The translations under genes and the position numbers were made by a program. The notes under the pieces are model-generated. The model was not told the DNA's origin. It did no database searches and saw only the letters and a list, made by a program, of their open reading frames with translations. This document shows, piece by piece, positions 1 to 64,000 of a stretch of 64,000 bases of DNA (the stretch's first letter is position 1; each line of letters opens with the position of its first letter). Origin of the DNA: Pseudofulvimonas gallinarii (lineage in GTDB: Bacteria > Pseudomonadota > Gammaproteobacteria > Xanthomonadales > UBA2363); contig NZ_SMAF01000010.1 in the NCBI RefSeq assembly GCF_004343305.1, forward strand, positions 1 to 64,000. Direction: 5' to 3'.

Positions 1-2793
1 GCCGGTGGTGGTGAAGGCGCCCAGGCCGCCACTGAAGTCCTCGCCCAGCAGGCTGACAGCCACCTGGTCGACGCCGCAGTCGCCGGGCGCCGCGAGCGTT
101 CGGAAATCGGCGACGAAGGAATAGGCGCTGCCGCAGCCGTTCTGCGCCACCACGCGCCAGTAGTAGCGCGTGCTGGTGGACAGCCCGCCCACGGCAAGGC
201 TGGTGCCGAGGGTGACGTCACTGTGGATGATGTCCGTGAAAGCGGCATCGGTGGCGATTTCGACGAGGTATTCGTCCGCACCCGGCGCAGCCGCCCATTG
301 CAGCGTCGGCGAGGTGCTGATGTTCGTGGCGCCCGGCGCCGGTGTCACCGGGACGGGTGAATCCGGTACCGCGGTCGCGACGAGCAGCGTCACGGCACTT
401 TCCTGGATGCGGTCGATCGTGGTGCCGGTGATGGTCACGGTATAGGTCCCCGGTGCGGCGCTGGCGGTATTACCCAGCACCAGGCTGCTGCTGCCCGGCA
501 GCGGCGTGACCGGATTCGGCAGGAACGTGGCGGTGGTGCCGGCCGGATGGCCCGTGGCCGCCAGGGTCACCGGCTGCTGGTAGCCCAGCACCGAGCCGAC
601 GTCGATGCTGAACGCCGCGGCATCGGGCGTGCAGATCGATGCCGAGGACGGAGAAACGGCCAGGCTGAAACCGGCCTCCTCGATGCAGTTGCGGCAGACC
701 AGTGCGAAATCCTGGTCGGTAGCGCCGCCGACATTGGGAATCCCGTCGCCGGGGAGGTTGCTGGCGCGCACGCGGATGGTCACGGTCCCGCCCGGATCGG
801 CCACGAACACGTTCTCGATGTTGTGGCGGTTGTCGGCCGTGCCCCCGGCGACCGACAGGCCGCCGCTGAACACATTGCCGAGGTAGGTCTGGCCGCCGGT
901 AACCACTTCCAGGTCGAGGTTGTTCACCAGTGCCGGATTCGCACCGGCCGCCGCCGCGGCATCGGTCCACACCAGCGACACCTTCAGCGGCTTGCCGGAT
1001 TCGGGCACGCCGTAGGTCGCCTCCCAGACCTGGCCGACGCTGGTCAGCACTTCCGTCTGGTCCACGTATTCGCTGTAGTCGAAGTCCGCACCCAGGCTGC
1101 CCGGCACGTCGACGCGGCCCCAGCCCTGCGTGGCATTCGGGATCGGACCGCCGCCACCGTAGTCCCTGGCGCCATTGACCAGCAGTGCCTTGACCATGGC
1201 CGGGCTGGGCTGCGCGCCCCCATTGTTTTCACGCCACCAGTCGCTGAGGATCACCGCGGCACCCGAGGCGTGCGGTGCCGCCATGCTGGTGCCCGAGCAG
1301 AAGGCGTAGTGGTTGCTCGTCCCCGCGATCGCGCTTGCGCAGGAACTGCCTCCGGCGATGCGGCGGGCGGACGCGATCTGCTGACCGGGCGCGGCGATCG
1401 TGATGCCGATGCGGCCATCCTGCGTCGGACCGCGACTGGAGGCGTTGTAGACGCCATTGATGTTGCTGGCGACGCGGTAGTTCTGCGTGCCACCGGTGAT
1501 GATCGGGTTCTTCGCCGCCTTCGGCGCTGTCAGCGTGCCCGGGCTGGGACCGCTGTTGCCGGCGGAGAACACCATGATGAACGCTTCATTGATCGGCGTA
1601 TCGACATTGCCGTCGCGTACCAGCTGGTCCCAGGCGCGGGCACCGGCGGTGTAGGTGGTGCCACCGCTTTCACCGGAGGTCCAGCTGGCATTGCCGCCGA
1701 TGGCGCCGCCATTCAGGGCGTCTTTCGCCAGTACCTGCCAGCCGCCCGTCGGCGGCCAGGGACCGTTGCCGCAGATCGGGTTCTGCGCATAGAAGCGCAC
1801 CGACGGCGCCATGCCGAGGCCGTACTTGAAGCCCCCGGCGTCGCCGAAGCCGGCGGCGGCATTGCCGCCGATGATGCCGGCGACGTGCGTGCCGTGGCCG
1901 CCCGACGCGGCATCGTCGCCCGGATTGCTGACGGTGCAACCCGGATAGCTGGTGCCACCCGCGATGCGGCCGGTAAAGTCCGGATGCGCATAGTCGATGC
2001 CGGTATCGATGACCGCCCAGACCAGGCTGTCGCCGTTGTAGCCGAGGTTGTTGATCCAGCCCAGATAGCCCAGCAGCGGCACGTTTGACGCATCGTAGTT
2101 GCGCGCCAGGATCTGCGAGGACATCTCGTCATCGAGGATCGGCCGGGCACTGGCGTATTCCAGCCAGACAACCTGCGGGATCTCCGCCAGCTTGTCGAGA
2201 TGGTCGGCATCCACTTCCACCCAGGCATCGAAGAAGGTGCGATCGGTCTGCGCCGGACCGTGGTTGACGACGTTCGCTCCGCTGGCGCGCAGCGCCGCGA
2301 GCACGCCTTCGACATCGCCATCATTGAAGAAATGCACGCCGACGTTGCGGATCACGCCGTCGCGCTTGCGCAGGCCGGGCTCCATCTTCCATTCCGGCAG
2401 GTAGTCGCCCTGCCAGCGCACGTCCGGCAGCGATTCCACGGCGCGGCTGGACGGTTCGTCGGCCCAGACCAGATAGGTGTCATGCGGGTAGTACTGCAGC
2501 GGCCGCGCGCCGAAGGCACGCAGGTCGCCCAGCCATTCGCCACGGATGGCGCCCTCGAACTGCACGAAGCGCAGTCCCTTGCCATTCGCCGCGGTGCGGT
2601 AGCGCGTGCTCCCAGGGCTCGCGGTGGCAGCCAGCGGATCGAAGGCCAGGTCGCCGAAACTGATGATCTTCGCTGCGGCTCCCTGCGATGCGCCTGCATC
2701 CTCCAACGATGCCGCTTGCACGGTGTTCATTCCGGCACCGGCCACCAGTGCGGCGACCGCCATGGCCAGACCCACGGTTCTCAACGTCGACAT
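1..2793 (-). CDS. Secreted subtilisin-like serine peptidase (S8 family), C-terminus cut by window edge
   Basis: An exported endopeptidase of the S8 family; 931 codons are visible and the frame is still open at base 1. The start follows a GAGGGA ribosome site six bases away and opens with a hydrophobic signal-like segment. The catalytic triad is visible: Asp263 in VIDTGID, His300 in GGHGTHVAG and Ser503 in CSGTSMAAP. A propeptide-like region occupies about residues 40-240. A beta-rich domain with paired cysteines (CRNC) follows the catalytic domain at about 580-740, then a fibronectin type III-like stretch at about 830-910. The propeptide and post-catalytic domains resemble those of the S8 peptidase at 55069, so the two look like paralogues. 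It is divergent from the FAA hydrolase gene at 3010. Substrate is unknown; the family is certain. Confidence 0.93.
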   Translation of the reverse strand, partial: MSTLRTVGLAMAVAALVAGAGMNTVQAASLEDAGASQGAAAKIISFGDLAFDPLAATASPGSTRYRTAANGKGLRFVQFEGAIRGEWLGDLRAFGARPLQYYPHDTYLVWADEPSSRAVESLPDVRWQGDYLPEWKMEPGLRKRDGVIRNVGVHFFNDGDVEGVLAALRASGANVVNHGPAQTDRTFFDAWVEVDADHLDKLAEIPQVVWLEYASARPILDDEMSSQILARNYDASNVPLLGYLGWINNLGYNGDSLVWAVIDTGIDYAHPDFTGRIAGGTSYPGCTVSNPGDDAASGGHGTHVAGIIGGNAAAGFGDAGGFKYGLGMAPSVRFYAQNPICGNGPWPPTGGWQVLAKDALNGGAIGGNASWTSGESGGTTYTAGARAWDQLVRDGNVDTPINEAFIMVFSAGNSGPSPGTLTAPKAAKNPIITGGTQNYRVASNINGVYNASSRGPTQDGRIGITIAAPGQQIASARRIAGGSSCASAIAGTSNHYAFCSGTSMAAPHASGAAVILSDWWRENNGGAQPSPAMVKALLVNGARDYGGGGPIPNATQGWGRVDVPGSLGADFDYSEYVDQTEVLTSVGQVWEATYGVPESGKPLKVSLVWTDAAAAAGANPALVNNLDLEVVTGGQTYLGNVFSGGLSVAGGTADNRHNIENVFVADPGGTVTIRVRASNLPGDGIPNVGGATDQDFALVCRNCIEEAGFSLAVSPSSASICTPDAAAFSIDVGSVLGYQQPVTLAATGHPAGTTATFLPNPVTPLPGSSSLVLGNTASAAPGTYTVTITGTTIDRIQESAVTLLVATAVPDSPVPVTPAPGATNISTSPTLQWAAAPGADEYLVEIATDAAFTDIIHSDVTLGTSLAVGGLSTSTRYYWRVVAQNGCGSAYSFVADFRTLAAPGDCGVDQVAVSLLGEDFSGGLGAFTTTG

Positions 2794-3009
2794 GGAATAT
2801 CCCTCGGTGGATGGACCGCCCGGGCAGACCCTCCGACCGGACGGGGACTACGATAGCGCGGGTCGGCAGCGCCAGGCGGGCTGCCCTCCAGGTTTTTCTT
2901 GGTCGGCGTGACGCGCCGCCCGCTCCGACTGCCGGACCACCTTCGCCACCGGGGAAGCCGGCGCTAACATCCGCTATCCCGCCGTCCCTGGCCCTGTCGC
3001 TGGATCATC

Positions 3010-3702
3010 GTGAGCAACGACCTCTTTCCTGCCCCGCAACCGCCTCGCCTGGCCATCGCCGGCGTCGACGCCGTGTTTCCCGTCCACCGCGTCTACTGCA
3101 TCGGCCGCAACTACGCCGAGCATGCGCGCGAGATGGGCGCGCCCGCCGAAAAGGGCACGCCGGTTTTTTTCCTGAAGCCGGCGGATTCGTTGACGCCGTT
3201 GCCGGGGGCGATTCCCTACCCGCCCGGCACCGCCGACCTGCACCACGAGATCGAACTGGTCGCCGCCCTGCATCGCGGGGGCCGCGACATCGATCCAGGG
3301 CAGGCGCTGGACTGCGTGTACGGCTATGCCATCGGACTGGACCTGACCCGTCGCGACCTGCAGGCCGCCGCCAAGGCGAAAAGCCTGCCCTGGGACACCG
3401 GCAAGTCCTTCGAAGCCGCCGCACCCATCGGCCCGATCCATCGCGCCGAGGACGTCGGCCATCCGTCGCGGGGCGCCATCGAGCTCGATGTCAACGGCGA
3501 AACCAGGCAGCGCGGCGATCTCTCCGACCAGCTGTTCCCGGTTGCCGAAATCATCGCCGCGCTGTCGCGCCTGTACACGCTGGCGCCGGGAGACCTGGTG
3601 TTCACGGGCACCCCGGCCGGCGTCGGCGCGCTGTCCATCGGTGACCGGCTGCAGGCGCGCATCGCCGGACTGGGCAGCCTCGACGCCGACGTCACAGCCT
3701 GA
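3010..3702 (+). CDS. Fumarylacetoacetate hydrolase family protein (FAHD1-like)
   Basis: A 230-residue single-domain FAA hydrolase-fold protein. The family includes acylpyruvases, oxaloacetate decarboxylases and isomerase/decarboxylases of aromatic catabolism. The N-terminus carries the typical YCIGRNYAEHAREMG motif, followed by FFLKPADS, a metal-binding HHEIELV segment and the C-terminal LVFTGTPAGVG motif. Start is GTG; the ribosome site is weak, so the start is less sure than the family. It is separate from the true fumarylacetoacetase gene at 7940 and much shorter, so a cytosolic acylpyruvase or oxaloacetate role is more likely than tyrosine breakdown. The next gene (M28 peptidase) follows after 115 bases on the same strand. 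Confidence 0.88.
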   Translation: MSNDLFPAPQPPRLAIAGVDAVFPVHRVYCIGRNYAEHAREMGAPAEKGTPVFFLKPADSLTPLPGAIPYPPGTADLHHEIELVAALHRGGRDIDPGQALDCVYGYAIGLDLTRRDLQAAAKAKSLPWDTGKSFEAAAPIGPIHRAEDVGHPSRGAIELDVNGETRQRGDLSDQLFPVAEIIAALSRLYTLAPGDLVFTGTPAGVGALSIGDRLQARIAGLGSLDADVTA

Positions 3703-3817
3703 GCGGTCGAACACAGGCGACAGGGCGAGACACCCGAACGCCACATCGACCGGTCATGCCGTGGCGTTCCGTGCGACGCTGCGGCCTCCTGTTCCACCGA
3801 TCCCGACGCCTCCCGCC

Positions 3818-5254
3818 ATGAAGTCACTGAGCCGCCTGCTGTTACCCCTCGCCGCCAGCCTGGCCGTGTCCGTCACCGCCATTGCCGCTTCGCCGCTGCT
3901 CGACGCCGATCGCACCGCGATCGCCGTGCAGTTGCGCGACAAGGCGCAGGCGGATTCCGGCGCCTACCCGATCGTCGAGGACCTGACCACGCGCATCGGG
4001 CCACGCATGGGTGGCACCGCCGCCGACGCGCGCGCGGTGGAATGGGCCGTCGCCCGGTTCCGCGAACTGGGTTACGACAAGGTCTGGACCGAACCGGTGA
4101 CCTTCCCGGTCTGGGATCGCGGCATCGAGGTCGCGCGCGTCGTCGAACCGTATCCACACAGCTTCGCCATCGCCGCGCTGGGCGGCTCGGTCGGCACGCC
4201 CGAAGGCGGCATCACCGCCGAGGTGGTTTCACTGCCCGACTACCAGGCGCTGCTGTCGGCGACAGCGGAGCAGGTCGAGGGCAGGATCGTCTACATCGGC
4301 AACCGCATGCGGCGCGCGAAGGACGGCGGCGGTTACGGCGAAGCGGTGATCGCCCGCTCGCGCGGTGCGTCCAAGGCGGCGGCACTGGGCGCGCGCGCGC
4401 TGCTGATCCGTTCCATCGGCACCGACGTCAATTCGCGCACGCCGCACACCGGCATGCTCAGCTACGACATCGCGTTCCGGAAGATTCCCGGCGCCGCGCT
4501 GTCCAACGCCGACGCCAACGTGCTCGAACACATGCTGGCCGAAGGCAAGCCGGTCACCATCGAGCTGCACCTCGGGGCCAGCGAGCGCGGTGAATACACC
4601 AGCCAGAACGTCATCGCGGAAGTCACCGGCCGCGAGGACACCGGCAAGGTCGTGCTGATCGGTGGGCACCTGGATTCCTGGGATCTCGGCACCGGCGCCA
4701 TCGACGACGGCGCCGGGGTGGCGATCACCATGGCGGCCGGCAAGCTGATCGCCGACCTGCCGCGCGGACAGCGCCCGCGCCACACCCTGCGCGTCGTCGC
4801 CTGGGCCAACGAGGAACAGGGCGTCTGGGGTGGCAACGCCTACGGCGAAGCCCACAAGGACGAGGTCGCGGATCATCTGATCGGCTTCGAATCGGATTTC
4901 GGCGCCGGCCGCATCTGGCGATTCGATACGCGCGTGCCGGAGGCTGCGCTGCCGCTGATGGATGCCATCGCCGAAGTGCTGAAGCCGCTGGGCATCGAGC
5001 GCGGCAACAACACCGCTTTCGGCGGCGCCGACGTCAGCGCCATGCGCCAGAACGGCATGCCCGTCGCCGGCCTGGTCCAGGACGGCAGCAAATACTTCGA
5101 CTACCACCACACCGCCGCCGACACGCTCGACAAGATCGACCGCAGCGACCTCGACCAGAACACCGCCGCCTATGTCGCGCTGGCCTACCTGGTCGCCGAG
5201 CATGGCGTGCCCGGGCATCCCGGAAGCACCCAGGCCCAGAAGCAGGACGACTGA
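3818..5254 (+). CDS. Secreted M28-family zinc metallopeptidase with PA insert (carboxypeptidase Q-like)
   Basis: A 478-residue exported di-zinc exopeptidase. A Sec signal covers about residues 1-24 (MKSLSRLLLPLAASLAVSVT, then an AxA site). A protease-associated insert lies at about 120-245. The catalytic domain contains GGHLDSWDLGTGAIDDG (zinc ligands His284 and the later Asp), the EEQG motif with the catalytic Glu, and a C-terminal DYHHTAADTLDKID zinc ligand segment. This pattern matches carboxypeptidase Q-like dipeptidases. The frame stays open 110 codons upstream, but the ATG in front of the signal peptide is the sensible start. It converges on the metallopeptidase at 5289, with a hairpin in the 34-base gap. 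Likely role: trimming peptides made by the secreted endopeptidases. Confidence 0.9.
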   Translation: MKSLSRLLLPLAASLAVSVTAIAASPLLDADRTAIAVQLRDKAQADSGAYPIVEDLTTRIGPRMGGTAADARAVEWAVARFRELGYDKVWTEPVTFPVWDRGIEVARVVEPYPHSFAIAALGGSVGTPEGGITAEVVSLPDYQALLSATAEQVEGRIVYIGNRMRRAKDGGGYGEAVIARSRGASKAAALGARALLIRSIGTDVNSRTPHTGMLSYDIAFRKIPGAALSNADANVLEHMLAEGKPVTIELHLGASERGEYTSQNVIAEVTGREDTGKVVLIGGHLDSWDLGTGAIDDGAGVAITMAAGKLIADLPRGQRPRHTLRVVAWANEEQGVWGGNAYGEAHKDEVADHLIGFESDFGAGRIWRFDTRVPEAALPLMDAIAEVLKPLGIERGNNTAFGGADVSAMRQNGMPVAGLVQDGSKYFDYHHTAADTLDKIDRSDLDQNTAAYVALAYLVAEHGVPGHPGSTQAQKQDD

Positions 5255-5258
5255 GATT

Positions 5259-5280
5259 CTTCCGGCACGACGGCCGGAAG
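5259..5280. terminator. Hairpin between convergent peptidase genes
   Basis: Eight-base perfect stem CTTCCGGC / GCCGGAAG with a six-base loop, in the short gap between two convergent stops. There is no T-run, so it is a bidirectional terminator candidate only. Confidence 0.45.
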
Positions 5281-5288
5281 CGGAGCAA

Positions 5289-6524
5289 TCAGCGGATCAG
5301 CGGCGTGTCGAGGGTGTCGGACGGGCGACCGAGCACCTGCGTCGCCGCTTCGATCAGGTCGGCGGTGTCGACCTTGCGCTTGGCCATCAGCAGGCGGGTG
5401 ACGTCGTCGAAGCTCTTCTCGTCGCCGGTGGCTTCGCGGATTTCCTTGTCGAGATCCATGAACAGCAGGACGGCGCGCGCCGTGACCGGTCCGTGCGCAC
5501 GCGGGACGCGCAGCGACTTCACGTTGCGGCTCCAGCGCTGCAGCTGCTCGCGCGTGCGCTGGTAGCGCGCATCGGTGGTGCCGCCGGTGCGATGCAGCAG
5601 TTCGATGGAATAGAACTCGGCGACGCCTTCCGAAATGTACTTGTGTCCATTGCGACCGCTGATGCGGGTGATCAGGTGCGTCAGTTCGTGCAGCAGCGTG
5701 CTGGTGCCGTTCTCGCTGATCAGCGGGCGGCCGCTGTGCATGTACAGTGAGCGCGGGCCGGAGAGGCCGCCTCGCCACATCGCGTCGCCGGCGCCGACGA
5801 TCAGCAGCTTGCTGGGCAGCCTGCCGAAGATGCGCTGCATCTCCGGCAGCGTCCAGCCGACCATGGCGAGGATCTGCTGGCGCGGCATGTTGTCGCCCTT
5901 GGGCGCACCGACGGCGACTTCGATGCCCTCGTACTGCTCGCGGCGCGTACCGACATCACCGGCGATGATCCAGCCGGTCGGACGGTCGAAGCGCGTTTCC
6001 GGATTCACCACGACAAAGCTGCGGCCATCTCGCGCCAGCTTCCAGGGCGTATCGACATTGGTCCAGCCTTCCGGCAGTTCGAAGCGCAGGCGCGTGCGCG
6101 AGTCGGTATCCGGCGTCATGCGCACGCGGGCGCTGGGGAAAAGGTGGTCGCCGCGCACGATGGTCCAGCTGGCGGTGATGCGGGCATCATGGCCGCCGTC
6201 GCGACGGCGCTTGTCGATGCGATAGCGCCAGCGCAGTTCGCCGCCGTTTCCAGGCGGCGTCCAGACCACGCGGTCACCATTGCGATCGACCTCACCGTCG
6301 CCTTCGATGTCGGTATAGCGGTCATCCGGCATGGCGAAATCGATGCGGCTGGCGCGGCCATCGCGAGGGGTGAGCTTCAAGGTGACCAGGGCCTGGCCCT
6401 CGGCCGGCGCGAAGCCGACGGTGTAGTCGACGTCGAAACGGCGCTGCTTGGCCGTCGCGACACTGGCCAACAGCAGCAGTCCGATGGCCAGCAGGGTTCG
6501 AATGCCAAAGGCACGTTCAATCAT
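5289..6524 (-). CDS. Putative exported HExxH metallopeptidase (M1/M61-like gluzincin)
   Basis: A 411-residue protein starting MIERAFGIRTLLAIGLLLLA, a signal peptide with an SVATA cleavage region, so probably periplasmic or secreted. The start follows AGGAGCGACAG. Residues about 25-190 look like a beta-rich N-terminal domain. The catalytic helix LLHELTHLI gives the zinc motif HExxH, and ISEGVAEFYSIELL about twenty residues later supplies the third-ligand glutamate expected for gluzincins. The arrangement resembles M61 glycyl aminopeptidases or M1 domains, but it is shorter than those families and no PDZ domain is evident. Exact family is therefore uncertain. It lies 97 bases downstream of the acetyltransferase gene at the end of the tyrosine operon. 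Confidence 0.75.
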   Translation of the reverse strand: MIERAFGIRTLLAIGLLLLASVATAKQRRFDVDYTVGFAPAEGQALVTLKLTPRDGRASRIDFAMPDDRYTDIEGDGEVDRNGDRVVWTPPGNGGELRWRYRIDKRRRDGGHDARITASWTIVRGDHLFPSARVRMTPDTDSRTRLRFELPEGWTNVDTPWKLARDGRSFVVVNPETRFDRPTGWIIAGDVGTRREQYEGIEVAVGAPKGDNMPRQQILAMVGWTLPEMQRIFGRLPSKLLIVGAGDAMWRGGLSGPRSLYMHSGRPLISENGTSTLLHELTHLITRISGRNGHKYISEGVAEFYSIELLHRTGGTTDARYQRTREQLQRWSRNVKSLRVPRAHGPVTARAVLLFMDLDKEIREATGDEKSFDDVTRLLMAKRKVDTADLIEAATQVLGRPSDTLDTPLIR

Positions 6525-6621
6525 CTGTCGCTCCTGGATAGGTCGCCGCCTATTCTGGCGGCAACGGCTGAACGGGGTGTGGCCGCGCCGGTCCGGAGCC
6601 GGCGGCGCGCACCGGACCGCT

Positions 6622-7191
6622 TCAGTCCGGGTCGTCGAAACAGCGCGCGTAGAGATGGGCATCCAGGATCTGCCCGTGCTTGATGAGCGCGCGGCGTTCG
6701 ACGCCTTCCCGCTCGAAGCCGCACTGCTCCAGCACGCGCATCGAGGCCCGGTTGCCCTCGTAGACCCGCGCAAAGACGCGCCGCAGTCCCAGCACCGGCG
6801 CCATCGCCGTGATGTAGTGGCGGACGACGCGCTGCATGATGCCCTGACCCCAGCGTGGTGGCGTCAGCCAGTAGCCGAGTTCGCCGGCGATCCGGTAGAC
6901 GTCGCTGCCCGGGTCGATGCCGATGCCGCCGGCGACCTCGCCTTCGACCTCGACGGCATGGATCGCGCCGGCGCTTGCGGGTACGACCTGGCCGAGGAAG
7001 AAGCGCGCATCGTCGATGCCGTAGGGATGCGGAAAGCGGTCGCGCAGCCAGCGCGCGACATCGGCGAAGTCCGCCGCCTGCGCCAGCGCCGGCGCGTCGG
7101 CGTCCTGCCAGGGCCGGACCCGGATGCGCAGGCGCGGATGTTCGACCGCAAGACGGGCGAAGCGCGCTGCGGGCTCAGGCCGCGGGTGCAT
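6622..7191 (-). CDS. GNAT-family N-acetyltransferase (RimJ/RimL type)
   Basis: A 189-residue acetyl-CoA-dependent acetyltransferase. The GNAT core is visible: LGYWLTPPRWGQGIMQRVV covers motif A with the acetyl-CoA loop, followed by the characteristic VYEGNRASMRVLEQCGFEREG near the C-terminus. This Asn/Gly-Phe pattern is typical of RimJ/RimL-type enzymes that modify protein N-termini or small amines. Its ATG lies inside the 3' end of maiA (17-base overlap), so it is probably translated as the last gene of the tyrosine catabolic operon. The ORF is open 48 codons further up, but that stretch is maiA in another frame. The substrate cannot be told from sequence. Confidence 0.85.
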   Translation of the reverse strand: MHPRPEPAARFARLAVEHPRLRIRVRPWQDADAPALAQAADFADVARWLRDRFPHPYGIDDARFFLGQVVPASAGAIHAVEVEGEVAGGIGIDPGSDVYRIAGELGYWLTPPRWGQGIMQRVVRHYITAMAPVLGLRRVFARVYEGNRASMRVLEQCGFEREGVERRALIKHGQILDAHLYARCFDDPD

Positions 7192-7843
7192 CGGGCTGGC
7201 GATCGGGATGTGCGGCCTGGAATGCCGGCAGCGACGAGCATTGATCGTGGATGCGCAGGCAGTTGCCGAAATCGTCCAGAGGTGCGCCGAATCGGCGCGC
7301 CGCATACATCGCCGGCACCAGCACGCAGTCGGCAAGCGTCGGATGGTCGCCGTGGCAGAAGCTGCCGGTTTCCGATGAAGACGCCAGCAGCGCCTCGAAG
7401 CTGGTGAAGCCCTCGAGCAGCCAGTGGCGGACGAACGCCGCGACCGCGTCCTCGTCCAGGCCCATGGTGTTCTTGAGGTACTGCTGCACGCGCAGGTTGT
7501 GGATCGGGTGCGTGTCGGCAGCGAGGGTCAGCGCCAGCGCACGCACGCGCGCACGGCCGCGGACGTCTTCCGGCAAAAGGTGGGGATGGCCGGGGAACGC
7601 CTCGTCGAGGTATTCGAGGATCGCCAGCGACTGGGTGATGCGTCGCTGGCCATGCAACAGCGTTGGAACAAGGCCGGCCGGGTTGATGGCGCGGTATTCG
7701 GGCCGGTGCTGTTCGCCGCCCTCACGGACCAGGTGGACGGGCTGGCTGCGGTAGGCCACGCCCTTGAGATTCAGGCCGATGCGCACGCGCCAGGCGGCGC
7801 TGGAACGCCAGTAGTCGTAGAGGGTGATGTCCGCGCTGTTCAT
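7175..7843 (-). CDS. maiA: Maleylacetoacetate isomerase
   Basis: Isomerises maleylacetoacetate to fumarylacetoacetate, the fourth step of tyrosine breakdown here, in the cytosol with glutathione. The 222-residue protein is a zeta-class glutathione transferase: the N-terminal thioredoxin-like domain carries the zeta signature DYWRSSAAWRVRI, then NPAGLVPTL and the glutathione-binding QSLAILEYLDE, followed by an all-helical C-terminal domain with HPTLADCVLVPAMYAA. Length fits the family. It sits between fahA and the GNAT gene in the same operon. A nine-base perfect hairpin lies in the 96-base gap upstream, towards fahA. Confidence 0.95.
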   Translation of the reverse strand: MNSADITLYDYWRSSAAWRVRIGLNLKGVAYRSQPVHLVREGGEQHRPEYRAINPAGLVPTLLHGQRRITQSLAILEYLDEAFPGHPHLLPEDVRGRARVRALALTLAADTHPIHNLRVQQYLKNTMGLDEDAVAAFVRHWLLEGFTSFEALLASSSETGSFCHGDHPTLADCVLVPAMYAARRFGAPLDDFGNCLRIHDQCSSLPAFQAAHPDRQPDAPAA

Positions 7844-7890
7844 GGCCTGCTCCCCGGGTTGGCGACGGTTCGATCGGCACGGGCGGCGCG

Positions 7891-7909
7891 GCTGCCTGCC
7901 GCAGGCAGC
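7891..7909. other. Hairpin in fahA-maiA gap
   Basis: Perfect nine-base inverted repeat GCTGCCTGC / GCAGGCAGC around a single central C. It lies between the fahA stop and maiA start within the operon. No T-run follows on either strand; it could stabilise or attenuate the transcript. Confidence 0.4.
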
Positions 7910-7939
7910 GGCCGCCTGGCGGCGCCGTCCCCGCCCGAC

Positions 7940-8941
7940 TCACCGCCGCAGCGGCGAGATCGTCTGCTCGATGGCCCCGAAGATACTCCGGCCGTCGGCA
8001 TCAAGCATCTCGATGCGGACGACGTCGCCGTACTTCATGAACGGCGTGACCGGCTTGCCGGTTTGCAGTGTTTCGACGGTGCGCTTCTCGGCGAAGCAGG
8101 AGGCGCCCAGCGAGGTGTCCTCGTTGGCGACGGTGCCCGAACCGACCAGCGTGCCAGCCGAGAGCGGGCGCGTCTTCGCCGCGTGCGCGACCAGCTGGGC
8201 GAAATTGAACTGCATGTCGACGCCGGCTTCCGGGGCGCCGAACCACTGCCCGTTGATGTGCGTGACCAGCGGACGATGCACCTTGCTGTCGATCCACGCT
8301 TCACCGAGCTCATCCGGCGTGACGAACACTGGCGACAAGGCCGAGCGCGGCTTCGACTGCAGGAAGCCGAAGCCCTTCGCCAGCTCGCCCGGGATCAGGT
8401 TGCGCAGCGACACGTCGTTGACCAGCCCGATCAGCTGGATGTGTGCGGCGGCGTCCTCCGCGCTCACCGCCATCGGCACGTCGTCGGTGACGACGATGAC
8501 TTCCGCTTCCAGGTCGATGCCGTAATCCTCGCTGGGCACCACGACCGGATCGCGCGGGCCGAGGAAGCCGGCGCTGGTGGCCTGGTACATCAGCGGATCG
8601 GTGTAGAACGACTCCGGCACCTCGGCGCCGCGTGCGCGACGGACGCGCTCGACATGCGGCAGGTAGGCGCTGCCATCGACGAATTCGTAGGCGCGCGGCA
8701 GCGGGGCCGCCAGCGCCGTGAAATCCATTGCAATCACGTCGCGGCCGGCCAGCGCTCCTTCACCCGCCGCATTCAGCGCCTCGTAGACGCCGGCCAGTGC
8801 CGGTGCGGCGCGATCCCAGTCCTCCAGCGCCTGCTGCAGCGTGCGGGCGATCTCCGGCACCTTCACCGCGCGCGTAAGGTCACGGTTGACCACGACCAGC
8901 GTGCCGTCGCGGCCGCCTTCCTTGAGAGATGCCAGTTTCAT
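7940..8941 (-). CDS. fahA: Fumarylacetoacetase (FAA hydrolase), tyrosine pathway
   Basis: Hydrolyses fumarylacetoacetate to fumarate and acetoacetate, the last step of the homogentisate route. The 333-residue protein starts MKLASLKEGGRDGTLVVVNR and has the FAA-hydrolase domain in its C-terminal two-thirds: YGIDLEAEVIVVTDDVPM supplies metal ligands, then LVNDVSLRNLIPGELAKGFG, and LSAGTLVGSGTVANED near the end. It is of the two-domain bacterial length rather than the ~420-residue animal form. The ORF remains open upstream, but the ATG before KLASLKEGG matches the family N-terminus. Context between hmgA and maiA fixes the role. Confidence 0.94.
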   Translation of the reverse strand: MKLASLKEGGRDGTLVVVNRDLTRAVKVPEIARTLQQALEDWDRAAPALAGVYEALNAAGEGALAGRDVIAMDFTALAAPLPRAYEFVDGSAYLPHVERVRRARGAEVPESFYTDPLMYQATSAGFLGPRDPVVVPSEDYGIDLEAEVIVVTDDVPMAVSAEDAAAHIQLIGLVNDVSLRNLIPGELAKGFGFLQSKPRSALSPVFVTPDELGEAWIDSKVHRPLVTHINGQWFGAPEAGVDMQFNFAQLVAHAAKTRPLSAGTLVGSGTVANEDTSLGASCFAEKRTVETLQTGKPVTPFMKYGDVVRIEMLDADGRSIFGAIEQTISPLRR

Positions 8942-9107
8942 TGCAGATGTCCTTGTGCAGCAACGTATCGGATGGATGGGACGAGCGGTCATCGTGGAAC
9001 GCAATGGCGACTACGTCCAGCCGGTCGTCCCCGGACCGGAATGGACGCGATCCGGCGCCGGGCACGATCCACGCGCCTGTCGCCGGAGCTGCCCGCCCAC
9101 GACCGCC

Positions 9108-10415
9108 TCAGCCTGCCGGCGCCTGGAAGTGCCGGGAAAGTCCAGCCCAGCAGGCCTGGTAGTCACGCTGGCGGTGCGCGGCGGTCAGTGCCTGCGCGGT
9201 CGGACGGATGACGGCGCGCGCCTCGAACATGAAGGCCATGGTGTCGGCGATGACATCCGGCTTTGTGAGGTCGGCGCTGGAAGCCTTCTCGAAGGTCGCC
9301 GCATCGGGGCCATGACCGGTCATGCAGTTGTGCACCGAGCAGCCACCGGGCATGAAGCCGTCCGCCTTGGCGTCGTAGGCGCCATGGATCAGGCCCATGA
9401 ACTCGCTGGCGATGTTGCGATGGAACCAGGGCGGCCGGAACGTGTCCTGCGCCACCAGCCAGCGCGGCGGGAAGATCACGAAGTCCATGTTGCCGACGCC
9501 GGGCGTGTCGCTGGGCGAAGTCAGCACCAGGAAGATCGACGGATCCGGATGGTCGTAGCTGATCGAACCGATCGTGTTGAAGCGGCGCAGGTCGTAGCGG
9601 TAGGGCACGTGGTTGCCGTGCCAGGCGACGACGTCCAGCGGCGAATGGCCGATGTCGGCACGCCACAGGTGACCCTGGAACTTGGCGATCAGTTCGAAAT
9701 CGCCTTCAACGTCTTCGTACCACGCCTGCGGCGATTCGAAGTCGCGCGGATTGGCCAGCCCATTGCTGCCGATCGGTCCGAGGTCGGGCAGGCGCAGGAA
9801 GGCGCCGAAGTTCTCGCAGACGTATCCGCGCGCCTGGCCATCCGGCAGCTCGACGCGGAAGCGCACGCCGCGCGGGATGACCGCGATCTGCTGCGGCTGG
9901 ACATCGATCAGGCCCATCTCGGTGGCGATGCGCAGGCGACCGAGCTGCGGCACGATCAGCAGTTCGCCGTCGGCGTCATAGAAGAACCGCCCCTGCATTG
10001 AACGGTTCGCGGCATACATGTGCACGCCGATGCCGGCGCCTGCCGCGGCACCGCCGTTGCCGGCCATGGTGTACAGGCCGTCGACGAAATCGACCGCCGT
10101 TTCCTCCGCCGGCATTGGCAGCGGATCCCAGCGCAGCTGGTCCGGCGTGACCGGGCCGCCGCCGAAATCGTTGTGGAAGCGGCGCTGGTCGTAACCGGTG
10201 AACGAGCCATGCATCGCGGAGGGCCGGATGCGGTACTGCCAGGTGCGGCGGTTCTGCGCCCGCGGCGCGGTGAACGCGGTGCCCGACAGCTGCTCCGCGT
10301 ACAGCCCCAGCGGCGCGCGCTGCGGCGAGTTGCGTCCGACCGGCAGCGCGCCGTCGATCGCCTCGGTGGCGAACTCGTTGCCGAAACCACTCAGGTATCC
10401 CGCCGCAGCAGTCAT
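9108..10415 (-). CDS. hmgA: Homogentisate 1,2-dioxygenase
   Basis: Non-haem iron dioxygenase that opens homogentisate to maleylacetoacetate. The 435-residue length is normal. It begins with the family signature [13 protein letters not shown], and the iron site region is visible near the C-terminus: [18 protein letters not shown] provides His and Glu ligands, followed by [15 protein letters not shown] with further histidines. hppD ends only 14 bases upstream, so the two are almost certainly co-transcribed and perhaps translationally coupled. The 166-base gap to fahA downstream shows no obvious terminator. Confidence 0.97.
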
Positions 10416-10429
10416 GGTGCGCTCCGTGG

Positions 10430-11503
10430 TTACAGCACGCCGCGACGCATCTGGTCGCGCTCGATGGATTCGAACAGGGCCTGGAAGTTGCCTTCGCCGA
10501 AGCCTTCATTGCCCTTGCGCTGGATGATCTCGAAGAAGATCGGACCGATCACGTTCTGGGTGAAGATCTGCAGCAGCAGCTTGCGTCGGGTATCCGGATC
10601 GGCGTCGATCAGGATCTTGTTCTTCGCCAGCCGCGGCACGTCCTCACCATGGTTGGGAATGCGCTCGTCGACCACCTCGAAATAGGTATCGGGCGTGTTC
10701 AGGAACTCGACGCCCTGCTCGCGCATGGCTTCGACGGTGTCATAGATGTTGTCCGTGAACAGCGCGATGTGCTGGATGCCCTCGCCCTTGTACTCGTCGA
10801 GGTATTCGTTGATCTGGCTCTTCGGGTCGTTCGACTCGTTGAGCGGAATGCGCACGATGCCGTCCGGGGCCGTCATCGCCTTGGACACCAGCCCGGTCTT
10901 CACGCCCTTGATGTCGAAGTAGCGGATCTCGCGGAAGTTGAACAGCCGCTCGTAGTAGTCCGCCCACTTGCCCATGTTGCCGAAGAACAGGTTGTGGGTC
11001 AGGTGGTCGATGAAGGTCAGGCCGAACCCCTTCGGATTGTGTTCCACGCCGGGCAGGAACTCGAAGTCGCCGTAGGGATCGGCGCCATCGGTGACCAGGT
11101 AGAGCATGCAGTCGCCGATGCCCTTGATCACTGGCGCGTCGACTGCGCGCGTCCCGGCCTTGTGGGTCACCGGCTCGGCGCCCTTCGCCGTCGTCGCCTG
11201 CAGCGCCTCGCCACCATCGCGGACGCGGATGGCGAAACCGCAGGCACTGGGACCATGCTGGGCGGCGAAGTCGGACGCGAATGAATCCGGCGTCTCGTTC
11301 ACGATGAAGTTGCAGCCACCCTGGCGGTACAGCGTCACCGGCCGGCTGCGATGGCGCGCCACCGCGGTGAAGCCGAGGCGCGGGAACAGCCCGTGCAGAA
11401 GGCTGGCATCGGCGGCGGCGAATTCGACGAATTCGAAACCGTTGATGCCCAGCGGATTGTCGAAGGTGGTCGGCTGCATGCCGAGGTCGGGTTGCGCGTT
11501 CAT
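10430..11503 (-). CDS. hppD: 4-hydroxyphenylpyruvate dioxygenase
   Basis: Fe(II) enzyme converting 4-hydroxyphenylpyruvate to homogentisate, the entry step of this pathway. The 357-residue protein has the two-lobed vicinal oxygen chelate fold. Metal ligands can be placed in [11 protein letters not shown] (first His), [12 protein letters not shown] (second His) and [10 protein letters not shown] (Glu); the C-terminal helix [15 protein letters not shown] gates the active site. It is the first gene of the catabolic operon. A good sigma-70-like promoter with a palindromic operator lies 52-80 bases upstream, between it and the divergent MarR gene. Confidence 0.97.
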
Positions 11504-11554
11504 GCGGCGTCCTCTCGTATGGTGCGATGCCAGATGCAGGAATCGGGGATCGCC

Positions 11555-11583
11555 TTTATAGTTTCACTTGAAACCATTGGCAA
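11555..11583 (-). promoter_or_regulatory. hppD operon promoter overlapped by a MarR-type operator
   Basis: Reading towards hppD, TTGCCA (11578-11583) and TATAAA (11555-11560) are separated by exactly 17 bases. Each hexamer matches the sigma-70 consensus at five of six positions. The spacer holds the palindrome GTTTCA-CT-TGAAAC at 11561-11574, so a dimeric repressor bound there would block RNA polymerase. The operator also lies just 22 bases before the ATG of the divergent MarR gene, consistent with joint control of both. Confidence 0.7.
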
Positions 11584-11596
11584 GCCGCAGCGCAGC

Positions 11597-12034
11597 ATGA
11601 GCGAACCCGCCCTCCTGGATCTCGACCGGTTCCTGCCGTACCGGCTTTCCCGGTTGTCCAACCGCATCAGCCAGCAGATCGCCAGTACCTATGTCGACCG
11701 TTTCGACCTGTCGGTAACCGAATGGCGGGTAATGGCCGTGCTCGGGCGTTATCCCGGCCTGTCAGCGAACGAGGTGGCCGAGCGCACGGCCATGGACAAG
11801 GTTGCGGTCAGCCGCGCCGTTGCCCGGCTGGTGCAGCAGGGCCGACTGCGTCGTGATGTCGCCGAGGACGACCGTCGCCGATCGGTGCTGCAGCTCACCG
11901 CTGCCGGCCGGAAAATCTATGCCCAGGTCGCGCCGGAAGTCCTCGCCACCGGCAGCCGCCTGCTCGGCGCCCTCGACCGCGACGAGCTGGCGTTGCTGAT
12001 GGCGCTGCTGGAAAAACTGGAACCGACCGGCTGA
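11597..12034 (+). CDS. MarR-family transcriptional regulator, probable repressor of tyrosine catabolism
   Basis: A 145-residue dimeric winged-helix regulator. The DNA-binding region ERTAMDKVAVSRAVARLVQQG is the recognition helix, followed by the wing DVAEDDRRRSVLQLTAAG; flanking helices form the dimer interface. It is divergent from hppD, and the only strong palindrome in the 93-base gap lies inside the hppD promoter. The simplest reading is a repressor released by a pathway intermediate such as homogentisate or 4-hydroxyphenylpyruvate; the ligand is inferred, not seen. The ORF is open upstream into hppD antisense, but MSEPALLDLDRFLPYRLSRL is the natural start. It converges with aqpZ. Confidence 0.9.
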   Translation: MSEPALLDLDRFLPYRLSRLSNRISQQIASTYVDRFDLSVTEWRVMAVLGRYPGLSANEVAERTAMDKVAVSRAVARLVQQGRLRRDVAEDDRRRSVLQLTAAGRKIYAQVAPEVLATGSRLLGALDRDELALLMALLEKLEPTG

Positions 12035-12040
12035 ACAACC

Positions 12041-12065
12041 GCCCGCGGCGACGATCGCGGCGGGC
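12041..12065. terminator. Hairpin between marR and aqpZ
   Basis: An eleven-base stem with one mismatch and a three-base loop (GCCCGC… / …GCGGGC) in the 49-base gap between convergent genes. GC-rich without a T-run; possible shared terminator. Confidence 0.35.
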
Positions 12066-12083
12066 CGGGTGATGTCAGCGGGA

Positions 12084-12803
12084 CTAGCGCTGAGACGATC
12101 CGCCCAGCCATCGCCAGACGCCGCCGGCAACGGCCGCGGCCAATGCCGGCGCCAGCCAGAACAGCCACAACTGCTGCAGTGCCGGACCGCCGGCAAGGAG
12201 GGCGACGCCAGTGCTGCGCGCCGGATTCACCGAAGTGTTGGTGACCGGGATGGAAATCAGATGGATCAGCGCCAGGCACAGACCGATCGCCAGTGGCGCG
12301 AAACCGGCGGGCGCCCCACGGCTGGTGACACCGAGGATGACCAGGATGAAGAAACCCGTCATCAGCAGCTCGGTGATCGCCGCGGCCTGGAGCGAATAGC
12401 CAGCGGGCGAATGGCTGCCATAACCATTGGTCGCGAACGCACCGGCCGCCGCGGGATCGATGCTGAAACCGGCCTGGCCATGGGCGATACAGTAAAGCGC
12501 GGTCGCCGCGGCGATCGCCCCGGCGACCTGGACGACGATGTACGGCAGCAGGTCGGCGGCCGCGAAGCGCCCACCCGCCCAGAGTCCGATGGAGACGGCG
12601 GGATTGAAGTGGCCACCCGAGATATGGCCCAGCGCATAGGCCATCGTAACCACGGTCAGACCGAAGGCCAGCGACACACCCAGCAGGCCGATGCCCAGCG
12701 GGTTGCCTTCGCCGCCGAACTGCGCGGCCAGCACAGCGCTTCCACAGCCGCCAAGAACCAGCCAGAAGGTACCCAGGAATTCTGCCGCCAGACGTCTGCT
12801 CAT
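12084..12803 (-). CDS. aqpZ: Aquaporin Z
   Basis: Water channel of the inner membrane, 239 residues, with six transmembrane helices and the two half-helices. The first NPA box is GGHFNPAVS and the second is [10 protein letters not shown]. The neighbouring [19 protein letters not shown] supplies the His, Thr and Arg of the narrow aromatic/arginine filter, as in AqpZ rather than glycerol channels. The start follows a GGAGGAA ribosome site. The frame is open far upstream, but the [16 protein letters not shown] start matches the family. It stands alone, converging with the MarR gene. Confidence 0.96.
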
Positions 12804-12940
12804 TGACCTTCCTCCGCTTTGGACAGGTGGTACGGGAAAGCAGCCCATCACGCCGATGCACCGAACTTTGTCCGTCTTCCAGGAAGGCGTAAAGCAGGGC
12901 GCCATCCCGACACCGGACGCCGACTGGTGGTGGGGTGGGG

Positions 12941-12970
12941 AAAAGGAAACGGCGGCCCGAAGGCCGCCGT
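12941..12970 (-). terminator. Rho-independent terminator of the POT transporter gene
   Basis: On the minus strand a nine-base perfect stem ACGGCGGCC / GGCCGCCGT closed by a TTCG tetraloop is followed by TTCCTTTTCC. It starts about 30 bases beyond the stop codon. Confidence 0.8.
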
Positions 12971-12997
12971 GCGAGGATGAAACTGCGTGAGCCGGCG

Positions 12998-14506
<1,509 letters not shown>

Positions 14507-14532
14507 CGAATACTCCCTGATGTGCGAATGAA

Positions 14533-14562
14533 AACCGCTGCAGCGCCTGAATGGGCGCTGCA
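14533..14562 (-). terminator. Terminator candidate downstream of waaA
   Basis: Nine-base perfect stem TGCAGCGCC / GGCGCTGCA with a six-base loop, followed on the minus strand by GCGGTTTTC. It lies in the 152-base gap between the waaA stop and the transporter start, about 30 bases before the latter's ATG, so it could also sit in that leader. Confidence 0.5.
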
Positions 14563-14658
14563 TGCGTCGAAAGCCGCGCAAGAGTGCGGGAGCGAGGGGG
14601 GCGCGTCAAACCCGGCGCATGCTGCACCGCACCAAACCGGGCCGATCGAACCGGCGGA

Positions 14659-15987
14659 TCAGTGCACGATGTGGGCGACCACCGCGAGGGTGCGGTCGAG
14701 CGCCCCGCGTTCGCGGGCGATGATGGCGGTGGCGGTGCAGCCCATCTTCCGCATGCGCTCGGGATCCCCCAGCAGTTCGCAGATGGTGGTGCCCAGTTCG
14801 CGGCCATCGGGAATCCGGACCGCCGCGCCCTGCTCGATCAGAAGTTCGGTGATCTCGGCGAAGTTGAAGGTGTGCGGACCCACCACGATCGGCTTGCCGA
14901 GCAGTGCCGGCTCAAGCACGTTGTGGCCTCCGATCGGTTCCAGGCTGCCGGCGACCAGGGCGACATCGGCGGCGGCATAGAAGCGCAGCAACTCGCCCAG
15001 GGTATCGGCCACGAAGCACTGCGTCTCCGGCTCGGCGGTGCCGTCCTCGCTGCGCGAGCGTGTGCGCAGGCCAATGCTCTCGCACAGCTGCACCATCGGC
15101 CTGAAGCGCTCCGGATGCCGCGGCGCGACGATCAGCAATGCGTCGGGGAAGCGCTGCAGGACTTCGGCATGGGCATGGGCAACGGCCAGCTCCTCGCCTT
15201 CATGCGTACTCGCCGCGATCCAGACCGGCCGCTGGCTGCCGGCCAGATGCCGCCACTCGATGCCGCTGTCGACCATCTCGTAGGGCATGTCGATGTCGTA
15301 CTTGATGTTGCCGACCAGCGCCAGGCGTTCCGGCTGCGCGCCGAGGCTGAGGAAGCGTTCGTAGTCGGTCTGCGACTGAGCGGCGATGAAGGTGGCCGAA
15401 CGGATGGCCTCGCCTGCCAGCGGCTGCACCGGGCCATAGCCGCGCAGGGAGCGTTCCGACAGGCGCGCGTTGGCGATCAACACCGGAATGCCGCGTGTCC
15501 GGCAGGCGAAATACAGGTTCGGCCAGATCTCCGTTTCCATGATGATCGCCAGCCGTGGCCGGATACGGCGCAAGAAGCGGCGCACGGATCCCGGCAGGTC
15601 ATACGGCAGATAGACGTGGAACAGGCTGTCCCCGAACACCTGGCGCAGCCGCTCCGAACCGGTCGGCGTGACCGTGGTGACGACGATCGGCCAGTCGGCA
15701 TAGCGCTCCCGCAACGCGGTGATCAGGGGAATGGCGGCGTTGAGCTCGCCGACCGACACCGCATGCACCCAGATCGAATCGACAGGAAAGCGCGGCGACC
15801 GGAAATACCCGAAGCGTTCGGCCCATCGATGCAGGTAGCTGCGCAGCTTCAGGCCACGGACGAACAGCCGGTAGAGGATGATCGGCGTCGCCATGTACAT
15901 GATGCCGGTGTACAGCCAGCGCAGCAGGACCAGCTTGATGCGGGAGTGCAGCGGATAGACGAGGGCCGGCGGTTCGGGATTGGGCAT
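14659..15987 (-). CDS. waaA: 3-deoxy-D-manno-octulosonic acid (Kdo) transferase
   Basis: Adds Kdo from CMP-Kdo to the lipid A precursor on the cytoplasmic face of the inner membrane. The 442-residue protein has an N-terminal membrane anchor (LVLLRWLYTGIMYMATPIIL), then the first Rossmann domain with WVHAVSVGELNAAIPLI carrying the catalytic Glu, METEIWPNL, and a C-terminal GT-B domain with AASTHEGEE, PRHPERF and the GGHNVLEPALLGKPIVVGPH nucleotide-binding motif. A TAGAAT hexamer lies seven bases upstream of the ATG, which suggests a leaderless message. It is divergent from lpxL. Confidence 0.96.
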   Translation of the reverse strand: MPNPEPPALVYPLHSRIKLVLLRWLYTGIMYMATPIILYRLFVRGLKLRSYLHRWAERFGYFRSPRFPVDSIWVHAVSVGELNAAIPLITALRERYADWPIVVTTVTPTGSERLRQVFGDSLFHVYLPYDLPGSVRRFLRRIRPRLAIIMETEIWPNLYFACRTRGIPVLIANARLSERSLRGYGPVQPLAGEAIRSATFIAAQSQTDYERFLSLGAQPERLALVGNIKYDIDMPYEMVDSGIEWRHLAGSQRPVWIAASTHEGEELAVAHAHAEVLQRFPDALLIVAPRHPERFRPMVQLCESIGLRTRSRSEDGTAEPETQCFVADTLGELLRFYAAADVALVAGSLEPIGGHNVLEPALLGKPIVVGPHTFNFAEITELLIEQGAAVRIPDGRELGTTICELLGDPERMRKMGCTATAIIARERGALDRTLAVVAHIVH

Positions 15988-15994
15988 GCGGACG

Positions 15995-16042
15995 ATTCTA
16001 CCCGCCAGCGGCCAACGACCTGCTGCCGGCGGCGCTTACAAT
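15995..16042. promoter_or_regulatory. Back-to-back -10 elements for waaA and lpxL
   Basis: TAGAAT at 15995-16000 (minus) ends seven bases before the waaA ATG, and TACAAT at 16037-16042 (plus) ends six bases before the lpxL ATG. This spacing would start transcription at or next to each start codon. No convincing -35 boxes are seen, so the call rests on the hexamers and their placement. Confidence 0.45.
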
Positions 16043-16048
16043 GTCGCC

Positions 16049-16960
16049 ATGAATGCATTTCCCTGGCGCCTGCTCGCTCCGTGGCACTGGCCTGCATGGT
16101 CGGGACTGGGCGTCATCTGGCTGCTGGCCCGCCTGCCCTGGGCGCTGGCGCTGCGCCTGGGCGCCGGCCTGGGAACACCGCTGCGCTGGCTGGCCGGTTC
16201 GCGGCGTCGCGTCGCCGGGCGCAACCTCGTCCTTTGTTTCCCGGACCTGGATGAAACCGCGCGAGAGCGGCTGCTGCGGGAAAACTTCGCCGACATGGGC
16301 CGCATGTTCGCCGAGTTCGCGCTGAGCTGGATGGCCTCGGACCGCAACATCGCCCGCATTCCCTATACGGTGGAAGGCATGGAGCACCTGCGGGTCGCGC
16401 AGGCCGAGGGTCGTGGCGTGCTGCTGGTCGGCGGCCACTTCAGCCACCTGGAACTGTGCGCACGCCTGATCGCGCAGCAGCTGCCGCTGGCCGGGCTGTA
16501 CCGCGAACATGGCTCACCGGTGTTCGAGTGGGCGGTCAAGCGGAGACGGCTGCGCTACGCGCAGGCGATGTTCGGACGCAAGGAGCTGCGCGCGACGGTG
16601 CGCCATCTCAGGCAGGGCGGCGCGCTGTGGTACGCACCGGACCAGGACATGCGCGGCAAGGACAGCGTGTTCGTGCCGTTCTTCGGCATTCCCGCCTCGA
16701 CCATCACCGCGACCCATCATCTGGCCCGGCTGTCCGGCGCCGCCGTCATCGCCTTCAGCCACCGCAGGTTGCCCGGCCGCCAGGGCTATGCGATGCGGCT
16801 GTCGCCACCCCTGGAAGGTTTCCCGTCGCCGGATGAAGTCGCCGATACCACGCGCATCAACGCGCTGATCGAGGCGGCGGCCCGCGCGGCCCCGACCCAG
16901 TACCTCTGGATCCACAAGCGCTTCAAGACCCGTCCCGAAGGCGAGCCGGGCCTGTATTGA
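16049..16960 (+). CDS. lpxL: Lipid A lauroyl/myristoyl acyltransferase (LpxL/HtrB family)
   Basis: Transfers a secondary acyl chain to lipid A at the inner membrane. The 303-residue protein has an N-terminal hydrophobic helix around WPAWSGLGVIWLLARLPWAL and the late acyltransferase blocks: VLLVGGHFSHLELCARL with the catalytic HxxxxE-type motif, LYREHGSPVFEW, ALWYAPDQDMRGKDSVFVPF and the C-terminal QYLWIHKRFKTRPEG. Length is that of LpxL. It is divergent from waaA, which acts just before it in the same pathway, and converges with pilS, whose stop lies 23 bases away. Confidence 0.94.
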   Translation: MNAFPWRLLAPWHWPAWSGLGVIWLLARLPWALALRLGAGLGTPLRWLAGSRRRVAGRNLVLCFPDLDETARERLLRENFADMGRMFAEFALSWMASDRNIARIPYTVEGMEHLRVAQAEGRGVLLVGGHFSHLELCARLIAQQLPLAGLYREHGSPVFEWAVKRRRLRYAQAMFGRKELRATVRHLRQGGALWYAPDQDMRGKDSVFVPFFGIPASTITATHHLARLSGAAVIAFSHRRLPGRQGYAMRLSPPLEGFPSPDEVADTTRINALIEAAARAAPTQYLWIHKRFKTRPEGEPGLY

Positions 16961-16983
16961 ACCGACGCCGGCCGCGGCGGCGC

Positions 16984-18660
16984 TCAGGCTTCGGCGTCCG
17001 CCGGCCCGAGCAGGTCACGGCGGTGGAAGCGCATCACGAAGCAGGCGCCCGGTTCGTCATCGGCCGGTTCGTAGTCGAGGTCGGCACCATTTCCCTCGCA
17101 CAGCTGCCGGCACAGGTACAGGCCCAGGCCGGTACCGTGCGCACCGGTGGTGTAGAAGGGTTTGAACGCCTGGTCGATGCGGTCGTCGGGAATGCCGCGG
17201 CCGTTGTCGGCGATGTGCAGTTCGATCGGCGCACGGCCGTCGGAGGCCACCAGCGTCACCGTGATGACCAGCGGCCGTTCCTCGCAACGGCCATAGTTCA
17301 TCGCGTTGCCGAGCAGGTTGCTGACGACCTGTTCGAGGTGGACAAGGTCGAACACGACCTCGCATTCCTTGCTGGGCGAGTTGAAGACCAGCTCGTCGCC
17401 TTCCGGCAGGCGCGTCATCCGGAATTCGTCGAGGTATGTCGTCAGCCAGGTTTCCAGTTCGATCGTTTCCGGCTTCGCACGTTCGCGCTTGGCCAGGTCG
17501 AGGACGCCGCGCACGATGCGTTCCAGGCGCTGGCTGTGGCGGCCGATGATCTCGACCAGGCGCTTGTCGCGCGCCGGCAGGTCGGAGGATTCCGCGAGCA
17601 GCTGGCCGGACTGCTGGATCGCCGCCAGCGGGTTGCGCAACTCGTGCGCGATGCTTGCCGACAGGCGGCCCAGCGTGTCCAGCGTCAGCTCCTCGGCGCG
17701 CAGGTCGAGCAGGCGCGTGTCCTCCATGAACACCACCGTGAAATCGTCCCGGTCGGAGAACAGCCGCAGGAAGCGCGGCAACACGGGATCGCCGCCTTCG
17801 GCCAGCGGTGAATGCGTGTGCGGCTGCTCGCCGCCGGAAATCCATGCCCGCCATGCCCTGTCCAGGTGCGGGCTGATCGTGGCCAGCTGCGATTCGCCGC
17901 GGCGCGGGCTGCCCAGCATGCGCCAGGCGGATTCGTTCATGCGCTGGATGCGCGCGCCGCGGTCGACCACCAGCACGCCGGTGCGCATGCGCTGCACCAC
18001 CAGGTCGTTGAGGCGGTCCATGTCGAGCAGGTCGGCGCCGCGCTGCGCGGCCAGCGCCTCCGCATCGCGCGCCCGGGTGCCGATCAGGGACGCCACGGCG
18101 GCGACGACGAAGCAGACCACGCCGATCGCGGCGGCATTGGCGGTGGCGTGGTCCATGCCTTCGCTGATGCCGTGCGAGAACATCGCCACCAGCATGGCGA
18201 TCACCGACAACGCCGCCGCACCCATGCCCAGGCGCACCGGCAGGTAGTGGGCGGTGCCGGCCAGGCTGACCAGCAGCAGCAGGGGCAGTGCCGACTCCAT
18301 GCCGCGGCTGAACATCATCGCCAGCGATACGGCGGCGACGTCCAGCAGCAGGCCCAGCACCAGTTCGGTCGGCGCGGTGATCCGCTCGTAGACACCGTAG
18401 AGGACCAGGACGACGGCCGCGCCGAAGTAGGCCAGGGCCATCGCGCGCGTCACGTGCAGGTCGTCGAAACGGATCCAGGCGCGGTCGTAGGCGGCGAACG
18501 TGAGGACAACGGCAAGCAGGGCCAGCAGAAGCCGGTAGGCGCGCAGGTAATTGCGCTCGCGCTGGCTCGGTTGCGCGATCTGTCCGCTCTGCACCAGGCG
18601 CGCGAATGCCTGGCGCAGGCCTTCGCTATTCCCAGAAGCCGTCTTCAAGCCGCTGACCAC
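16984..18660 (-). CDS. pilS: Membrane sensor histidine kinase PilS (type IV pilus regulation)
   Basis: A 558-residue kinase that in related bacteria senses pilin and drives PilR-dependent pilA transcription. The N-terminal ~210 residues hold six hydrophobic segments. A PAS-like region (GVLVVDRGARIQRMNESAWRML) follows at about 230-330, then the HisKA domain with phospho-acceptor SIAHELRNPLAAI and an ATPase domain with N box (LLGNAMNYG), G1 (DNGRGI) and G2 (GTGLGLYL) motifs. The usual partner pilR is not adjacent: convergent lpxL lies on the 3' side and pilB on the 5' side. Assignment to PilS rests on domain layout and the pilB neighbour. Confidence 0.85.
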   Translation of the reverse strand: MVSGLKTASGNSEGLRQAFARLVQSGQIAQPSQRERNYLRAYRLLLALLAVVLTFAAYDRAWIRFDDLHVTRAMALAYFGAAVVLVLYGVYERITAPTELVLGLLLDVAAVSLAMMFSRGMESALPLLLLVSLAGTAHYLPVRLGMGAAALSVIAMLVAMFSHGISEGMDHATANAAAIGVVCFVVAAVASLIGTRARDAEALAAQRGADLLDMDRLNDLVVQRMRTGVLVVDRGARIQRMNESAWRMLGSPRRGESQLATISPHLDRAWRAWISGGEQPHTHSPLAEGGDPVLPRFLRLFSDRDDFTVVFMEDTRLLDLRAEELTLDTLGRLSASIAHELRNPLAAIQQSGQLLAESSDLPARDKRLVEIIGRHSQRLERIVRGVLDLAKRERAKPETIELETWLTTYLDEFRMTRLPEGDELVFNSPSKECEVVFDLVHLEQVVSNLLGNAMNYGRCEERPLVITVTLVASDGRAPIELHIADNGRGIPDDRIDQAFKPFYTTGAHGTGLGLYLCRQLCEGNGADLDYEPADDEPGACFVMRFHRRDLLGPADAEA

Positions 18661-18759
18661 ACGCCGCTCCCTGATACCCGCAGGACAACGGTAACCGCAA
18701 ATGGCCGCCGGGAGCCAGATGTGCCGGCGACGGCGCCGCGCTTCACGGCGCCTCCGTCA

Positions 18760-20493
<1,734 letters not shown>

Positions 20494-20824
20494 AGGACCG
20501 GCTCCCCCTTCTTCATCCTTGCGCGCCGGCAGGCCAAGCGTGGTTTACCGGCGTGTTCGACTCCGAGCATACGCCCGAAATGGGGTGTCAAGCCAGCCGG
20601 TTCAATGAAGCTTGCAAACAATCCGCACAGCGGAGGCACCGGTCACGGTCCGGGTGCCCGTCCGGTCAATAAAGGGACTTGACAAGGCGCACCGGCGCAT
20701 TGGACAGAAATGCCCGCCGCGTCCGGGCGATGCGGCAACGCCGGCTGCCAGCCCCGGTGGGGGCTGGCAGTCCGCGAATCCGGCCGGTCGATCGGGAGAC
20801 CGGCCAGTGACCTGCGCGGTCGGG
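20494..20824. other. pilB-ftsZ intergenic region with two GC-rich hairpins
   Basis: No gene is seen in these 331 bases. Two strong stems lie at the ftsZ side: an eleven-base perfect repeat at 20745-20770 (CTGCCAGCCCC / GGGGCTGGCAG, four-base loop) and an eight-base repeat at 20782-20805 (GGCCGGTC / GACCGGCC). Neither is followed by a T-run on the minus strand. They may end or protect the ftsZ message. A TTGACA at 20679 on the plus strand lacks a matching -10. Confidence 0.5.
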
Positions 20825-22003
20825 TCAGTCCGCCTGCCGGCGCAGGAAGGCGGGAATATCCAGATAGTCGATGCCGCCCGGGGAGGCGGCGGCTTCGACA
20901 CCGGTGGCGCCGTCGTGGATGGCGACGTCGGGACCCGTGCCGGTCCGGAGCATGAAGGACGGCTGGGCCGACGGCGCCGCTTCGCCACCGCCGCGGATCA
21001 GGGTTGGCCGGATGCGCTGGCCGTCCTTGCCCGTCTGGCGCCCGGTCGCCCGGTTCAGGCCGGTAGCGACCACCGTGACGCGGACTTCGTCCTGCATTTC
21101 CATGTCGGTCGCGGTGCCGATGACGACCGTGGCGTCCTCCGAGGCGAACTCGGACACGATGCGGCCGACCTCGTCGAACTCGCGCAGGCTCAGCGACGGG
21201 CCGGCGGTGATGTTGACCAGGATGCCGCAGGCGCCGGCCAGGTTGACGTCGTCCAGCAGCGGGTTGTTGATCGCCGCCTCCGCCGCCGCCTGGGCGCGGT
21301 CGTCGCCACGGGCGCTGCCGGTGCCCATCATCGCCATGCCCATCTCGCTCATGACCGTGCGCACGTCGGCGAAGTCGACGTTGATGACGCCCGGGCGGGT
21401 GATCAGGTCGGCGATGCCCTGCACGGCGCCGAGGAGCACGTCATTGGCGGCGCGGAAGGCGTTGATCAACGACACCTCGCGGCCGAGCACGCTGAGCAGC
21501 TTCTCGTTCGGCACCGTGATCAGCGAGTCGACGAACTGGCTCAGCTCCTCGATGCCCTTGTGGGCCACCTGCATGCGGCGGCGGCCTTCGAACGGGAACG
21601 GGCGGGTCACCACGGCGACCGTCAGGATGCCCATTTCCTTGGCCAGCTGCGCCACCACCGGCGCAGCGCCGGTGCCGGTGCCGCCGCCCATGCCACAGGT
21701 GATGAACACCATGTCGGCGCCCTTCAGCACCTCGGTGATGCGCTCGCGGTCCTCGAGCGCGGCCTGGCGGCCGACTTCCGGGTTGGCGCCGGCGCCCAGG
21801 CCCTTGGTGACGTTCGGGCCGAGCTGCACCTGCACCTTGGCGCCGCTGCGCTTGAGCGCCTGGGCATCGGTGTTCATGCCGATGAACTCCACGCCCTCGA
21901 CGTTGGCGTCGAGCATGTGCGCGATGGCATTGCCACCACCTCCGCCGACGCCGACGACCTTGATGGCGGCATTCGCCATCTCGCTTTCAACCAGTTCGAA
22001 CAT
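20825..22003 (-). CDS. ftsZ: Cell division GTPase FtsZ
   Basis: Tubulin homologue that forms the division ring. 392 residues. The GTP site is complete: VVGVGGGGGNAIAHM, the tubulin signature GGGTGTGAAPVVA and the T7 loop region VDFADVRTVMSE. A variable linker rich in Gly/Ala follows residue ~320, then the conserved C-terminal peptide DYLDIPAFLRRQAD, which binds FtsA and other partners. I chose the ATG giving MFELVESEMANAAIKV, matching the family and preceded by GGAG; an in-frame ATG seven codons upstream is possible. ftsA ends 163 bases upstream, and lpxC does not follow. Confidence 0.98.
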   Translation of the reverse strand: MFELVESEMANAAIKVVGVGGGGGNAIAHMLDANVEGVEFIGMNTDAQALKRSGAKVQVQLGPNVTKGLGAGANPEVGRQAALEDRERITEVLKGADMVFITCGMGGGTGTGAAPVVAQLAKEMGILTVAVVTRPFPFEGRRRMQVAHKGIEELSQFVDSLITVPNEKLLSVLGREVSLINAFRAANDVLLGAVQGIADLITRPGVINVDFADVRTVMSEMGMAMMGTGSARGDDRAQAAAEAAINNPLLDDVNLAGACGILVNITAGPSLSLREFDEVGRIVSEFASEDATVVIGTATDMEMQDEVRVTVVATGLNRATGRQTGKDGQRIRPTLIRGGGEAAPSAQPSFMLRTGTGPDVAIHDGATGVEAAASPGGIDYLDIPAFLRRQAD

Positions 22004-22106
22004 AGTCCCGATCTCCGTGTTCATTGACGATGAGTCCTGCTTTTCTTCTGCTTGACGACGGTCCAGCCCGTCGCCCCGTGGCGGCCGCCAGCCGCCGCGT
22101 TTCCTG

Positions 22107-22126
22107 CCGGTGGTGGCAGCCACCGG
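22107..22126. other. Hairpin in ftsA-ftsZ gap
   Basis: Seven-base perfect stem CCGGTGG / CCACCGG with a six-base loop, within the 163-base gap that separates ftsA from ftsZ. This is the only real gap downstream of rsmH in the cluster, so it may hold an ftsZ leader, promoter or processing site. No clear promoter was found. Confidence 0.35.
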
Positions 22127-22166
22127 ATCCGGTTCCATTGAAGGGGTCGCTTTTCCATGCGCCGCC

Positions 22167-23399
22167 TCAGAACTGCCGCCGCAGCCATGCCAGCGCACGA
22201 CCGATGGTGGTGTCGGCGCCAGCCAGGGTGCCGCGCACGCGACCGCGCTGCGCCTGCCGCGCGCCGAAGCACAGCAGGCCGACGCCGGTGGCATGGACGG
22301 GGTTGTTGACCACTTCGCCGAGGCCCTCGACGCCGTGCGGATGTCCGACGCGCACCGGCATCTGGAACAGCTCTTCGGCCAGCTCCACCACACCTTCCAT
22401 GCGTGCGGCGCCGCCGGTCAGCACGATGCCCGCGGCGATCAGGCTCTCGTAGCCGGATCGGCGGATCTCGCCTTGCACCATCGAGAAGATTTCCTCGTAT
22501 CGGCTCTGCACCACTTGCGCGAGCATCTGCCGCGCGAGGCGGCGCGGCGCCCGGTCGCCGACGCTGGGCACCTGGATGGTTTCCTCGGCGCCGGCCAGCT
22601 GCGTCAACGCACAGGCGTAGCGGACCTTGATGTCCTCGGCATACTGCGTCGGCGTACGGAAGGCCTGGGCGATGTCGTTGGTGACCAGGTCGCCGGCGAT
22701 CGGCAACGACGCGGTGTGCCGGATCGCGCCCTGCGTGTAGATGGCCAGGTCGGTGGTTCCGGCGCCGATATCGACCAGGCAGATGCCCAGCTCGCGCTCG
22801 TCGGCGGTAAGCACCGCATCGGCGGAGGCCAGCGGCGCCAGGATCAGTTCGTCGATGGCCAGCCCGCAGCGGTTCACGCACTTGGTCAGGTTCTGCCGCG
22901 CCGACAGCGCACAGGTGATCAGGTGCGCCCGCGTCTCCAGGCGCACGCCGGACATGCCGACGGGATCGCGGATGCCCTCCTGCTCGTCGATGGCGAATTC
23001 CTGCGGCAGCACGTGCAGCACGCTCTGGTCGGCCGGCACCGCCACCGCGCGCGCCGCGTCCATGACGCGGTCGACGTCGCCGGCGGTGACTTCCTTGTCG
23101 CGGATCGCCACCACGCCCGGCGAATTGCGGCTCTGCACGTGGCTGCCGGAAATCGAGGCGTACACCGAGCGGATCTCGCAGCCGGCCATCAGCTCGGCTT
23201 CCTCGATCGCCCGCTGGATCGACTGCACCGTCGATTCGATGTCGACGACCACGCCGCGCTTGAGTCCCTTGCCGGGATGCGAGCCGACGCCGATCACGTT
23301 GATGCCCTCGTCCGGCTGGTGTTCGGCGACGATGGCGACCACCTTCGAGGTGCCGATGTCCAGGCCCACCAGCAGGGCTTTTTCCGGCTTGCCTTTCAT
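22167..23399 (-). CDS. ftsA: Cell division protein FtsA
   Basis: Actin-like protein that tethers FtsZ filaments to the membrane and recruits later division proteins. 410 residues. The nucleotide-binding fold begins at LLVGLDIGTSKVVAIVAEH; the phosphate-2 motif appears in ICLVDIGAGTTDLAIYTQG and the adenosine motif in GIVLTGGAARMEGVVELAEE. The C-terminal GRALAWLRRQF forms the expected amphipathic membrane-targeting helix. Its ATG overlaps the ftsQ stop by four bases (23396-23399), the last of a long run of coupled junctions. Confidence 0.97.
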   Translation of the reverse strand: MKGKPEKALLVGLDIGTSKVVAIVAEHQPDEGINVIGVGSHPGKGLKRGVVVDIESTVQSIQRAIEEAELMAGCEIRSVYASISGSHVQSRNSPGVVAIRDKEVTAGDVDRVMDAARAVAVPADQSVLHVLPQEFAIDEQEGIRDPVGMSGVRLETRAHLITCALSARQNLTKCVNRCGLAIDELILAPLASADAVLTADERELGICLVDIGAGTTDLAIYTQGAIRHTASLPIAGDLVTNDIAQAFRTPTQYAEDIKVRYACALTQLAGAEETIQVPSVGDRAPRRLARQMLAQVVQSRYEEIFSMVQGEIRRSGYESLIAAGIVLTGGAARMEGVVELAEELFQMPVRVGHPHGVEGLGEVVNNPVHATGVGLLCFGARQAQRGRVRGTLAGADTTIGRALAWLRRQF

Positions 23400-24196
23400 A
23401 CCTGTAAGTCCTGTCGAATGTCGGCGGAGCGATTGCTTCCCGCCGCACGCGCCTGTGCGCTGGCGTCACCGCCGCCGTCGGAGGGCGGCGCCCTTTCGCT
23501 CCACGTCAGCGCATAGCCGTTGGGATAACGCAGGTCGGCGTGGCGCAGCACGTGCTCCGGACGCGTCTGCATCAGCGTGTCGACGGTGTCGGCGAAACGC
23601 TGCAGCCGCTCCATCGCCTGGTGGCGGCCAAGCACCAGTTCGGCGCCGCCATCGAGCACCACCGTCCAACTGCCGCGATCGGAGAGATGGACCTGCGCGA
23701 CCTGCAGGCGTGACGACTCCAGCGCGCGCACCGCTTCGGCGTGGAAGGCCACGACCGCCTCGATCCCGGCGTCCGGGCCGCCCAGGCGGGGCAGTCCACC
23801 CAGCGCCTCGATGCCGGGCACCTCGAACAGGCGGCCGGACCGCGAGACCAGGGCACGGCCATCCCAGATCGCATAGGGCTGGAACTCCAGCACCTTGACG
23901 ACGACGGTGTCCGGCCAGCGCTTGCGGACTTCCACCGACTCCACCCAGGGCAGCTTCGCCAGCGCGTCGCGCAGCTCGGTCAGCGACAGAGCGAAGAAGC
24001 CCTCGCCGGTGAACTGCATCGCCGTGCGCTGGATCTGTTCGGCGCTGACGCGGCGCAGTTCGGCCTTCAGTTCCAGATGGCGCAGCGGCCAGCGGTCGGA
24101 AGCGAACGAACCGTTGAGCACGCCCACCACCGGCAGCGCCAGCAGCGTCAGCGCAAAGGCCCAGGCCAGCAGCCGGAACAGCGTGGCGCCGTTCAT
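23396..24196 (-). CDS. ftsQ: Cell division protein FtsQ
   Basis: Bitopic inner-membrane division protein linking early and late divisome parts. 266 residues: a short cytoplasmic start, one transmembrane helix ([19 protein letters not shown], about residues 8-27), then a POTRA domain (about 40-110; [18 protein letters not shown]) and the beta domain with [22 protein letters not shown] and the FEVPGI…GP region. The ATG overlaps the ddl stop by four bases. The C-terminal tail is Ser/Ala-rich and likely disordered. Confidence 0.95.
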
Positions 24197-25137
24197 GCGC
24201 GGCCTCCGCGATCCAGGCTGCCTTCGAGGACGCGCCAGCACAGCTCGTCGTAGCCGATGCCGACCGCGGCCGCGGCCTTCGGCACCAGCGAGTGGCTGGT
24301 CATGCCGGGCGCGGTGTTGACTTCCAGCAGCCAGAAACCGCCCTGGCGGTCGCGCATGACGTCAACCCGGCCCCAGCCAGTGACGTCCAGCGCATTGAAG
24401 GCATCCAGCGCCAGCGCGCGCAGGCGCTGCTCCTCCTCGCCGTCGCTGCCCGGACAGAGGTATTGGGTGTCGTCGGCGACGTACTTGGCGTGGTAGTCGT
24501 ACCAGGTGCCGGCGGGAACGATGCGGATGCTGGGCAAGGCGACACCGTCTAGGATGGCGACGGTGAATTCGTCGCCTTCGATCATCCGTTCCATGAGCAG
24601 CTGGCCGTCGTAGCGCGCGGCCAGCGCCACCGCCTGTTCGAGGTCGTCCGGCGCATGCACGCGGCTGACACCGACGCTGGAACCTTCGCGCGCCGGCTTG
24701 ACGATCACCGGCAGCCCCAGCGACGCCGCCGCGGCCGCGACGTCATCGCCTGGATGCAGCACGCGATAGTCGGGTGTCGGCAGGCCCAGCGCCTGCCACA
24801 CCTGCTTGCTGCGGATCTTGTCCATGCTCAACGCGGCGCCGAGCACGCCGGTGCCGGTGTACGGCACGCCCAGCGCGTCGAGCAGCCCCTGCAGCACGCC
24901 ATCCTCGCCGCCACCGCGGGTACCGTGCAGGATGTTGAACACGCGATCGACGCCGCCATCGCGGATGGCATCGACCAGCGCCGGAACGCCGTCGATGGCG
25001 AATGCCTCGACGCCCCGACGCTGCAAGGCGGCAAGCACGCCGGCGCCGGAGTCCAGCGAGACTTCGCGCTCGCTGCTGCTGCCACCAAGCAGGACGGCGA
25101 CGCGGCCGAATTCACGTGGGTCGCTGATGCGGCTCAT
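24193..25137 (-). CDS. ddl: D-alanine--D-alanine ligase
   Basis: Makes D-Ala-D-Ala for MurF using ATP. The 314-residue protein is an ATP-grasp enzyme: N-terminal [19 protein letters not shown] with the substrate Glu, [14 protein letters not shown], the lysine loop [16 protein letters not shown], and the metal-binding [21 protein letters not shown] with NTxPG signature. It overlaps the murC stop and ftsQ start by four bases each. Order murC-ddl-ftsQ without murB in between is as in Xanthomonadaceae. Confidence 0.97.
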
Positions 25138-26561
25138 GCCCTGGCCTCCTTGCCGGCCAGAGTGGCCGCGATGTGTCCGATGTCGCCCGCGCCCATCAGC
25201 AGCACCAGGTCGCCGTCCTGCAGCAACGGCGGCAGCGCTTCCGCCAGGTCGCGCGGATGGCCGACCAGCACCGGATCGACCTTGCCGCGGGCACGGATCG
25301 CCCGCGCCAGCGCGCGCGAATCGGCGGCGGCCAGCGGCACTTCGCCCGCCGCATAGACCTCGGTGAGCACGAGGGTGTCGGCATCCGCGAGCACCTGGGC
25401 GAAGTCGTCGAGCAGGTCGCGGGTACGCGTGTAACGGTGGGGCTGGAACACCACGACCAGACGGCGGTCGGGCCAGCCCCCACGCGCCGCCTGGAACACC
25501 GCAGCCAGTTCGCGCGGATGGTGGCCGTAGTCGTCCACCAGCATGACGCGATGGCCGCCGAGCTCGACTTCGCCATGACTGTTGAAACGGCGGCCGATAC
25601 CCTGGAAGTGGCCCAGCGCGGTGGCGATCGCCTGCGCGGGCACGCCGAGCTGCCAGCCGACCGCGGCCGCGGCGAGCGCGTTCAGCACGTTGTGCCGGCC
25701 GGGCAGGTTCAGCGTCACCGGTACCGGCACGGTGTCCTCGGGCAGGTACAGGTCGAAATGCATGCGCATGCCGTCCTGGCGGATGCCTTCGGCGCGTACG
25801 TCGGCATCCGGCCCGGTGCCGTAGCCCATTACCGTGCGTGGTGCTTCGGCGGCCAGCAGCGCGGTTTCCGGATCGTCCATGCACATCACCGCCAGGCCAT
25901 AGAACGGCAGCCGGTGCAGGAAATCGGCGAAGGCCTGGCGGATGCGCGTGAAGTCGCCGCCATAGTGTTCGAGATGGTCGGCGTCGATGTTGGTGACAAC
26001 GGCGATCATCGGGTTGAGCAGCAGGAAGGAGCCGTCGCTCTCGTCCGCCTCGGCGACAAGGAAGGCCCCGCTGCCCAGGCGGGCGTTGGCGCCGGCACTG
26101 AGCAACTGGCCGCCGATGACGAAGGTCGGATCGAGGCCGCCTTCGGCAAGAACACTGGCGATCAGGCTGGTTGTGGTGGTCTTGCCGTGCGTGCCCGCGA
26201 CCGCGATGCCACGGCGGAAACGCATCAGTTCGCCCAGCATCTCCGCACGCGGGATCACCGGCACGCGGGTGTCTCGCGCCCAGACCAGCTCCGGATTGTC
26301 GGGACTGACCGCGCTGGAAGCGACGACGACATCCGCGCCTTCGGCATGCGCGGCATCATGACCGTGGCCGATGCGGATGCCGAGCTGCGCGAGGCGGCGC
26401 ACGGCGGCGCCCGTCGACAGGTCGGAACCGCTGACCTGGTAACCGAGTGTGTGCAGCACCTCGGCTATACCACTCATGCCGACGCCGCCGATGCCGACGA
26501 AGTGCACGCGGCGGAAGGCCTGCAGGGGTCCGCTGTGATCGGCGAAGCGACGCTGGTTCAT
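25134..26561 (-). CDS. murC: UDP-N-acetylmuramate--L-alanine ligase
   Basis: Adds L-Ala to UDP-MurNAc, the first Mur ligase step, in the cytosol. 475 residues with the three-domain Mur layout: [17 protein letters not shown] (UDP site, about 20-36), the ATP loop [19 protein letters not shown] (about 122), central-domain [10 protein letters not shown] and the C-terminal domain with [14 protein letters not shown], the MurC-type motif. Four-base overlaps join it to murG upstream and ddl downstream. murB is absent from the cluster. Confidence 0.97.
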
Positions 26562-27634
26562 GGCGCCACCTCCAGGCAGGCCGCGGCCACGCGTTCGGCG
26601 GCATCGGGTCGGGCGCAGGCCCGCGCGTACTCGGCCATCTGCAGGCGGCGCTTGGAATCGCCGAGGAGCACCAGCAGCCGTTGCGCCAGCGTTTCCGCAT
26701 CCAGTTGCGACTGCGGCAGCAGTTCGGCGGCGCCCTGCTCGACCAGGAACTGCGCGTTGCGCGTCTGGTGGTCATCGACCGCGTGCGGATAGGGCACCAG
26801 GATCGAACCGACGCCGGCCGACGCCAGTTCGGCCAGCGTCAGCGCACCGGCGCGGCAGACCACCAGGTCGGCCCAGCCGTAGGCGTCCGCCATGTCGGCG
26901 ATGAACGGCTGCACCTGGACCTGGTCGACGCCGGCAGCGGCATAGGCCGCCTGCGTATCCGCCTCGCGACCGCGTCCGCACTGGTGGCGCACCTCGATCC
27001 CCCCCGGGATCTGTGGTTGCACCGCGGCCACCGCGGCCGGCACGGCGCTGTTCAATGCCGCCGCACCCAGCGATCCGCCGAGCACCAGCAGGCGCACACC
27101 GCCAGGGCGTCCGCCCATGCGTTGCGCCGGCGCCGGCAATGCGGCGATCTGCGCGCGCACCGGATTGCCGACCCATTCGGCCTTCTCGATGGCATCGGGG
27201 AATCCACCAAGCACGCGACGCGCCCAGGGCGCCAGGCGCCGGTTGGTGAAGCCGGCGACCCGGTTCTGCTCGTGGACGATCAGCGGCACCCGCTTCAGCA
27301 CCGCGGCGACACCGCCCGGGCCGGCAGCGAATCCGCCGAAGCTGATCACCGCGCGCGGCCGGATGCGGGAGAACAATCGCATCGCCGACCACAGCGCCGA
27401 CAGCAGCGAAAACGGCGCGCGCAGCAACGTCGCCAGCGACTTTCCGCGCAGGCCGCCAATGCGCAGCGTGTGCAGCTCGATGCCGGCTTCCGGCACCAGC
27501 CGCGTTTCCATTGCCCCGGCCGCACCCAGCCACTGCACGGGCACGCCGCGCTCCCGCAGCGCCTGCGCCACCGCCAGGCCGGGGAAAATGTGGCCGCCGG
27601 TGCCACCGGCCATGATCAGCACGGGTCTGCTCAT
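26558..27634 (-). CDS. murG: UDP-GlcNAc:undecaprenyl-PP-MurNAc-pentapeptide GlcNAc transferase
   Basis: GT-B glycosyltransferase at the inner face of the cytoplasmic membrane that turns lipid I into lipid II. 358 residues. The glycine-rich [17 protein letters not shown] lies at the N-terminus, the second Gly-loop [13 protein letters not shown] binds lipid I, and the C-terminal domain has [32 protein letters not shown] and the [11 protein letters not shown]-GlcNAc site. The frame is open far upstream through ftsW antisense-free overlap, but the ATG overlapping the ftsW stop by four bases gives the family N-terminus. Confidence 0.97.
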
Positions 27635-28842
27635 GCCGGCACCTCGCGCTCGAAGTCGGCGCCGCTGTCGCCCTCGCCTTCCGCTTCGGCGGACGCGACC
27701 GCACCCTTCCTTTCGGCGCGATCCAGCTCGCGCGAACAGCGCAGCAGCAGACCGAGCGCGGCGCAGGTCATGATCAGGCTGGAGCCGCCGGAGGAAATCA
27801 GCGGCAGCGTCAGGCCCTTGGTCGGCAGCAGTCCCATGTTCACGCCGATGGAGAACATCGACTGCGTGGCGATCCACAGGGCGACCCCGAAGGCGCAGTA
27901 GCCGGCGAAACGCAGGCCCAACTGCAGGCACCGGAAACCGACGAAGAAGGCGCGCGCCGTCAGCCAGGCGAACAGGCCGATGACGGCGAGCAGCCCGGCG
28001 AAACCCAGTTCTTCGGCCAGCACGGCGAGGATGAAATCGGTGTGCGCTTCCGGCAGGTAGAACAGCTTCTGCACACTGCCACCCAGGCCGACGCCGAACC
28101 ATTCGCCGCGGCCGATGGCGATCAGCGCCTGCGTGAGCTGGAAACCATCGGCGAACGGATCCTTCCATGGATCCATGAAGCTGATCAGGCGCTTGAGTCG
28201 ATACGATTCCGAGAGCGCGGCCCAGGCCAGGCCGGGCAGCAGGAACACGCCGAGCAGGCCAAGGTAGCGCAGGCGCGCACCGGCCAGCCAGACCATGCCG
28301 ATGGTGATCGCGACCAGCAGCACGGCGCTGCCGAAGTCGGGCTGCAACAGCAGCAGCGCCAGCATCAGGACCACGGCGATGATCGGTTTCATCGCGCCGG
28401 CAAAACTCAGCATCACCGCGTGGCCCTGGCGCACCATGTAGCCGGCCAGGTACAGCACCAGCGCCAGCTTCACCGCCTCCACCGCCTGGAAGCCGAAGAA
28501 GCCGAGGTTGATCCAGCGGGTGGCGCCATTGACGGTGCGGCCCAGGCCCGGCATGAACACGACCAACAGGAGCAGCAGGCTGAGCCACAGCCACCCCTGT
28601 CCCACCGCTTCCAGCCGCGACAGTTCCACGCGCGTGAACAGCCAGCCGGCGCTGACGCCGACAGCGAGAAAGACCAGGTGGCGATTGAGGTAGTACCAGG
28701 GATCGCTGGTCTGCGCTTCGGCCAGCGCGATGGAACTGGACGCGACCATGACCACGCCAAGCGCGACCAGGGCAATGATCGGCAACAGCAGGCGCAGATC
28801 GATGCGACCTTCCAGTTCGTCGTGGCGGCGCGCGTGTGCCAT
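27631..28842 (-). CDS. ftsW: Peptidoglycan glycosyltransferase FtsW
   Basis: SEDS-family polymerase of septal peptidoglycan, working with FtsI. 403 residues with about ten transmembrane helices. Visible family landmarks are [20 protein letters not shown], the essential extracellular loop around [18 protein letters not shown] and the C-terminal [21 protein letters not shown] charged C-terminal tail rich in Glu and Ala follows. Its ATG shares one base with the mraY stop. In E. coli murD would lie between mraY and ftsW; here there is no room for it. Confidence 0.96.
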
Positions 28843-29927
28843 CAACGCACCTTCAGGGTCGCCAGACCGATGAGCACGAGGACCACCGAGATGATCCAGA
28901 AGCGCACGATGACGCGAGGCTCCGGCCAGCCCTTCAGTTCGAAGTGATGGTGGATCGGTGCCATCCGGAAGATGCGCTTGCCGGTGAGCTTGAAGCTCGC
29001 CACCTGCAGCATCACCGACACCGTTTCGAGCACGAACAGGCCGCCCATGACGATGAAGACGATTTCCTGGCGGACGATCACGGCGATCGTCGCCAGCGCG
29101 GCGCCGACGGCGAGCGCCCCGATGTCGCCCATGAACACCATCGCCGGATAGGTGTTGAACCACAGGAACCCGAGCCCGGCACCGGCCAGCGCGGCCAGGA
29201 ACACCACCAGTTCGCCGGCACCGGGAATGGACGGGATCTGCAGGTATTCGGAGAACACCGCATTGCCGGCGGCGTAGGCGAACACGCCCAGTGCGCAGGC
29301 GACCAGCACGGACGGCATGATCGCCAGGCCGTCGAGGCCGTCGGTCAGGTTCACCGCGTTGGAGAAGCCGACGATCATGAAGTACGCGACCACCACGAAG
29401 AACGCGCCCAGCGGCAGCGCGACGTCCTTGAACAGCGGCACATACAGCTCGGTGTTCGCCGGCACATCGGCGGTGAGGTACAGCGCGAACGCAGCGGCCA
29501 CGCCGAAGACCGTCTGCATCAGGTACTTCCAGCGCGCCGGCAGGCCCTTGCTGTTGCGCTTCGACAGCTTCAGCCAGTCGTCCAGCCAGCCGATGAAGCC
29601 GAAAGCCACGGTCACGGCCAGCACGATCCAGATGTAGCGGTTGGACAGGTTGGCCCAGAGCAGCGTGCTGACGATCAGCGCCAGCAGGATCAGTGCACCG
29701 CCCATGGTCGGCGTGCCGGCCTTGGCGTGATGCGTCTTCGGCCCGTCCTCGCGGATCGGCTGGCCGCCGTGCTGGCGCTGCTGCAGCGCGCGGATGACGC
29801 GGGGCCCCAGCCACAGCGAAAGCGCCAGCGCCGTCAGCGCGCTCATGATCGCGCGGAAGGTCAGGTAGTTGAAAACATTGAAGCCGCCGAAGTGCGACTG
29901 CAATGCCTGCGCCAGTTCAAGCAGCAT
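28842..29927 (-). CDS. mraY: Phospho-N-acetylmuramoyl-pentapeptide transferase
   Basis: Transfers phospho-MurNAc-pentapeptide to undecaprenyl phosphate, making lipid I. 361 residues, ten membrane helices. Family motifs are [17 protein letters not shown], the catalytic [14 protein letters not shown] with adjacent acidic residues, and the cytoplasmic [22 protein letters not shown]; the C-terminal [20 protein letters not shown] is characteristic. The start overlaps the murF end by eleven bases. Confidence 0.97.
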
Positions 29928-31281
29928 GCTCGCGTCCTCCTGTCGTCAGTTCCGCCAGCACCTGCTCCATGCCGGCCGAACGCGAGCCCTTGACCAGGCA
30001 GATCACGCCCGGCTTGAGGGATTCGCGCAGGACTGCCACCAGCGCATCACGGTTGTCGAAATGGCGGCCGTCGGCGCCGAAAGCCTCACTGGCGGCACGG
30101 CTCAGCGTGCCGACGGTGAACAGGCGGGCGATGCCGGCCTGCCTTGCCAGCGAGCCGGTGCCGGCGTGCAGCGCCTCGCTGTCCGGCCCCAGCTCGCCCA
30201 TGTCGCCGAGCACCAGCCAGGGCTCCCCCGGCAAGGTCACCAGCGTCCGGATCGCCGCCGCGACCGAACCCGGATTGGCGTTGTAGGTGTCGTCCACCAG
30301 TGCGTAGCCCCCGGGCTGCTGCAGCAGGCGGAAGCGCCCGGCAACGCCACTGGCCGCGCCCAGGCCGTCGCGGATCGCCGACAGCGGCACATCCAGCGCC
30401 ACCGCGACCGCGGCGGCGGCCAGGGCGTTGCCGATGTTGTGGCGTCCGGGCAGCGGCAGTTCCACCGCGATCGGACCGGCCGGTGTGTGCAGCGTGAAAC
30501 GGCTGGTCTCGCCCAGTTCGATGCCGGTCGCACGGATGTCGACGTCCTCGGCATCCAGTCCGAAGCGCAGGATTCGGCGGGCGCTGACCCGGCGCGCGAA
30601 GGCCTCGGCAAAGGCATCGTCGGCATTGATGATGGCCGCGCCCTCGGCAGGCAGGCCTTCGTAGATCATGCCCTTGGTGTCGGCTACGCCGTCCAGCGAA
30701 CCCATGCGCTCCAGGTGCGCGCAGGCGATGTTGTTGACCAGTGCAACCTCCGGCTGCGCGATCTGCGCCAGGTAGGCGATGTCGCCCGGCTTGCCGGCGC
30801 CCATCTCCAGCACCGCGAAGCGGTGTTCCGGCGTGAAGTCGAGCACCGCCAGCGGCAGGCCGATTTCGTTGTTGCGATTGCCGGGGTTGGCGTGCGTCGG
30901 CGCGACCTGCGAGAGTATCGACGCGGCCAGCGTCTTCACGGTGGTCTTGCCATTGCTGCCGGTGATGCCGACCACGCGCGCCGGCATGCGGTCGCGGTGG
31001 CGGCTGGCCAGCTCGCCGAGCGCATGCAGCGGGTCGGCCACCACCAGCTGCGGCAGGTCCACCGAATCCACGGCGCGGCCGACGAGCGCCGCGGCGGCGC
31101 CCGCGGCGCGCGCCTGCTGCAGCAGGTCGTGGCCGTCGACACGTTCGCCACGGAGGGCGACGTACAGCATGCCCGGCCGCAACTGGCGCGTATCGTTGCT
31201 GACGCCTTCGATGTGGACGTCGCCGCCGTGGACGCGGCCGCCGCACCACAGCGCCAGTTCGGTCAGCTGTGCGCTCAACAT
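29917..31281 (-). CDS. murF: UDP-MurNAc-tripeptide--D-Ala-D-Ala ligase
   Basis: Adds D-Ala-D-Ala to UDP-MurNAc-tripeptide. 454 residues in Mur-ligase order: an N-terminal domain ([20 protein letters not shown]), the ATP loop [19 protein letters not shown] (about residue 105), [25 protein letters not shown], and a C-terminal domain with [17 protein letters not shown]. Seven bases overlap with murE upstream and eleven with mraY downstream. Substrate assignment follows from the murE-murF order and the MurF-type DDTYNANP motif. Confidence 0.97.
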
Positions 31282-32768
31282 GACCAGGCCTCCAGTGCAC
31301 GCGCGGCGTGCTGGCGGTCGTCGAACGGCAGGCGGCGTCCGGCGATTTCCTGATAGGGCTCGTGGCCCTTGCCGGCGACAAGCACCGAGTCGGCGGCCGC
31401 CGCGCCCGCGATCACCGTCGCGATGGCGTGGGCGCGGTCGCGGTCGACGCGCACCGGCGCACCGGTGTCGAAGCCGGAAAGGATGTGCGCGACGATGGCA
31501 TCGCCGTCCTCGCCGCGCGGATTGTCGTCGGTGACGACGATGTCATCGGCGCCCGCCTGCGCGACCGCCGCCATCTGCGGGCGTTTGCCGCGATCGCGTT
31601 CGCCCCCGCATCCGAAGACGCAATGCAGCCGTCCCGGCGTGTGTTCGCGCAGGCTGGAGAGCGCCTGCTCCAGTGCGTCCGGCGTATGCGCGTAGTCCAC
31701 CACCACCAGCGGCCGCCCGTCGCCGCCGAGGCGGCTCATGCGGCCTGGCACGCTTTCCAGCGTCGGCAGCACGCTTACGATCCGTCCGATCGTCCAGCCC
31801 AGCGCATGCAGGGTTGCCGCCACGCCGAGCAGGTTGGCGACGTTGAAGCGGCCCAGCAGCCGGGTGCGGATCGCGTACTCGCCCGCGCGCGTGGCCAGCG
31901 TGAACGACAGGCCCTCATGCCCGGTGCGGATGTCGCAGGCGTGGAATTCCGGCAGCGAACCGTCGGCCAGTGGCTGCAGTCCACAGCGCAGCAGGCGGAC
32001 GGAGGCGGGTACCTGCATGGCCAGGCGCGCACCGAAGGCATCGTCGGTGTTGATGACCGCCGCTTCCAGGCCAGGCCAGCCGAACAGCCTGGCCTTCGCT
32101 GCGCCGTAGGCATCCATGTCGCCGTGGTAGTCGAGATGGTCGCGGCTGAGGTTGGTGAAGACGCCGACCGCGAAGTTCACCGCGTCGACGCGGCCCTGGT
32201 CGAGCGCATGCGACGACACTTCCATCGCGACATGGCTGACACCGACATCGGCGAAGCGGCGCAGCAGCGCATGCACCGACAGCACGTCCGGCGTGGTGCG
32301 CTCGCCTTCGACCAGCGCGCCGGGCCGACCCGCGCCCAAAGTGCCGATGGTGGCAACGTCGATGTCCGCGGCGGCCATCGCCTGGGCGAGCAGGTGGACG
32401 GTCGAGGTCTTCCCGTTGGTACCGGTGACGCCGACGATGCGCAGCTGCCGCGACGGCGCGCCATGGATGCGCTCGGCCAGCGTACCCAGGTGTGCACGCA
32501 GCGCCGGCACGGCCACGGCGGGCAAGGATGCTGGCAGCGGATCGGTCGCCGGCGGCTCGAAGAGGACGCAGGCGGCGCCGCGCGCCACGGCCTGCGCGAC
32601 ATGCGCCAGGCCATGCCCGCGCGATCCGGCCAGCGCCACGAAGGCATCGCCGGCGGTGACCTGACGGCTGTCCAGCGACAAACCGCCGACCACCGTGCCC
32701 GCGATGTCGTGCGGTACGGGCGCTATCCCGTCCAGCAGCACGCGCAGCGTCATCGACGACCGGCTCAT
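31275..32768 (-). CDS. murE: UDP-MurNAc-dipeptide--meso-diaminopimelate ligase
   Basis: Adds the third peptide residue. 497 residues: N-terminal SLDSRQVTAGDAFVAL, ATP loop VGVTGTNGKTSTVHLLAQA (about residue 110), AMEVSSHALDQGRVD, and a C-terminal domain with VVDYAHTPDALEQAL and VTDDNPRGED. The DNPR sequence is the diagnostic meso-diaminopimelate pocket, so a Gram-negative type stem peptide is expected. The open frame extends about 500 codons upstream over ftsI, but the ATG overlapping the ftsI stop by four bases is the right start. Confidence 0.96.
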   Translation of the reverse strand: MSRSSMTLRVLLDGIAPVPHDIAGTVVGGLSLDSRQVTAGDAFVALAGSRGHGLAHVAQAVARGAACVLFEPPATDPLPASLPAVAVPALRAHLGTLAERIHGAPSRQLRIVGVTGTNGKTSTVHLLAQAMAAADIDVATIGTLGAGRPGALVEGERTTPDVLSVHALLRRFADVGVSHVAMEVSSHALDQGRVDAVNFAVGVFTNLSRDHLDYHGDMDAYGAAKARLFGWPGLEAAVINTDDAFGARLAMQVPASVRLLRCGLQPLADGSLPEFHACDIRTGHEGLSFTLATRAGEYAIRTRLLGRFNVANLLGVAATLHALGWTIGRIVSVLPTLESVPGRMSRLGGDGRPLVVVDYAHTPDALEQALSSLREHTPGRLHCVFGCGGERDRGKRPQMAAVAQAGADDIVVTDDNPRGEDGDAIVAHILSGFDTGAPVRVDRDRAHAIATVIAGAAAADSVLVAGKGHEPYQEIAGRRLPFDDRQHAARALEAWSC

Positions 32769-34534
32769 GGCTGCACCCCTTCGGCGAACTGCAGCAGTTC
32801 GGCCGGCAGGTCGGGCAGGCTCTCGGCGGAGTCCTCGGGCGGCGGCAGGCGATCGACGGCGGCGAGCACGCGGTCGGGCGCGACGTCGAGCAGGCGCATC
32901 GCGCCGTCCATCACGCGCCCGAACACCGGCGCCGCCACCAGGCCGCCGTAATAGACGCCGCCCTGCGGGTCGTTGATCACCACGATACCGACCAGCCGGG
33001 GCGAGGATGCCGGGATCATGCCCGCGAACACGCTGACATAGCGGCTCTCGTAGCCGCCGGCGGTCGCTCGACGCGACGTCCCCGTCTTGCCTGCGACCGA
33101 GTAGTTCGCGACGCGGGCGCGCGTGCCCGATCCTTCCGGCCCGGTAACGGTTTCCAGCATGGCGACGATGGTCCGCGCCAGCCCGGGATCGAAGACTTCG
33201 CGCGGCGTCCTGCGCGTACCCTTGACGAACGTCGGCGGCACCAGCATGCCGTGGTTGGCCAGCGCGCCGTAGGCCTGTGCCAGCTGCAGCGCGGTCATCG
33301 AGATCGCGTAGCCGTAGGACATGGTGACCTTGTGCAGCAGGCCCCAGCGCTGCGCGTCGGGCAGCACGCCGGAGGCCTCGCCGGGGAAACCGGAGCCGGT
33401 GACCTCGCCGACGCCGATGCGATGGAAGACGCTCCACAACTCGCGGTTGTCCAGCTCCATCGCGATGCGCGCGGCGGCAACGTTGCTGGACTTGGTCAGC
33501 ATCCGCGTCAGGTCCACCGGGCCGAAATTGCGGATGTCGCGCACGGTGTGGTTGGCGACGTGCAGGCTGCCGCCGTTGGTATCCAGCACGGAGTCGGGAC
33601 GGAAGCGGCCGCTTTCGATGCCGGCGGCGGCGGTGAACGCCTTGATCACCGAGCCGGGTTCGAACAGGTCGGTGACCGCGCGGTTGCGACGTTGCGCCGG
33701 CTCGGCATTGCCGCGCGCGTTGTTGTTGTAGGACGGCTGGTTGACCATGGCGAGGATCTCGCCGGTCGGCGCATCGAGGATCACCATCGAGCCGGAGCTG
33801 GCATTGTGCTCCAGCAGCGTCGCCGTCAGTTCGCGATAGGCCAGGTACTGGATGCGGCGGTCGATGCTCAGCACCAGGTCCTTGCCCGGCTCCGGCGCAC
33901 GCACCAGCTCGACGTTTTCGACGACGCGGCCGCGGCGGTCGCGGATCACCCGCTGGCTGCCCGGCTTGCCGGCGAGCCAGCCGTCGAAGGCCAGCTCCAG
34001 TCCTTCCTGGCCCTGGTCGTCGATGTTGGTGTAACCCAGCACGTGCGACATCACTTCGCCGGCCGGGTAGTAGCGTCGGAACTCGCGCTGGGTGTTGACG
34101 CCGGGAATGTCCAGCGCGAGCACGCGCTCGACCTGCTCCGGATTCATGTGCCGGCGCAGGTAGTCGAATTCCCGTTTCGCCGCCGCCTTTTCCTGCATGC
34201 GCCGCTGCAGGTCGTCGGCGTTCAGGCCCAGCGCCTGCGCCAGCTCGGGTATGCGGTCGGCGTGTTCGGCGAGCACGGTCGGGTTCGCCCACAGCGACTC
34301 CACCGGCGTCGAGACCGCCAGCGGCTCGCCGTTGCGGTCGAGGATCTGGCCACGCGACGTCGGGATGGCGATCTCGCGCAGGAAGCGCGCGTCGCCCTGG
34401 CGCTGGTAGAAATCCTTGCGCACCAGTTGCAGGTCGACGGCGCGAACGACCAGCGCCGTCGTGCCCAGGCCGAGCAGCACCAGCACCACGCTGAGGCGCA
34501 GGCGCAGGTTGGTTTGCGGGCGGCGCCGGATCAT
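32765..34534 (-). CDS. ftsI: Septal peptidoglycan transpeptidase FtsI (PBP3)
   Basis: Class B penicillin-binding protein that cross-links septal peptidoglycan together with FtsW. 589 residues: a cytoplasmic tail, one N-terminal membrane helix (LRLSVVLVLLGLGTTALVV), a pedestal domain, then the transpeptidase domain with the active-site SxxK (GSVIKAFT, Ser295), SxN (KSSNVAA) and KTG (VAGKTGTSR). Length is typical. Four-base overlaps link it to ftsL upstream and murE downstream. Confidence 0.97.
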   Translation of the reverse strand: MIRRRPQTNLRLRLSVVLVLLGLGTTALVVRAVDLQLVRKDFYQRQGDARFLREIAIPTSRGQILDRNGEPLAVSTPVESLWANPTVLAEHADRIPELAQALGLNADDLQRRMQEKAAAKREFDYLRRHMNPEQVERVLALDIPGVNTQREFRRYYPAGEVMSHVLGYTNIDDQGQEGLELAFDGWLAGKPGSQRVIRDRRGRVVENVELVRAPEPGKDLVLSIDRRIQYLAYRELTATLLEHNASSGSMVILDAPTGEILAMVNQPSYNNNARGNAEPAQRRNRAVTDLFEPGSVIKAFTAAAGIESGRFRPDSVLDTNGGSLHVANHTVRDIRNFGPVDLTRMLTKSSNVAAARIAMELDNRELWSVFHRIGVGEVTGSGFPGEASGVLPDAQRWGLLHKVTMSYGYAISMTALQLAQAYGALANHGMLVPPTFVKGTRRTPREVFDPGLARTIVAMLETVTGPEGSGTRARVANYSVAGKTGTSRRATAGGYESRYVSVFAGMIPASSPRLVGIVVINDPQGGVYYGGLVAAPVFGRVMDGAMRLLDVAPDRVLAAVDRLPPPEDSAESLPDLPAELLQFAEGVQP

Positions 34535-34806
34535 CGGCGCACCACCGTGACCTGGGCGGGATCGGGTCGGACCAGACCGAGTTCCTCGCGCGCGACGCGC
34601 TCGACGCGGCTCATCTCCGCCCAGGTCGCCTGCTCCAGCTGCAGACGGCCGTACTCGATGTCCAGTTCATCGCGCTCCGCGTTGAGCGCCCGCAGGTCGA
34701 TGTACCGCTGCCGGCCCTCGTGGCGCACCTGGACGACGCCGATCGCGCTGGCGATGACGCCGGCGGCGAGGATCAGCATCCCGATGGCGCGCAGGCCCGG
34801 CCTCAT
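34531..34806 (-). CDS. ftsL: Cell division protein FtsL
   Basis: Small bitopic divisome protein that works with FtsB and FtsQ. 91 residues: a short cytoplasmic start, one membrane helix (LRAIGMLILAAGVIASAIGV), then a periplasmic coiled coil (RYIDLRALNAERDELDIEYG) ending in VAREELGLVRPDP, the typical FtsL/FtsB-like tail. Identity rests on size, topology and its place between rsmH and ftsI, with four-base overlaps on both sides. Confidence 0.95.
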   Translation of the reverse strand: MRPGLRAIGMLILAAGVIASAIGVVQVRHEGRQRYIDLRALNAERDELDIEYGRLQLEQATWAEMSRVERVAREELGLVRPDPAQVTVVRR

Positions 34807-35720
34807 GGCTGCCTTTCCGCCACGCGCAGCACCGCACTGCGGGCGCGTGGATTCGCCGCCAGTTCCGCTTCGCCCGGCATGATGCGTGCGATCGGGCGCA
34901 GCAGCGCCGGCCGTGCCACGGCCACCGGCAGGCGGCGGCCTCCGGTGGCGCGGCCGTCATGGGCGGCGATGAACTGCTTCACCAGCCGGTCTTCCAGCGA
35001 ATGGAAACTGATCACCGCCAGCCTGCCGCCTGGCTTCAGCGCCGCCATCGCGGCGTCCAGGCCGCGCGTGACCTCGCCCAGCTCGTCGTTGATGAAGATG
35101 CGCAGCGCCTGGAACGTGCGCGTTGCCGGATGCTTGTGGCCATCCCGGGTGCCGGGTACGGTCGCGACGAGGGCGGCCAGCTGCGCGGTGCGCTCGAGCG
35201 GCTGCTGCTGGCGTTGGGCGACGATGGCGCGTGCGATGGCGCGGCTGCGGCGCTCGTCGCCGAAGCGCCAGAGAACGTCGGCGATCTCGGCGTCGGTGGC
35301 GCGCATCAGCCACGACGCCACCGGTTCGCCGCGGCTGCGGTCCATGCGCATGTCCAGCGGGCCGTCGGCCTGGAAGCTGAAGCCGCGCGAGGGATCGTCG
35401 ATCTGCGGCGAGGAGACGCCCAGATCCAGCAGCACGCCATCCAGCCCGGCGCGCACCTCGTCCCACTCGGCCATGGTCGAAAACGGCGCATGCCGGATGG
35501 CGACGCGCGCATCGGCGGCGAACGCGCGTTCGGCTTCGTCGATCGCCTGGCGGTCGCGATCCATCAGCAGCAGTCGAGCGGTCGGGCCGAGCCGCGACAG
35601 CACGAGGCGGGCGTGGCCGCCCCGGCCGAACGTGCCGTCCAGATAGCGACCGTCGGGTCGCAGCGCGAGGGCGGCCACCGCCTCCTCGAGCAGAACGGGC
35701 TGATGGCTGTAGGTATTCAC
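34803..35720 (-). CDS. rsmH: 16S rRNA (cytosine-1402-N4)-methyltransferase RsmH (MraW)
   Basis: S-adenosylmethionine-dependent methylase of C1402 in the ribosomal decoding site. The core begins SHQPVLLEEAVAAL, then YLDGTFGRGGHARLVLSRL (SAM loop), LLMDRDRQAIDEAE, VLLDLGVSSPQIDDPSRGFSF and RIFINDELGEV. I place the start at the GTG giving VNTYSHQPVLLEEA (305 residues), because AAGGAAG lies about eight bases upstream and families start there. The frame is open for 64 further codons, but that part has no family likeness. It overlaps ftsL by four bases. Confidence 0.94.
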   Translation of the reverse strand: MNTYSHQPVLLEEAVAALALRPDGRYLDGTFGRGGHARLVLSRLGPTARLLLMDRDRQAIDEAERAFAADARVAIRHAPFSTMAEWDEVRAGLDGVLLDLGVSSPQIDDPSRGFSFQADGPLDMRMDRSRGEPVASWLMRATDAEIADVLWRFGDERRSRAIARAIVAQRQQQPLERTAQLAALVATVPGTRDGHKHPATRTFQALRIFINDELGEVTRGLDAAMAALKPGGRLAVISFHSLEDRLVKQFIAAHDGRATGGRRLPVAVARPALLRPIARIMPGEAELAANPRARSAVLRVAERQP

Positions 35721-35933
35721 GTCAGGACTTCCTTCCGTCGCTGCAACGGCGGGCTGCTCCACCTTTGTCCTGGCGCCGGCCGCCACGTCGGCGACCGCGT
35801 ATGCCGCCGCGCCCGCGACCGTCGTGCCGGCGAAGCGCATGAACACATCCGACGCTCGATGCATCGAACTGGATAGCGCGTCACGGACAACGGCCGTTCC
35901 GGTGCACAACATCGGCGGATTCCAGTTTCGGCG

Positions 35934-36380
35934 TCAGAAGTTGAGTGATTGCATTTCGGCGGTGATGTCCTCGGGAGAGATCGGGGTAGCGATCCGTTTG
36001 AGATGCGCCTCCTCGCTCCACAACTCGAATTTGTCGCCCAGCCCCAGCAGCACCGCGCGCTTTTCGATGGCGGCCGTCTGTCTCAGGCTGTGAGGCAACA
36101 GCAGGCGATGCTGGCCGTCGGGCTCAACGTGCGTGGCTGCACCCACCAGCTTGCGTTTCAGCTCGCGATGGGCCGGATTGAAGCTGGACAGCGCGTTCAC
36201 CTGGTCGCGGACGCGTTGCCACTCGTCAACCGGGAACAGCCAGAGGCAGTGGGCATCGAACGGGTTGTAGGTGAACACCAGACAGTTGCCGCAGGCGACG
36301 GACAGGGCTTCGCGGTAGGCCGTCGGAATGGCCATCCGTCCCTTGTCGTCGACGCTGATGCTGGACTCACCCTGGAACAT
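35934..36380 (-). CDS. mraZ: Transcriptional regulator MraZ
   Basis: Ring-shaped DNA-binding protein that represses the dcw promoter in E. coli. 148 residues with two SpoVT/AbrB-like halves: ISVDDKGRMAIPTAYREAL near the start and EPDGQHRLLLPHSLRQTAAI in the middle. The start chosen (MFQGESSISVDDKGR) matches the family. A start ten codons upstream would translate through the repeat operator and is less likely. 213 bases separate its stop from rsmH, an unusually wide gap for this cluster. Confidence 0.95.
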   Translation of the reverse strand: MFQGESSISVDDKGRMAIPTAYREALSVACGNCLVFTYNPFDAHCLWLFPVDEWQRVRDQVNALSSFNPAHRELKRKLVGAATHVEPDGQHRLLLPHSLRQTAAIEKRAVLLGLGDKFELWSEEAHLKRIATPISPEDITAEMQSLNF

Positions 36381-36392
36381 GCCCGCCTGTTT

Positions 36393-36418
36393 ACCCACGA
36401 TTTCCCACAAAACTCCAC
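36393..36418 (-). promoter_or_regulatory. MraZ box: three GTGG-type direct repeats
   Basis: On the minus strand, GTGGAG, GTGGGA and GTGGGT occur at 36413-36418, 36403-36408 and 36393-36398, exactly ten bases apart, just before the mraZ start. E. coli MraZ binds TGGG-type direct repeats separated by five bases upstream of its own gene, so this is a direct match to the known operator design. Confidence 0.8.
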
Positions 36419-36425
36419 CTGGCGC

Positions 36426-36454
36426 ACGTTACGCGTGCCCCAAAGCGCTGTCAA
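36426..36454 (-). promoter_or_regulatory. Candidate dcw promoter in front of mraZ
   Basis: A perfect TTGACA (36449-36454) is followed after exactly 17 bases by the weak hexamer TAACGT (36426-36431). Transcription would begin near 36420, placing the MraZ repeats right at the transcript start where a bound repressor would block initiation or escape. Confidence 0.55.
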
Positions 36455-36847
36455 GAAGAAAATCCAAGGCGCGCCAAGGACTTAGCTCACTTTTCTGAGC
36501 ACATTAGCTTCTACTCGCAAGCCCTTGAATATTCGAACAACAGGCCTTGTTGTTCATGGATTGATCACATTTTCTTGCGCCGCAGCATGGCGGGCCGGCG
36601 CCGCGACCGTTCCGGCAGGAAAGGGGCGCGCCCAACCGACACTTCCAGCCGCGGCCCGACCTTCGCCCCCCCCCGCGGCCACAGCTGATGAACGGGGCGG
36701 TCGGCGGCCGGCCGCCGCTTCCGTTGCGCCGGCCAGAACGGCAACGGCCGCCTCGAAGGCGGCCGTTGCGATGCTGCGTGGCGGCAGCTGCCGCCGGGGA
36801 AACGGGCCATCCGCCGCCGGCAGCTTAGACCGCGGGACGCACCCGGA
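36455..36847. other. mraZ-aldolase intergenic region with palindrome and hairpin
   Basis: No gene is seen. The mraZ-proximal part (to ~36590) is relatively AT-rich and holds GAACAACA / TGTTGTTC (36535-36555, five-base gap), a possible operator. A thirteen-base hairpin at 36741-36769 (GCAACGGCCGCCT / AGGCGGCCGTTGC) lies about 80 bases past the aldolase stop and may end that message. A run of nine C lies at 36666-36674. Confidence 0.5.
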
Positions 36848-37852
36848 TCAGCCTTCCCACTCGCCGAGCGCGGCCAGGCCGTTGGCGCGCGCACGCTCGA
36901 ACACCATCTGCTGGGCCTTGGCGTAGTTGCCGCTCATGTCGGCCGCCCAGAGCTTCAGGGCCGCGGACTGCATGGCGCGACCGTAGGAGAACGACAGCGG
37001 CCACGGCAGGTCTTCGTACTGGTTCATCGCGTTGAGGTGCGCGGTGGCCTGCTCGTCGCTCTGGCCACCGGACAGGAACACGATGCCCGGCAGCGCCGCC
37101 GGCACTGACGCGCGCAGGCAGCGCACGGTCAGGTCGGCGACATCCTCGACCTCGGCCTGCTCTTCGCAATCCTTGCCGGCGATGACCATGCTGGCCTTGA
37201 GGATGGTGCCTTCCAGCATGACGTTGTGCTCGTACAGCGCCGTGAACAGCGCGCGCAACGTGGCTTCGGTGACGTCGTAGCAGACTTCGATGTCGTGGAC
37301 GCCGTCCATCAGGACTTCCGGCTCGACCATCGGAACCAGGCCCTGCTCCTGGCAGAGCGCGGCATAGCGTGCCAGCGCGTGGGCGTTGGATTCGATGCAG
37401 GTGCCGGTCGGGATGTCCTCGCCGATGTTGATGACGGCACGCCACTTGGCGAAACGGGCGCCGAGACGCGCGTATTCCTCGAGCCGGCCACGCAGGCCAT
37501 CGAGGCCTTCGGTGATCAGCTCACCCGGACAGCCGGCCAGCGCCGCGGTGCCCTTGTCGACCTTGATGCCCGGCAGGATGCCGGCATCCGCCATCACCTT
37601 CGTGAACGGCACGCCGTCGCGGGTGGCCTGGCGGATCGTCTCGTCATAGAGGATGGCGCCGGAGATATGCTGGCCCAGGTTCGGGGCGGTCAGCAGCATC
37701 TCGCGGTACGCGCGGCGGTTTTCCTCGGTGCACTCGACGCCGACGGAATCGAAGCGCTTCTTGATGGTCGCATTGGATTCGTCGATGGCGATGATGCCCT
37801 TGCCGGGGGCAACCATGGCCTGGGCGATGTCTTCGAGGTCTTCGATGCTCAT
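36848..37852 (-). CDS. fda: Class I fructose-bisphosphate aldolase
   Basis: Schiff-base aldolase that splits fructose-1,6-bisphosphate in glycolysis and runs backward in gluconeogenesis. 334 residues: MSIEDLEDIAQAM, GKGIIAIDESNATIKKRF, VPMVEPEVLMDG, the Schiff-base lysine region LEGTILKASMVIAG, and PGIVFLSGGQSDEQATAHLN for phosphate binding. This is the eukaryote-like class I form found in Xanthomonas. The ATG has AGGAG eight bases ahead, and a TATACT element lies at 37910-37915. pyk lies nearby on the same strand but is separated by an opposite-strand DUF5916 gene. Confidence 0.95.
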   Translation of the reverse strand: MSIEDLEDIAQAMVAPGKGIIAIDESNATIKKRFDSVGVECTEENRRAYREMLLTAPNLGQHISGAILYDETIRQATRDGVPFTKVMADAGILPGIKVDKGTAALAGCPGELITEGLDGLRGRLEEYARLGARFAKWRAVINIGEDIPTGTCIESNAHALARYAALCQEQGLVPMVEPEVLMDGVHDIEVCYDVTEATLRALFTALYEHNVMLEGTILKASMVIAGKDCEEQAEVEDVADLTVRCLRASVPAALPGIVFLSGGQSDEQATAHLNAMNQYEDLPWPLSFSYGRAMQSAALKLWAADMSGNYAKAQQMVFERARANGLAALGEWEG

Positions 37853-37909
37853 GTCTGCAACTCCTGGCATAAATGTGCCGGACGCGCAGGCGGCCGGCAT
37901 GGGCCGGCA

Positions 37910-37915
37910 AGTATA
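37910..37915 (-). promoter_or_regulatory. Candidate -10 element for the aldolase gene
   Basis: TATACT on the minus strand, five of six consensus bases, about 58 bases upstream of the aldolase ATG. No good -35 is seen at the expected distance. Confidence 0.4.
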
Positions 37916-38083
37916 GCCCGCCCGCGCCGGACGGACCTGTCGCCACGACCAATGGCACTTGCCGCTGGCCGGCGCGACCGGGAACATTTTCCGCATGTCC
38001 GTGACTGCGCCCGGCTTCCAGGCGGCAAGCGGACATCCCGGCCGGAGTGCGGGCGCATTCCACCATTGTCCCGAAGCACCCCC

Positions 38084-40354
38084 ATGTCGGCTGCACCGTC
38101 TCCGGTCCTTCCTGCCCTGGCCCTGCTGTCGGCGCTTGCATCCGGTCCTGCTGCCGCCTCGGTACTGAAGCTGGACGGCATCCCGGACGAGCCGATCTGG
38201 CATGACGCCCAGGTTTTCGACGACTTCCGGATCACCAACCCGTACACGCTGGGGCCGCCGACGCACGCGACGGTCGCACGCCTGCTGGCGCTGCCGGAAG
38301 GACTGGCCGTCGCTTTCGTCTGTGACCAGCCGGCAGGCACGCCGCGCGTGAAACCCCGCGCAAACCGTGATGGCGGCAGCAACGCCGACCGCGTGAATTT
38401 CGCCGTCGACCTCGATGGTGACGGCCGCCTGGCCTACAACTTCATGGTCACGCTGGGCAATGCCATCGGCGACGAGGTGATCACCAACGAGAACCAGTAC
38501 AACGCCGACTGGGACGGCGTCTGGCGCCATGCACTGCATGAAGGCGAAGACCGTTGGTCGGTGGAGATGCTGATCCCCTGGAGCGTTGCCGCGATGCGCG
38601 AGGGCGAAGGCGCCGAGCGCAGCATCGCGGTCTATTTCGACCGCGTCATCGCCGCGCGCAATGAACGCAGCGCGGCTCCGCATGCCAGCTATACACGTCC
38701 GCGTTTCGTCTCGGAGTTCGCGCGCGTGCAGGTGCCACGCCATCGCGGCGGCGGCGTGCTTGCGATCGTGCCCTACGCATCCGTGCAGTACGACCTGCTG
38801 CACGACCGCGGCGAGGGTCGCGCCGGGCTGGACCTGTTCTGGAAGCCGTCCGGGCGCTTCCAGCTCAGCGCCGCGCTCAATCCCGATTTCGGCCAGGTCG
38901 AGGCCGACGACCTGGTGGTGAACTTCGATGCCATCGAAGTGTTCTTCTCCGACAAGCGGCCGTTCTTCACCGAGAACCAGGGCATCTTCAACGTCACCAC
39001 GCCCGACAGCGGCCGCCTCGTCTATACCCGGCGCATCGGTGGCGGCCGCGACGACGGCGAGGGCGCCGCCGACATCGATGCCGCCATCAAGCTCAACGGC
39101 AGCGCTGGCGGCTTCGACTATGGCACGCTGGTGGCCATCGAATCCGGTCATGCCGACGACATCGGCCGCGCCTTCTTCGTACAGCGGCTGGTGCGCAACC
39201 TCGGCAACGCGACGCTGGGCTACCTGGGCACCTGGACCGACCGGCCATGGCTGGATCGCGAGGCGCAGGTGCACGCCATCGATGCGATCTGGCGACCTTC
39301 CGCGAAATGGCTGGTGTCCGGACAGGTGCTTGGCAGTTCCATCGAACAGGGTGGCGAAACCCGCAACGGCAGCGGCGCCTGGTTCCGCGCCTTCTACACG
39401 CCGGAACCGCGCTTCCAGCACGAACTGGAAATCACGCACTTCGACCGCCGCCTGGACTTCAACGACGTCGGCTACCAGCGACGCGGCAACCTCAACGAAC
39501 TGGAATGGACCAGCACCTACCGCCAGACCGGTTTCGGCGACGACGACTGGCGTCGCAGCATCACCTGGGCCGTCGAGCCGCAGGTGCGCTACAACGACAG
39601 CGGTGACCGCCTGCCGCCGGAACTGCTGCTCACCGCCAACGTGTCGCTGCGCGAAGGCGGCACGCTGTACAGCGACCTGCTCTACGCATGGCGCGGCCAC
39701 GACGACCTCGTCTCACGCGGCCACGGCAAGGTCGAGCTGGAGCCGCGCCTGCGCAGTTTCTACAACTACTACGAGTCGCCACGCGTGGGACGCTGGCTGT
39801 GGTTCGCCGGCGTGTATGTCACCCAGGAAGGCAACGAGGGCTTCGCGATCCAGCCTGAACTCATCGCGCGCTACTTCATCCGCGACGATCTGAATGTGCG
39901 CCTGCAGTTCTTTCCACGCTGGTCGCAGGACTGGCTGATCTGGCGCGAGGACACGCTGTTCGCCAGCTATCGCCGCAAGCAGCAGCGCCTGGACCTGGAC
40001 GTCAACTGGTTCCCAGGCAGCCGGCACGAACTGCGCCTCAAGGCGCAGTGGCTGGGCATCGACGCCTACGATCCCACCGCCTACCGGATCGGTGCCGGTG
40101 GCCGCCTGCTCGAAAGCGGCGACAGCGTGCCCGCCTTCACCAGCAACACCTTCGGCGTGCAGCTGCGCTACCGCTACGAATTCGCGCCGCAGCGCGAACT
40201 CTACGTCGTCTACGCCCGCGGCGGCGACGAACGCACCGTGTACGAGGACGGACACCCTCGCGATAGCCACGACGGACTGGGCGGCCTGTTCGCCGACATA
40301 CCCGACCTGCGCGACGCCGACCAGGTGCTGGTGAAACTGCGCTGGGCGTTCTGA
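38084..40354 (+). CDS. Exported DUF5916 / CBM9-like domain protein, probable outer-membrane barrel
   Basis: A 756-residue protein with a signal peptide (PALALLSALASGPAAASV). Residues about 25-210 resemble a family 9 carbohydrate-binding domain (LDGIPDEPIWHDAQVFDDF … GDGRLAYNFMVTLGNAIGDE). The rest is the DUF5916 region, with NPDFGQVEADDLVVNFDAIE and FFSDKRPFFTENQGIF. The long C-terminal part alternates aromatic and polar residues and ends in a phenylalanine (VLVKLRWAF), as outer-membrane beta-barrels do. Function is not established for this family. It stands alone, divergent from the aldolase gene and convergent with pyk; the first ATG before the signal peptide was used. Confidence 0.85.
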   Translation: MSAAPSPVLPALALLSALASGPAAASVLKLDGIPDEPIWHDAQVFDDFRITNPYTLGPPTHATVARLLALPEGLAVAFVCDQPAGTPRVKPRANRDGGSNADRVNFAVDLDGDGRLAYNFMVTLGNAIGDEVITNENQYNADWDGVWRHALHEGEDRWSVEMLIPWSVAAMREGEGAERSIAVYFDRVIAARNERSAAPHASYTRPRFVSEFARVQVPRHRGGGVLAIVPYASVQYDLLHDRGEGRAGLDLFWKPSGRFQLSAALNPDFGQVEADDLVVNFDAIEVFFSDKRPFFTENQGIFNVTTPDSGRLVYTRRIGGGRDDGEGAADIDAAIKLNGSAGGFDYGTLVAIESGHADDIGRAFFVQRLVRNLGNATLGYLGTWTDRPWLDREAQVHAIDAIWRPSAKWLVSGQVLGSSIEQGGETRNGSGAWFRAFYTPEPRFQHELEITHFDRRLDFNDVGYQRRGNLNELEWTSTYRQTGFGDDDWRRSITWAVEPQVRYNDSGDRLPPELLLTANVSLREGGTLYSDLLYAWRGHDDLVSRGHGKVELEPRLRSFYNYYESPRVGRWLWFAGVYVTQEGNEGFAIQPELIARYFIRDDLNVRLQFFPRWSQDWLIWREDTLFASYRRKQQRLDLDVNWFPGSRHELRLKAQWLGIDAYDPTAYRIGAGGRLLESGDSVPAFTSNTFGVQLRYRYEFAPQRELYVVYARGGDERTVYEDGHPRDSHDGLGGLFADIPDLRDADQVLVKLRWAF

Positions 40355-40683
40355 AGGCGAAACGCGGTGCCTGGGCCGGTGCGGTGTATCGCGCCTCCGG
40401 CGATCCGCCCGGGAACGTCGATTACCCGGTGAACACGAGTCCGCTGCCCAGGCGCCGAGCGGGGCCGGGTGTCGGCGCCAGCGGGTCGAGCCCGTCTCCC
40501 GGATCACCCGGCGACCTGGCTGCCCGCTTCCGGCCTGCCTCGTCGTGATGCCGGCGGAGCAGGCTGCGCAGTTTCGCCGCCTGGGCTGTGGGGCACAGAC
40601 ACCTCCTCGGGTTGCCCACAGGTCCCCATTCGAAACGCGGTGTCGACCACGCGGTCGATCTGATTGCGCCGTTCTTCCCGGGA
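40355..40683. other. Gene-free gap between DUF5916 gene and pyk
   Basis: About 330 bases between convergent stops. I see no credible gene and no T-run terminator; only short GC-rich inverted repeats such as TCGACC / GGTCGA near 40647. Confidence 0.5.
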
Positions 40684-42150
40684 TCAGAGATCTCCCAGGC
40701 CTTCGGCAATGCCGCCCGGGCCGACGCGCAGCAGTTTGAGGGTGTTGGTGCCGCCCAGCTCGCCGGTGTGGTCGCCATTGGTGACGATGACACGGTCGCC
40801 TTCGCTGAGCAGGCCCAGGCCATGCAGCCGGCTGATCGCGGCACGCGCCGCCAGCAGCGGATTGCCTGGCGGCGCCTGGAACTCGATCGGAAACACGTCG
40901 CGCAGCATCCGCATCCGCCGACGCGCTCCCTCGTTGCGCGACAGCGCGAAGATGGGCACCTGCGTCCGGTAGCGCGAAAGCCAGCGGGCGGTGCCGCCGG
41001 ATTCGGTCAGCGCGATGATCGCGCGCACGTGCACGCGGCCGGCAAGGAACATGGCCGCCATTGCGATCGCCTGGTCGGTGCGCTCGAGATTGCCGTTTGC
41101 CGCACCGAATCCGGGATCCGGTTCGAACTGGCGTTCGGCGCCGCGGCAGATGCGCGCCATGGTGGCAACGGCGCGATCGGGGTATCGGCCTACGGCCGAC
41201 TCGGCGGACAGCATGACCGCGTCGGTGCCGTCGATGACGGCATTGGCGACGTCCAGCACCTCGGCGCGGGTGGGAATGGGCGCATCGACCATCGACTGCA
41301 GCATCTGCGTCGCGGTGATGACGACGCGACTGCGCAGCACGGCTTCGCGAATGATCTTCTTCTGCAGGCCAGGCAGTTCGGCATCGCCGATCTCGACGGC
41401 GAGGTCGCCGCGCGCCACCATCACCGCGTCGGAGGCGTCGATGATCCCGGCAAGGTTCTCGACCGCTTCCGCACGCTCGATCTTGGCGACCACCGCCGCC
41501 TCGCCGCCCGCCGCAGCGATCAGCGCGCGCGTGCGTTCCATGTCTTCGGCATTGCGGCAGAACGACACCGCGACGAAATCCAGGCCCAGTTCGGCGGCCA
41601 GCCGGATGTCATCCTCGTCTTTCTGCGTCAGCGCGCCAATGGACAGGCCGCCGCCCAGCTTGTTCAGTCCCTTGCGGTTGGAGAGCACGCCATCGGTCAG
41701 CACGGTGGTATGGATGCGGGGACCGTCCACGCGTTCCACGCGCAAGGCCATCAGGCCGTCATCCAGCAACAGGGTGTCTCCACTGGAGACATCGGCCGGC
41801 AGGCCCAGGTAACTGACGCCAACGCCCTGCTCGTCGCCGGGCGGCGCATCCTCGCGGCAGTCCAGCGTGAAGGCCTGCCCGGACTGCAGTTCAACGCGAC
41901 CTTCGGCGAACTTCTCGATGCGGATCTTCGGCCCGCCCAAGTCGCCGAGTATCGCCACTTCCTGCCCGATCGCCTGCGCCGCCTCGCGCACCAGCGCGCA
42001 GCGCCTGCGGTGTTCCTCGGCGTGGCCGTGGGAAAAGTTGATCCGGGCGATGTCGACACCGGCGGAAAGCAGCCGTTGCATGGCAACGGGGTTGTCGCTG
42101 GCTGGCCCCAGCGTGGCGATGATCTTGGTGCGGCGAAGTTCGTCGCTCAT
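40684..42150 (-). CDS. pyk: Pyruvate kinase
   Basis: Makes pyruvate and ATP from phosphoenolpyruvate and ADP. 488 residues. The barrel begins with RRTKIIATLGPASDNP, then ARINFSHGHAEEH, GDLGGPKIRIEKF, the B domain, and the catalytic/metal region VVAKIERAEAVENL and VMVARGDLAVEIG; the C-terminal domain carries AIIALTESGGTARWLSRYR. The final segment VTNGDHTGELGGTNTLKLL is usual. I used the ATG giving MSDELRRTKI rather than one five codons earlier. No good promoter was identified. Confidence 0.96.
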   Translation of the reverse strand: MSDELRRTKIIATLGPASDNPVAMQRLLSAGVDIARINFSHGHAEEHRRRCALVREAAQAIGQEVAILGDLGGPKIRIEKFAEGRVELQSGQAFTLDCREDAPPGDEQGVGVSYLGLPADVSSGDTLLLDDGLMALRVERVDGPRIHTTVLTDGVLSNRKGLNKLGGGLSIGALTQKDEDDIRLAAELGLDFVAVSFCRNAEDMERTRALIAAAGGEAAVVAKIERAEAVENLAGIIDASDAVMVARGDLAVEIGDAELPGLQKKIIREAVLRSRVVITATQMLQSMVDAPIPTRAEVLDVANAVIDGTDAVMLSAESAVGRYPDRAVATMARICRGAERQFEPDPGFGAANGNLERTDQAIAMAAMFLAGRVHVRAIIALTESGGTARWLSRYRTQVPIFALSRNEGARRRMRMLRDVFPIEFQAPPGNPLLAARAAISRLHGLGLLSEGDRVIVTNGDHTGELGGTNTLKLLRVGPGGIAEGLGDL

Positions 42151-42219
42151 GGCAGTCCCGTTCATTTCGGCGGCAAGTTAGCACGCCGACGGGAACGTCC
42201 ATAGGGCCGGGCGCACCGC

Positions 42220-42858
42220 TCAATCGAGGATGATGTAGAACAGGATGGCCAGGTAATGCAGCACGCTGCCGGTCAGCACGAAGGCATGCCAGATCGCATG
42301 CGAGTACGGCAGGCGTCGCCATACGTAGAACACCACGCCAACCGTGTAGGCGGCGCCACCGAGCAGCATCAGGATCAGGCCACCGCGTTCCAGAGAGGCC
42401 GCCAGCGGCTTGATGGCAACGATGCCTGCCCAGCCCATCAGCAGATAGAGCGCGACCGCCAGGCCGGTATAACGGCGCAGCGGCGTGAACTCGAAGATGA
42501 TGCCGAAGATGGCCAGGCCCCAGATGACGCAGAAGAGCGTCCAGCCCACGGGGCCATCCAGCGCCAGCAGGGTGAAGGGTGTGTAGGTGCCGGCGATCAG
42601 CAGGAAAATCGCGACATGGTCGAGCTTGCGCAGCACCGGGCGGGCACGCGCCACCGGCACGCCGTGGTAGAGCGTCGATGCGGTGTAGGCCAGGATCAGG
42701 GTGGTGCCGAAGATGCTGCCGGCGACCAGCGCGCGGGTGTCGCCGGCCCGGGCGGCGAACCCGACCAGCACCGCCAGCCCGACGATGCTGGCGATGATGC
42801 CCAGGCCATGGATGATGCTGTTGGCGATTTCCTCGCGCGGGGTATAGCGGGATTCCAT
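42220..42858 (-). CDS. trhA: Hemolysin III / PAQR-family membrane protein TrhA
   Basis: A 212-residue inner-membrane protein with seven hydrophobic helices. Family landmarks are EEIANSIIHGLGIIASIVG at the N-terminus, STLYHGVPVARARPVLRKLDH (with the conserved Ser/His zinc-site residues) and the C-terminal YSHAIWHAFVLTGSVLHYLA histidines. Relatives (E. coli YqfA, bacterial PAQR proteins) are linked to membrane-lipid or energy homeostasis; true haemolysin activity is doubtful. I chose the second ATG (MESRYTPREE), which matches relatives. A 20-base palindrome lies about 70 bases upstream and recurs before the divergent aroQ-accBC operon. Confidence 0.9.
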   Translation of the reverse strand: MESRYTPREEIANSIIHGLGIIASIVGLAVLVGFAARAGDTRALVAGSIFGTTLILAYTASTLYHGVPVARARPVLRKLDHVAIFLLIAGTYTPFTLLALDGPVGWTLFCVIWGLAIFGIIFEFTPLRRYTGLAVALYLLMGWAGIVAIKPLAASLERGGLILMLLGGAAYTVGVVFYVWRRLPYSHAIWHAFVLTGSVLHYLAILFYIILD

Positions 42859-42926
42859 GACGGTCACCGGGCCTGCGGCACTGCAGCACGCACCGTAGCG
42901 CAGGCCCCAATCCATGACAACGGGTT

Positions 42927-42946
42927 TCAATACGCCTGCGTATTGA
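42927..42946. promoter_or_regulatory. Palindromic operator candidate in front of trhA
   Basis: Perfect nine-base inverted repeat TCAATACGC / GCGTATTGA with a two-base centre (CT), about 70 bases before the trhA ATG. Its core ATACGCCTGCGTA recurs inverted at 43232-43244. Confidence 0.6.
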
Positions 42947-43347
42947 GGGGCGGATTGCGTTCAGGCTGCAGGGGGCGGAGCGTGGATCCTGCCTTCGGGA
43001 GAGCGCCCATCCTGCCCCGCTTACACGAAGTGATGCCGGCCGGGTCGCCTTCGATGGGCTCCGCCGTCAACCTTCATCAACCGGCGACGGGCGAGGACCG
43101 GGGGGGGGGCGGCGTGCCACGCTGGTGCCCTGGCAAAACGGATGGACACGTTGACATCTGTCAATTTGTCCCGGTTGCCGTCCAAGGCGGTGTGCACCGC
43201 ACCCCGACCGGCCACGTGCGAGCCCCACATCCTACGCAGGCGTATGGATGATCGTGAAAATCGGCGAACGTCGGCGAACTCGCCGGGAACTGGACAAGAC
43301 CCAGCGCTCGCACCACACTTCACCGCTTCGCCACTCCGGATCGAACC
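42947..43347. other. trhA-aroQ divergent gap with further palindromes and a G10 tract
   Basis: No gene is seen. It contains a run of ten G (43100-43109), the palindrome TTGACA-TC-TGTCAA (43151-43164), the second copy of the trhA operator core (43232-43244, opposite orientation), and the small stem CGGCGA / TCGCCG (43271-43284) in front of aroQ. Open frames crossing the gap look like shadows of flanking genes. Confidence 0.55.
43232..43244. promoter_or_regulatory. Second copy of the trhA palindromic element, upstream of aroQ-accBC
   Basis: The core ATACGCCTGCGTA reads on the minus strand here, about 105 bases before the aroQ start, and TC-A flanking bases are also shared with the first copy. 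Placement before two divergent genes suggests a common regulator. Confidence 0.55.
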
Positions 43348-43788
43348 GTGGCCCGGTTGCTGCTGCTCAATGGACCCAACCTCAACCTGCTCGGCACGCG
43401 CGAGCCGGCGGTCTACGGCCATACGACGCTGGCGCAGATCGAGGCCGGACTGCGCGACCGCTGCCAGGCGGCCGGACATCAGATCGAGTGCCTGCAAAGC
43501 AATGCCGAACACGTGCTCGTCGACCGCATCCAGGCGGCGCGCGCCGACGGCACCGCATTCATCCTGATCAACCCAGCAGCCTTCACGCACACGAGCGTCG
43601 CACTGCGCGACGCACTCGCGGCGGTGGCCATCCCGTTCATCGAGCTGCACCTGAGCAACCCGCACGCACGCGAGCCGTTCCGCCACCACTCCTATCTGTC
43701 CGACCTCGCGGTCGGCGTGGTGGCCGGGTTCGGCCCCGACAGCTACCGGCTGGCGCTCGACGCCGCCCTGGCACGCCTGGCGCATTGA
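43348..43788 (+). CDS. aroQ: Type II 3-dehydroquinate dehydratase
   Basis: Third step of the shikimate pathway, dodecameric enzyme. 146 residues: [20 protein letters not shown] (with the catalytic Arg and Tyr loop), [36 protein letters not shown] (catalytic His) and [22 protein letters not shown]. Start is GTG with a weak ribosome site. It precedes accB by 55 bases; the aroQ-accB-accC order is common in proteobacteria. Confidence 0.96.
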
Positions 43789-43843
43789 GCCGGGCGAGCG
43801 CGGCACCGCCGACCCCATTCATCTGCAAAACAAGGACGACCCC

Positions 43844-44320
43844 ATGGATCTGCGCAAGATCAAGAAGCTGATCGAGATGCTGGAAGAATCGAACCTGTCC
43901 GAGCTGGAGATCCGCGAGGGCGAGGAGACGGTCCGCCTCAGCCGTCACCCGGCCAGCGTGCCGATGGCGACCTACAGCTCCGCACCGGTGATGACCGCGG
44001 CGCCGCAGGCCGCAGCACCCGCAGCCGCCGCGACGGCGCCGACGCCTGCGGCCGGCAGCAGCGACGCCGCGCCCGAGCTGCCGGCCGGGCAGGTGCTGCG
44101 CTCGCCGATGGTCGGCACCTACTACGCCGCGCCCTCGCCCGGCGCAGATCCGTTCGTGCGCATCGGCCAGCAGGTCAAGAAGGGCGACACGCTCGCGACC
44201 ATCGAAGCGATGAAGATGTTCAATCCGATCGAGGCAGAAAGTGATGGCACGGTCAAGGCCATCCTGGTCGAGAACGGCCAGCCGGTGGAATTCGACCAGC
44301 CGCTGTTCGTGATCGGCTGA
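43844..44320 (+). CDS. accB: Biotin carboxyl carrier protein of acetyl-CoA carboxylase
   Basis: Carries the biotin that moves CO2 from AccC to the carboxyltransferase. 158 residues: an N-terminal helical region ([20 protein letters not shown]), an Ala/Pro-rich flexible linker at about 45-80, and the biotinyl domain with [15 protein letters not shown] (thumb) and the biotinylated lysine in [13 protein letters not shown]. accC begins five bases after its stop, so the two are made together. Confidence 0.97.
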
Positions 44321-44325
44321 CCGCC

Positions 44326-45690
<1,365 letters not shown>

Positions 45691-45695
45691 GTACC

Positions 45696-46598
45696 ATGTG
45701 GCTGGCCATCACCGTCGAGACCGAGGCGCGTTTCGAGGAGCGCCTGAGCAGCGCCTTCGAAGACCTGGGCGCGGTCGCCGTGACCCTGCTGGATGCGGCG
45801 GATCAGCCGATCTACGAACCGCGTCCCGGCGAAACGCCGCTGTGGCGTCGCCTGACCATGCAGGCGCTGTTTCCCGGCGAAGCCGATGAAGCCGGCATCG
45901 TCTTCGGGCTGAGCGCGCTGCAGCCCGGACTGGACCTGCGTCGCCTGCAGGTGCAGCGCATCGAGGACCAGGACTGGGAACGCGCCTGGATGGATGATTT
46001 CCATCCCATGCGTTTCGGCCGCCGGCTGTGGATCGTGCCGACCACGCACGCGGTGCCGGAAGAAGCACAGGCGGACGACTCGGTGGTGATCCGGCTCGAT
46101 CCAGGGCTCGCCTTCGGCACCGGCACCCACGCGACCACGTCGCTGTGCCTGCAATGGCTGGACGCGCAGAAGCTGGACGGCCGGCGCGTGCTCGACTTCG
46201 GTTGCGGCTCCGGCATCCTCGCGATCGCCGCCGCGCGCCTGGGCGCCGCCGGCGTGGTCGCGACCGACAACGATCCGCAGGCGCTGACGGCCACCGCCGA
46301 CAATGCCGCCGCCAATGGCGTCGAGCCGGCGCTGCACATCGTCGCCAGCGAAGACTGGTCGCCCACGGCCGAAAACGATGTCGTCGTCGCCAACATCCTC
46401 GCCAATACGCTGGTCGAGCTGGCGCCGACACTGGTCGCGGCGATCCGGCCCGGTGGCGCGCTGGCGCTGTCCGGCATCCTGCCCGAGCAGGCGGACGACG
46501 TCGCCGCCGCCTATGCCGTGCTCGGCGTCGAGTTGCAACGGCGTGATCTCGACGGCTGGGTGCTGCTGGCCACGAATGCGGAAATGGTCGACGCATGA
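45696..46598 (+). CDS. prmA: Ribosomal protein L11 methyltransferase
   Basis: Trimethylates ribosomal protein L11 using S-adenosylmethionine. 300 residues: an N-terminal L11-binding domain (MWLAITVETEARFEERL … WERAWMDDFHPMRFG), then the SAM domain with DPGLAFGTGTHATTSLCLQ, VLDFGCGSGILAIAAARLG (motif I) and VVANILANTLVELAP. The ATG chosen lies five bases after accC; the open frame upstream overlaps accC and is not coding. The accBC-prmA order is conserved in many gammaproteobacteria. Confidence 0.96.
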   Translation: MWLAITVETEARFEERLSSAFEDLGAVAVTLLDAADQPIYEPRPGETPLWRRLTMQALFPGEADEAGIVFGLSALQPGLDLRRLQVQRIEDQDWERAWMDDFHPMRFGRRLWIVPTTHAVPEEAQADDSVVIRLDPGLAFGTGTHATTSLCLQWLDAQKLDGRRVLDFGCGSGILAIAAARLGAAGVVATDNDPQALTATADNAAANGVEPALHIVASEDWSPTAENDVVVANILANTLVELAPTLVAAIRPGGALALSGILPEQADDVAAAYAVLGVELQRRDLDGWVLLATNAEMVDA

Positions 46599-46637
46599 TC
46601 GCCGGCGCTTCGCTACGCTGACGGCCTGCGACCGACC

Positions 46638-47435
46638 ATGTCCGCCATGTACAGCCAATGCCCGCACTGCCTGACCATCTACCGGGTCGCCCTGGGCGAA
46701 CTCGCCGGTGGTCGTGGCGAAGCCGCCTGCGGCAGCTGCGACCAGGCCTTCGACGTACTGGCGACGCTGAGTGCCGAGCTGCCACCGGAGCCCATCGACC
46801 GCCTCGACGTCGTGCCTCCGCAGATGCCGGTGCCGGTGCTGCGCCAGGCGGTCCTGCGACCGAAACCGCTGCAGCCGTCGCTGTTCGATCCGAATACCCG
46901 CAAGCAGGCGGAAAGCTTCCTCAAGCCGCGCGCGGCCGTGGCTGCGGCCGGGACGCGACGGCGCGTGGCCTTGTGGCTGGCGGTGGTCGTGTTGGCCGTG
47001 GTGCTGCTCGCCCAGATCGTCTATGCCGAACGCCAGCGACTGCTGGCCATTCCGACCTATCGCGCCTGGGCCGAATCGCTGTGCGAGCGCTTCGGTTGCC
47101 TGGTGCCCGGTTCGACGCGCGCGATCGCCGACATCCGCCTCATCTCCCGCGACATCCGGAAGCATCCGACGGTCGAAGGCGCCTTGCTGATCACCGCGAC
47201 CATGGCCAATACCGGGGAGCGCGCGCGACCCTATCCGATCCTCGAGCTGCGCCTGTCGGATCTCGACGAGCGGCCGGTGGCGATGCGCCGCTTCATGCCC
47301 GAGGACTATCTCTCCGATCGCGCCCGCGTGCCGGCAGGCATGCCACCGCACTCGACGGTGCCGCTGGAGTTCGAAGTGCTCGACCCGGGCGCGGATGCGG
47401 TCGCCTTTGAATTCCGCTTCCTGCCGCCACGCTGA
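46638..47435 (+). CDS. Zinc-ribbon DUF3426 membrane protein
   Basis: A 265-residue protein of unknown function, conserved next to prmA and fis. The N-terminus is an MJ0042-type zinc ribbon with two CxxC pairs (QCPHCLTIYRV … CGSCDQAFDV). A Pro-rich linker follows, then one transmembrane helix (VALWLAVVVLAVVLLAQIVYA, about 107-128), and a C-terminal DUF3426 domain of about 130 residues that would lie outside the cytoplasm. It might couple a cytoplasmic metal site with the envelope, but nothing in the sequence gives a function. Confidence 0.88.
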   Translation: MSAMYSQCPHCLTIYRVALGELAGGRGEAACGSCDQAFDVLATLSAELPPEPIDRLDVVPPQMPVPVLRQAVLRPKPLQPSLFDPNTRKQAESFLKPRAAVAAAGTRRRVALWLAVVVLAVVLLAQIVYAERQRLLAIPTYRAWAESLCERFGCLVPGSTRAIADIRLISRDIRKHPTVEGALLITATMANTGERARPYPILELRLSDLDERPVAMRRFMPEDYLSDRARVPAGMPPHSTVPLEFEVLDPGADAVAFEFRFLPPR

Positions 47436-47661
47436 TCGAACCGACCGGCATCGGCGTGCGCTTGCGGCGCTGTGGTACGGCCGCGCATGCCACCATCGCA
47501 GCACTGCCGTGACACCTGCCTCGCCACGACTGTGATGCGTTGTCAAGGTTTCATCGTCATCGCCTCGGGGGTACACTGCCCGCCCCGGAGAGGACACCAC
47601 GCCGCACTGCAGGCGCGGGCGGAATCCGGCCCCGTCATTTCGCTGCCCAGGAGTGCCGCCC
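47436..47661 (+). promoter_or_regulatory. Leader region of fis, with a candidate GC-discriminator promoter
   Basis: 226 bases without a gene. A TACACT hexamer at 47572-47577 is followed by GCCCGCC, the GC-rich discriminator typical of stringently controlled promoters such as those of fis. The -35 (TTTCAT, 17 bases upstream) is poor, so this is a weak call. Confidence 0.3.
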
Positions 47662-47940
47662 TTGAACGCCGTCGTCCAGTTGCCCGTGCCCCAGCGCGAT
47701 CCGCAGGCCACGCGCGTAACCCTGGCGGAGTGCGTCGGGCAGTCGGTGCGCCGCTACCTGGAAGACCTGGGCAACAGCGATGTCAACGACGTCTACGACC
47801 TGTTCCTGCGCGAGCTGGAAGGTCCGCTGCTGCGTGAAGTCATGGCCTGGTCGAACAACAACCAGAGCCGCGCCGCGCAGGCGCTCGGACTGAGTCGCGC
47901 CACCCTGCGCAAGAAGCTCCAGGCGCACGGCCTGCTCTGA
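47662..47940 (+). CDS. fis: DNA-binding protein Fis
   Basis: Nucleoid protein and growth-phase regulator. The C-terminal half has the invariant region [39 protein letters not shown], the helix-turn-helix that bends DNA; the N-terminal half forms the dimer. I favour the TTG start (92 residues), because AGGAG lies eight bases upstream. The GTG three codons earlier lies within that ribosome site itself. Its position before purH and after the DUF3426 gene is as in Xanthomonas. Confidence 0.94.
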
Positions 47941-48014
47941 CGTTCCAACCGCCGAGCCGCACCGCCTCGGCTGAGCTTCCGGCGGTGCATGGATGCCCTG
48001 CCGAGACTGCCATC

Positions 48015-49610
48015 ATGACGTTCGATCCTGACTCGCGCCTGCCCGTCAAGCGCGCCCTGCTGAGCGTGTCCGACAAGACCGGATTGCTGGAACTGGCCCG
48101 CGCGCTGGCGCGCCACGGCATTGAACTGGTCTCTACCGGCGGCACCGCGAAGGCGCTGCGCGAAGCCGGACTGGCCGTGCAGGACGTGTCCGCGCTCACC
48201 GGTTACCCGGAAATGATGGACGGACGGGTGAAGACGCTGCATCCGGTGGTCCATGGCGGCCTGCTCGGCCGCGCCGGCCTCGACGAGGCGGTGATGGCCG
48301 AACACGGCATCGCCGCCATCGACCTGCTGGTGCTCAACCTCTATCCCTTCGAGCGCGTCACGGCACGACCGGATTGCACCCTCGCGGAAGCGGTGGAGAA
48401 CGTCGATATCGGCGGACCGGCCATGCTGCGGTCGGCCGCCAAGAATTTCCAGCGCGTCGCCGTCGCGACCTCGCCCGACCAGTACGATGCGCTGGTCGCC
48501 GAGCTGGACGGCAACGCGGGCCAGCTGTCGGGCCGGACGCGCTTCGAGCTGTCCGTGGCCGCCTTCAACCGGGTGGCGCAGTATGACGCCGCGATCAGCA
48601 ACTACCTGTCGGCGATCACCGACGCCAGCACCGAGGTGCCCGTTCGCGCGCATTTCTCGGCACAGGCCAACGGCAATTTCGTCAAGGTGATGGACCTGCG
48701 CTACGGCGAGAACCCGCACCAGAAGGCCGCCTTCTACCGTGACCTGTACCCGGCGCCGGGCTCGCTGGCGACGTTCGAGCAGCTGCAGGGCAAGGAACTG
48801 AGCTTCAACAACATCGCCGATGCCGATGCCGCCTGGGAATGCGTGCGCCAGTTCGACGCCCCGGCCTGCGTCATCGTCAAGCATGCCAATCCCTGCGGCG
48901 TCGCCGTCGGCGCCGGCTGCGGCGACAGCTACGAGGCCGCCTACGGCACGGATCCGACCAGCGCCTTCGGCGGCATCATCGCCTTCAACCGTCCGCTCGA
49001 CGCGAAGACGGCGAAGACGATCCTCGACCGCCAGTTCGTCGAGGTGCTAATCGCCCCTGGCTACGACGACGCCGCACTGGAGTACGTCACGCGCAAGGCG
49101 AACGTGCGCGTGCTGCGCATTCCACTGGCCGCGGCGGCGCCCGGATTCATCGACACCCGCCGCGTCGGTTCCGGCATGCTCATGCAGACCGCCGACGCCC
49201 GCGTCGTCAGCCGCGACGAACTGAAGGTGGTGACGCGGCTGGCGCCCACCGACAGCCAGTTCGCCGACCTGCTGTTCGCCTGGAAGGTCGCGAAGTTCGT
49301 CAAGTCCAATGCCATCGTCTACGCCCGCGACCAGCGCACCATCGGTGTCGGCGCCGGCCAGATGAGCCGTGTCTACTCCGCGCGCATCGCCGGAATCAAG
49401 GCCGAGGACGCCGGCCTGGTGGTGCAGGGCTCGGTGATGGCGTCGGACGCATTCTTCCCGTTCCGCGACGGCATCGACGCCGCTGCCCAGGCGGGCATCA
49501 AGGCGGTCATCCAGCCGGGCGGATCGATGCGCGACAGCGAGGTGATCGCCGCCGCCGACGAGCACGGCATTGCCATGGTGTTCACCGGCGTCCGCCACTT
49601 CCGGCACTGA
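48015..49610 (+). CDS. purH: Bifunctional AICAR transformylase / IMP cyclohydrolase
   Basis: Last two steps of IMP synthesis. 531 residues: an N-terminal MGS-like cyclohydrolase domain ([42 protein letters not shown]) and the formyltransferase domain after residue ~200 with [43 protein letters not shown] and [17 protein letters not shown]. The ATG was preferred to a GTG ten codons upstream because families begin near it. purD, often next, does not follow. Confidence 0.96.
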
Positions 49611-49920
49611 GCCGCATCGGCGCGGCGCTCACGTCTGCGCGCCTCGCCTACCGTCGCCCCCACGACGTCGCACCGACAGCGACGACGGCGACCCGCGGCC
49701 GACATCCAGACACCGCGTCGGTCTATGCCGGGGCCGCATTCACCTCCGCCTCCGCTGGCCGCACCGGCGCATGCGAAGCCGTGTCCATGCCGGCGCTCGC
49801 GCCTGATTTTTTAATGAACGGAAACTGAAGTCTTTGTCGAATCTGCGATAGGGTGGCCGGTTCTGGCGCCGTATCGCGTTATTGCCCGGTACCAGACTTT
49901 TGCCCAAGACGGAGAGTTAC
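49611..49920. other. Gap between purH and the IPTL-like gene
   Basis: 310 bases with no credible gene. A T/A-rich patch (TTTTTTAAT, 49807-49815) near the 3' end contrasts with the GC-rich surroundings and is where a promoter for the exported protein gene would be expected, but no convincing -35/-10 pair was found. Confidence 0.4.
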
Positions 49921-51192
49921 ATGCACGCCAGCCGTATCCGTTCCGCCATCGCCAGCCTGACCGCCAGCGCAGTGCTGACGCTGTCGGCGGCCGCCCCCGC
50001 CCTGGCTGAAAAGCCCGGCACGGTGACCACCATCCGTGGCGCAGGACCCGTCGTCCAGGCCATCAATGGCGCTCCATTGACGATCCGCGTCGGCGACGAG
50101 CACTCCTACCAGATCATCAACGCCGACATCCCGGGCGTTGGGCAGATCTATCCGTCCAGTTCTTCCGGCACCGCCGACATGGGCTGGATGGTGCGTACCG
50201 GCGGCGTCCTGTATGCACCCGCCTACAGCACCCATCCGTCCGGATCGGCGACCGGCAGCCTCGGCGCGTACACGGCCTACAGCGGGCGCACGATCAGCGC
50301 GGTCACCGGCACCGGCACCGCTGCCGATCCCTTCCGCGTCGTGGTGGAAAACCAGCTCGGCACCAGCGGCCTGAGCAGCCGCGAAACCGTCCGGTACGTC
50401 AATGGCGACAACTACTTCAGCAAGTCGTTCACGCTGACCAACAACAGCGCCGCCAGCCAGGATGTGAGCATCTTCCTCGGCGGCGACATCTATCTCGCCG
50501 GTGACGACAGTGGCGTTCCCTACCGCCAGTCTGCTTCCGGCAGCGTCGGCGGCAGCGACTGCGGGACGCCCGCGAGCTACTACATCCTCTATATCCCGCA
50601 GACGCCGGCCAATGCATGGACCGGCTCGGGTTATGGCAACGTCTGGTCGCAGATTGCCGGCGGCACCCTCAGCAATACCCTGTCCACCACCAGCTGCATC
50701 GACAATGGCGCGGCCCTGCAGTGGAACCGGACGATTCCGGCGGGTGGCAGCACCACGGTCGAGGCGCTGACCTCGTTCGGTGACATCCCCAGCATCCTCC
50801 TGTTCGACGTCGTCAGCGTCACCCCGGACAACGGCGCCCAGGGCAGCACGGTGAACGTGACTATTTCGGGCCTGGGCTTCGCGCCGGGCATGCAGCTGAA
50901 CTTCGGCAGCGGCATCACGCTGTCCAACCTGGTCGTCGTCAATGACACCACCGCGACGGCGACGCTGACGATCGCACCTTCGGCCACGGTCGGTCCGCGT
51001 GATGTCGTCGGCACCAACGACACCGCCACCCTGACCGACACGCTGGTGGCCGGTTTCCGCGTCACCAGCTCGGGTGGCCCGCTGCCCGGGGGTCCGGTAC
51101 GACCGGTACCGGCGGTGGATGGGTCCGGACTGGTGTTGCTGGTCGTCGGCATGCTGCTCGTCGGCCTGGTGGCTGCCCGCCGCTACAGCTGA
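49921..51192 (+). CDS. Exported IPT/TIG-domain protein with IPTL-like C-terminal sorting tail
   Basis: A 423-residue exported protein of unknown function. The ATG follows GGAGAG. A signal peptide covers about residues 1-28 (SAVLTLSAAAPALA). Residues ~30-295 form a beta-rich region rich in Ser, Gly and Thr that I do not recognise. An IPT/TIG immunoglobulin-like domain follows at ~297-385 (VVSVTPDNGAQGSTVNVTIS). The last 28 residues start VPAV, followed by a hydrophobic helix (LVLLVVGMLLVGLVAA) and an RR cluster. This matches the three-part design of IPTL-type sorting signals that are cut by exosortase-like enzymes, with VPAV in place of IPTL. It converges with the kinase gene. Confidence 0.82.
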   Translation: MHASRIRSAIASLTASAVLTLSAAAPALAEKPGTVTTIRGAGPVVQAINGAPLTIRVGDEHSYQIINADIPGVGQIYPSSSSGTADMGWMVRTGGVLYAPAYSTHPSGSATGSLGAYTAYSGRTISAVTGTGTAADPFRVVVENQLGTSGLSSRETVRYVNGDNYFSKSFTLTNNSAASQDVSIFLGGDIYLAGDDSGVPYRQSASGSVGGSDCGTPASYYILYIPQTPANAWTGSGYGNVWSQIAGGTLSNTLSTTSCIDNGAALQWNRTIPAGGSTTVEALTSFGDIPSILLFDVVSVTPDNGAQGSTVNVTISGLGFAPGMQLNFGSGITLSNLVVVNDTTATATLTIAPSATVGPRDVVGTNDTATLTDTLVAGFRVTSSGGPLPGGPVRPVPAVDGSGLVLLVVGMLLVGLVAARRYS

Positions 51193-51379
51193 CGCCGCGC
51201 CCCGCCGGGCTTTCGGCGGGACGCTTCGTGATCGCGTGGCGCACACGCGCCGCGCGATCCGACCACGCAGCCGCCGCAGGCTGGCGGAAAACCTGTCAGC
51301 TCCATCGTAAGTGCAACCGACAACCTCCGCAGGCGGGCGGCGGCTCGCACCGAAGGAATCGCCGTCCGGACAGGCCGGC

Positions 51380-54220
51380 TCAATCGAGTTGGCGGCAGTC
51401 GGCCGGCGGTGTGGTCGACATGACCCGCATGGCCGGTTCACCGGTTGTGTCCGCAATGGCCTGCGCATAGACGCTGCACACGCCGGCGAACGCGAACGCT
51501 TCCTCGCGGAAGCGCCGACGCAGCGTGGCAGCCGCATCGGCATCGCCGTCGGCGGCGGCCGCCCGGACCAGGATCAGCCGCGCCATCGACAGTTCGGTGG
51601 GATCGGCGCGCAGGTCCGGATTCGCGTCGACGATGGCGCCGGCAAGCATCCTGGCGCAACGCGGATCGCCCCGTTGCAGGCACAGCTCCGCATGCAGGCG
51701 GTCGGCGCTGCGGACCGCACGTTCCCGGAAGGGATGCGAAGACGGGACGTGCTCCAGGCCTGTACGGGCGGCAGCCAGCCAGCGCCCGGCGTCATCGATG
51801 TCACCGCGCAGCAAGGCCACGTCGGCGAGCAGGACCTGCGTCTGTACGCGTGTCGCACGCGCATCGGGCTGGGGCCGTCCGTCCAGCTCGCCCTCGAGCG
51901 TGCGCGCCACGGCACCGGCCTCGTCAAGCTGGCCGGCGCGGATGAGCCGACGTGCCAGGAAGCGGTCAAGCCCGATGACATCCATGCTATCGGTCGGCGT
52001 GCGACGCGCCACGCGACGGGCCTCCCGCGTCTCCGCGACCGATTCCTGGAAACGGCCACTGCGCTCGAGCGCCTCGGCAAGCTGCGCGCGGACGCTGGCG
52101 ACGGTGCGGAACTCCGGCCCGTACTGGCGTTGCCAGCGTTCGATCAGCCTGCCGTAGTCGGCCAGCACGGCATCGGAATGGCCGAGTACCAGCCGGTGTC
52201 CCGCCAGCAGCGTGTCCAGCAAAAGGTGTTCGCCGAGCAGCCCGGCCGTGGACAGGGTGGCCTGCAGGCGTTGCGACTCCTGGGCCGCGGCGGCGAACTC
52301 ACCCGCCTGGATATGGACGTCGACCAGCGCCGCGCGTGCCTGTGCCTGGTCCTCGATGGTGGTGCCCGCCCGTCCACGACGCGGCCGGCCCAGCGCGATC
52401 GCGCGCTGTGCCAGTTCGCGCGCCTGCGCGGGCGGCAACAGGCCATGGCGGGTTCCGACCCGGACCTTGGTCGTCAGCAGGCGCGACAGCGTCGAGACCT
52501 GCTGCGCGTCTTCGCTGGCGTGCTCGACCAGGGCGATCGCCGAATCCAGGTTTTCGATCGCAGCCGCGTGGCGCCCGGACAGCTCCAGCGCCATCGCCTG
52601 GCCCTCATGCAGGCGCGCCTGCACGATGGGATCGAGATCCTCACCCTGTTCCAGGCCACGCTGCGAGGCATCGACGGCCGAAGGGGTGTCGCGTGCGCCG
52701 GCATAGACGTCGGCGATCATGCCCATCAGCCAGGCGCGGACCTCCGGCGGCAGGTCGCGTTGGCCCATTTCGGTCTTCAGCAGTTCCAGCACGTCGCGAA
52801 CGCTGAGATCCGCACCTTTCTCGCCCGCTGTTGAACGCGCAAGCACATCGGTGACGAAATCGAAGGTGCGGGTGTACAGGTCGCGTTCGTAGCGCGTCTG
52901 CGCAAGCTGCACGCTGCGATAGGCGGTGAAGGCGACGACACCGGCCACGACCAGCGCGGATACCGCCAATGCGACCCGGTGCCGGCGCAGGAACCGGCCG
53001 AGGCGATAACGCCAGCGACCGGTATGGGCATGGACAGGACGGTGGTCCCGCCAGCGCCCGAGGTCGTCGTCGAGCGCATCGACGTTGAGGTAGCGCTGAT
53101 CGGGTTCGCGCTTCAGGCAGGCGTGGACGATGGCGCCCAGCCCGCCGGCGAGTTCCCGGCGGATGGCGGCGCGCGTGTTGCCGATCCCTTCCAGCGCGGC
53201 CGTGGGCGCGCGCGCGACCGCCTGCCATACCGGTTCGACCTCCTCGCCCTGTCCGCCGATGCGATGGCGCAGCAAGGTTGTTCCGCTGGCGTCCTCGGCG
53301 AAGGGGCCGACACCGGCAAGCAGCCGATACAGCAGCACGCCCAGCGTATAGATGTCCGTGGCCGGCCCCGCCTGCTCGCCGAGCAGCTGTTCGGGCGCGG
53401 CATAGGCGGGCGTCAGCGTCAGGTCGATGGTCTGGCCGGGCGTGGCATCACCCTCCGGATCGAAGAGCTTGGCGACACCGAAGTCGAGAAGCTTCACGCG
53501 TCCCTCGCCGGTGACGAGGATGTTCGACGGTTTCAGGTCACGATGAACGACGAGCCGCGAGTGCGCGTAACGGACCGCGTCCAGCACCTGGCCGAACAGC
53601 TCGACGCGGCCGCGCAGCGACAGGCGCTGTTCGTCGCACCAGCGGTCGATGGGGACGCCGTCGACCAGTTCCATCGCATACCAGGGTTCGCCCTGGCCGC
53701 TGACGCCGCCATCGATCAGGCTGGCAATGTTGTCGTGGCGAAGCCCGGCAAGGATGCCGCGCTCGCGCAGGAAGCGTCGTTGCGCGCCTACGCCGGCGAC
53801 CGCGGAGGCGACGATCTTGAGCGCGCAGTGCTGTTCGAACTGGCCATCGGCGCGCTCGGCGCGGAAGACCAGGCCCATGCCGCCCTGCCCGATCAGTTCG
53901 ATCAGCCGCCAGGCGCCGAACTGCCGGCCGATGAAGGCTGCGGCATCGACCGGCTCCTCGACCAGGTCGTCCGTCCACCGGGGCCGGGCGTCCAGGCGAT
54001 CGTCATCGCTGGCATCGGCCTCCAGCAGTTGCCGTACGACTTCCGCCAACTGCGGATCGCGCCGGCGGATCTCCGCCATGCGGCCGTTCCGGTGCGCGGG
54101 CGCAAGATCCAGCAATTCGTCGAGCAGTGCCAGACCTTCGGCCCAGCGCCTGCCGTCGGCATCGGTGTTCCCGGTCGGTACGCTGCACACCGTCTCAGCC
54201 GTTTCCGTGCTCCGCGCCAT
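51380..54220 (-). CDS. Membrane Ser/Thr protein kinase with extracytoplasmic TPR-like region
   Basis: A 946-residue (about) receptor-like kinase. The cytoplasmic kinase domain, about residues 80-370, has the Gly loop IGQGGMGLVFRAE, the VAIK-type lysine (CALKIV), the catalytic VVHRDLKPSNILV and LLDFGVAK. One transmembrane helix follows (VALAVSALVVAGVVAFTAY, about 420-440), then about 500 helical, Ala/Leu/Arg-rich residues that look like TPR repeats outside the membrane. Its start lies within the end of the sigma-factor gene, so the two are one operon. The exact ATG is uncertain (54220 or 54226). It probably phosphorylates the adjacent sigma factor, as in PknS-EcfP of Xanthomonas. Confidence 0.9.
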   Translation of the reverse strand: MARSTETAETVCSVPTGNTDADGRRWAEGLALLDELLDLAPAHRNGRMAEIRRRDPQLAEVVRQLLEADASDDDRLDARPRWTDDLVEEPVDAAAFIGRQFGAWRLIELIGQGGMGLVFRAERADGQFEQHCALKIVASAVAGVGAQRRFLRERGILAGLRHDNIASLIDGGVSGQGEPWYAMELVDGVPIDRWCDEQRLSLRGRVELFGQVLDAVRYAHSRLVVHRDLKPSNILVTGEGRVKLLDFGVAKLFDPEGDATPGQTIDLTLTPAYAAPEQLLGEQAGPATDIYTLGVLLYRLLAGVGPFAEDASGTTLLRHRIGGQGEEVEPVWQAVARAPTAALEGIGNTRAAIRRELAGGLGAIVHACLKREPDQRYLNVDALDDDLGRWRDHRPVHAHTGRWRYRLGRFLRRHRVALAVSALVVAGVVAFTAYRSVQLAQTRYERDLYTRTFDFVTDVLARSTAGEKGADLSVRDVLELLKTEMGQRDLPPEVRAWLMGMIADVYAGARDTPSAVDASQRGLEQGEDLDPIVQARLHEGQAMALELSGRHAAAIENLDSAIALVEHASEDAQQVSTLSRLLTTKVRVGTRHGLLPPAQARELAQRAIALGRPRRGRAGTTIEDQAQARAALVDVHIQAGEFAAAAQESQRLQATLSTAGLLGEHLLLDTLLAGHRLVLGHSDAVLADYGRLIERWQRQYGPEFRTVASVRAQLAEALERSGRFQESVAETREARRVARRTPTDSMDVIGLDRFLARRLIRAGQLDEAGAVARTLEGELDGRPQPDARATRVQTQVLLADVALLRGDIDDAGRWLAAARTGLEHVPSSHPFRERAVRSADRLHAELCLQRGDPRCARMLAGAIVDANPDLRADPTELSMARLILVRAAAADGDADAAATLRRRFREEAFAFAGVCSVYAQAIADTTGEPAMRVMSTTPPADCRQLD

Positions 54221-54818
54221 CGGCATCCGCGCCAGAGGCGTCGGCGCCGGACAGCGCCACCAGCAGGAACGCGCGTGCCTTTCGCCATTCGCGCTGCACG
54301 GTGCGATCGGTGACCCCCAGCGCCTCGGCGATTTCCATTTCGCTGTAGCCGCCGAAATAGCGCCATTCGACGATGCGCGCCATGCGCTGGTCCACCGCCT
54401 CAAGCTCGGCCAGCACGCGATCCAGCTCGATGGCATCCATGGCGTTCTCGCCAAAGCCGACCAGATCCTCGGAAAGGGTCACGGCCGCCTCGCCACCGCC
54501 GCGCTTGATCGCCACCATGCTGCGATACTTTTCCACAAGCACCTGGCGCATGGCGCGCGAAGTCAGGCCGATGAGGTGGGGGCGGTCCTTCGGGCGGAAG
54601 CCGGCGTCCGTCGCTACGCGCAGGAAGGTCTCGTTGATCAGCGAGATCGTGCTCATGGCGACGCGGTCATTGCGCAGGTAGCGGCGCGCGCAGCGGCGCA
54701 GGTCGTCATAGACGGTGCTGTAGGCCGCGCCCAGTGCCTCGGCGTCGCCATCCTGTGCCCGCCGGAGCTGCTGGGTCACGACACCGAGATTGAGGCCCGG
54801 CTCGATGGTTTCATCCAT
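54195..54818 (-). CDS. ECF-type sigma factor (TIGR02999/ECF43-like)
   Basis: A 207-residue RNA polymerase sigma factor. Region 2 lies at about residues 20-90, and region 4 at about 130-190 with the helix-turn-helix YSEMEIAEALGVTDRTVQREW. Where ordinary ECF factors have an acidic DAED-like motif in region 2.2, this one has Ser56-Thr57-Ile58-Ser59 before LINETFLRV. Loss of the acidic motif is the mark of ECF43-type factors, which become active when a partner kinase phosphorylates this region. The kinase gene overlaps its 3' end. The ORF is open 64 codons further up, but MDETIEPGLNLGVV with GAAGGGCGGGA before it is the better start. Confidence 0.88.
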   Translation of the reverse strand: MDETIEPGLNLGVVTQQLRRAQDGDAEALGAAYSTVYDDLRRCARRYLRNDRVAMSTISLINETFLRVATDAGFRPKDRPHLIGLTSRAMRQVLVEKYRSMVAIKRGGGEAAVTLSEDLVGFGENAMDAIELDRVLAELEAVDQRMARIVEWRYFGGYSEMEIAEALGVTDRTVQREWRKARAFLLVALSGADASGADADGAEHGNG

Positions 54819-55068
54819 TCCCGCCCTTCCACGGAACGCCACGCCGCCCGCGCCACTGCTGCGTTGCGGCGACACCCGCATACTGAAGGATGGCCGGCGA
54901 CCGGACAAGACCGGCGCCTGGGCCGGCCCGGAAAGCCGATTCGTGGCAATCTTGGCAAAAATCGGGTCAGCCGCCGGCCGGATGTCGGGTTCCGCCGTCT
55001 TCCGTCGCATTGCTTCATGGGGTCATTCCGCCCGTCGGCCCGCTACCTGCCCGCCAAGGAGTCAAGCC

Positions 55069-57837
55069 ATGCGCCGCGCCCATCCTCTTGTCACCGCGTC
55101 CGTCACCGCGCTGTCGCTGGCCGCCGCCTGTGCCGCCGCAGCCGTGAACCCGCCCGCGGCCGATGACGCCTGGGCGCGGGTCGAAATGGATCGCGACACG
55201 CTCACCGCATGGCTGGGGCCGGTTGCCGGCGTCGACTACGGCGCCTTCCAGTGGATCCCGGCGCATCTTCTCGCCACCCGGGCGCCGGTCGATCCGGCGC
55301 GGGTCACGGTCATCGAAGCGCCCTTCCGGATCACGCTGGGTGGCGAGTCGTTCGATCCCGCCGACCGCCCCCTGACCTTCGCCGGTCGCGAATCGACGGC
55401 GGCAACCGGACCGGGCTGGTGGCTGGTGCAGTTCGTCGGCCCGACGCGACGCGACTGGCTGGGCGACCTCACGGCGCGCGGGCTCAAGCCGGTCCAGTAC
55501 ATCCACCCGTTCACCTACGTCACATGGGGCGAGGCGGCGACGGTTGCATCGCTGCAGGAGGCCGGCCTGCCGCAGGTGCGCGCGGTGTCCGAATTCCGCC
55601 CCGACTACAAGTTCCGCCCGGACGAAGGGTTCCCGCCTGCCGTCGGCCACCAGCGCGAAATGATGGCGCTCGTCGCCAACGAGTATGTGCCGACGCTCCA
55701 GGGACGCATGGGGGCCGTCGGCGCGGCCATCCGTGCGATCACCGCGGTCAACAGCCTGCTCAGCGTCATCTATCTCTCCGCCACCGGCATCCGCGGCGGC
55801 GAGATCGCCGAATTTCCCGAAGTGTACGCCTTGCAGGATGTCCCCATGGATGGCGGCGTCCGCGGCGAGATCCAGAACCAGGTCAATGCCGGACAGCTCG
55901 ATGCCTCGGGCCGGGCACACACCGGTTACCTGGCATGGCTGGACGGCACCGGCCATGACGGCAGCACGGTCACCGTCAGCGTCGTCGACGAGTCCGGCTT
56001 CCGCGCCAGCCATCTCGACCTGGCCGACAACGTCTCGGGCTGCGTACCGCTGCCCGGACCGCTGAGCAGCTGCAGCGGCAACGCCTACAGCGACCATGCC
56101 ACGCATGTCGCCGGCGCCATTGCCGGTACCGGCGCCAGCGGCATCGTTGATGGAGAGGGATTCCTCCGCGGCATCGGCGTCGCGCCCGGTGCGCGCATCG
56201 TCGCGCAGGACTTCGTGCCGCTGCTGTCCTACGAGGAGGGTGGCATGGTTCCGGACGGCATGTCGGTGATCTTCACCGAAGCCGTCCGCAGCGGCGCCCT
56301 CATCAGCAACCACTCGTGGGGACCTTCATCGACCGCGCGCGGCTATGACATCCCGACCCTGCAGGTCGATATCGGCACCCGCGATGCGGATCCGGCCACG
56401 ACCAAGAACGAGCCGCTCCTTGCGGTGTGGGCGATCATGAATGGCCAGGGCGACCGCATGACCGGGCCCTGCGCACCGGCTTCGCTGGGATCGCCGGACG
56501 AAGCCAAGAACATCCTCGCCGTCGGCGCGACCTACCTGCTCGACGGTGCCGGCCAGCGTGCCGGTGAATTCGATCGCCTCGCCCACGTTTCCGCACACGG
56601 CAATGCCTGCGACGGCCGCCGCGTGCCGCACCTGGTCGCGCCGGGCTGCACGACCGACAACGCCAGCGCCGCCGGCGATCGTTCGCATTCGCGCGCCAGC
56701 AGTTTCTGCGGCACCTCGATGGCCGCGCCCAATGTCAGCGGCGCCGCCGCCCTGTTCTCGGCGCAGCATTACGCCCGGACCCGCATGCCGCCCAGTCCGG
56801 CACTGGTCAAGGCGGCGCTGACCGCCGTCGCGCACGACCTTGCCGGCCAGCGCAATGCGAACACGCAAGGCGAGGTGGTGATGGGACACCGCCCCGACCG
56901 TTTCCAGGGCTTCGGGCGACTGGACCTCGATGCCGCCGTGAATCCCGCCGCCGAGGTCATCCACGTCGACCAGACGCACGTGTTCCACGAGTCCGGAGAG
57001 GAGTGGCTGCTGCAGGTCGAGGCCGATGATCCCGACCTGCCGGTGCAGGTCATGCTCGCGTGGACCGATGCGCCCGGCCATGGCCTGGGTGGCGCGACCG
57101 CCGCATGGGTGAACGACCTCGACCTGCGTGTCCGCGCTGGCGCGCACGCCTTCCGCGGCAATGCGGTCGGCGCCGATGGCTGGTCCAGCGCTGGCGGCGT
57201 GCCGGACGGTGCGAACAACCTCGAGGGCGTCTTCCTGTCGCCGGCGCAGCACGGCGGCGATGTCCTCGAGATCGCCGTCCTGGCCACGAACATCGCCGGC
57301 GATGCGCTGGCCCCGCGCAATCCGCAGTTGGCCGGTCCGCGACAGGACTTCGCGCTGGCCTGCTACAACTGCACGACGCGGATCGACGCGAAATCGACAG
57401 CCGTCGATCTGGCGCTCCAGGCGCCATCGACCACGCCGGTCGTCACGCCGGGCGGCACGGTTGCGCTGCCCTTCTCCATCGTGCAGCCCGGACCGGGCAA
57501 AACGCAGAAACTGCGCGTGGACCTGGAACTGCCGGAAGGCCTCTGGCATGTCCGCCGCTCCGACAATGGCGCCTGGGAATGCGTCGGTGGCGGCCGCCAC
57601 GTCCGCTGCACGACGGCCGCCGATGCGATGCCGGGCACCGTGACCGCGGGCGACGTCCTCGTGCGTGCACACGCGGACCTGCAGCCGGGGCGCCTGCTTT
57701 CCGGCGTCGCGCGCGTCCGAGCGCGCGACAACAGCGATCCGGCCGGCAGCAACAATGCAGTCACGATCGCGGTGCAGGTGATGCCCCTGCAGGACCTGTT
57801 GCTCGTCGATGGATTCGAAGGCGGCGGACCGCACTGA
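55069..57837 (+). CDS. Secreted subtilisin-like serine peptidase (S8), paralogue of the one at the left edge
   Basis: A 922-residue exported peptidase; AAGGAG lies eight bases before the ATG and a signal peptide covers about residues 1-25. A propeptide-like domain (WWLVQFVGPTRRDWLGDL) resembles that of the peptidase at 1-2793. Catalytic residues: Asp307 in the unusual VVDESG (an extra residue compared with the common DTG/DSG), His343 in DHATHVAG and Ser550 in FCGTSMAAP. A CYNC-containing beta domain follows, then a conserved-repeat-like domain with two cysteines. The protein ends LLLVDGFEGGGPH, a short motif also seen inside the third S8 peptidase. It is divergent from the sigma-kinase operon, which may regulate it. 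Confidence 0.92.
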   Translation: MRRAHPLVTASVTALSLAAACAAAAVNPPAADDAWARVEMDRDTLTAWLGPVAGVDYGAFQWIPAHLLATRAPVDPARVTVIEAPFRITLGGESFDPADRPLTFAGRESTAATGPGWWLVQFVGPTRRDWLGDLTARGLKPVQYIHPFTYVTWGEAATVASLQEAGLPQVRAVSEFRPDYKFRPDEGFPPAVGHQREMMALVANEYVPTLQGRMGAVGAAIRAITAVNSLLSVIYLSATGIRGGEIAEFPEVYALQDVPMDGGVRGEIQNQVNAGQLDASGRAHTGYLAWLDGTGHDGSTVTVSVVDESGFRASHLDLADNVSGCVPLPGPLSSCSGNAYSDHATHVAGAIAGTGASGIVDGEGFLRGIGVAPGARIVAQDFVPLLSYEEGGMVPDGMSVIFTEAVRSGALISNHSWGPSSTARGYDIPTLQVDIGTRDADPATTKNEPLLAVWAIMNGQGDRMTGPCAPASLGSPDEAKNILAVGATYLLDGAGQRAGEFDRLAHVSAHGNACDGRRVPHLVAPGCTTDNASAAGDRSHSRASSFCGTSMAAPNVSGAAALFSAQHYARTRMPPSPALVKAALTAVAHDLAGQRNANTQGEVVMGHRPDRFQGFGRLDLDAAVNPAAEVIHVDQTHVFHESGEEWLLQVEADDPDLPVQVMLAWTDAPGHGLGGATAAWVNDLDLRVRAGAHAFRGNAVGADGWSSAGGVPDGANNLEGVFLSPAQHGGDVLEIAVLATNIAGDALAPRNPQLAGPRQDFALACYNCTTRIDAKSTAVDLALQAPSTTPVVTPGGTVALPFSIVQPGPGKTQKLRVDLELPEGLWHVRRSDNGAWECVGGGRHVRCTTAADAMPGTVTAGDVLVRAHADLQPGRLLSGVARVRARDNSDPAGSNNAVTIAVQVMPLQDLLLVDGFEGGGPH

Positions 57838-57843
57838 GCCGCG

Positions 57844-57880
57844 AACGCGCGGGGACGGCGCGGTGTCCGCCCCCGCGTTG
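57844..57880 (+). terminator. GC-rich hairpin right after the S8 peptidase gene
   Basis: AACGCGCGGGG and CCCCGCGTT-like arms fold over the first 40 bases beyond the stop. There is no T-run, so termination strength is doubtful. Confidence 0.35.
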
Positions 57881-58112
57881 TGACGGCCAAGCCCGCCCAT
57901 CGCGTCTATCGCGCCGATCCCCCTGTCCCGGCATTCCGGCATGGCAACCAGCGCAGCACCGTCGTTGCATGGGCGGCCCGATGTCGGGTCGGCAGCGCCC
58001 TTCGCGCATCCATGCAGTGAGGAGTGCGTCGATACCTCTCCGACGCACCATGCCATGCGGCGTGGTCCTCCGCAGACCGGATACCCGCTTTGCGCTTTCT
58101 TGCTTCCAGGCA

Positions 58113-58149
58113 GGCCGCGCGGCGTCCAGAACGCCGGCGGCCTCTTTTT
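58113..58149 (+). terminator. Rho-independent terminator, first of three
   Basis: Stem GGCCGCGCGGCGT / ACGCCGGCGGCC (one bulge) with loop CCAGA, followed by TCTTTTT. It lies 276 bases beyond the preceding gene's stop. Confidence 0.65.
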
Positions 58150-58170
58150 CGGGACGCGGCGGAACGCTGC

Positions 58171-58203
58171 CGGAAAACCCCTGCCGTGTTTTCCGTGCTT
58201 TTT
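58171..58203 (+). terminator. Rho-independent terminator, second of three
   Basis: Eight-base perfect stem CGGAAAAC / GTTTTCCG with a nine-base loop, followed by TGCTTTTT. Confidence 0.6.
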
Positions 58204-58314
58204 GCGCCTGCTGTCGTGAGGCCGGGCGCAACCCGCTTTCACGGCGTCATGGATGACACGTGAGCCTCCGCGAAACCCTCGTTCGCGACTGGAAGTGTCT
58301 AGACGACATGACCG

Positions 58315-58352
58315 GCCCGCCTGGTCTCTCCCACCCGGCGGGCTTTCTTTTT
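58315..58352 (+). terminator. Rho-independent terminator, third of three
   Basis: Stem GCCCGCC / GGCGGGC with a fifteen-base loop, followed by TTTCTTTTT. Confidence 0.65.
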
Positions 58353-58497
58353 GGCACCCCGCTCGTCGGCCGCCACCGTCAGCGCCCCGCCGTTTGCGCG
58401 GCACAAATGGCCGTCCGGCACCTGCAACCGCCCCTCCTACATCCGTCTAGCGCAGCCGCGACCCGACGCCTGTCCCGTCATCTCCGGACGGGTGCGC

Positions 58498-58527
58498 AAA
58501 AAGAAGGCCTCCGCATCGGAGGCCTTC
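58498..58527 (-). terminator. Rho-independent terminator of the third S8 peptidase gene
   Basis: On the minus strand a ten-base perfect stem GAAGGCCTCC / GGAGGCCTTC with a five-base loop is followed by TTTTT, 25 bases past the stop codon. Confidence 0.85.
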
Positions 58528-58551
58528 CCGGTGATGCCCGTTGCTCAGGAG

Positions 58552-61446
58552 TCAGTTCGCACTGCCGACCACCAGACTGGACAAGGTCGACCACTGGCTG
58601 TTCGTGGCGGTGCCCTTGAAGGTGATGCGCGTGATCGGCGCCGCCGTGATGAAGCCGCGGAAGTCCGACGGACCGGCCGCGTCGTACTGCTCGGTGGTGC
58701 CGTCGCTCAGCTCGATGGTGACATTGGCGGCAACCGGCGCCACGGCGGCATTGGTGATCCAGAAATTGCCGCCCACCGCGGTGACTTCACCAGCCGTGAA
58801 GTCGACGACGATGTCCACGCCGGCGGAGTTGGGCGTGATGATGGCGTTCGGCTCACCCCAGAGGCCGTTGTTGTTGCCCGACCGCAGCTCGATCGTGTAC
58901 CCGGCATTGCTGAATACTTTCGGCTCGGCGATCGGGCCGAGGTCGCTGAACACCGGTTCGAGGGCGCCCGCCGCCAGCTGTGCCATGAACCCGGCACGAT
59001 CGGTGTACACCCCGGGCGTCGAGCCGCCGCCCTCGCCTTCGAAGCCATGCGCGAAGATCACGTCATCCAGCACGCCTTCGCCAAGCACGGCGATGGACAT
59101 GCCGAGGTCGGGCGATTGGCCAGGCGTGGCGGTGCCCAGGCGCAGGGCGCCGAACTGGATCCGCTGCGAGCCCGGCGTCGGCGTCGCGGTGATCGTCAGC
59201 GCCTGCGTGGCGCCGGCGCCGGCCAGCGTGAACGTGCCCGGCGACACCGTTACCGTGAAGCCGGGGGGATTCACCACCGCCACGTTCCAGGTCGCGGACG
59301 AAGCCAGCGTGCTCTTTACCGTGCGCGTCCAGCTGCACGAGGGTTCGCAGCTGCTGTGGCGCATCGACGGCAGGTTGAGCGTACGCACGTCACCGCCGCT
59401 GGCCGGATTCGCGGCGAGGAAGTTGGCGATGGTTTCGTCCATCACCAGGCCGGCGTTCGCGGCGCGGGAGACATCGATACGGCCGTTGCCGACATCGTCC
59501 GGCGTCCACGGCGTCACCACGTCCTCGCGCACGCCTCCGGTATTCAGGGCGGTCAGCATCACGGCGGATTTGATCTCGGTGGCCGTCCAGTCCGGACGCA
59601 CCGCGCGCAGCAGCGCGAAGGCGCCGGCGACGTGCGGCGATGACATCGACGTACCGCCGGTGATGCCGTATTCCGCGGCACCCGACGTTGCCTCGTTGGC
59701 CCAGGCTCCATAAATGTCGTCGCCCGGGGCGGTGATATCGGGCTTGGTGACGTCGAAGGCATTGCCGCTGCCCTGCGCGCCGGCGGGCACCGGCGTGATC
59801 GGGCCGCGCAGGCTGAAATTGGACAGCACATCGCCCTGGACGACCGGTGCATTGACCACCGCCGCGGCCGGGGTGCCGGACAGCGTGACCAGATGCGCCG
59901 CCAGTGCCTGGCCGACATCCTGGGCGATCGTATAGGCGGGGACCCCGGCCCCCTCGAGACCGGCCATGCCGGTGGGAACGCCGATGGCGTTGTTGAACAC
60001 CAGCACGCCGGTGGCGCCAGCCGCCTCGGCCTTCGCGACTTTTTCTGAAAAGTTGCAAGTGCCGCGTCGGATCAGCGCAATGCGTCCGGAGAGCAGTCCG
60101 GCCGGATAGCCGGGATCGGCGTTGCAGCCTTCCGGCGCGTCAGCGAAGTGCACGATCTCGATGTCGGCATCGTCCGCGAACTGGTGCGGGCTGCTGCTGG
60201 TGGTCAGCAGGATCGGCGTGGACAGCGGCGCCGGCACCGGTTCGGGACCGGTGATCGAGACCGACCCGCCCACGGGCGAGCCCTGTTCGTCATGCGTGCT
60301 GGAGGCCACCGAAGCGAGCCACGGGCCGCGATGGTTCACGTCACCTTCCGGCGTCGGGTTGAAGTTGGACTGCGTGGCATCCAGGCGCGTGTTGCCGGCG
60401 CTGGCGGCGACCAGGATGTCGGCCGTCACTGCATCGAGGAAACGGCGGTCGTCGGAGTTGCCGGACCAGACGCTGACGTCATTGCCGCCACCGCCGGAGA
60501 TGGAGAAATTGATGACATCCACGCCATCGGCAATCGCCTTCTCGATGGCGGCGGTGATCGCCGTGCCACTGCAGGTGCTCGACGAGCACACCTTGTAGCT
60601 GTTGATCCGGGCGCAGGGTGCCACGCCAGACATGTCGAATTCCGGCGCCGGCGTCGTCCCGGCGACGGTCAGCGTGTTGCCCGCCGCGATGCTGGCGACG
60701 TGCGAACCGTGGCCGGTGCAGTCCTCCGGCGTCGGGCCATTGTTCGCCGACGCGCAGCTGCCGCTTGAGGCGGTGGTGCACGTCCCGCCGACCATGCAGG
60801 TGTAGGCCGTCAGCTTGGGCTGGCCGGCTTCGGCGCCGCACTCGGCCGGCAGCGGGCCGAACGACGGATGGTCGCGATTGCTGCCGGAATCGATGATGCC
60901 GACGACGATGCCTTCGCCGCGCGTCGGCAGGTTCGACGGCGTCGCGGCCCCGCTCCAGATCGCGCCGGCGCCAATGAACTCCGGGCCGCGGAATGTATCG
61001 AGCTGGCGGTCGGGCACGTGATCGACCGATTTCACACCCGGCAGCGATGCGATGGCGCGTGCTTCGTCGGCGGTCAGCTCCAGGCCGATGCCGCTGATCG
61101 TGATGCTGTACAGGTAGACCTGGCCCGGATCGCGGCCGATCTTCCCGGCGATCGCAGCGGTGCGCCCGGCCTGCAGCGCGGCCAGGTGATCGAGGTAGGC
61201 CCGGCTGTCGCTGCTGGAAACGTCCAGCTTGCGGCGACCCGTTGCAGCCGGCGAGGTCGCCTTCAGTTCGCGGATGCCGCCGTGGTAGTGCAGCAGACCC
61301 GGCTCGTCGAAGGTGACGATGTAGTTGCGGCGCTCGCCCTGCGCAGCCGTCGACTTGACGTCCGGTTGCGCGCTGGCGGCGGGTGCAGAAAGGCCGGCGG
61401 CGGCTACGGCCGCGGCCAACAAAAATCCGATGATCGATCTACGCAT
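58552..61446 (-). CDS. Secreted subtilisin-like peptidase with PA domain (S8)
   Basis: A 964-residue exported peptidase of a different subfamily from the other two. The ATG follows GGAGAG and opens a signal peptide (GFLLAAAVAAAGLSAPAASA). An inhibitor I9-type propeptide follows (about 40-150, NYIVTFDEPGLLHY). Catalytic residues are Asp186 in IIDSGS, His246 in GHGSHVAS and Ser600 in GGTSMSSP. A protease-associated domain is inserted at about 440-540 (LSGRIALIRRGTCNFSEK). After the catalytic domain come a fibronectin-like region, the motif DVIFAHGFEGE and a C-terminal beta domain of about 125 residues (GNFWITNAAVAPVAANVTIE), probably a substrate-binding module. A strong terminator follows. Confidence 0.93.
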   Translation of the reverse strand: MRRSIIGFLLAAAVAAAGLSAPAASAQPDVKSTAAQGERRNYIVTFDEPGLLHYHGGIRELKATSPAATGRRKLDVSSSDSRAYLDHLAALQAGRTAAIAGKIGRDPGQVYLYSITISGIGLELTADEARAIASLPGVKSVDHVPDRQLDTFRGPEFIGAGAIWSGAATPSNLPTRGEGIVVGIIDSGSNRDHPSFGPLPAECGAEAGQPKLTAYTCMVGGTCTTASSGSCASANNGPTPEDCTGHGSHVASIAAGNTLTVAGTTPAPEFDMSGVAPCARINSYKVCSSSTCSGTAITAAIEKAIADGVDVINFSISGGGGNDVSVWSGNSDDRRFLDAVTADILVAASAGNTRLDATQSNFNPTPEGDVNHRGPWLASVASSTHDEQGSPVGGSVSITGPEPVPAPLSTPILLTTSSSPHQFADDADIEIVHFADAPEGCNADPGYPAGLLSGRIALIRRGTCNFSEKVAKAEAAGATGVLVFNNAIGVPTGMAGLEGAGVPAYTIAQDVGQALAAHLVTLSGTPAAAVVNAPVVQGDVLSNFSLRGPITPVPAGAQGSGNAFDVTKPDITAPGDDIYGAWANEATSGAAEYGITGGTSMSSPHVAGAFALLRAVRPDWTATEIKSAVMLTALNTGGVREDVVTPWTPDDVGNGRIDVSRAANAGLVMDETIANFLAANPASGGDVRTLNLPSMRHSSCEPSCSWTRTVKSTLASSATWNVAVVNPPGFTVTVSPGTFTLAGAGATQALTITATPTPGSQRIQFGALRLGTATPGQSPDLGMSIAVLGEGVLDDVIFAHGFEGEGGGSTPGVYTDRAGFMAQLAAGALEPVFSDLGPIAEPKVFSNAGYTIELRSGNNNGLWGEPNAIITPNSAGVDIVVDFTAGEVTAVGGNFWITNAAVAPVAANVTIELSDGTTEQYDAAGPSDFRGFITAAPITRITFKGTATNSQWSTLSSLVVGSAN

Positions 61447-61575
61447 GCTGTCTTCTCTCCGAAGTTCCGGCTGCTGGGGCCGATGGCGCGAACGCGCCGT
61501 CTTCGCAGAGGGATGCGACAGAATGCATTGACACCCGACATAGGACGCGCGGGGCCCGGTACCGCATGCGGAAAC

Positions 61576-61602
61576 GCGGGCCGGCGTCGCCGGCGATGCC
61601 CG
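61576..61602 (-). terminator. Hairpin downstream of the nucleoside transporter gene
   Basis: Nested GCGGGC and GCCGGC arms around GAC form a long GC-rich stem 30 bases past the stop, followed on the minus strand by GTTTCC. Partial T-run only. Confidence 0.45.
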
Positions 61603-61631
61603 CAAGGACACCCCCGGCCGTCGGGATTCGA

Positions 61632-62963
61632 TCAGAACCTGGAGATCACGCCGGCGATGGTGGCCGTCATCAGCGTCGCCAGCGTGCCGCCGAGCACGGC
61701 GCGCATGCCGAAGCGGGCCAGGTCGCTGCGGCGATCCGGCGCCAGGCCGCCGATGCCGCCGATCTGGATGGCGATGGACGAGAAATTGGCGAAGCCGCAC
61801 AGCGCATACGTGGCCAGCAGGCGGCCATGTTCGCTCAGCGTGTCCTGGATCTGCGACAGGCTCAGGTAGGCGACGAATTCATTGACGACGATCTTCTGGC
61901 CGATCAGCGAACCCACTGTCTCGGCATCCTGCCAGGGCACGCCGATCACCCAGGCGATCGGCGCCAGCAGGTAGCCCAGCAACGTCGACATGTCGGTCGG
62001 CTTGCCCAGCCAGCCGGCAATGCCGGTGACCTCGCCGAGCCACATCAGCGGTGCGTTCAGCAGCGCGATCAGGGCCACGAAAGCGAGCAGCATGGCGCCG
62101 ACGTTCAGCGCCAGCTTCAGGCCTTCGGCGGCGCCGGAGGCGGCGGCGTCGATGACATTGACCGTGGTCTTGTCGACCTGCATGCGCACCTTGCCCAGCG
62201 TCACCGGGTCGCCGGTTTCCGGCATCAGGATCTTTGCGATCACCAGCGTCGCCGGTGCGGCCATGATGCTGGCCGTGAGCAGGTGCTTGGCGTAATAGGC
62301 CTGTTGCTCGGGATCGCCGCCGCCGAGCAGCATGACGTAGGCCGCGAGGACGCCGCCGGCGATGTGCGCCATGCCGCCGATCATCACCGTCAGCAGTTCC
62401 GACTTCGTCATCGACGACAGGTAGGGCTTCACCGTCAGCGGCGCCTCGGTCTGGCCGATGAAAATGCTGGCGCAGACGCTGGTGGTTTCCGCGCCGGAGA
62501 CGCGCATGACCCTGGTGATGCCCAGCGCGATCATGCGCACGATGAACTGCATCACGCCCAGGTGGTAGAGCACGCCCATCAGCGCCGCGAAGAAGATGAT
62601 CGTCGGCAGCACCTGGACGGCGAAGATGAAACCGTAGGGCTTGAAGGCATCCGGCCCGGTCTCGCCCTGGCCGGCCGCGATGGCGCCGCCGATCAGGCGC
62701 TCGTCGGCGACGGCGCCGAAAATGAATTTCGAGCCGGCAGCGACATACGAGAGGATGTTGACGAAGCCATGGCTGAGCGAATCGAACACGTCGCGCCCGC
62801 CCGGCACCATCAGCACCAGCATCGCGAAGGCGACCTGCAGCACGACACCGGTGGCCACCAGCCGCCAGTCGACCTTCCGCTTGCTGGCGGAGAACAGCCA
62901 GGCGATGGAGAGCAGCACCATCAGCCCGAAGATACCGAACAGAACCGAACCCACAGCCGCCAT
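61632..62963 (-). CDS. Concentrative nucleoside transporter (CNT/NupC family)
   Basis: A 443-residue inner-membrane symporter that imports nucleosides with protons or sodium. The three family domains are visible: an N-terminal helix bundle ([20 protein letters not shown]), the gate/core with [20 protein letters not shown] and [17 protein letters not shown], and the C-terminal core with [20 protein letters not shown] and [18 protein letters not shown]. The glutamates in QTEAPL and NEFVAY are the nucleoside-binding residues of the family. I chose the ATG with GGGGAG nine bases upstream; a TTG seven codons earlier is open too. Substrate range cannot be told. Confidence 0.95.
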
Positions 62964-63077
62964 CGGGCCATGCTCCCCAGCCAAAAAAGTCCGTGCAGGC
63001 TAGTACCAGCGCGGTCCTGAGGGAAGGGGCCAATGCGCCGGGACGCGCATCCGGCGCGTCCGGGGGGCCGGCCGGCC

Positions 63078-63083
63078 TATAAT
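63078..63083 (+). promoter_or_regulatory. -10 element for the ETF-QO gene
   Basis: A perfect TATAAT lies 24 bases before the start codon. The expected -35 position is GC-rich and not recognisable. Confidence 0.55.
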
Positions 63084-63107
63084 CCGGGTGCGTTCAAGGA
63101 GATGACG

Positions 63108-64000
63108 ATGAGCGACCGCGAGGTCATGGAATATGACGTGGTGACCGTTGGCGCCGGCCCTGCCGGGCTCAGTTTCGCCATGCGCCTGAAGCAGTTGCGG
63201 CCCGAGTTGTCGGTCTGCGTCATCGAGAAGGCGTCGGCGGTCGGTGCCCACATCCTCTCCGGCGCGGTCATCGAGCCGCAGCCCCTGGACGAGCTGCTGC
63301 CGGGCTGGCGCGACAATCCGCCGCCGGTCTGCGTCCCCGCTGGCGACGACGAATTCTGGCTGCTGTCGAAGACCGGCGGCCGCAAGCTGCCAGTGCCGCC
63401 CGGCATGCGCAACCACGGGAATTTCATCGTCTCGCTGGGCGCCCTGTGCGCGTGGCTGGCGCCACAGGCCGAAGCGCTGGGCGTCGAGATCTTCCCGGGT
63501 TTCGCCGCCGCCGAACCGGTGTTCGACGAATCCGGCGCTGTTGCCGGCGTGCGCATCGGCGACATGGGCATCGCCCGGGACGGCAGCCACAAGCCCGGCT
63601 ACACGCAGGGCATCGACATCCGCGCCAAGGTCACCGTGCTCGCCGAAGGCGCGCGCGGCCACCTCACCAAGCAGCTGGTCAAGCGCTTCGGACTGGACCG
63701 CGACAGCGACCCGCAGGGTTACTCGATCGGCATCAAGGAACTGTGGCAACTGCCGTCGGGCCGGACGAAACCCGGCAGGATCGTCCACAGCTTCGGCTGG
63801 CCGGCCGACAACCGCACCTATGGCGGCAGCTTCGTCTACCACCTGGAGAACGACCAGGTGGCGATCGGCTACGTGTCCGGCCTCGACTACGAGGACCCGC
63901 GCTACCAGCCCTACGAAGCCTTCCAGCAGTGGAAGAACCATCCGAAGATGAAGGCGCTGCTCGAGGGCGGCAACATACTCAGCGCCGGCGCGCGCGCCAT
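63108..64000 (+). CDS. etfD: Electron transfer flavoprotein:ubiquinone oxidoreductase, C-terminus beyond window
   Basis: Membrane-associated flavin/iron-sulphur enzyme that passes electrons from ETF (fatty-acid and amino-acid oxidation) to ubiquinone. 297 codons are visible; the usual length is about 550. The N-terminus has the FAD dinucleotide motif VVTVGAGPAGLSFAMRLKQL, then GAHILSGAVIEPQPLDELLP and VTVLAEGARGHLTKQL (second flavin motif), and YSIGIKELWQLP and FGWPADNRTYGGSFVYHLEN, all typical of ETF-QO. The C-terminal 4Fe-4S site lies outside the window. AAGGAG precedes; the ATG six bases beyond it was chosen over one directly abutting it. Confidence 0.96.
   Translation, partial: MSDREVMEYDVVTVGAGPAGLSFAMRLKQLRPELSVCVIEKASAVGAHILSGAVIEPQPLDELLPGWRDNPPPVCVPAGDDEFWLLSKTGGRKLPVPPGMRNHGNFIVSLGALCAWLAPQAEALGVEIFPGFAAAEPVFDESGAVAGVRIGDMGIARDGSHKPGYTQGIDIRAKVTVLAEGARGHLTKQLVKRFGLDRDSDPQGYSIGIKELWQLPSGRTKPGRIVHSFGWPADNRTYGGSFVYHLENDQVAIGYVSGLDYEDPRYQPYEAFQQWKNHPKMKALLEGGNILSAGARA

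Follow-up and report, generated by a model that had tools for sequence, protein, structure and literature searches.

The gap between trhA and the divergently transcribed aroQ-accB-accC operon of Pseudofulvimonas gallinarii holds two inverted copies of a palindromic element, which raises the question of whether one regulator controls a PAQR-family membrane protein together with acetyl-CoA carboxylase, and if so which. The preliminary description of this DNA had proposed a TetR-like, lipid-responsive regulator. We examined the window (the whole stretch of 64,000 nucleotides containing the locus), the 3.45-Mb genome from which it comes, two congeners and further genomes of the order, which includes important plant pathogens and environmental bacteria. 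The best explanation, with a probability of about 0.85, is that the palindromes are operators of TfmR, which would act as a repressor at fatty-acid degradation genes and more probably as an activator at aroQ-accBC and trhA, in a genus that lacks the regulator PsrA.

Organisation of the trhA-aroQ region

The genes, predicted promoters and palindromes of the region, in window positions, are as follows.

42220–42858, minus strand: trhA, PAQR/HlyIII-family membrane protein (Pfam HlyIII PF03006, 4e-44), ATG at 42858
42892–42897, minus strand: predicted trhA −10, TACGGT, inferred from sequence
42915–42920, minus strand: predicted trhA −35, TTGTCA, from sequence, with a 17-bp spacer to the −10
42926–42947, minus strand: predicted TfmR-type operator 1, TTCAATACGCCTGCGTATTGAG, 5′ of trhA, ranked first in the window by a position weight matrix (PWM) from tfmR promoters of other species
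43151–43164, no strand assigned: third palindrome, TTGACA-TC-TGTCAA, between the two operators
43228–43249, plus strand: predicted TfmR-type operator 2, CATCCTACGCAGGCGTATGGAT, 5′ of aroQ-accB-accC, ranked second in the window by PWM
43291–43296, plus strand: aroQ-accBC promoter −35, TGGACA, from alignment of aroQ upstream regions
43314–43319, plus strand: aroQ-accBC promoter −10, CACACT (CAGACT or CACACT among relatives)
43348–43788, plus strand: aroQ, type II 3-dehydroquinase (Pfam DHquinase_II, 1e-57)
43844–44320, plus strand: accB, biotin carboxyl carrier protein (Pfam Biotin_lipoyl, 2e-23)
44326–45690, plus strand: accC, biotin carboxylase (open reading frame named by sequence and operon order)

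As described previously, a perfect nine-base palindrome with a CT centre lies about 70 bases before trhA (TCAATACGC-CT-GCGTATTGA, 42927–42946, inner edge 68 bp 5′ of the ATG), and a sequence search of the window places its 13-base core, ATACGCCTGCGTA, at 42930–42942 on the plus strand and, inverted, at 43233–43245 on the minus strand before aroQ-accBC. The second copy is better drawn as 43228–43249, CATCC-TACGC-AG-GCGTA-TGGAT, with a left arm one base short. Both promoters are positioned by consensus matches; the aroQ promoter (TGGACA, 17 bp, CACACT, 43291–43319) is invariant in nearly all aligned Xanthomonadaceae, and the trhA promoters of the congeners are similar to that of the window (TTGTCC or CTGTCC followed by TATGCT in G002 and G001, respectively). 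Relative to the predicted transcription starts, operator 1 is centred at about −51.5, 6 bp upstream of the trhA −35, and operator 2 at −87.5. The divergent arrangement of trhA and aroQ-accB-accC occurs in all three genus genomes examined and at none of the other aroQ loci checked.

A motif of tfmR promoters singles out both palindromes

TfmR of the Xanthomonadales is a TetR-family protein that represses mhpC-fadE and leaves DNA in the presence of long-chain fatty acids (PMC6637906). The Xanthomonas citri protein is a repressor of mhpC-fadE and fadH, its release by long-chain fatty acids having been shown at the mhpC/fadE promoter only (PMC6637906), while that of X. oryzae pv. oryzicola binds and directly activates rpfG and hrpX (PMC11173191). 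Of 398 genomes of the order, 384 have a TfmR protein, with a single strong match in nearly every genome. The window genome encodes one (G000:C8:44479–45072), divergent from mhpC-fadE as in Xanthomonas, and the gene order TetR, Abhydrolase, FadE is kept in all three genomes of the genus (L269, L270 and L271). All 31 TfmR sequences that were aligned, those of Xanthomonas-type genomes included, have the same helix-turn-helix stretch, PLARRLGVTKGSFYWHF.

At 28 of 30 tfmR loci across the order the palindrome CCATAC-N6-GTATGG occurs with no more than one mismatch, in the divergent promoter region where inspected. The consensus was first spotted from the window element, and a weight matrix was afterwards trained solely on tfmR promoters outside the genus. 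In the 64-kb window this matrix ranked the trhA-side element first, with 19.7 bits, and the aroQ-side element second, with 14.1 bits, the next position reaching 7.3 bits; with the matrix from other species' tfmR promoters, before the whole genus was kept out of training, the two scored 20.8 and 14.6 bits. The two palindromes are thus very probably operators for the TfmR of this genome, a fatty-acid sensor encoded elsewhere, and the TetR-like lipid regulator proposed earlier for trhA and accBC gains support from a motif derived from other genera. No published TfmR operator sequence was found, in PMC6637906 and PMC11173191 in particular; the motif supplies one that can be tested. At tfmR loci L207–L231 a second conserved piece, GGCGTATGG(T/A)TAAA, lies close to the tfmR start codon; it resembles half an operator and could represent either the −10 region of tfmR or a half-site for autoregulation.

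TfmR-type sites at other lipid genes of the genus

Mismatch-pattern searches of the three genus genomes yielded a candidate regulon that is incomplete and includes some chance sites. The pattern ATACGCNNGCGTAT with one mismatch matched 8, 4 and 8 sites, against 4, 0 and 0 for a reversed control, and CCATACGCNNGCGTATGG with three mismatches matched 32, 26 and 19 sites, against 16, 11 and 15 for the control. Many of the non-coding sites precede orthologous lipid genes. These are aroQ-accBC, fadB, fadD, an acyl-CoA dehydrogenase operon, the divergent pair of a TetR gene and an alpha/beta hydrolase gene, and genes for a short-chain dehydrogenase, a secreted lipase-like protein and a VolA/Pla-1 phospholipase. 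PWM scores in the congeners were 27–30 bits at tfmR/mhpC, 20–27 at fadB, 13–16 at the acyl-CoA dehydrogenase operon, 10–17 at the secreted lipase-like protein and 7–13 at the phospholipase. The predicted operators of mhpC and fadD overlap the start codons of these genes, as would suit a repressor. Pattern matches inside coding genes (a GIY-YIG gene, an ECF sigma-factor gene, dus and others) were taken as chance, and sites at OmpW, gltA and FAH were kept off the core list as weak or unconserved. The VolA/Pla-1 family gene, which encodes a phospholipase lipoprotein, is preceded by a TfmR-like palindrome in each of the three species (G000:C7:56800–56817; G001:C29:19383; G002:C11:86787).

Proposed direction of control at aroQ-accBC and trhA

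Binding by TfmR, its ligand and the sign of regulation at the window sites are what we infer from these patterns. TfmR dimers would bind CCATAC-N6-GTATGG-like sites and, by extension from X. citri TfmR, be released by long-chain fatty acids. TfmR would repress lipase and beta-oxidation genes. The aroQ-accBC and trhA sites lie upstream of the −35, a placement that fits activation better than repression. As long as fatty acids are scarce, TfmR would sustain fatty-acid synthesis and the PAQR membrane protein and hold degradation down, and when they are plentiful the reverse would hold. The predicted regulon would thereby no longer be confined to fatty-acid breakdown but take in the initial step of synthesis and a PAQR membrane protein.

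The main rival to dual control, which we consider doubtful if still plausible, accepts the sites as TfmR operators and makes TfmR a repressor only, so that exogenous long-chain fatty acids would induce accBC and trhA alongside the fad genes. Repression is the usual role of TetR proteins, is what X. citri TfmR does at mhpC-fadE and fadH (PMC6637906), and is what FabR does at E. coli trhA, known there as yqfA (PMC9017321). However, the predicted operators at aroQ and trhA stand clear of the −35 and −10 elements, unlike those at mhpC and fadD; induction of the first synthesis step by exogenous fatty acid would be metabolically odd; and at other promoters the X. oryzae pv. oryzicola protein is an activator (PMC11173191). 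The overlap of operators with start codons at mhpC and fadD, the placement upstream of the −35 at aroQ-accBC and trhA, and the activation reported for X. oryzae pv. oryzicola TfmR (PMC11173191) together lead us to favour dual control with moderate confidence. Neither accBC nor trhA was seen among the TfmR targets in the X. citri and X. oryzae pv. oryzicola studies, and activation of accBC by TfmR is not known to have been reported.

The proposed TfmR regulon resembles several known systems in part. The X. citri (XAC3052) and X. oryzae pv. oryzicola proteins share the divergent mhpC-fadE synteny, the TetR_N domain and fatty-acid-gene targets, but were studied for virulence, whereas the regulon predicted here is broader and belongs to a genus without PsrA. 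E. coli FabR (fabA, fabB, yqfA) is also a lipid-responsive TetR repressor tied to trhA, but it acts on unsaturated fatty-acid genes, while the motif here is that of tfmR promoters. The earlier appeal to the FabR regulon was correct in that yqfA belongs to it (PMC9017321), so that a link between trhA and a lipid regulator is already known, via a different regulator; it holds for this locus as an analogy only, the regulator indicated here being TfmR rather than FabR.

Conservation of the sites and loss of PsrA

Conservation of the element in relatives differs between its two copies. The aroQ-accBC site is present in both congeners (13–14 bits), in three genomes of family f11 (15–17 bits) and in many genomes of family f12, identified as Rhodanobacteraceae by named loci (8–21 bits), a clear site being missing from some Rhodanobacteraceae. 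Its centre lies between −86.5 and −90.5 in nearly all f12 promoters measured; in the congeners it is at −73.5, compared with −87.5 in the window, so that the site may have been re-made rather than inherited. Neither congener has a trhA site of its own, the best scores there being those of the aroQ-side sites. Sites upstream of trhA do recur in several other genera, with 9–18 bits at 5 of 27 f12 loci and 11–13 bits at 2 of 20 loci mostly from f2 (99% background quantile 4.3 bits), and TfmR control of trhA therefore looks recurrent but unstable.

Of 398 genomes of the order, 341 have a PsrA-type regulator. The three genus genomes have no match to it at 1e-15, the f11 genomes listed lack it too, and exact CAAAC-N4-GTTTG boxes number 1, 0 and 0 genome-wide in G000, G001 and G002. 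The absence of PsrA, like the identity, conservation and positions of the TfmR-type sites, is a computational observation. The psrA locus was compared in two genomes.

G000:C1 72510–76510 (L169): window genome
G326:C6 around 2532000 (L262, L292): Xanthomonas-type genome

In the Xanthomonas-type genome fadB-psrA is divergent from ndk, with a CAAAC-N4-GTTTG box; in the genus fadB is divergent from ndk with psrA gone from between and the flanking genes kept, and a TfmR site of 20–27 bits is present. The aroQ promoters of Xanthomonadaceae have no TfmR site. Instead they have a TCAAAC-N4-GTTTGA-like box, whose centre is at −65.5 from the predicted start of transcription in each of the seven promoters measured; the box, about −103 from the aroQ start at loci L005–L022 and L091–L117, agrees with the PsrA consensus given for Smlt2053/XAC2014 (PMC10304680). 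Its conservation suggests that PsrA controls aroQ-accBC in Xanthomonadaceae; no published report of such control was found.

In the genus without PsrA, TfmR-type sites stand at fadB and aroQ-accBC, where Xanthomonadaceae have PsrA-type boxes. Loss of psrA combined with TfmR sites at these promoters fits the replacement of one fatty-acid sensor by another, of which this would be a clear natural case. Many Rhodanobacteraceae have PsrA together with a TfmR site at aroQ, so PsrA loss is no precondition. The fullest version of dual control, in which TfmR is a master lipid regulator of this lineage comparable to FadR that activates aroQ-accBC and trhA through upstream sites, represses degradation genes through sites at or close to their start codons and took over PsrA targets after deletion of psrA, with operators exchanged at fadB and aroQ-accBC, is tentative and falls a little short of an even chance. 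E. coli FadR activates acc genes. It would share with TfmR the logic of repressed degradation, activated synthesis and release by long-chain acyl ligands, but it belongs to the GntR family, and both protein family and operator are unrelated.

It is unlikely that another TetR-like regulator with a similar site, rather than TfmR, is the true ligand of the elements. TetR paralogs can have half-sites in common, and no published TfmR operator sequence was found; against this, tfmR promoters across the order have themselves kept the motif, nearly every genome has one strong TfmR match, and the region of the recognition helix does not vary. PsrA is the other fatty-acid regulator of the TetR family that occurs order-wide. 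Regulators of its type (Pseudomonas aeruginosa PsrA; Smlt2053/XAC2014) resemble TfmR as long-chain fatty-acid sensors, but their box is [C/G]AAAC-N2-4-GTTT[G/C] and their gene is absent from this genus; since neither gene nor box is present, the window sites were not read as PsrA-type.

Chance, mobile elements and minor features of the gap

The preliminary description had taken the 13-base repeat as unlikely to arise by chance, which does not hold for the repeat on its own. First-order shuffling of the window produced on average 0.34 inverted pairs of self-palindromic 13-mers no more than 500 bp apart, and 21% of shuffles had at least one, as observed; the observed number of perfect 9-2-9 palindromes was reached in 28%. 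The repeat alone is not strong evidence, and significance rests on the independent motif test. In 20 Mb of random sequence with matching first-order composition 12 positions reached at least 14.5 bits and two at least 20.8 bits, corresponding to about 2 and 0.35 expected occurrences per 3.45 Mb, and chance is therefore a very improbable source of two such sites in a single gap of 487 bp. That the palindromes are accidents of a GC-rich intergenic region not kept by selection is accordingly very improbable: the shuffles and the missing trhA copy in both congeners speak for it, whereas the independent ranking of the two sites, the conservation of the aroQ-side site in several families and the lipid-gene neighbours of the motif elsewhere speak against it.

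The 12-mer TACGCCTGCGTA occurs at just these two places in the whole genome, so the palindromic element is not a dispersed repeat; dispersal at random sites was what the preliminary description had named as refuting its reading. It is also very improbable that a small element of about 322 bp was inserted here, with the palindromes as its terminal inverted repeats, as might be thought from the inverted copies and a gap longer than the roughly 230 to 300 bp of the congeners, since blast of the gap found no second copy in the genome or congeners, visual inspection showed no evident target duplication, and both arms are complete palindromes fitting the tfmR motif. An RNA-element reading was dropped, as an Rfam search of the gap returned nothing above the gathering score and no terminator-like site was found in it. 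The third palindrome is present as first described and is not conserved in either of the two congeners. A run of ten G residues at 43100–43109, also within the gap, is a possible slippage tract or weak point of the assembly.

Follow-up and report, generated by a model that had tools for sequence, protein, structure and literature searches.

An ECF43-type sigma factor with isoleucine at the region 2.2 phospho-acceptor position, encoded in overlap with a Hanks-type receptor kinase in Pseudofulvimonas gallinarii

Very few sigma factors have been shown to be activated by phosphorylation, a class of switch that was discovered only recently. EcfK-PknS of Xanthomonas citri is an ECF43 pair in which the acceptor of the sigma factor lies at position 3 of the motif QATE (FEBS J 2026, PMC13147305). 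EcfK was reported to require phosphorylation at either T51 or T106, which is also sufficient, and the single T51A variant still works; the Glu at motif position 4, together with Arg, His, and Tyr contacts, may make T51 dispensable (PMC13147305). EcfP-PknT of Vibrio parahaemolyticus is also an ECF43 pair, and its known regulon is polymyxin resistance. The single phosphosite reported for EcfP is the second Thr of STTA, which is motif position 3 (PMC8999054). The two studied systems conflict on whether one or two sites matter. Thr was reported at motif position 3 in 88% of ECF43 members, which makes it typical rather than strictly defining, and Ser, Thr, Asp, or Glu at the EcfK T106 linker position in 76.9%. 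A natural sigma factor without the main site, but with the second site and a kinase, separates both sites free of mutagenesis bias. Here we describe a candidate of this kind from P. gallinarii, found in a window of 64,000 nucleotides (the whole stretch of DNA analysed), to which all coordinates refer.

The sigma factor and its overlapping kinase gene

The sequence-only reading of this locus described an ECF43-like sigma factor, an assignment which holds. The protein scored 150.6 bits against NCBIfam TIGR02999 (cut-off 126.15), used as a proxy for the published ECF43 HMM, and 125.9 bits against Pfam Sigma70_ECF, and in the tree it falls inside the TIGR02999-type sigma factors. Its ATG is preceded by GGAAGGG, which is SD-like. 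A single-sequence AF2 model was not useful (mean pLDDT 50.7). The closest sigma clade belongs to other families; sister sequences in three genomes (G371, G119, and G391; family f12) share 49-53% identity with it and are placed as its sisters in the tree (100/95).

The overlapping gene for a membrane Ser/Thr kinase was likewise confirmed (Table 1). The motifs GQGGMG, HRDLKPSN, DFG, and APE are all intact, one transmembrane (TM) segment is predicted, and the closest solved relative of the kinase domain is PknS of X. citri (E 1.2e-47). Judging from the overlap of the reading frames, sigma factor and kinase may be translationally coupled. In the three sisters a related kinase gene is found nearby, but it is convergent, upstream, or 4.6 kb away, whereas here it overlaps downstream. 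The extracytoplasmic part is plausibly TPR-like, as proposed, though the signal is weak: the AF2 model is all-helical at low confidence, many TPR proteins stand among its top Foldseek matches with no match at E <= 0.001, and TPR_12 scored 27.3 bits, below its cut-off of 30.1.

Table 1. Features of the sigma-kinase locus and its neighbours (positions in the window)
Feature	Position	Strand	Basis
Exported protein, C-terminal TM and Arg-rich end	49921..51192	+	'IPTL' tail matched by no model
Hanks-type Ser/Thr receptor kinase, 946 aa	51380..54220 (ATG at 54226 possible)	-	PF00069, 137.5 bits; 9eed_A
Extracytoplasmic kinase sensor part, all-helical, probably TPR-like	51380..52906	-	TPR_12 below cut-off; low-confidence AF2 model
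Predicted single kinase TM segment, residues 414-435	52916..52981	-	Hydropathy
Sigma/kinase reading-frame overlap, 26 nt (32 nt if ATG 54226)	54195..54220	-	Sequence
ECF43-type (TIGR02999) sigma factor gene, 207 aa	54195..54818	-	TIGR02999 and Sigma70_ECF matches
Codons of linker T114-L115-S116 (T114 and S116 are counterparts of EcfK T106 and S108)	54471..54479	-	Gapless alignment from KR motif to L193
S56-T57-I58-S59 codons, aligned with DxxD of other ECFs and QTTA of ECF43	54642..54653	-	Alignment of 17 paralogues and EcfK-like L193; papers
Candidate target promoter: spacer separating the divergently oriented sigma and subtilase genes	54819..55068	.	Gene positions
Candidate target: exported S8 subtilase with C-terminal end LLLVDGFEGGGPH, divergent from the sigma gene	55069..57837	+	PF00082; C-terminal tag

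The region 2.2 motif and the linker threonine

Region 2.2 of the sigma factor contains no acidic DxxD, and the alignment register confirmed that STIS takes the place of the DAED-like motif at residues 56-59. The phospho-site proposed within it, T57, proved to be off by one. Alignment of the 17 paralogues of this genome, and comparison with an EcfK-like sequence (L193) that has T35, QATE/T51, T104, T106, S108, and S110 at their published places, set the counterpart of EcfK T51 at Ile58 (codon ATC, 54645-54647). T57 was therefore rejected as that counterpart and corresponds to the variable position 2. The Thr which Ile58 replaces is kept in 15 of the 17 paralogues and in 66 of 72 collected relatives. 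Besides these 72 sigma genes, L002 and L005 of this genome, which the gene finder missed, were read separately; six further regions (L102, L148, L151, L160, L162, and L165) yielded no sigma entry, and the motif columns of L172 are blank.

Of 398 genomes from the order, which the EcfK-like sequence suggests is Xanthomonadales, only 3 have a motif of the type [ST]-hydrophobic-[ST], compared with 217 matches in 61 genomes for motifs with Thr at position 3. Apart from this genome, it occurs in G037 and G051 (family f11), whose GSVS sigma factors form a separate branch of the tree and have Gly at position 1 as opposed to Ser here. The GSVS gene of G037 adjoins a kinase gene; in this lineage the kinase lies upstream, and the downstream gene encodes a repetitive exported protein. 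A kinase is kept in each of the two lineages in which position 3 is hydrophobic. By contrast, paralogue L009 of this genome, with DTCA and no linker Thr, stands without a kinase, while its orthologues in G001 and G002, with DTRA and Asp at the linker site, have a kinase divergently beside them.

The EcfK T106 linker position is occupied by Thr114, in a column with Ser, Thr, Asp, or Glu in 64 of the 72 relatives. Because EcfK needs either T51 or T106, and Thr114 is kept, the protein appears to be a sigma factor that naturally lacks T51. From its sequence, it is probably switched via Thr114, with Ser56/Ser59 as the rival site. T114 alone may not suffice, however, because position 4 is Ser here and Glu in EcfK.

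The locus is best read as encoding a kinase-switched sigma factor, since family, kinase pairing, and the lack of acidic region 2.2 residues all hold. The receptor kinase in the membrane and the sigma factor it partners would make up a signalling pair of one-component-like type, in which the sigma factor would bind core RNA polymerase poorly as long as no signal is present. The helical periplasmic part of the kinase may sense an envelope or outside cue, upon which the kinase would phosphorylate linker T114, perhaps together with S116. With the negative charge so gained, the sigma factor could hold on to the beta' subunit, and genes close by that encode surface or secreted proteins would then be transcribed, the divergent subtilase being the most plausible of them. 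The region 2.2 site would have been lost in this lineage or moved to the neighbouring serines. We consider the chances about even that the kinase and overlapping sigma factor are a signalling pair switched at T114 and serving nearby surface or secreted genes.

It is possible, if somewhat unlikely, that the acceptor was instead relocated within region 2.2, with the kinase phosphorylating Ser59 (or Ser56, or Thr57). Phosphoserine would restore the canonical contact because Ser56 and Ser59 occupy the two acidic contact positions of DxxDxxQE, with which SxxSxxNE is in register here. The separate GSVS lineage is also hydrophobic at position 3, has Ser at positions 4 and 2, and keeps its kinase, and the NPST sigma factors L168, L179, and L185 have Ser at position 3 and lie beside a kinase. 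Position-4 Ser may be neutral, though, as it is found in 12 of the 72 collected sigma factors, many of them Thr-bearing, and the literature examined reports no phosphosite at positions 1, 2, or 4. Moreover, the motifs of the three sisters are canonical xTTA (NTTA, TTTA, and NTTA). Conservation of S56, T57, and S59 in orthologues, which the earlier reading had set as a check, gave a mixed outcome: T57 is Thr in all three, but S56 (N/T/N) and S59 (A/A/A) are not conserved. Since these sister sequences keep the position-3 Thr, the STIS motif need not be under selection.

A sigma factor which has drifted from kinase control, being weakly constitutive or decaying while the kinase acts elsewhere, is unlikely. 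Its terminal branch is long (0.63, compared with 0.03-0.28 for the three sisters), its TIGR02999 score is the lowest among the 17 paralogues over the cut-off, and its closest clade lies in other families. Loss of the Thr without an adjacent kinase is also seen in its own paralogue L009. Drift is opposed by the intact and overlapping state of both genes and by the retention of T114, and the lost charge was not replaced by an acidic residue. Finally, it is very improbable that an error of sequencing or assembly produced the Ile58 codon and hides a true STTS. ATC is a single transition from ACC and was seen in one sequence from a single draft genome of 57 contigs, but completeness of that genome is 100% and contamination 0.25%, the reading frame is clean, and the motif departs from the usual xTTA a second time, by A59S.

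With 17 such sigma factors over the family cut-off, 12 of which adjoin a kinase gene, this one organism provides a gradation from canonical Thr through loss of the Thr with a kinase to loss of the Thr without one.

Neighbouring genes and candidate targets

Candidate targets were chosen from the gene neighbourhood alone. The secreted protease noted beside the pair was confirmed as a divergent S8 protease. The IPTL tail ascribed to the exported protein on the other side was rejected: when C-terminal sorting models were compared with its last 50 residues, IPTL-CTERM gave no match even at E 10, and the sole model match was NF033207 (midcut_by_XrtH, E 0.11). As a separate observation, dozens of proteins were found to end in a C-terminal tag, D-x-[IL]-F-x-[DN]-G-F-E, so far without a name, and their number tracks the number of ECF43 sigma factors.

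The suggestion that exported proteins are the targets received only indirect support. Among the closest sigma relatives, pairs are often oriented divergently to YadA-type adhesin genes, which occur <=6 kb away in at least two of the three sisters, but exported genes beside pairs were not enriched in general (38/135 vs 128/563, P 0.11; 72 loci). From this neighbourhood a surface or secreted target is plausible. The pair is absent at this spot in two genomes of the same genus. Inspection by eye of upstream sequences from the closest clade established no shared motif before exported genes; a TATGCGAAACTC-like stretch which recurs near the sigma start in several loci of families f2 and f12 looks like an ordinary -10 region.

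A broader proposal, which we regard as a long shot, is that the switch moved from the position-3 Thr to a position-4 Ser, the acidic contact position of ordinary ECFs, in two separate lineages, and that the order's many ECF43-kinase pairs, which number some 17-35 per genome in rich families, may be dedicated regulators of exported proteins with the D-x-[IL]-F-x-[DN]-G-F-E tag. Should the link to the tag hold, one of the largest expansions within the ECF43 family would gain a function.

Comparison with the described systems

The Xanthomonas sigma factor partnered with PknS had been called EcfP in the earlier reading; its correct name is EcfK. EcfK-PknS and this pair have in common the sigma family and a kinase with an N-terminal kinase domain, one TM segment, and a periplasmic part that here is probably of TPR type as well. 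The linker Thr and Ser at EcfK T106 and S108 are also shared, whereas T51 is replaced by Ile58 and S110 by Asp118, and with STIS in place of QATE, Glu is absent from position 4. The pair described here is flanked by genes for a subtilase and an exported protein, and T6SS genes were unrecognised among the neighbours looked at. With EcfP-PknT the pair shares a DAED register without acidic residues and a partner Hanks kinase. STTA of EcfP differs from STIS at two positions, and the residue phosphorylated in EcfP is the one missing here.

The sigma factor-kinase pair and its motif

The genes of the ECF43-type sigma factor and its adjoining receptor kinase overlap by 26 nt. The sigma factor scores 150.6 bits against TIGR02999 (cut-off 126.15) and also matches Pfam Sigma70_ECF, and the kinase contains the full set of catalytic motifs, which bears out the pairing proposed in the sequence-only reading. 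The kinase has a single membrane segment (residues 414-435) with about 510 residues outside. Its best solved relative is 9eed_A, PknS of Xanthomonas citri (PMC13147305). On weak indications, the outer part is all-helical and probably TPR-like.

Features of the sigma factor-kinase locus and of the subtilases in the window
Feature	Position	Strand	Remarks
Sigma factor gene	54818-54195	minus	207 aa
Receptor kinase gene	54220-51380	minus	946 aa; downstream of sigma factor gene
Exported S8 subtilase	1-2775
Exported S8 subtilase	55069-57837		divergent from the pair
C-terminal tag of this subtilase	57802-57819
Exported S8 subtilase	58552-61446

ECF43 sigma factors are reported to have QTTA in place of the DxxD of others, and their phosphorylated Thr, at the third place of QTTA, is conserved in 88% (PMC13147305). 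In EcfK of X. citri the motif is QATE, which includes T51 (PMC13147305), and in EcfP of Vibrio parahaemolyticus it is STTA, the second Thr being phosphorylated (PMC8999054). The 3.45-Mb genome was found to encode 17 sigma factors over the TIGR02999 cut-off, and their alignment placed STIS (residues 56-59) in the DxxD/QTTA register, as had been claimed. Ile58 occupies the third motif place, where 15 of the 17 have Thr; the other exception is L009 (DTCA). As a check on the register, EcfK was looked for among 20 genomes with few copies. Sigma factor L193 contains T35, QATE with T51, T104, T106, S108, and S110, which are exactly the residues named for EcfK (PMC13147305), and is thus an EcfK-like sequence. 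Against L193, I58 of the window sigma factor corresponds to T51, T114 to T106, S116 to S108, and D118 to S110.

A kinase gene is directly adjacent to 12 of the 17 sigma factor genes and one gene away at L010; four have no adjacent kinase (L006, L008, which lies near a contig end, L009, and L012). Homologues of the window sigma factor number up to 35 per genome in the same order.

Rarity and origin of the variant

Among 72 collected sigma factors (the 17 and 55 best matches from elsewhere), 66 contain Thr at position 3. The remainder have Ile (window), Val (L041, L043), Ser (L051), Asn (L060), or Cys (L009). Of 398 genomes of the order, 3 matched the DNA pattern [ST]-hydrophobic-[ST]-L-[IVM]-[NH]-E plus flanks, namely this one and G037 and G051 (GSVS); the reversed control matched once. 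The equivalent pattern requiring Thr at position 3 matched 217 times across 61 genomes, and its control never. In a 73-row tree the window sigma factor, on a long branch (0.63), adjoins L070-L072 from G371, G391, and G119 (support 100/95), which retain Thr (NTTA, NTTA, and TTTA). Since these sisters keep Thr and the GSVS sigma factors fall outside the 23-row clade containing the window sigma factor (98/91), the position-3 Thr was lost on two or more occasions, and in every case the kinase was retained and position 4 is Ser. Separately, NPST variants (L168, L179, L185) have Ser at the phospho-position followed by Thr, with a kinase directly downstream.

No close orthologue of the window sigma factor was found in two same-genus genomes (best identity 43% and 42%). 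Downstream of purH, both contain unrelated genes in place of the exported gene, the sigma factor-kinase pair, and the subtilase found there in the window. The closest sigma factor clade is held by families f2 and f12, the window's own family being f1. Transfer and differential loss both fit this distribution.

Neighbouring genes and a C-terminal tag

Pairs of the closest clade often have a trimeric autotransporter adhesin gene as a divergent neighbour. All six neighbours submitted (L094, L095, L096, L103, L104, L105) contain YadA stalk and head domains; the adhesin is the divergent next gene at L094, L103, L104, and L105, and at L106 by resemblance only. The divergent gene of the window pair encodes a subtilase, and paralogue pair L034 likewise has one on its divergent side (subtilases 38% identical). 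These cases indirectly favour the proposed exported targets, but exported genes in general were not enriched beside pairs (72 loci, P 0.11). No model recognises the IPTL tail claimed for the upstream neighbour. The earlier observation is partly confirmed and its interpretation partly supported: family, pair, and register stand, the IPTL tail and T57 as the phospho-site do not. Downstream of GSVS sigma factors (L112, L043) lies an exported protein of IDTSSG/IDTGSG repeats.

The window subtilase ends in LLLVDGFEGGGPH. [LF]-x-[DN]-G-F-E occurs at 63 sites in the genome (control 2). Among 31 distinct occurrences inspected (30 loci, L118-L147, of the 63 sites, and the window), 25 end no more than 8 residues before the stop. 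Alignment of 23 tails showed two further preferences that the search query had not specified: Asp three positions ahead of F (21 tails) and Ile/Leu immediately ahead of it (22 tails). D-x-[IL]-F-x-[DN]-G-F-E, 0-8 residues from the stop, is an unnamed C-terminal tag on dozens of unrelated proteins, many of which show features of exported proteins. The stricter pattern has 44 occurrences in the genome, whereas 99 further genomes from the phylum, including 96 from outside the order, contain none; the control gave 1. In nine tagged tails tested, the tag itself matched no Pfam or NCBIfam model, and literature searches for tag strings gave no match except for IFANGFE, whose matches looked unrelated in the 10 of 18 papers listed.

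Counts of F-x-[DN]-G-F-E and of window sigma factor homologues correlate across 41 genomes (Spearman 0.81; 0.79 over 12 family means; 0.79 with genome size removed), an association among genomes of common ancestry. In a sample taken once this link had been suspected, tail genes were enriched beside pairs (loose pattern 7/70 vs 7/269, P 0.012; strict 4/70 vs 3/269, P 0.036); within the window's own genome enrichment was not significant (3/28 vs 6/139, P 0.18; strict 0/28). This side finding may matter more than the pair.

The candidate switch residue

Phosphorylation of either T51 or T106 is reported as required and sufficient in EcfK (PMC13147305); T51A remains functional and T51A/T106A does not (PMC13147305). 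Because the window sigma factor keeps, of these two, only the T106 counterpart, T114 is most likely its switch. The main rival is that the kinase could phosphorylate S59 or S56, replacing the charge directly: both acidic contact positions of DxxDxxQE are occupied by these serines, and the best argument for it is that GSVS retains Ser at position 4. A third reading, that the sigma factor drifted out of kinase control, was considered through a within-genus comparison. L009 (L030; DTCA, linker VALD) has no adjacent kinase, whereas the orthologues from G001 and G002 (L154, L166), at 81% identity, have DTRA, linker VDLE, and a divergently adjacent kinase; the contrast may represent a step towards phosphorylation-free activity. 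Those orthologues contain an acid at motif position 1 and, as Asp, at the T106 place, from which the window sigma factor differs. It resembles a natural T51 mutant of EcfK in which the T106 counterpart is retained.
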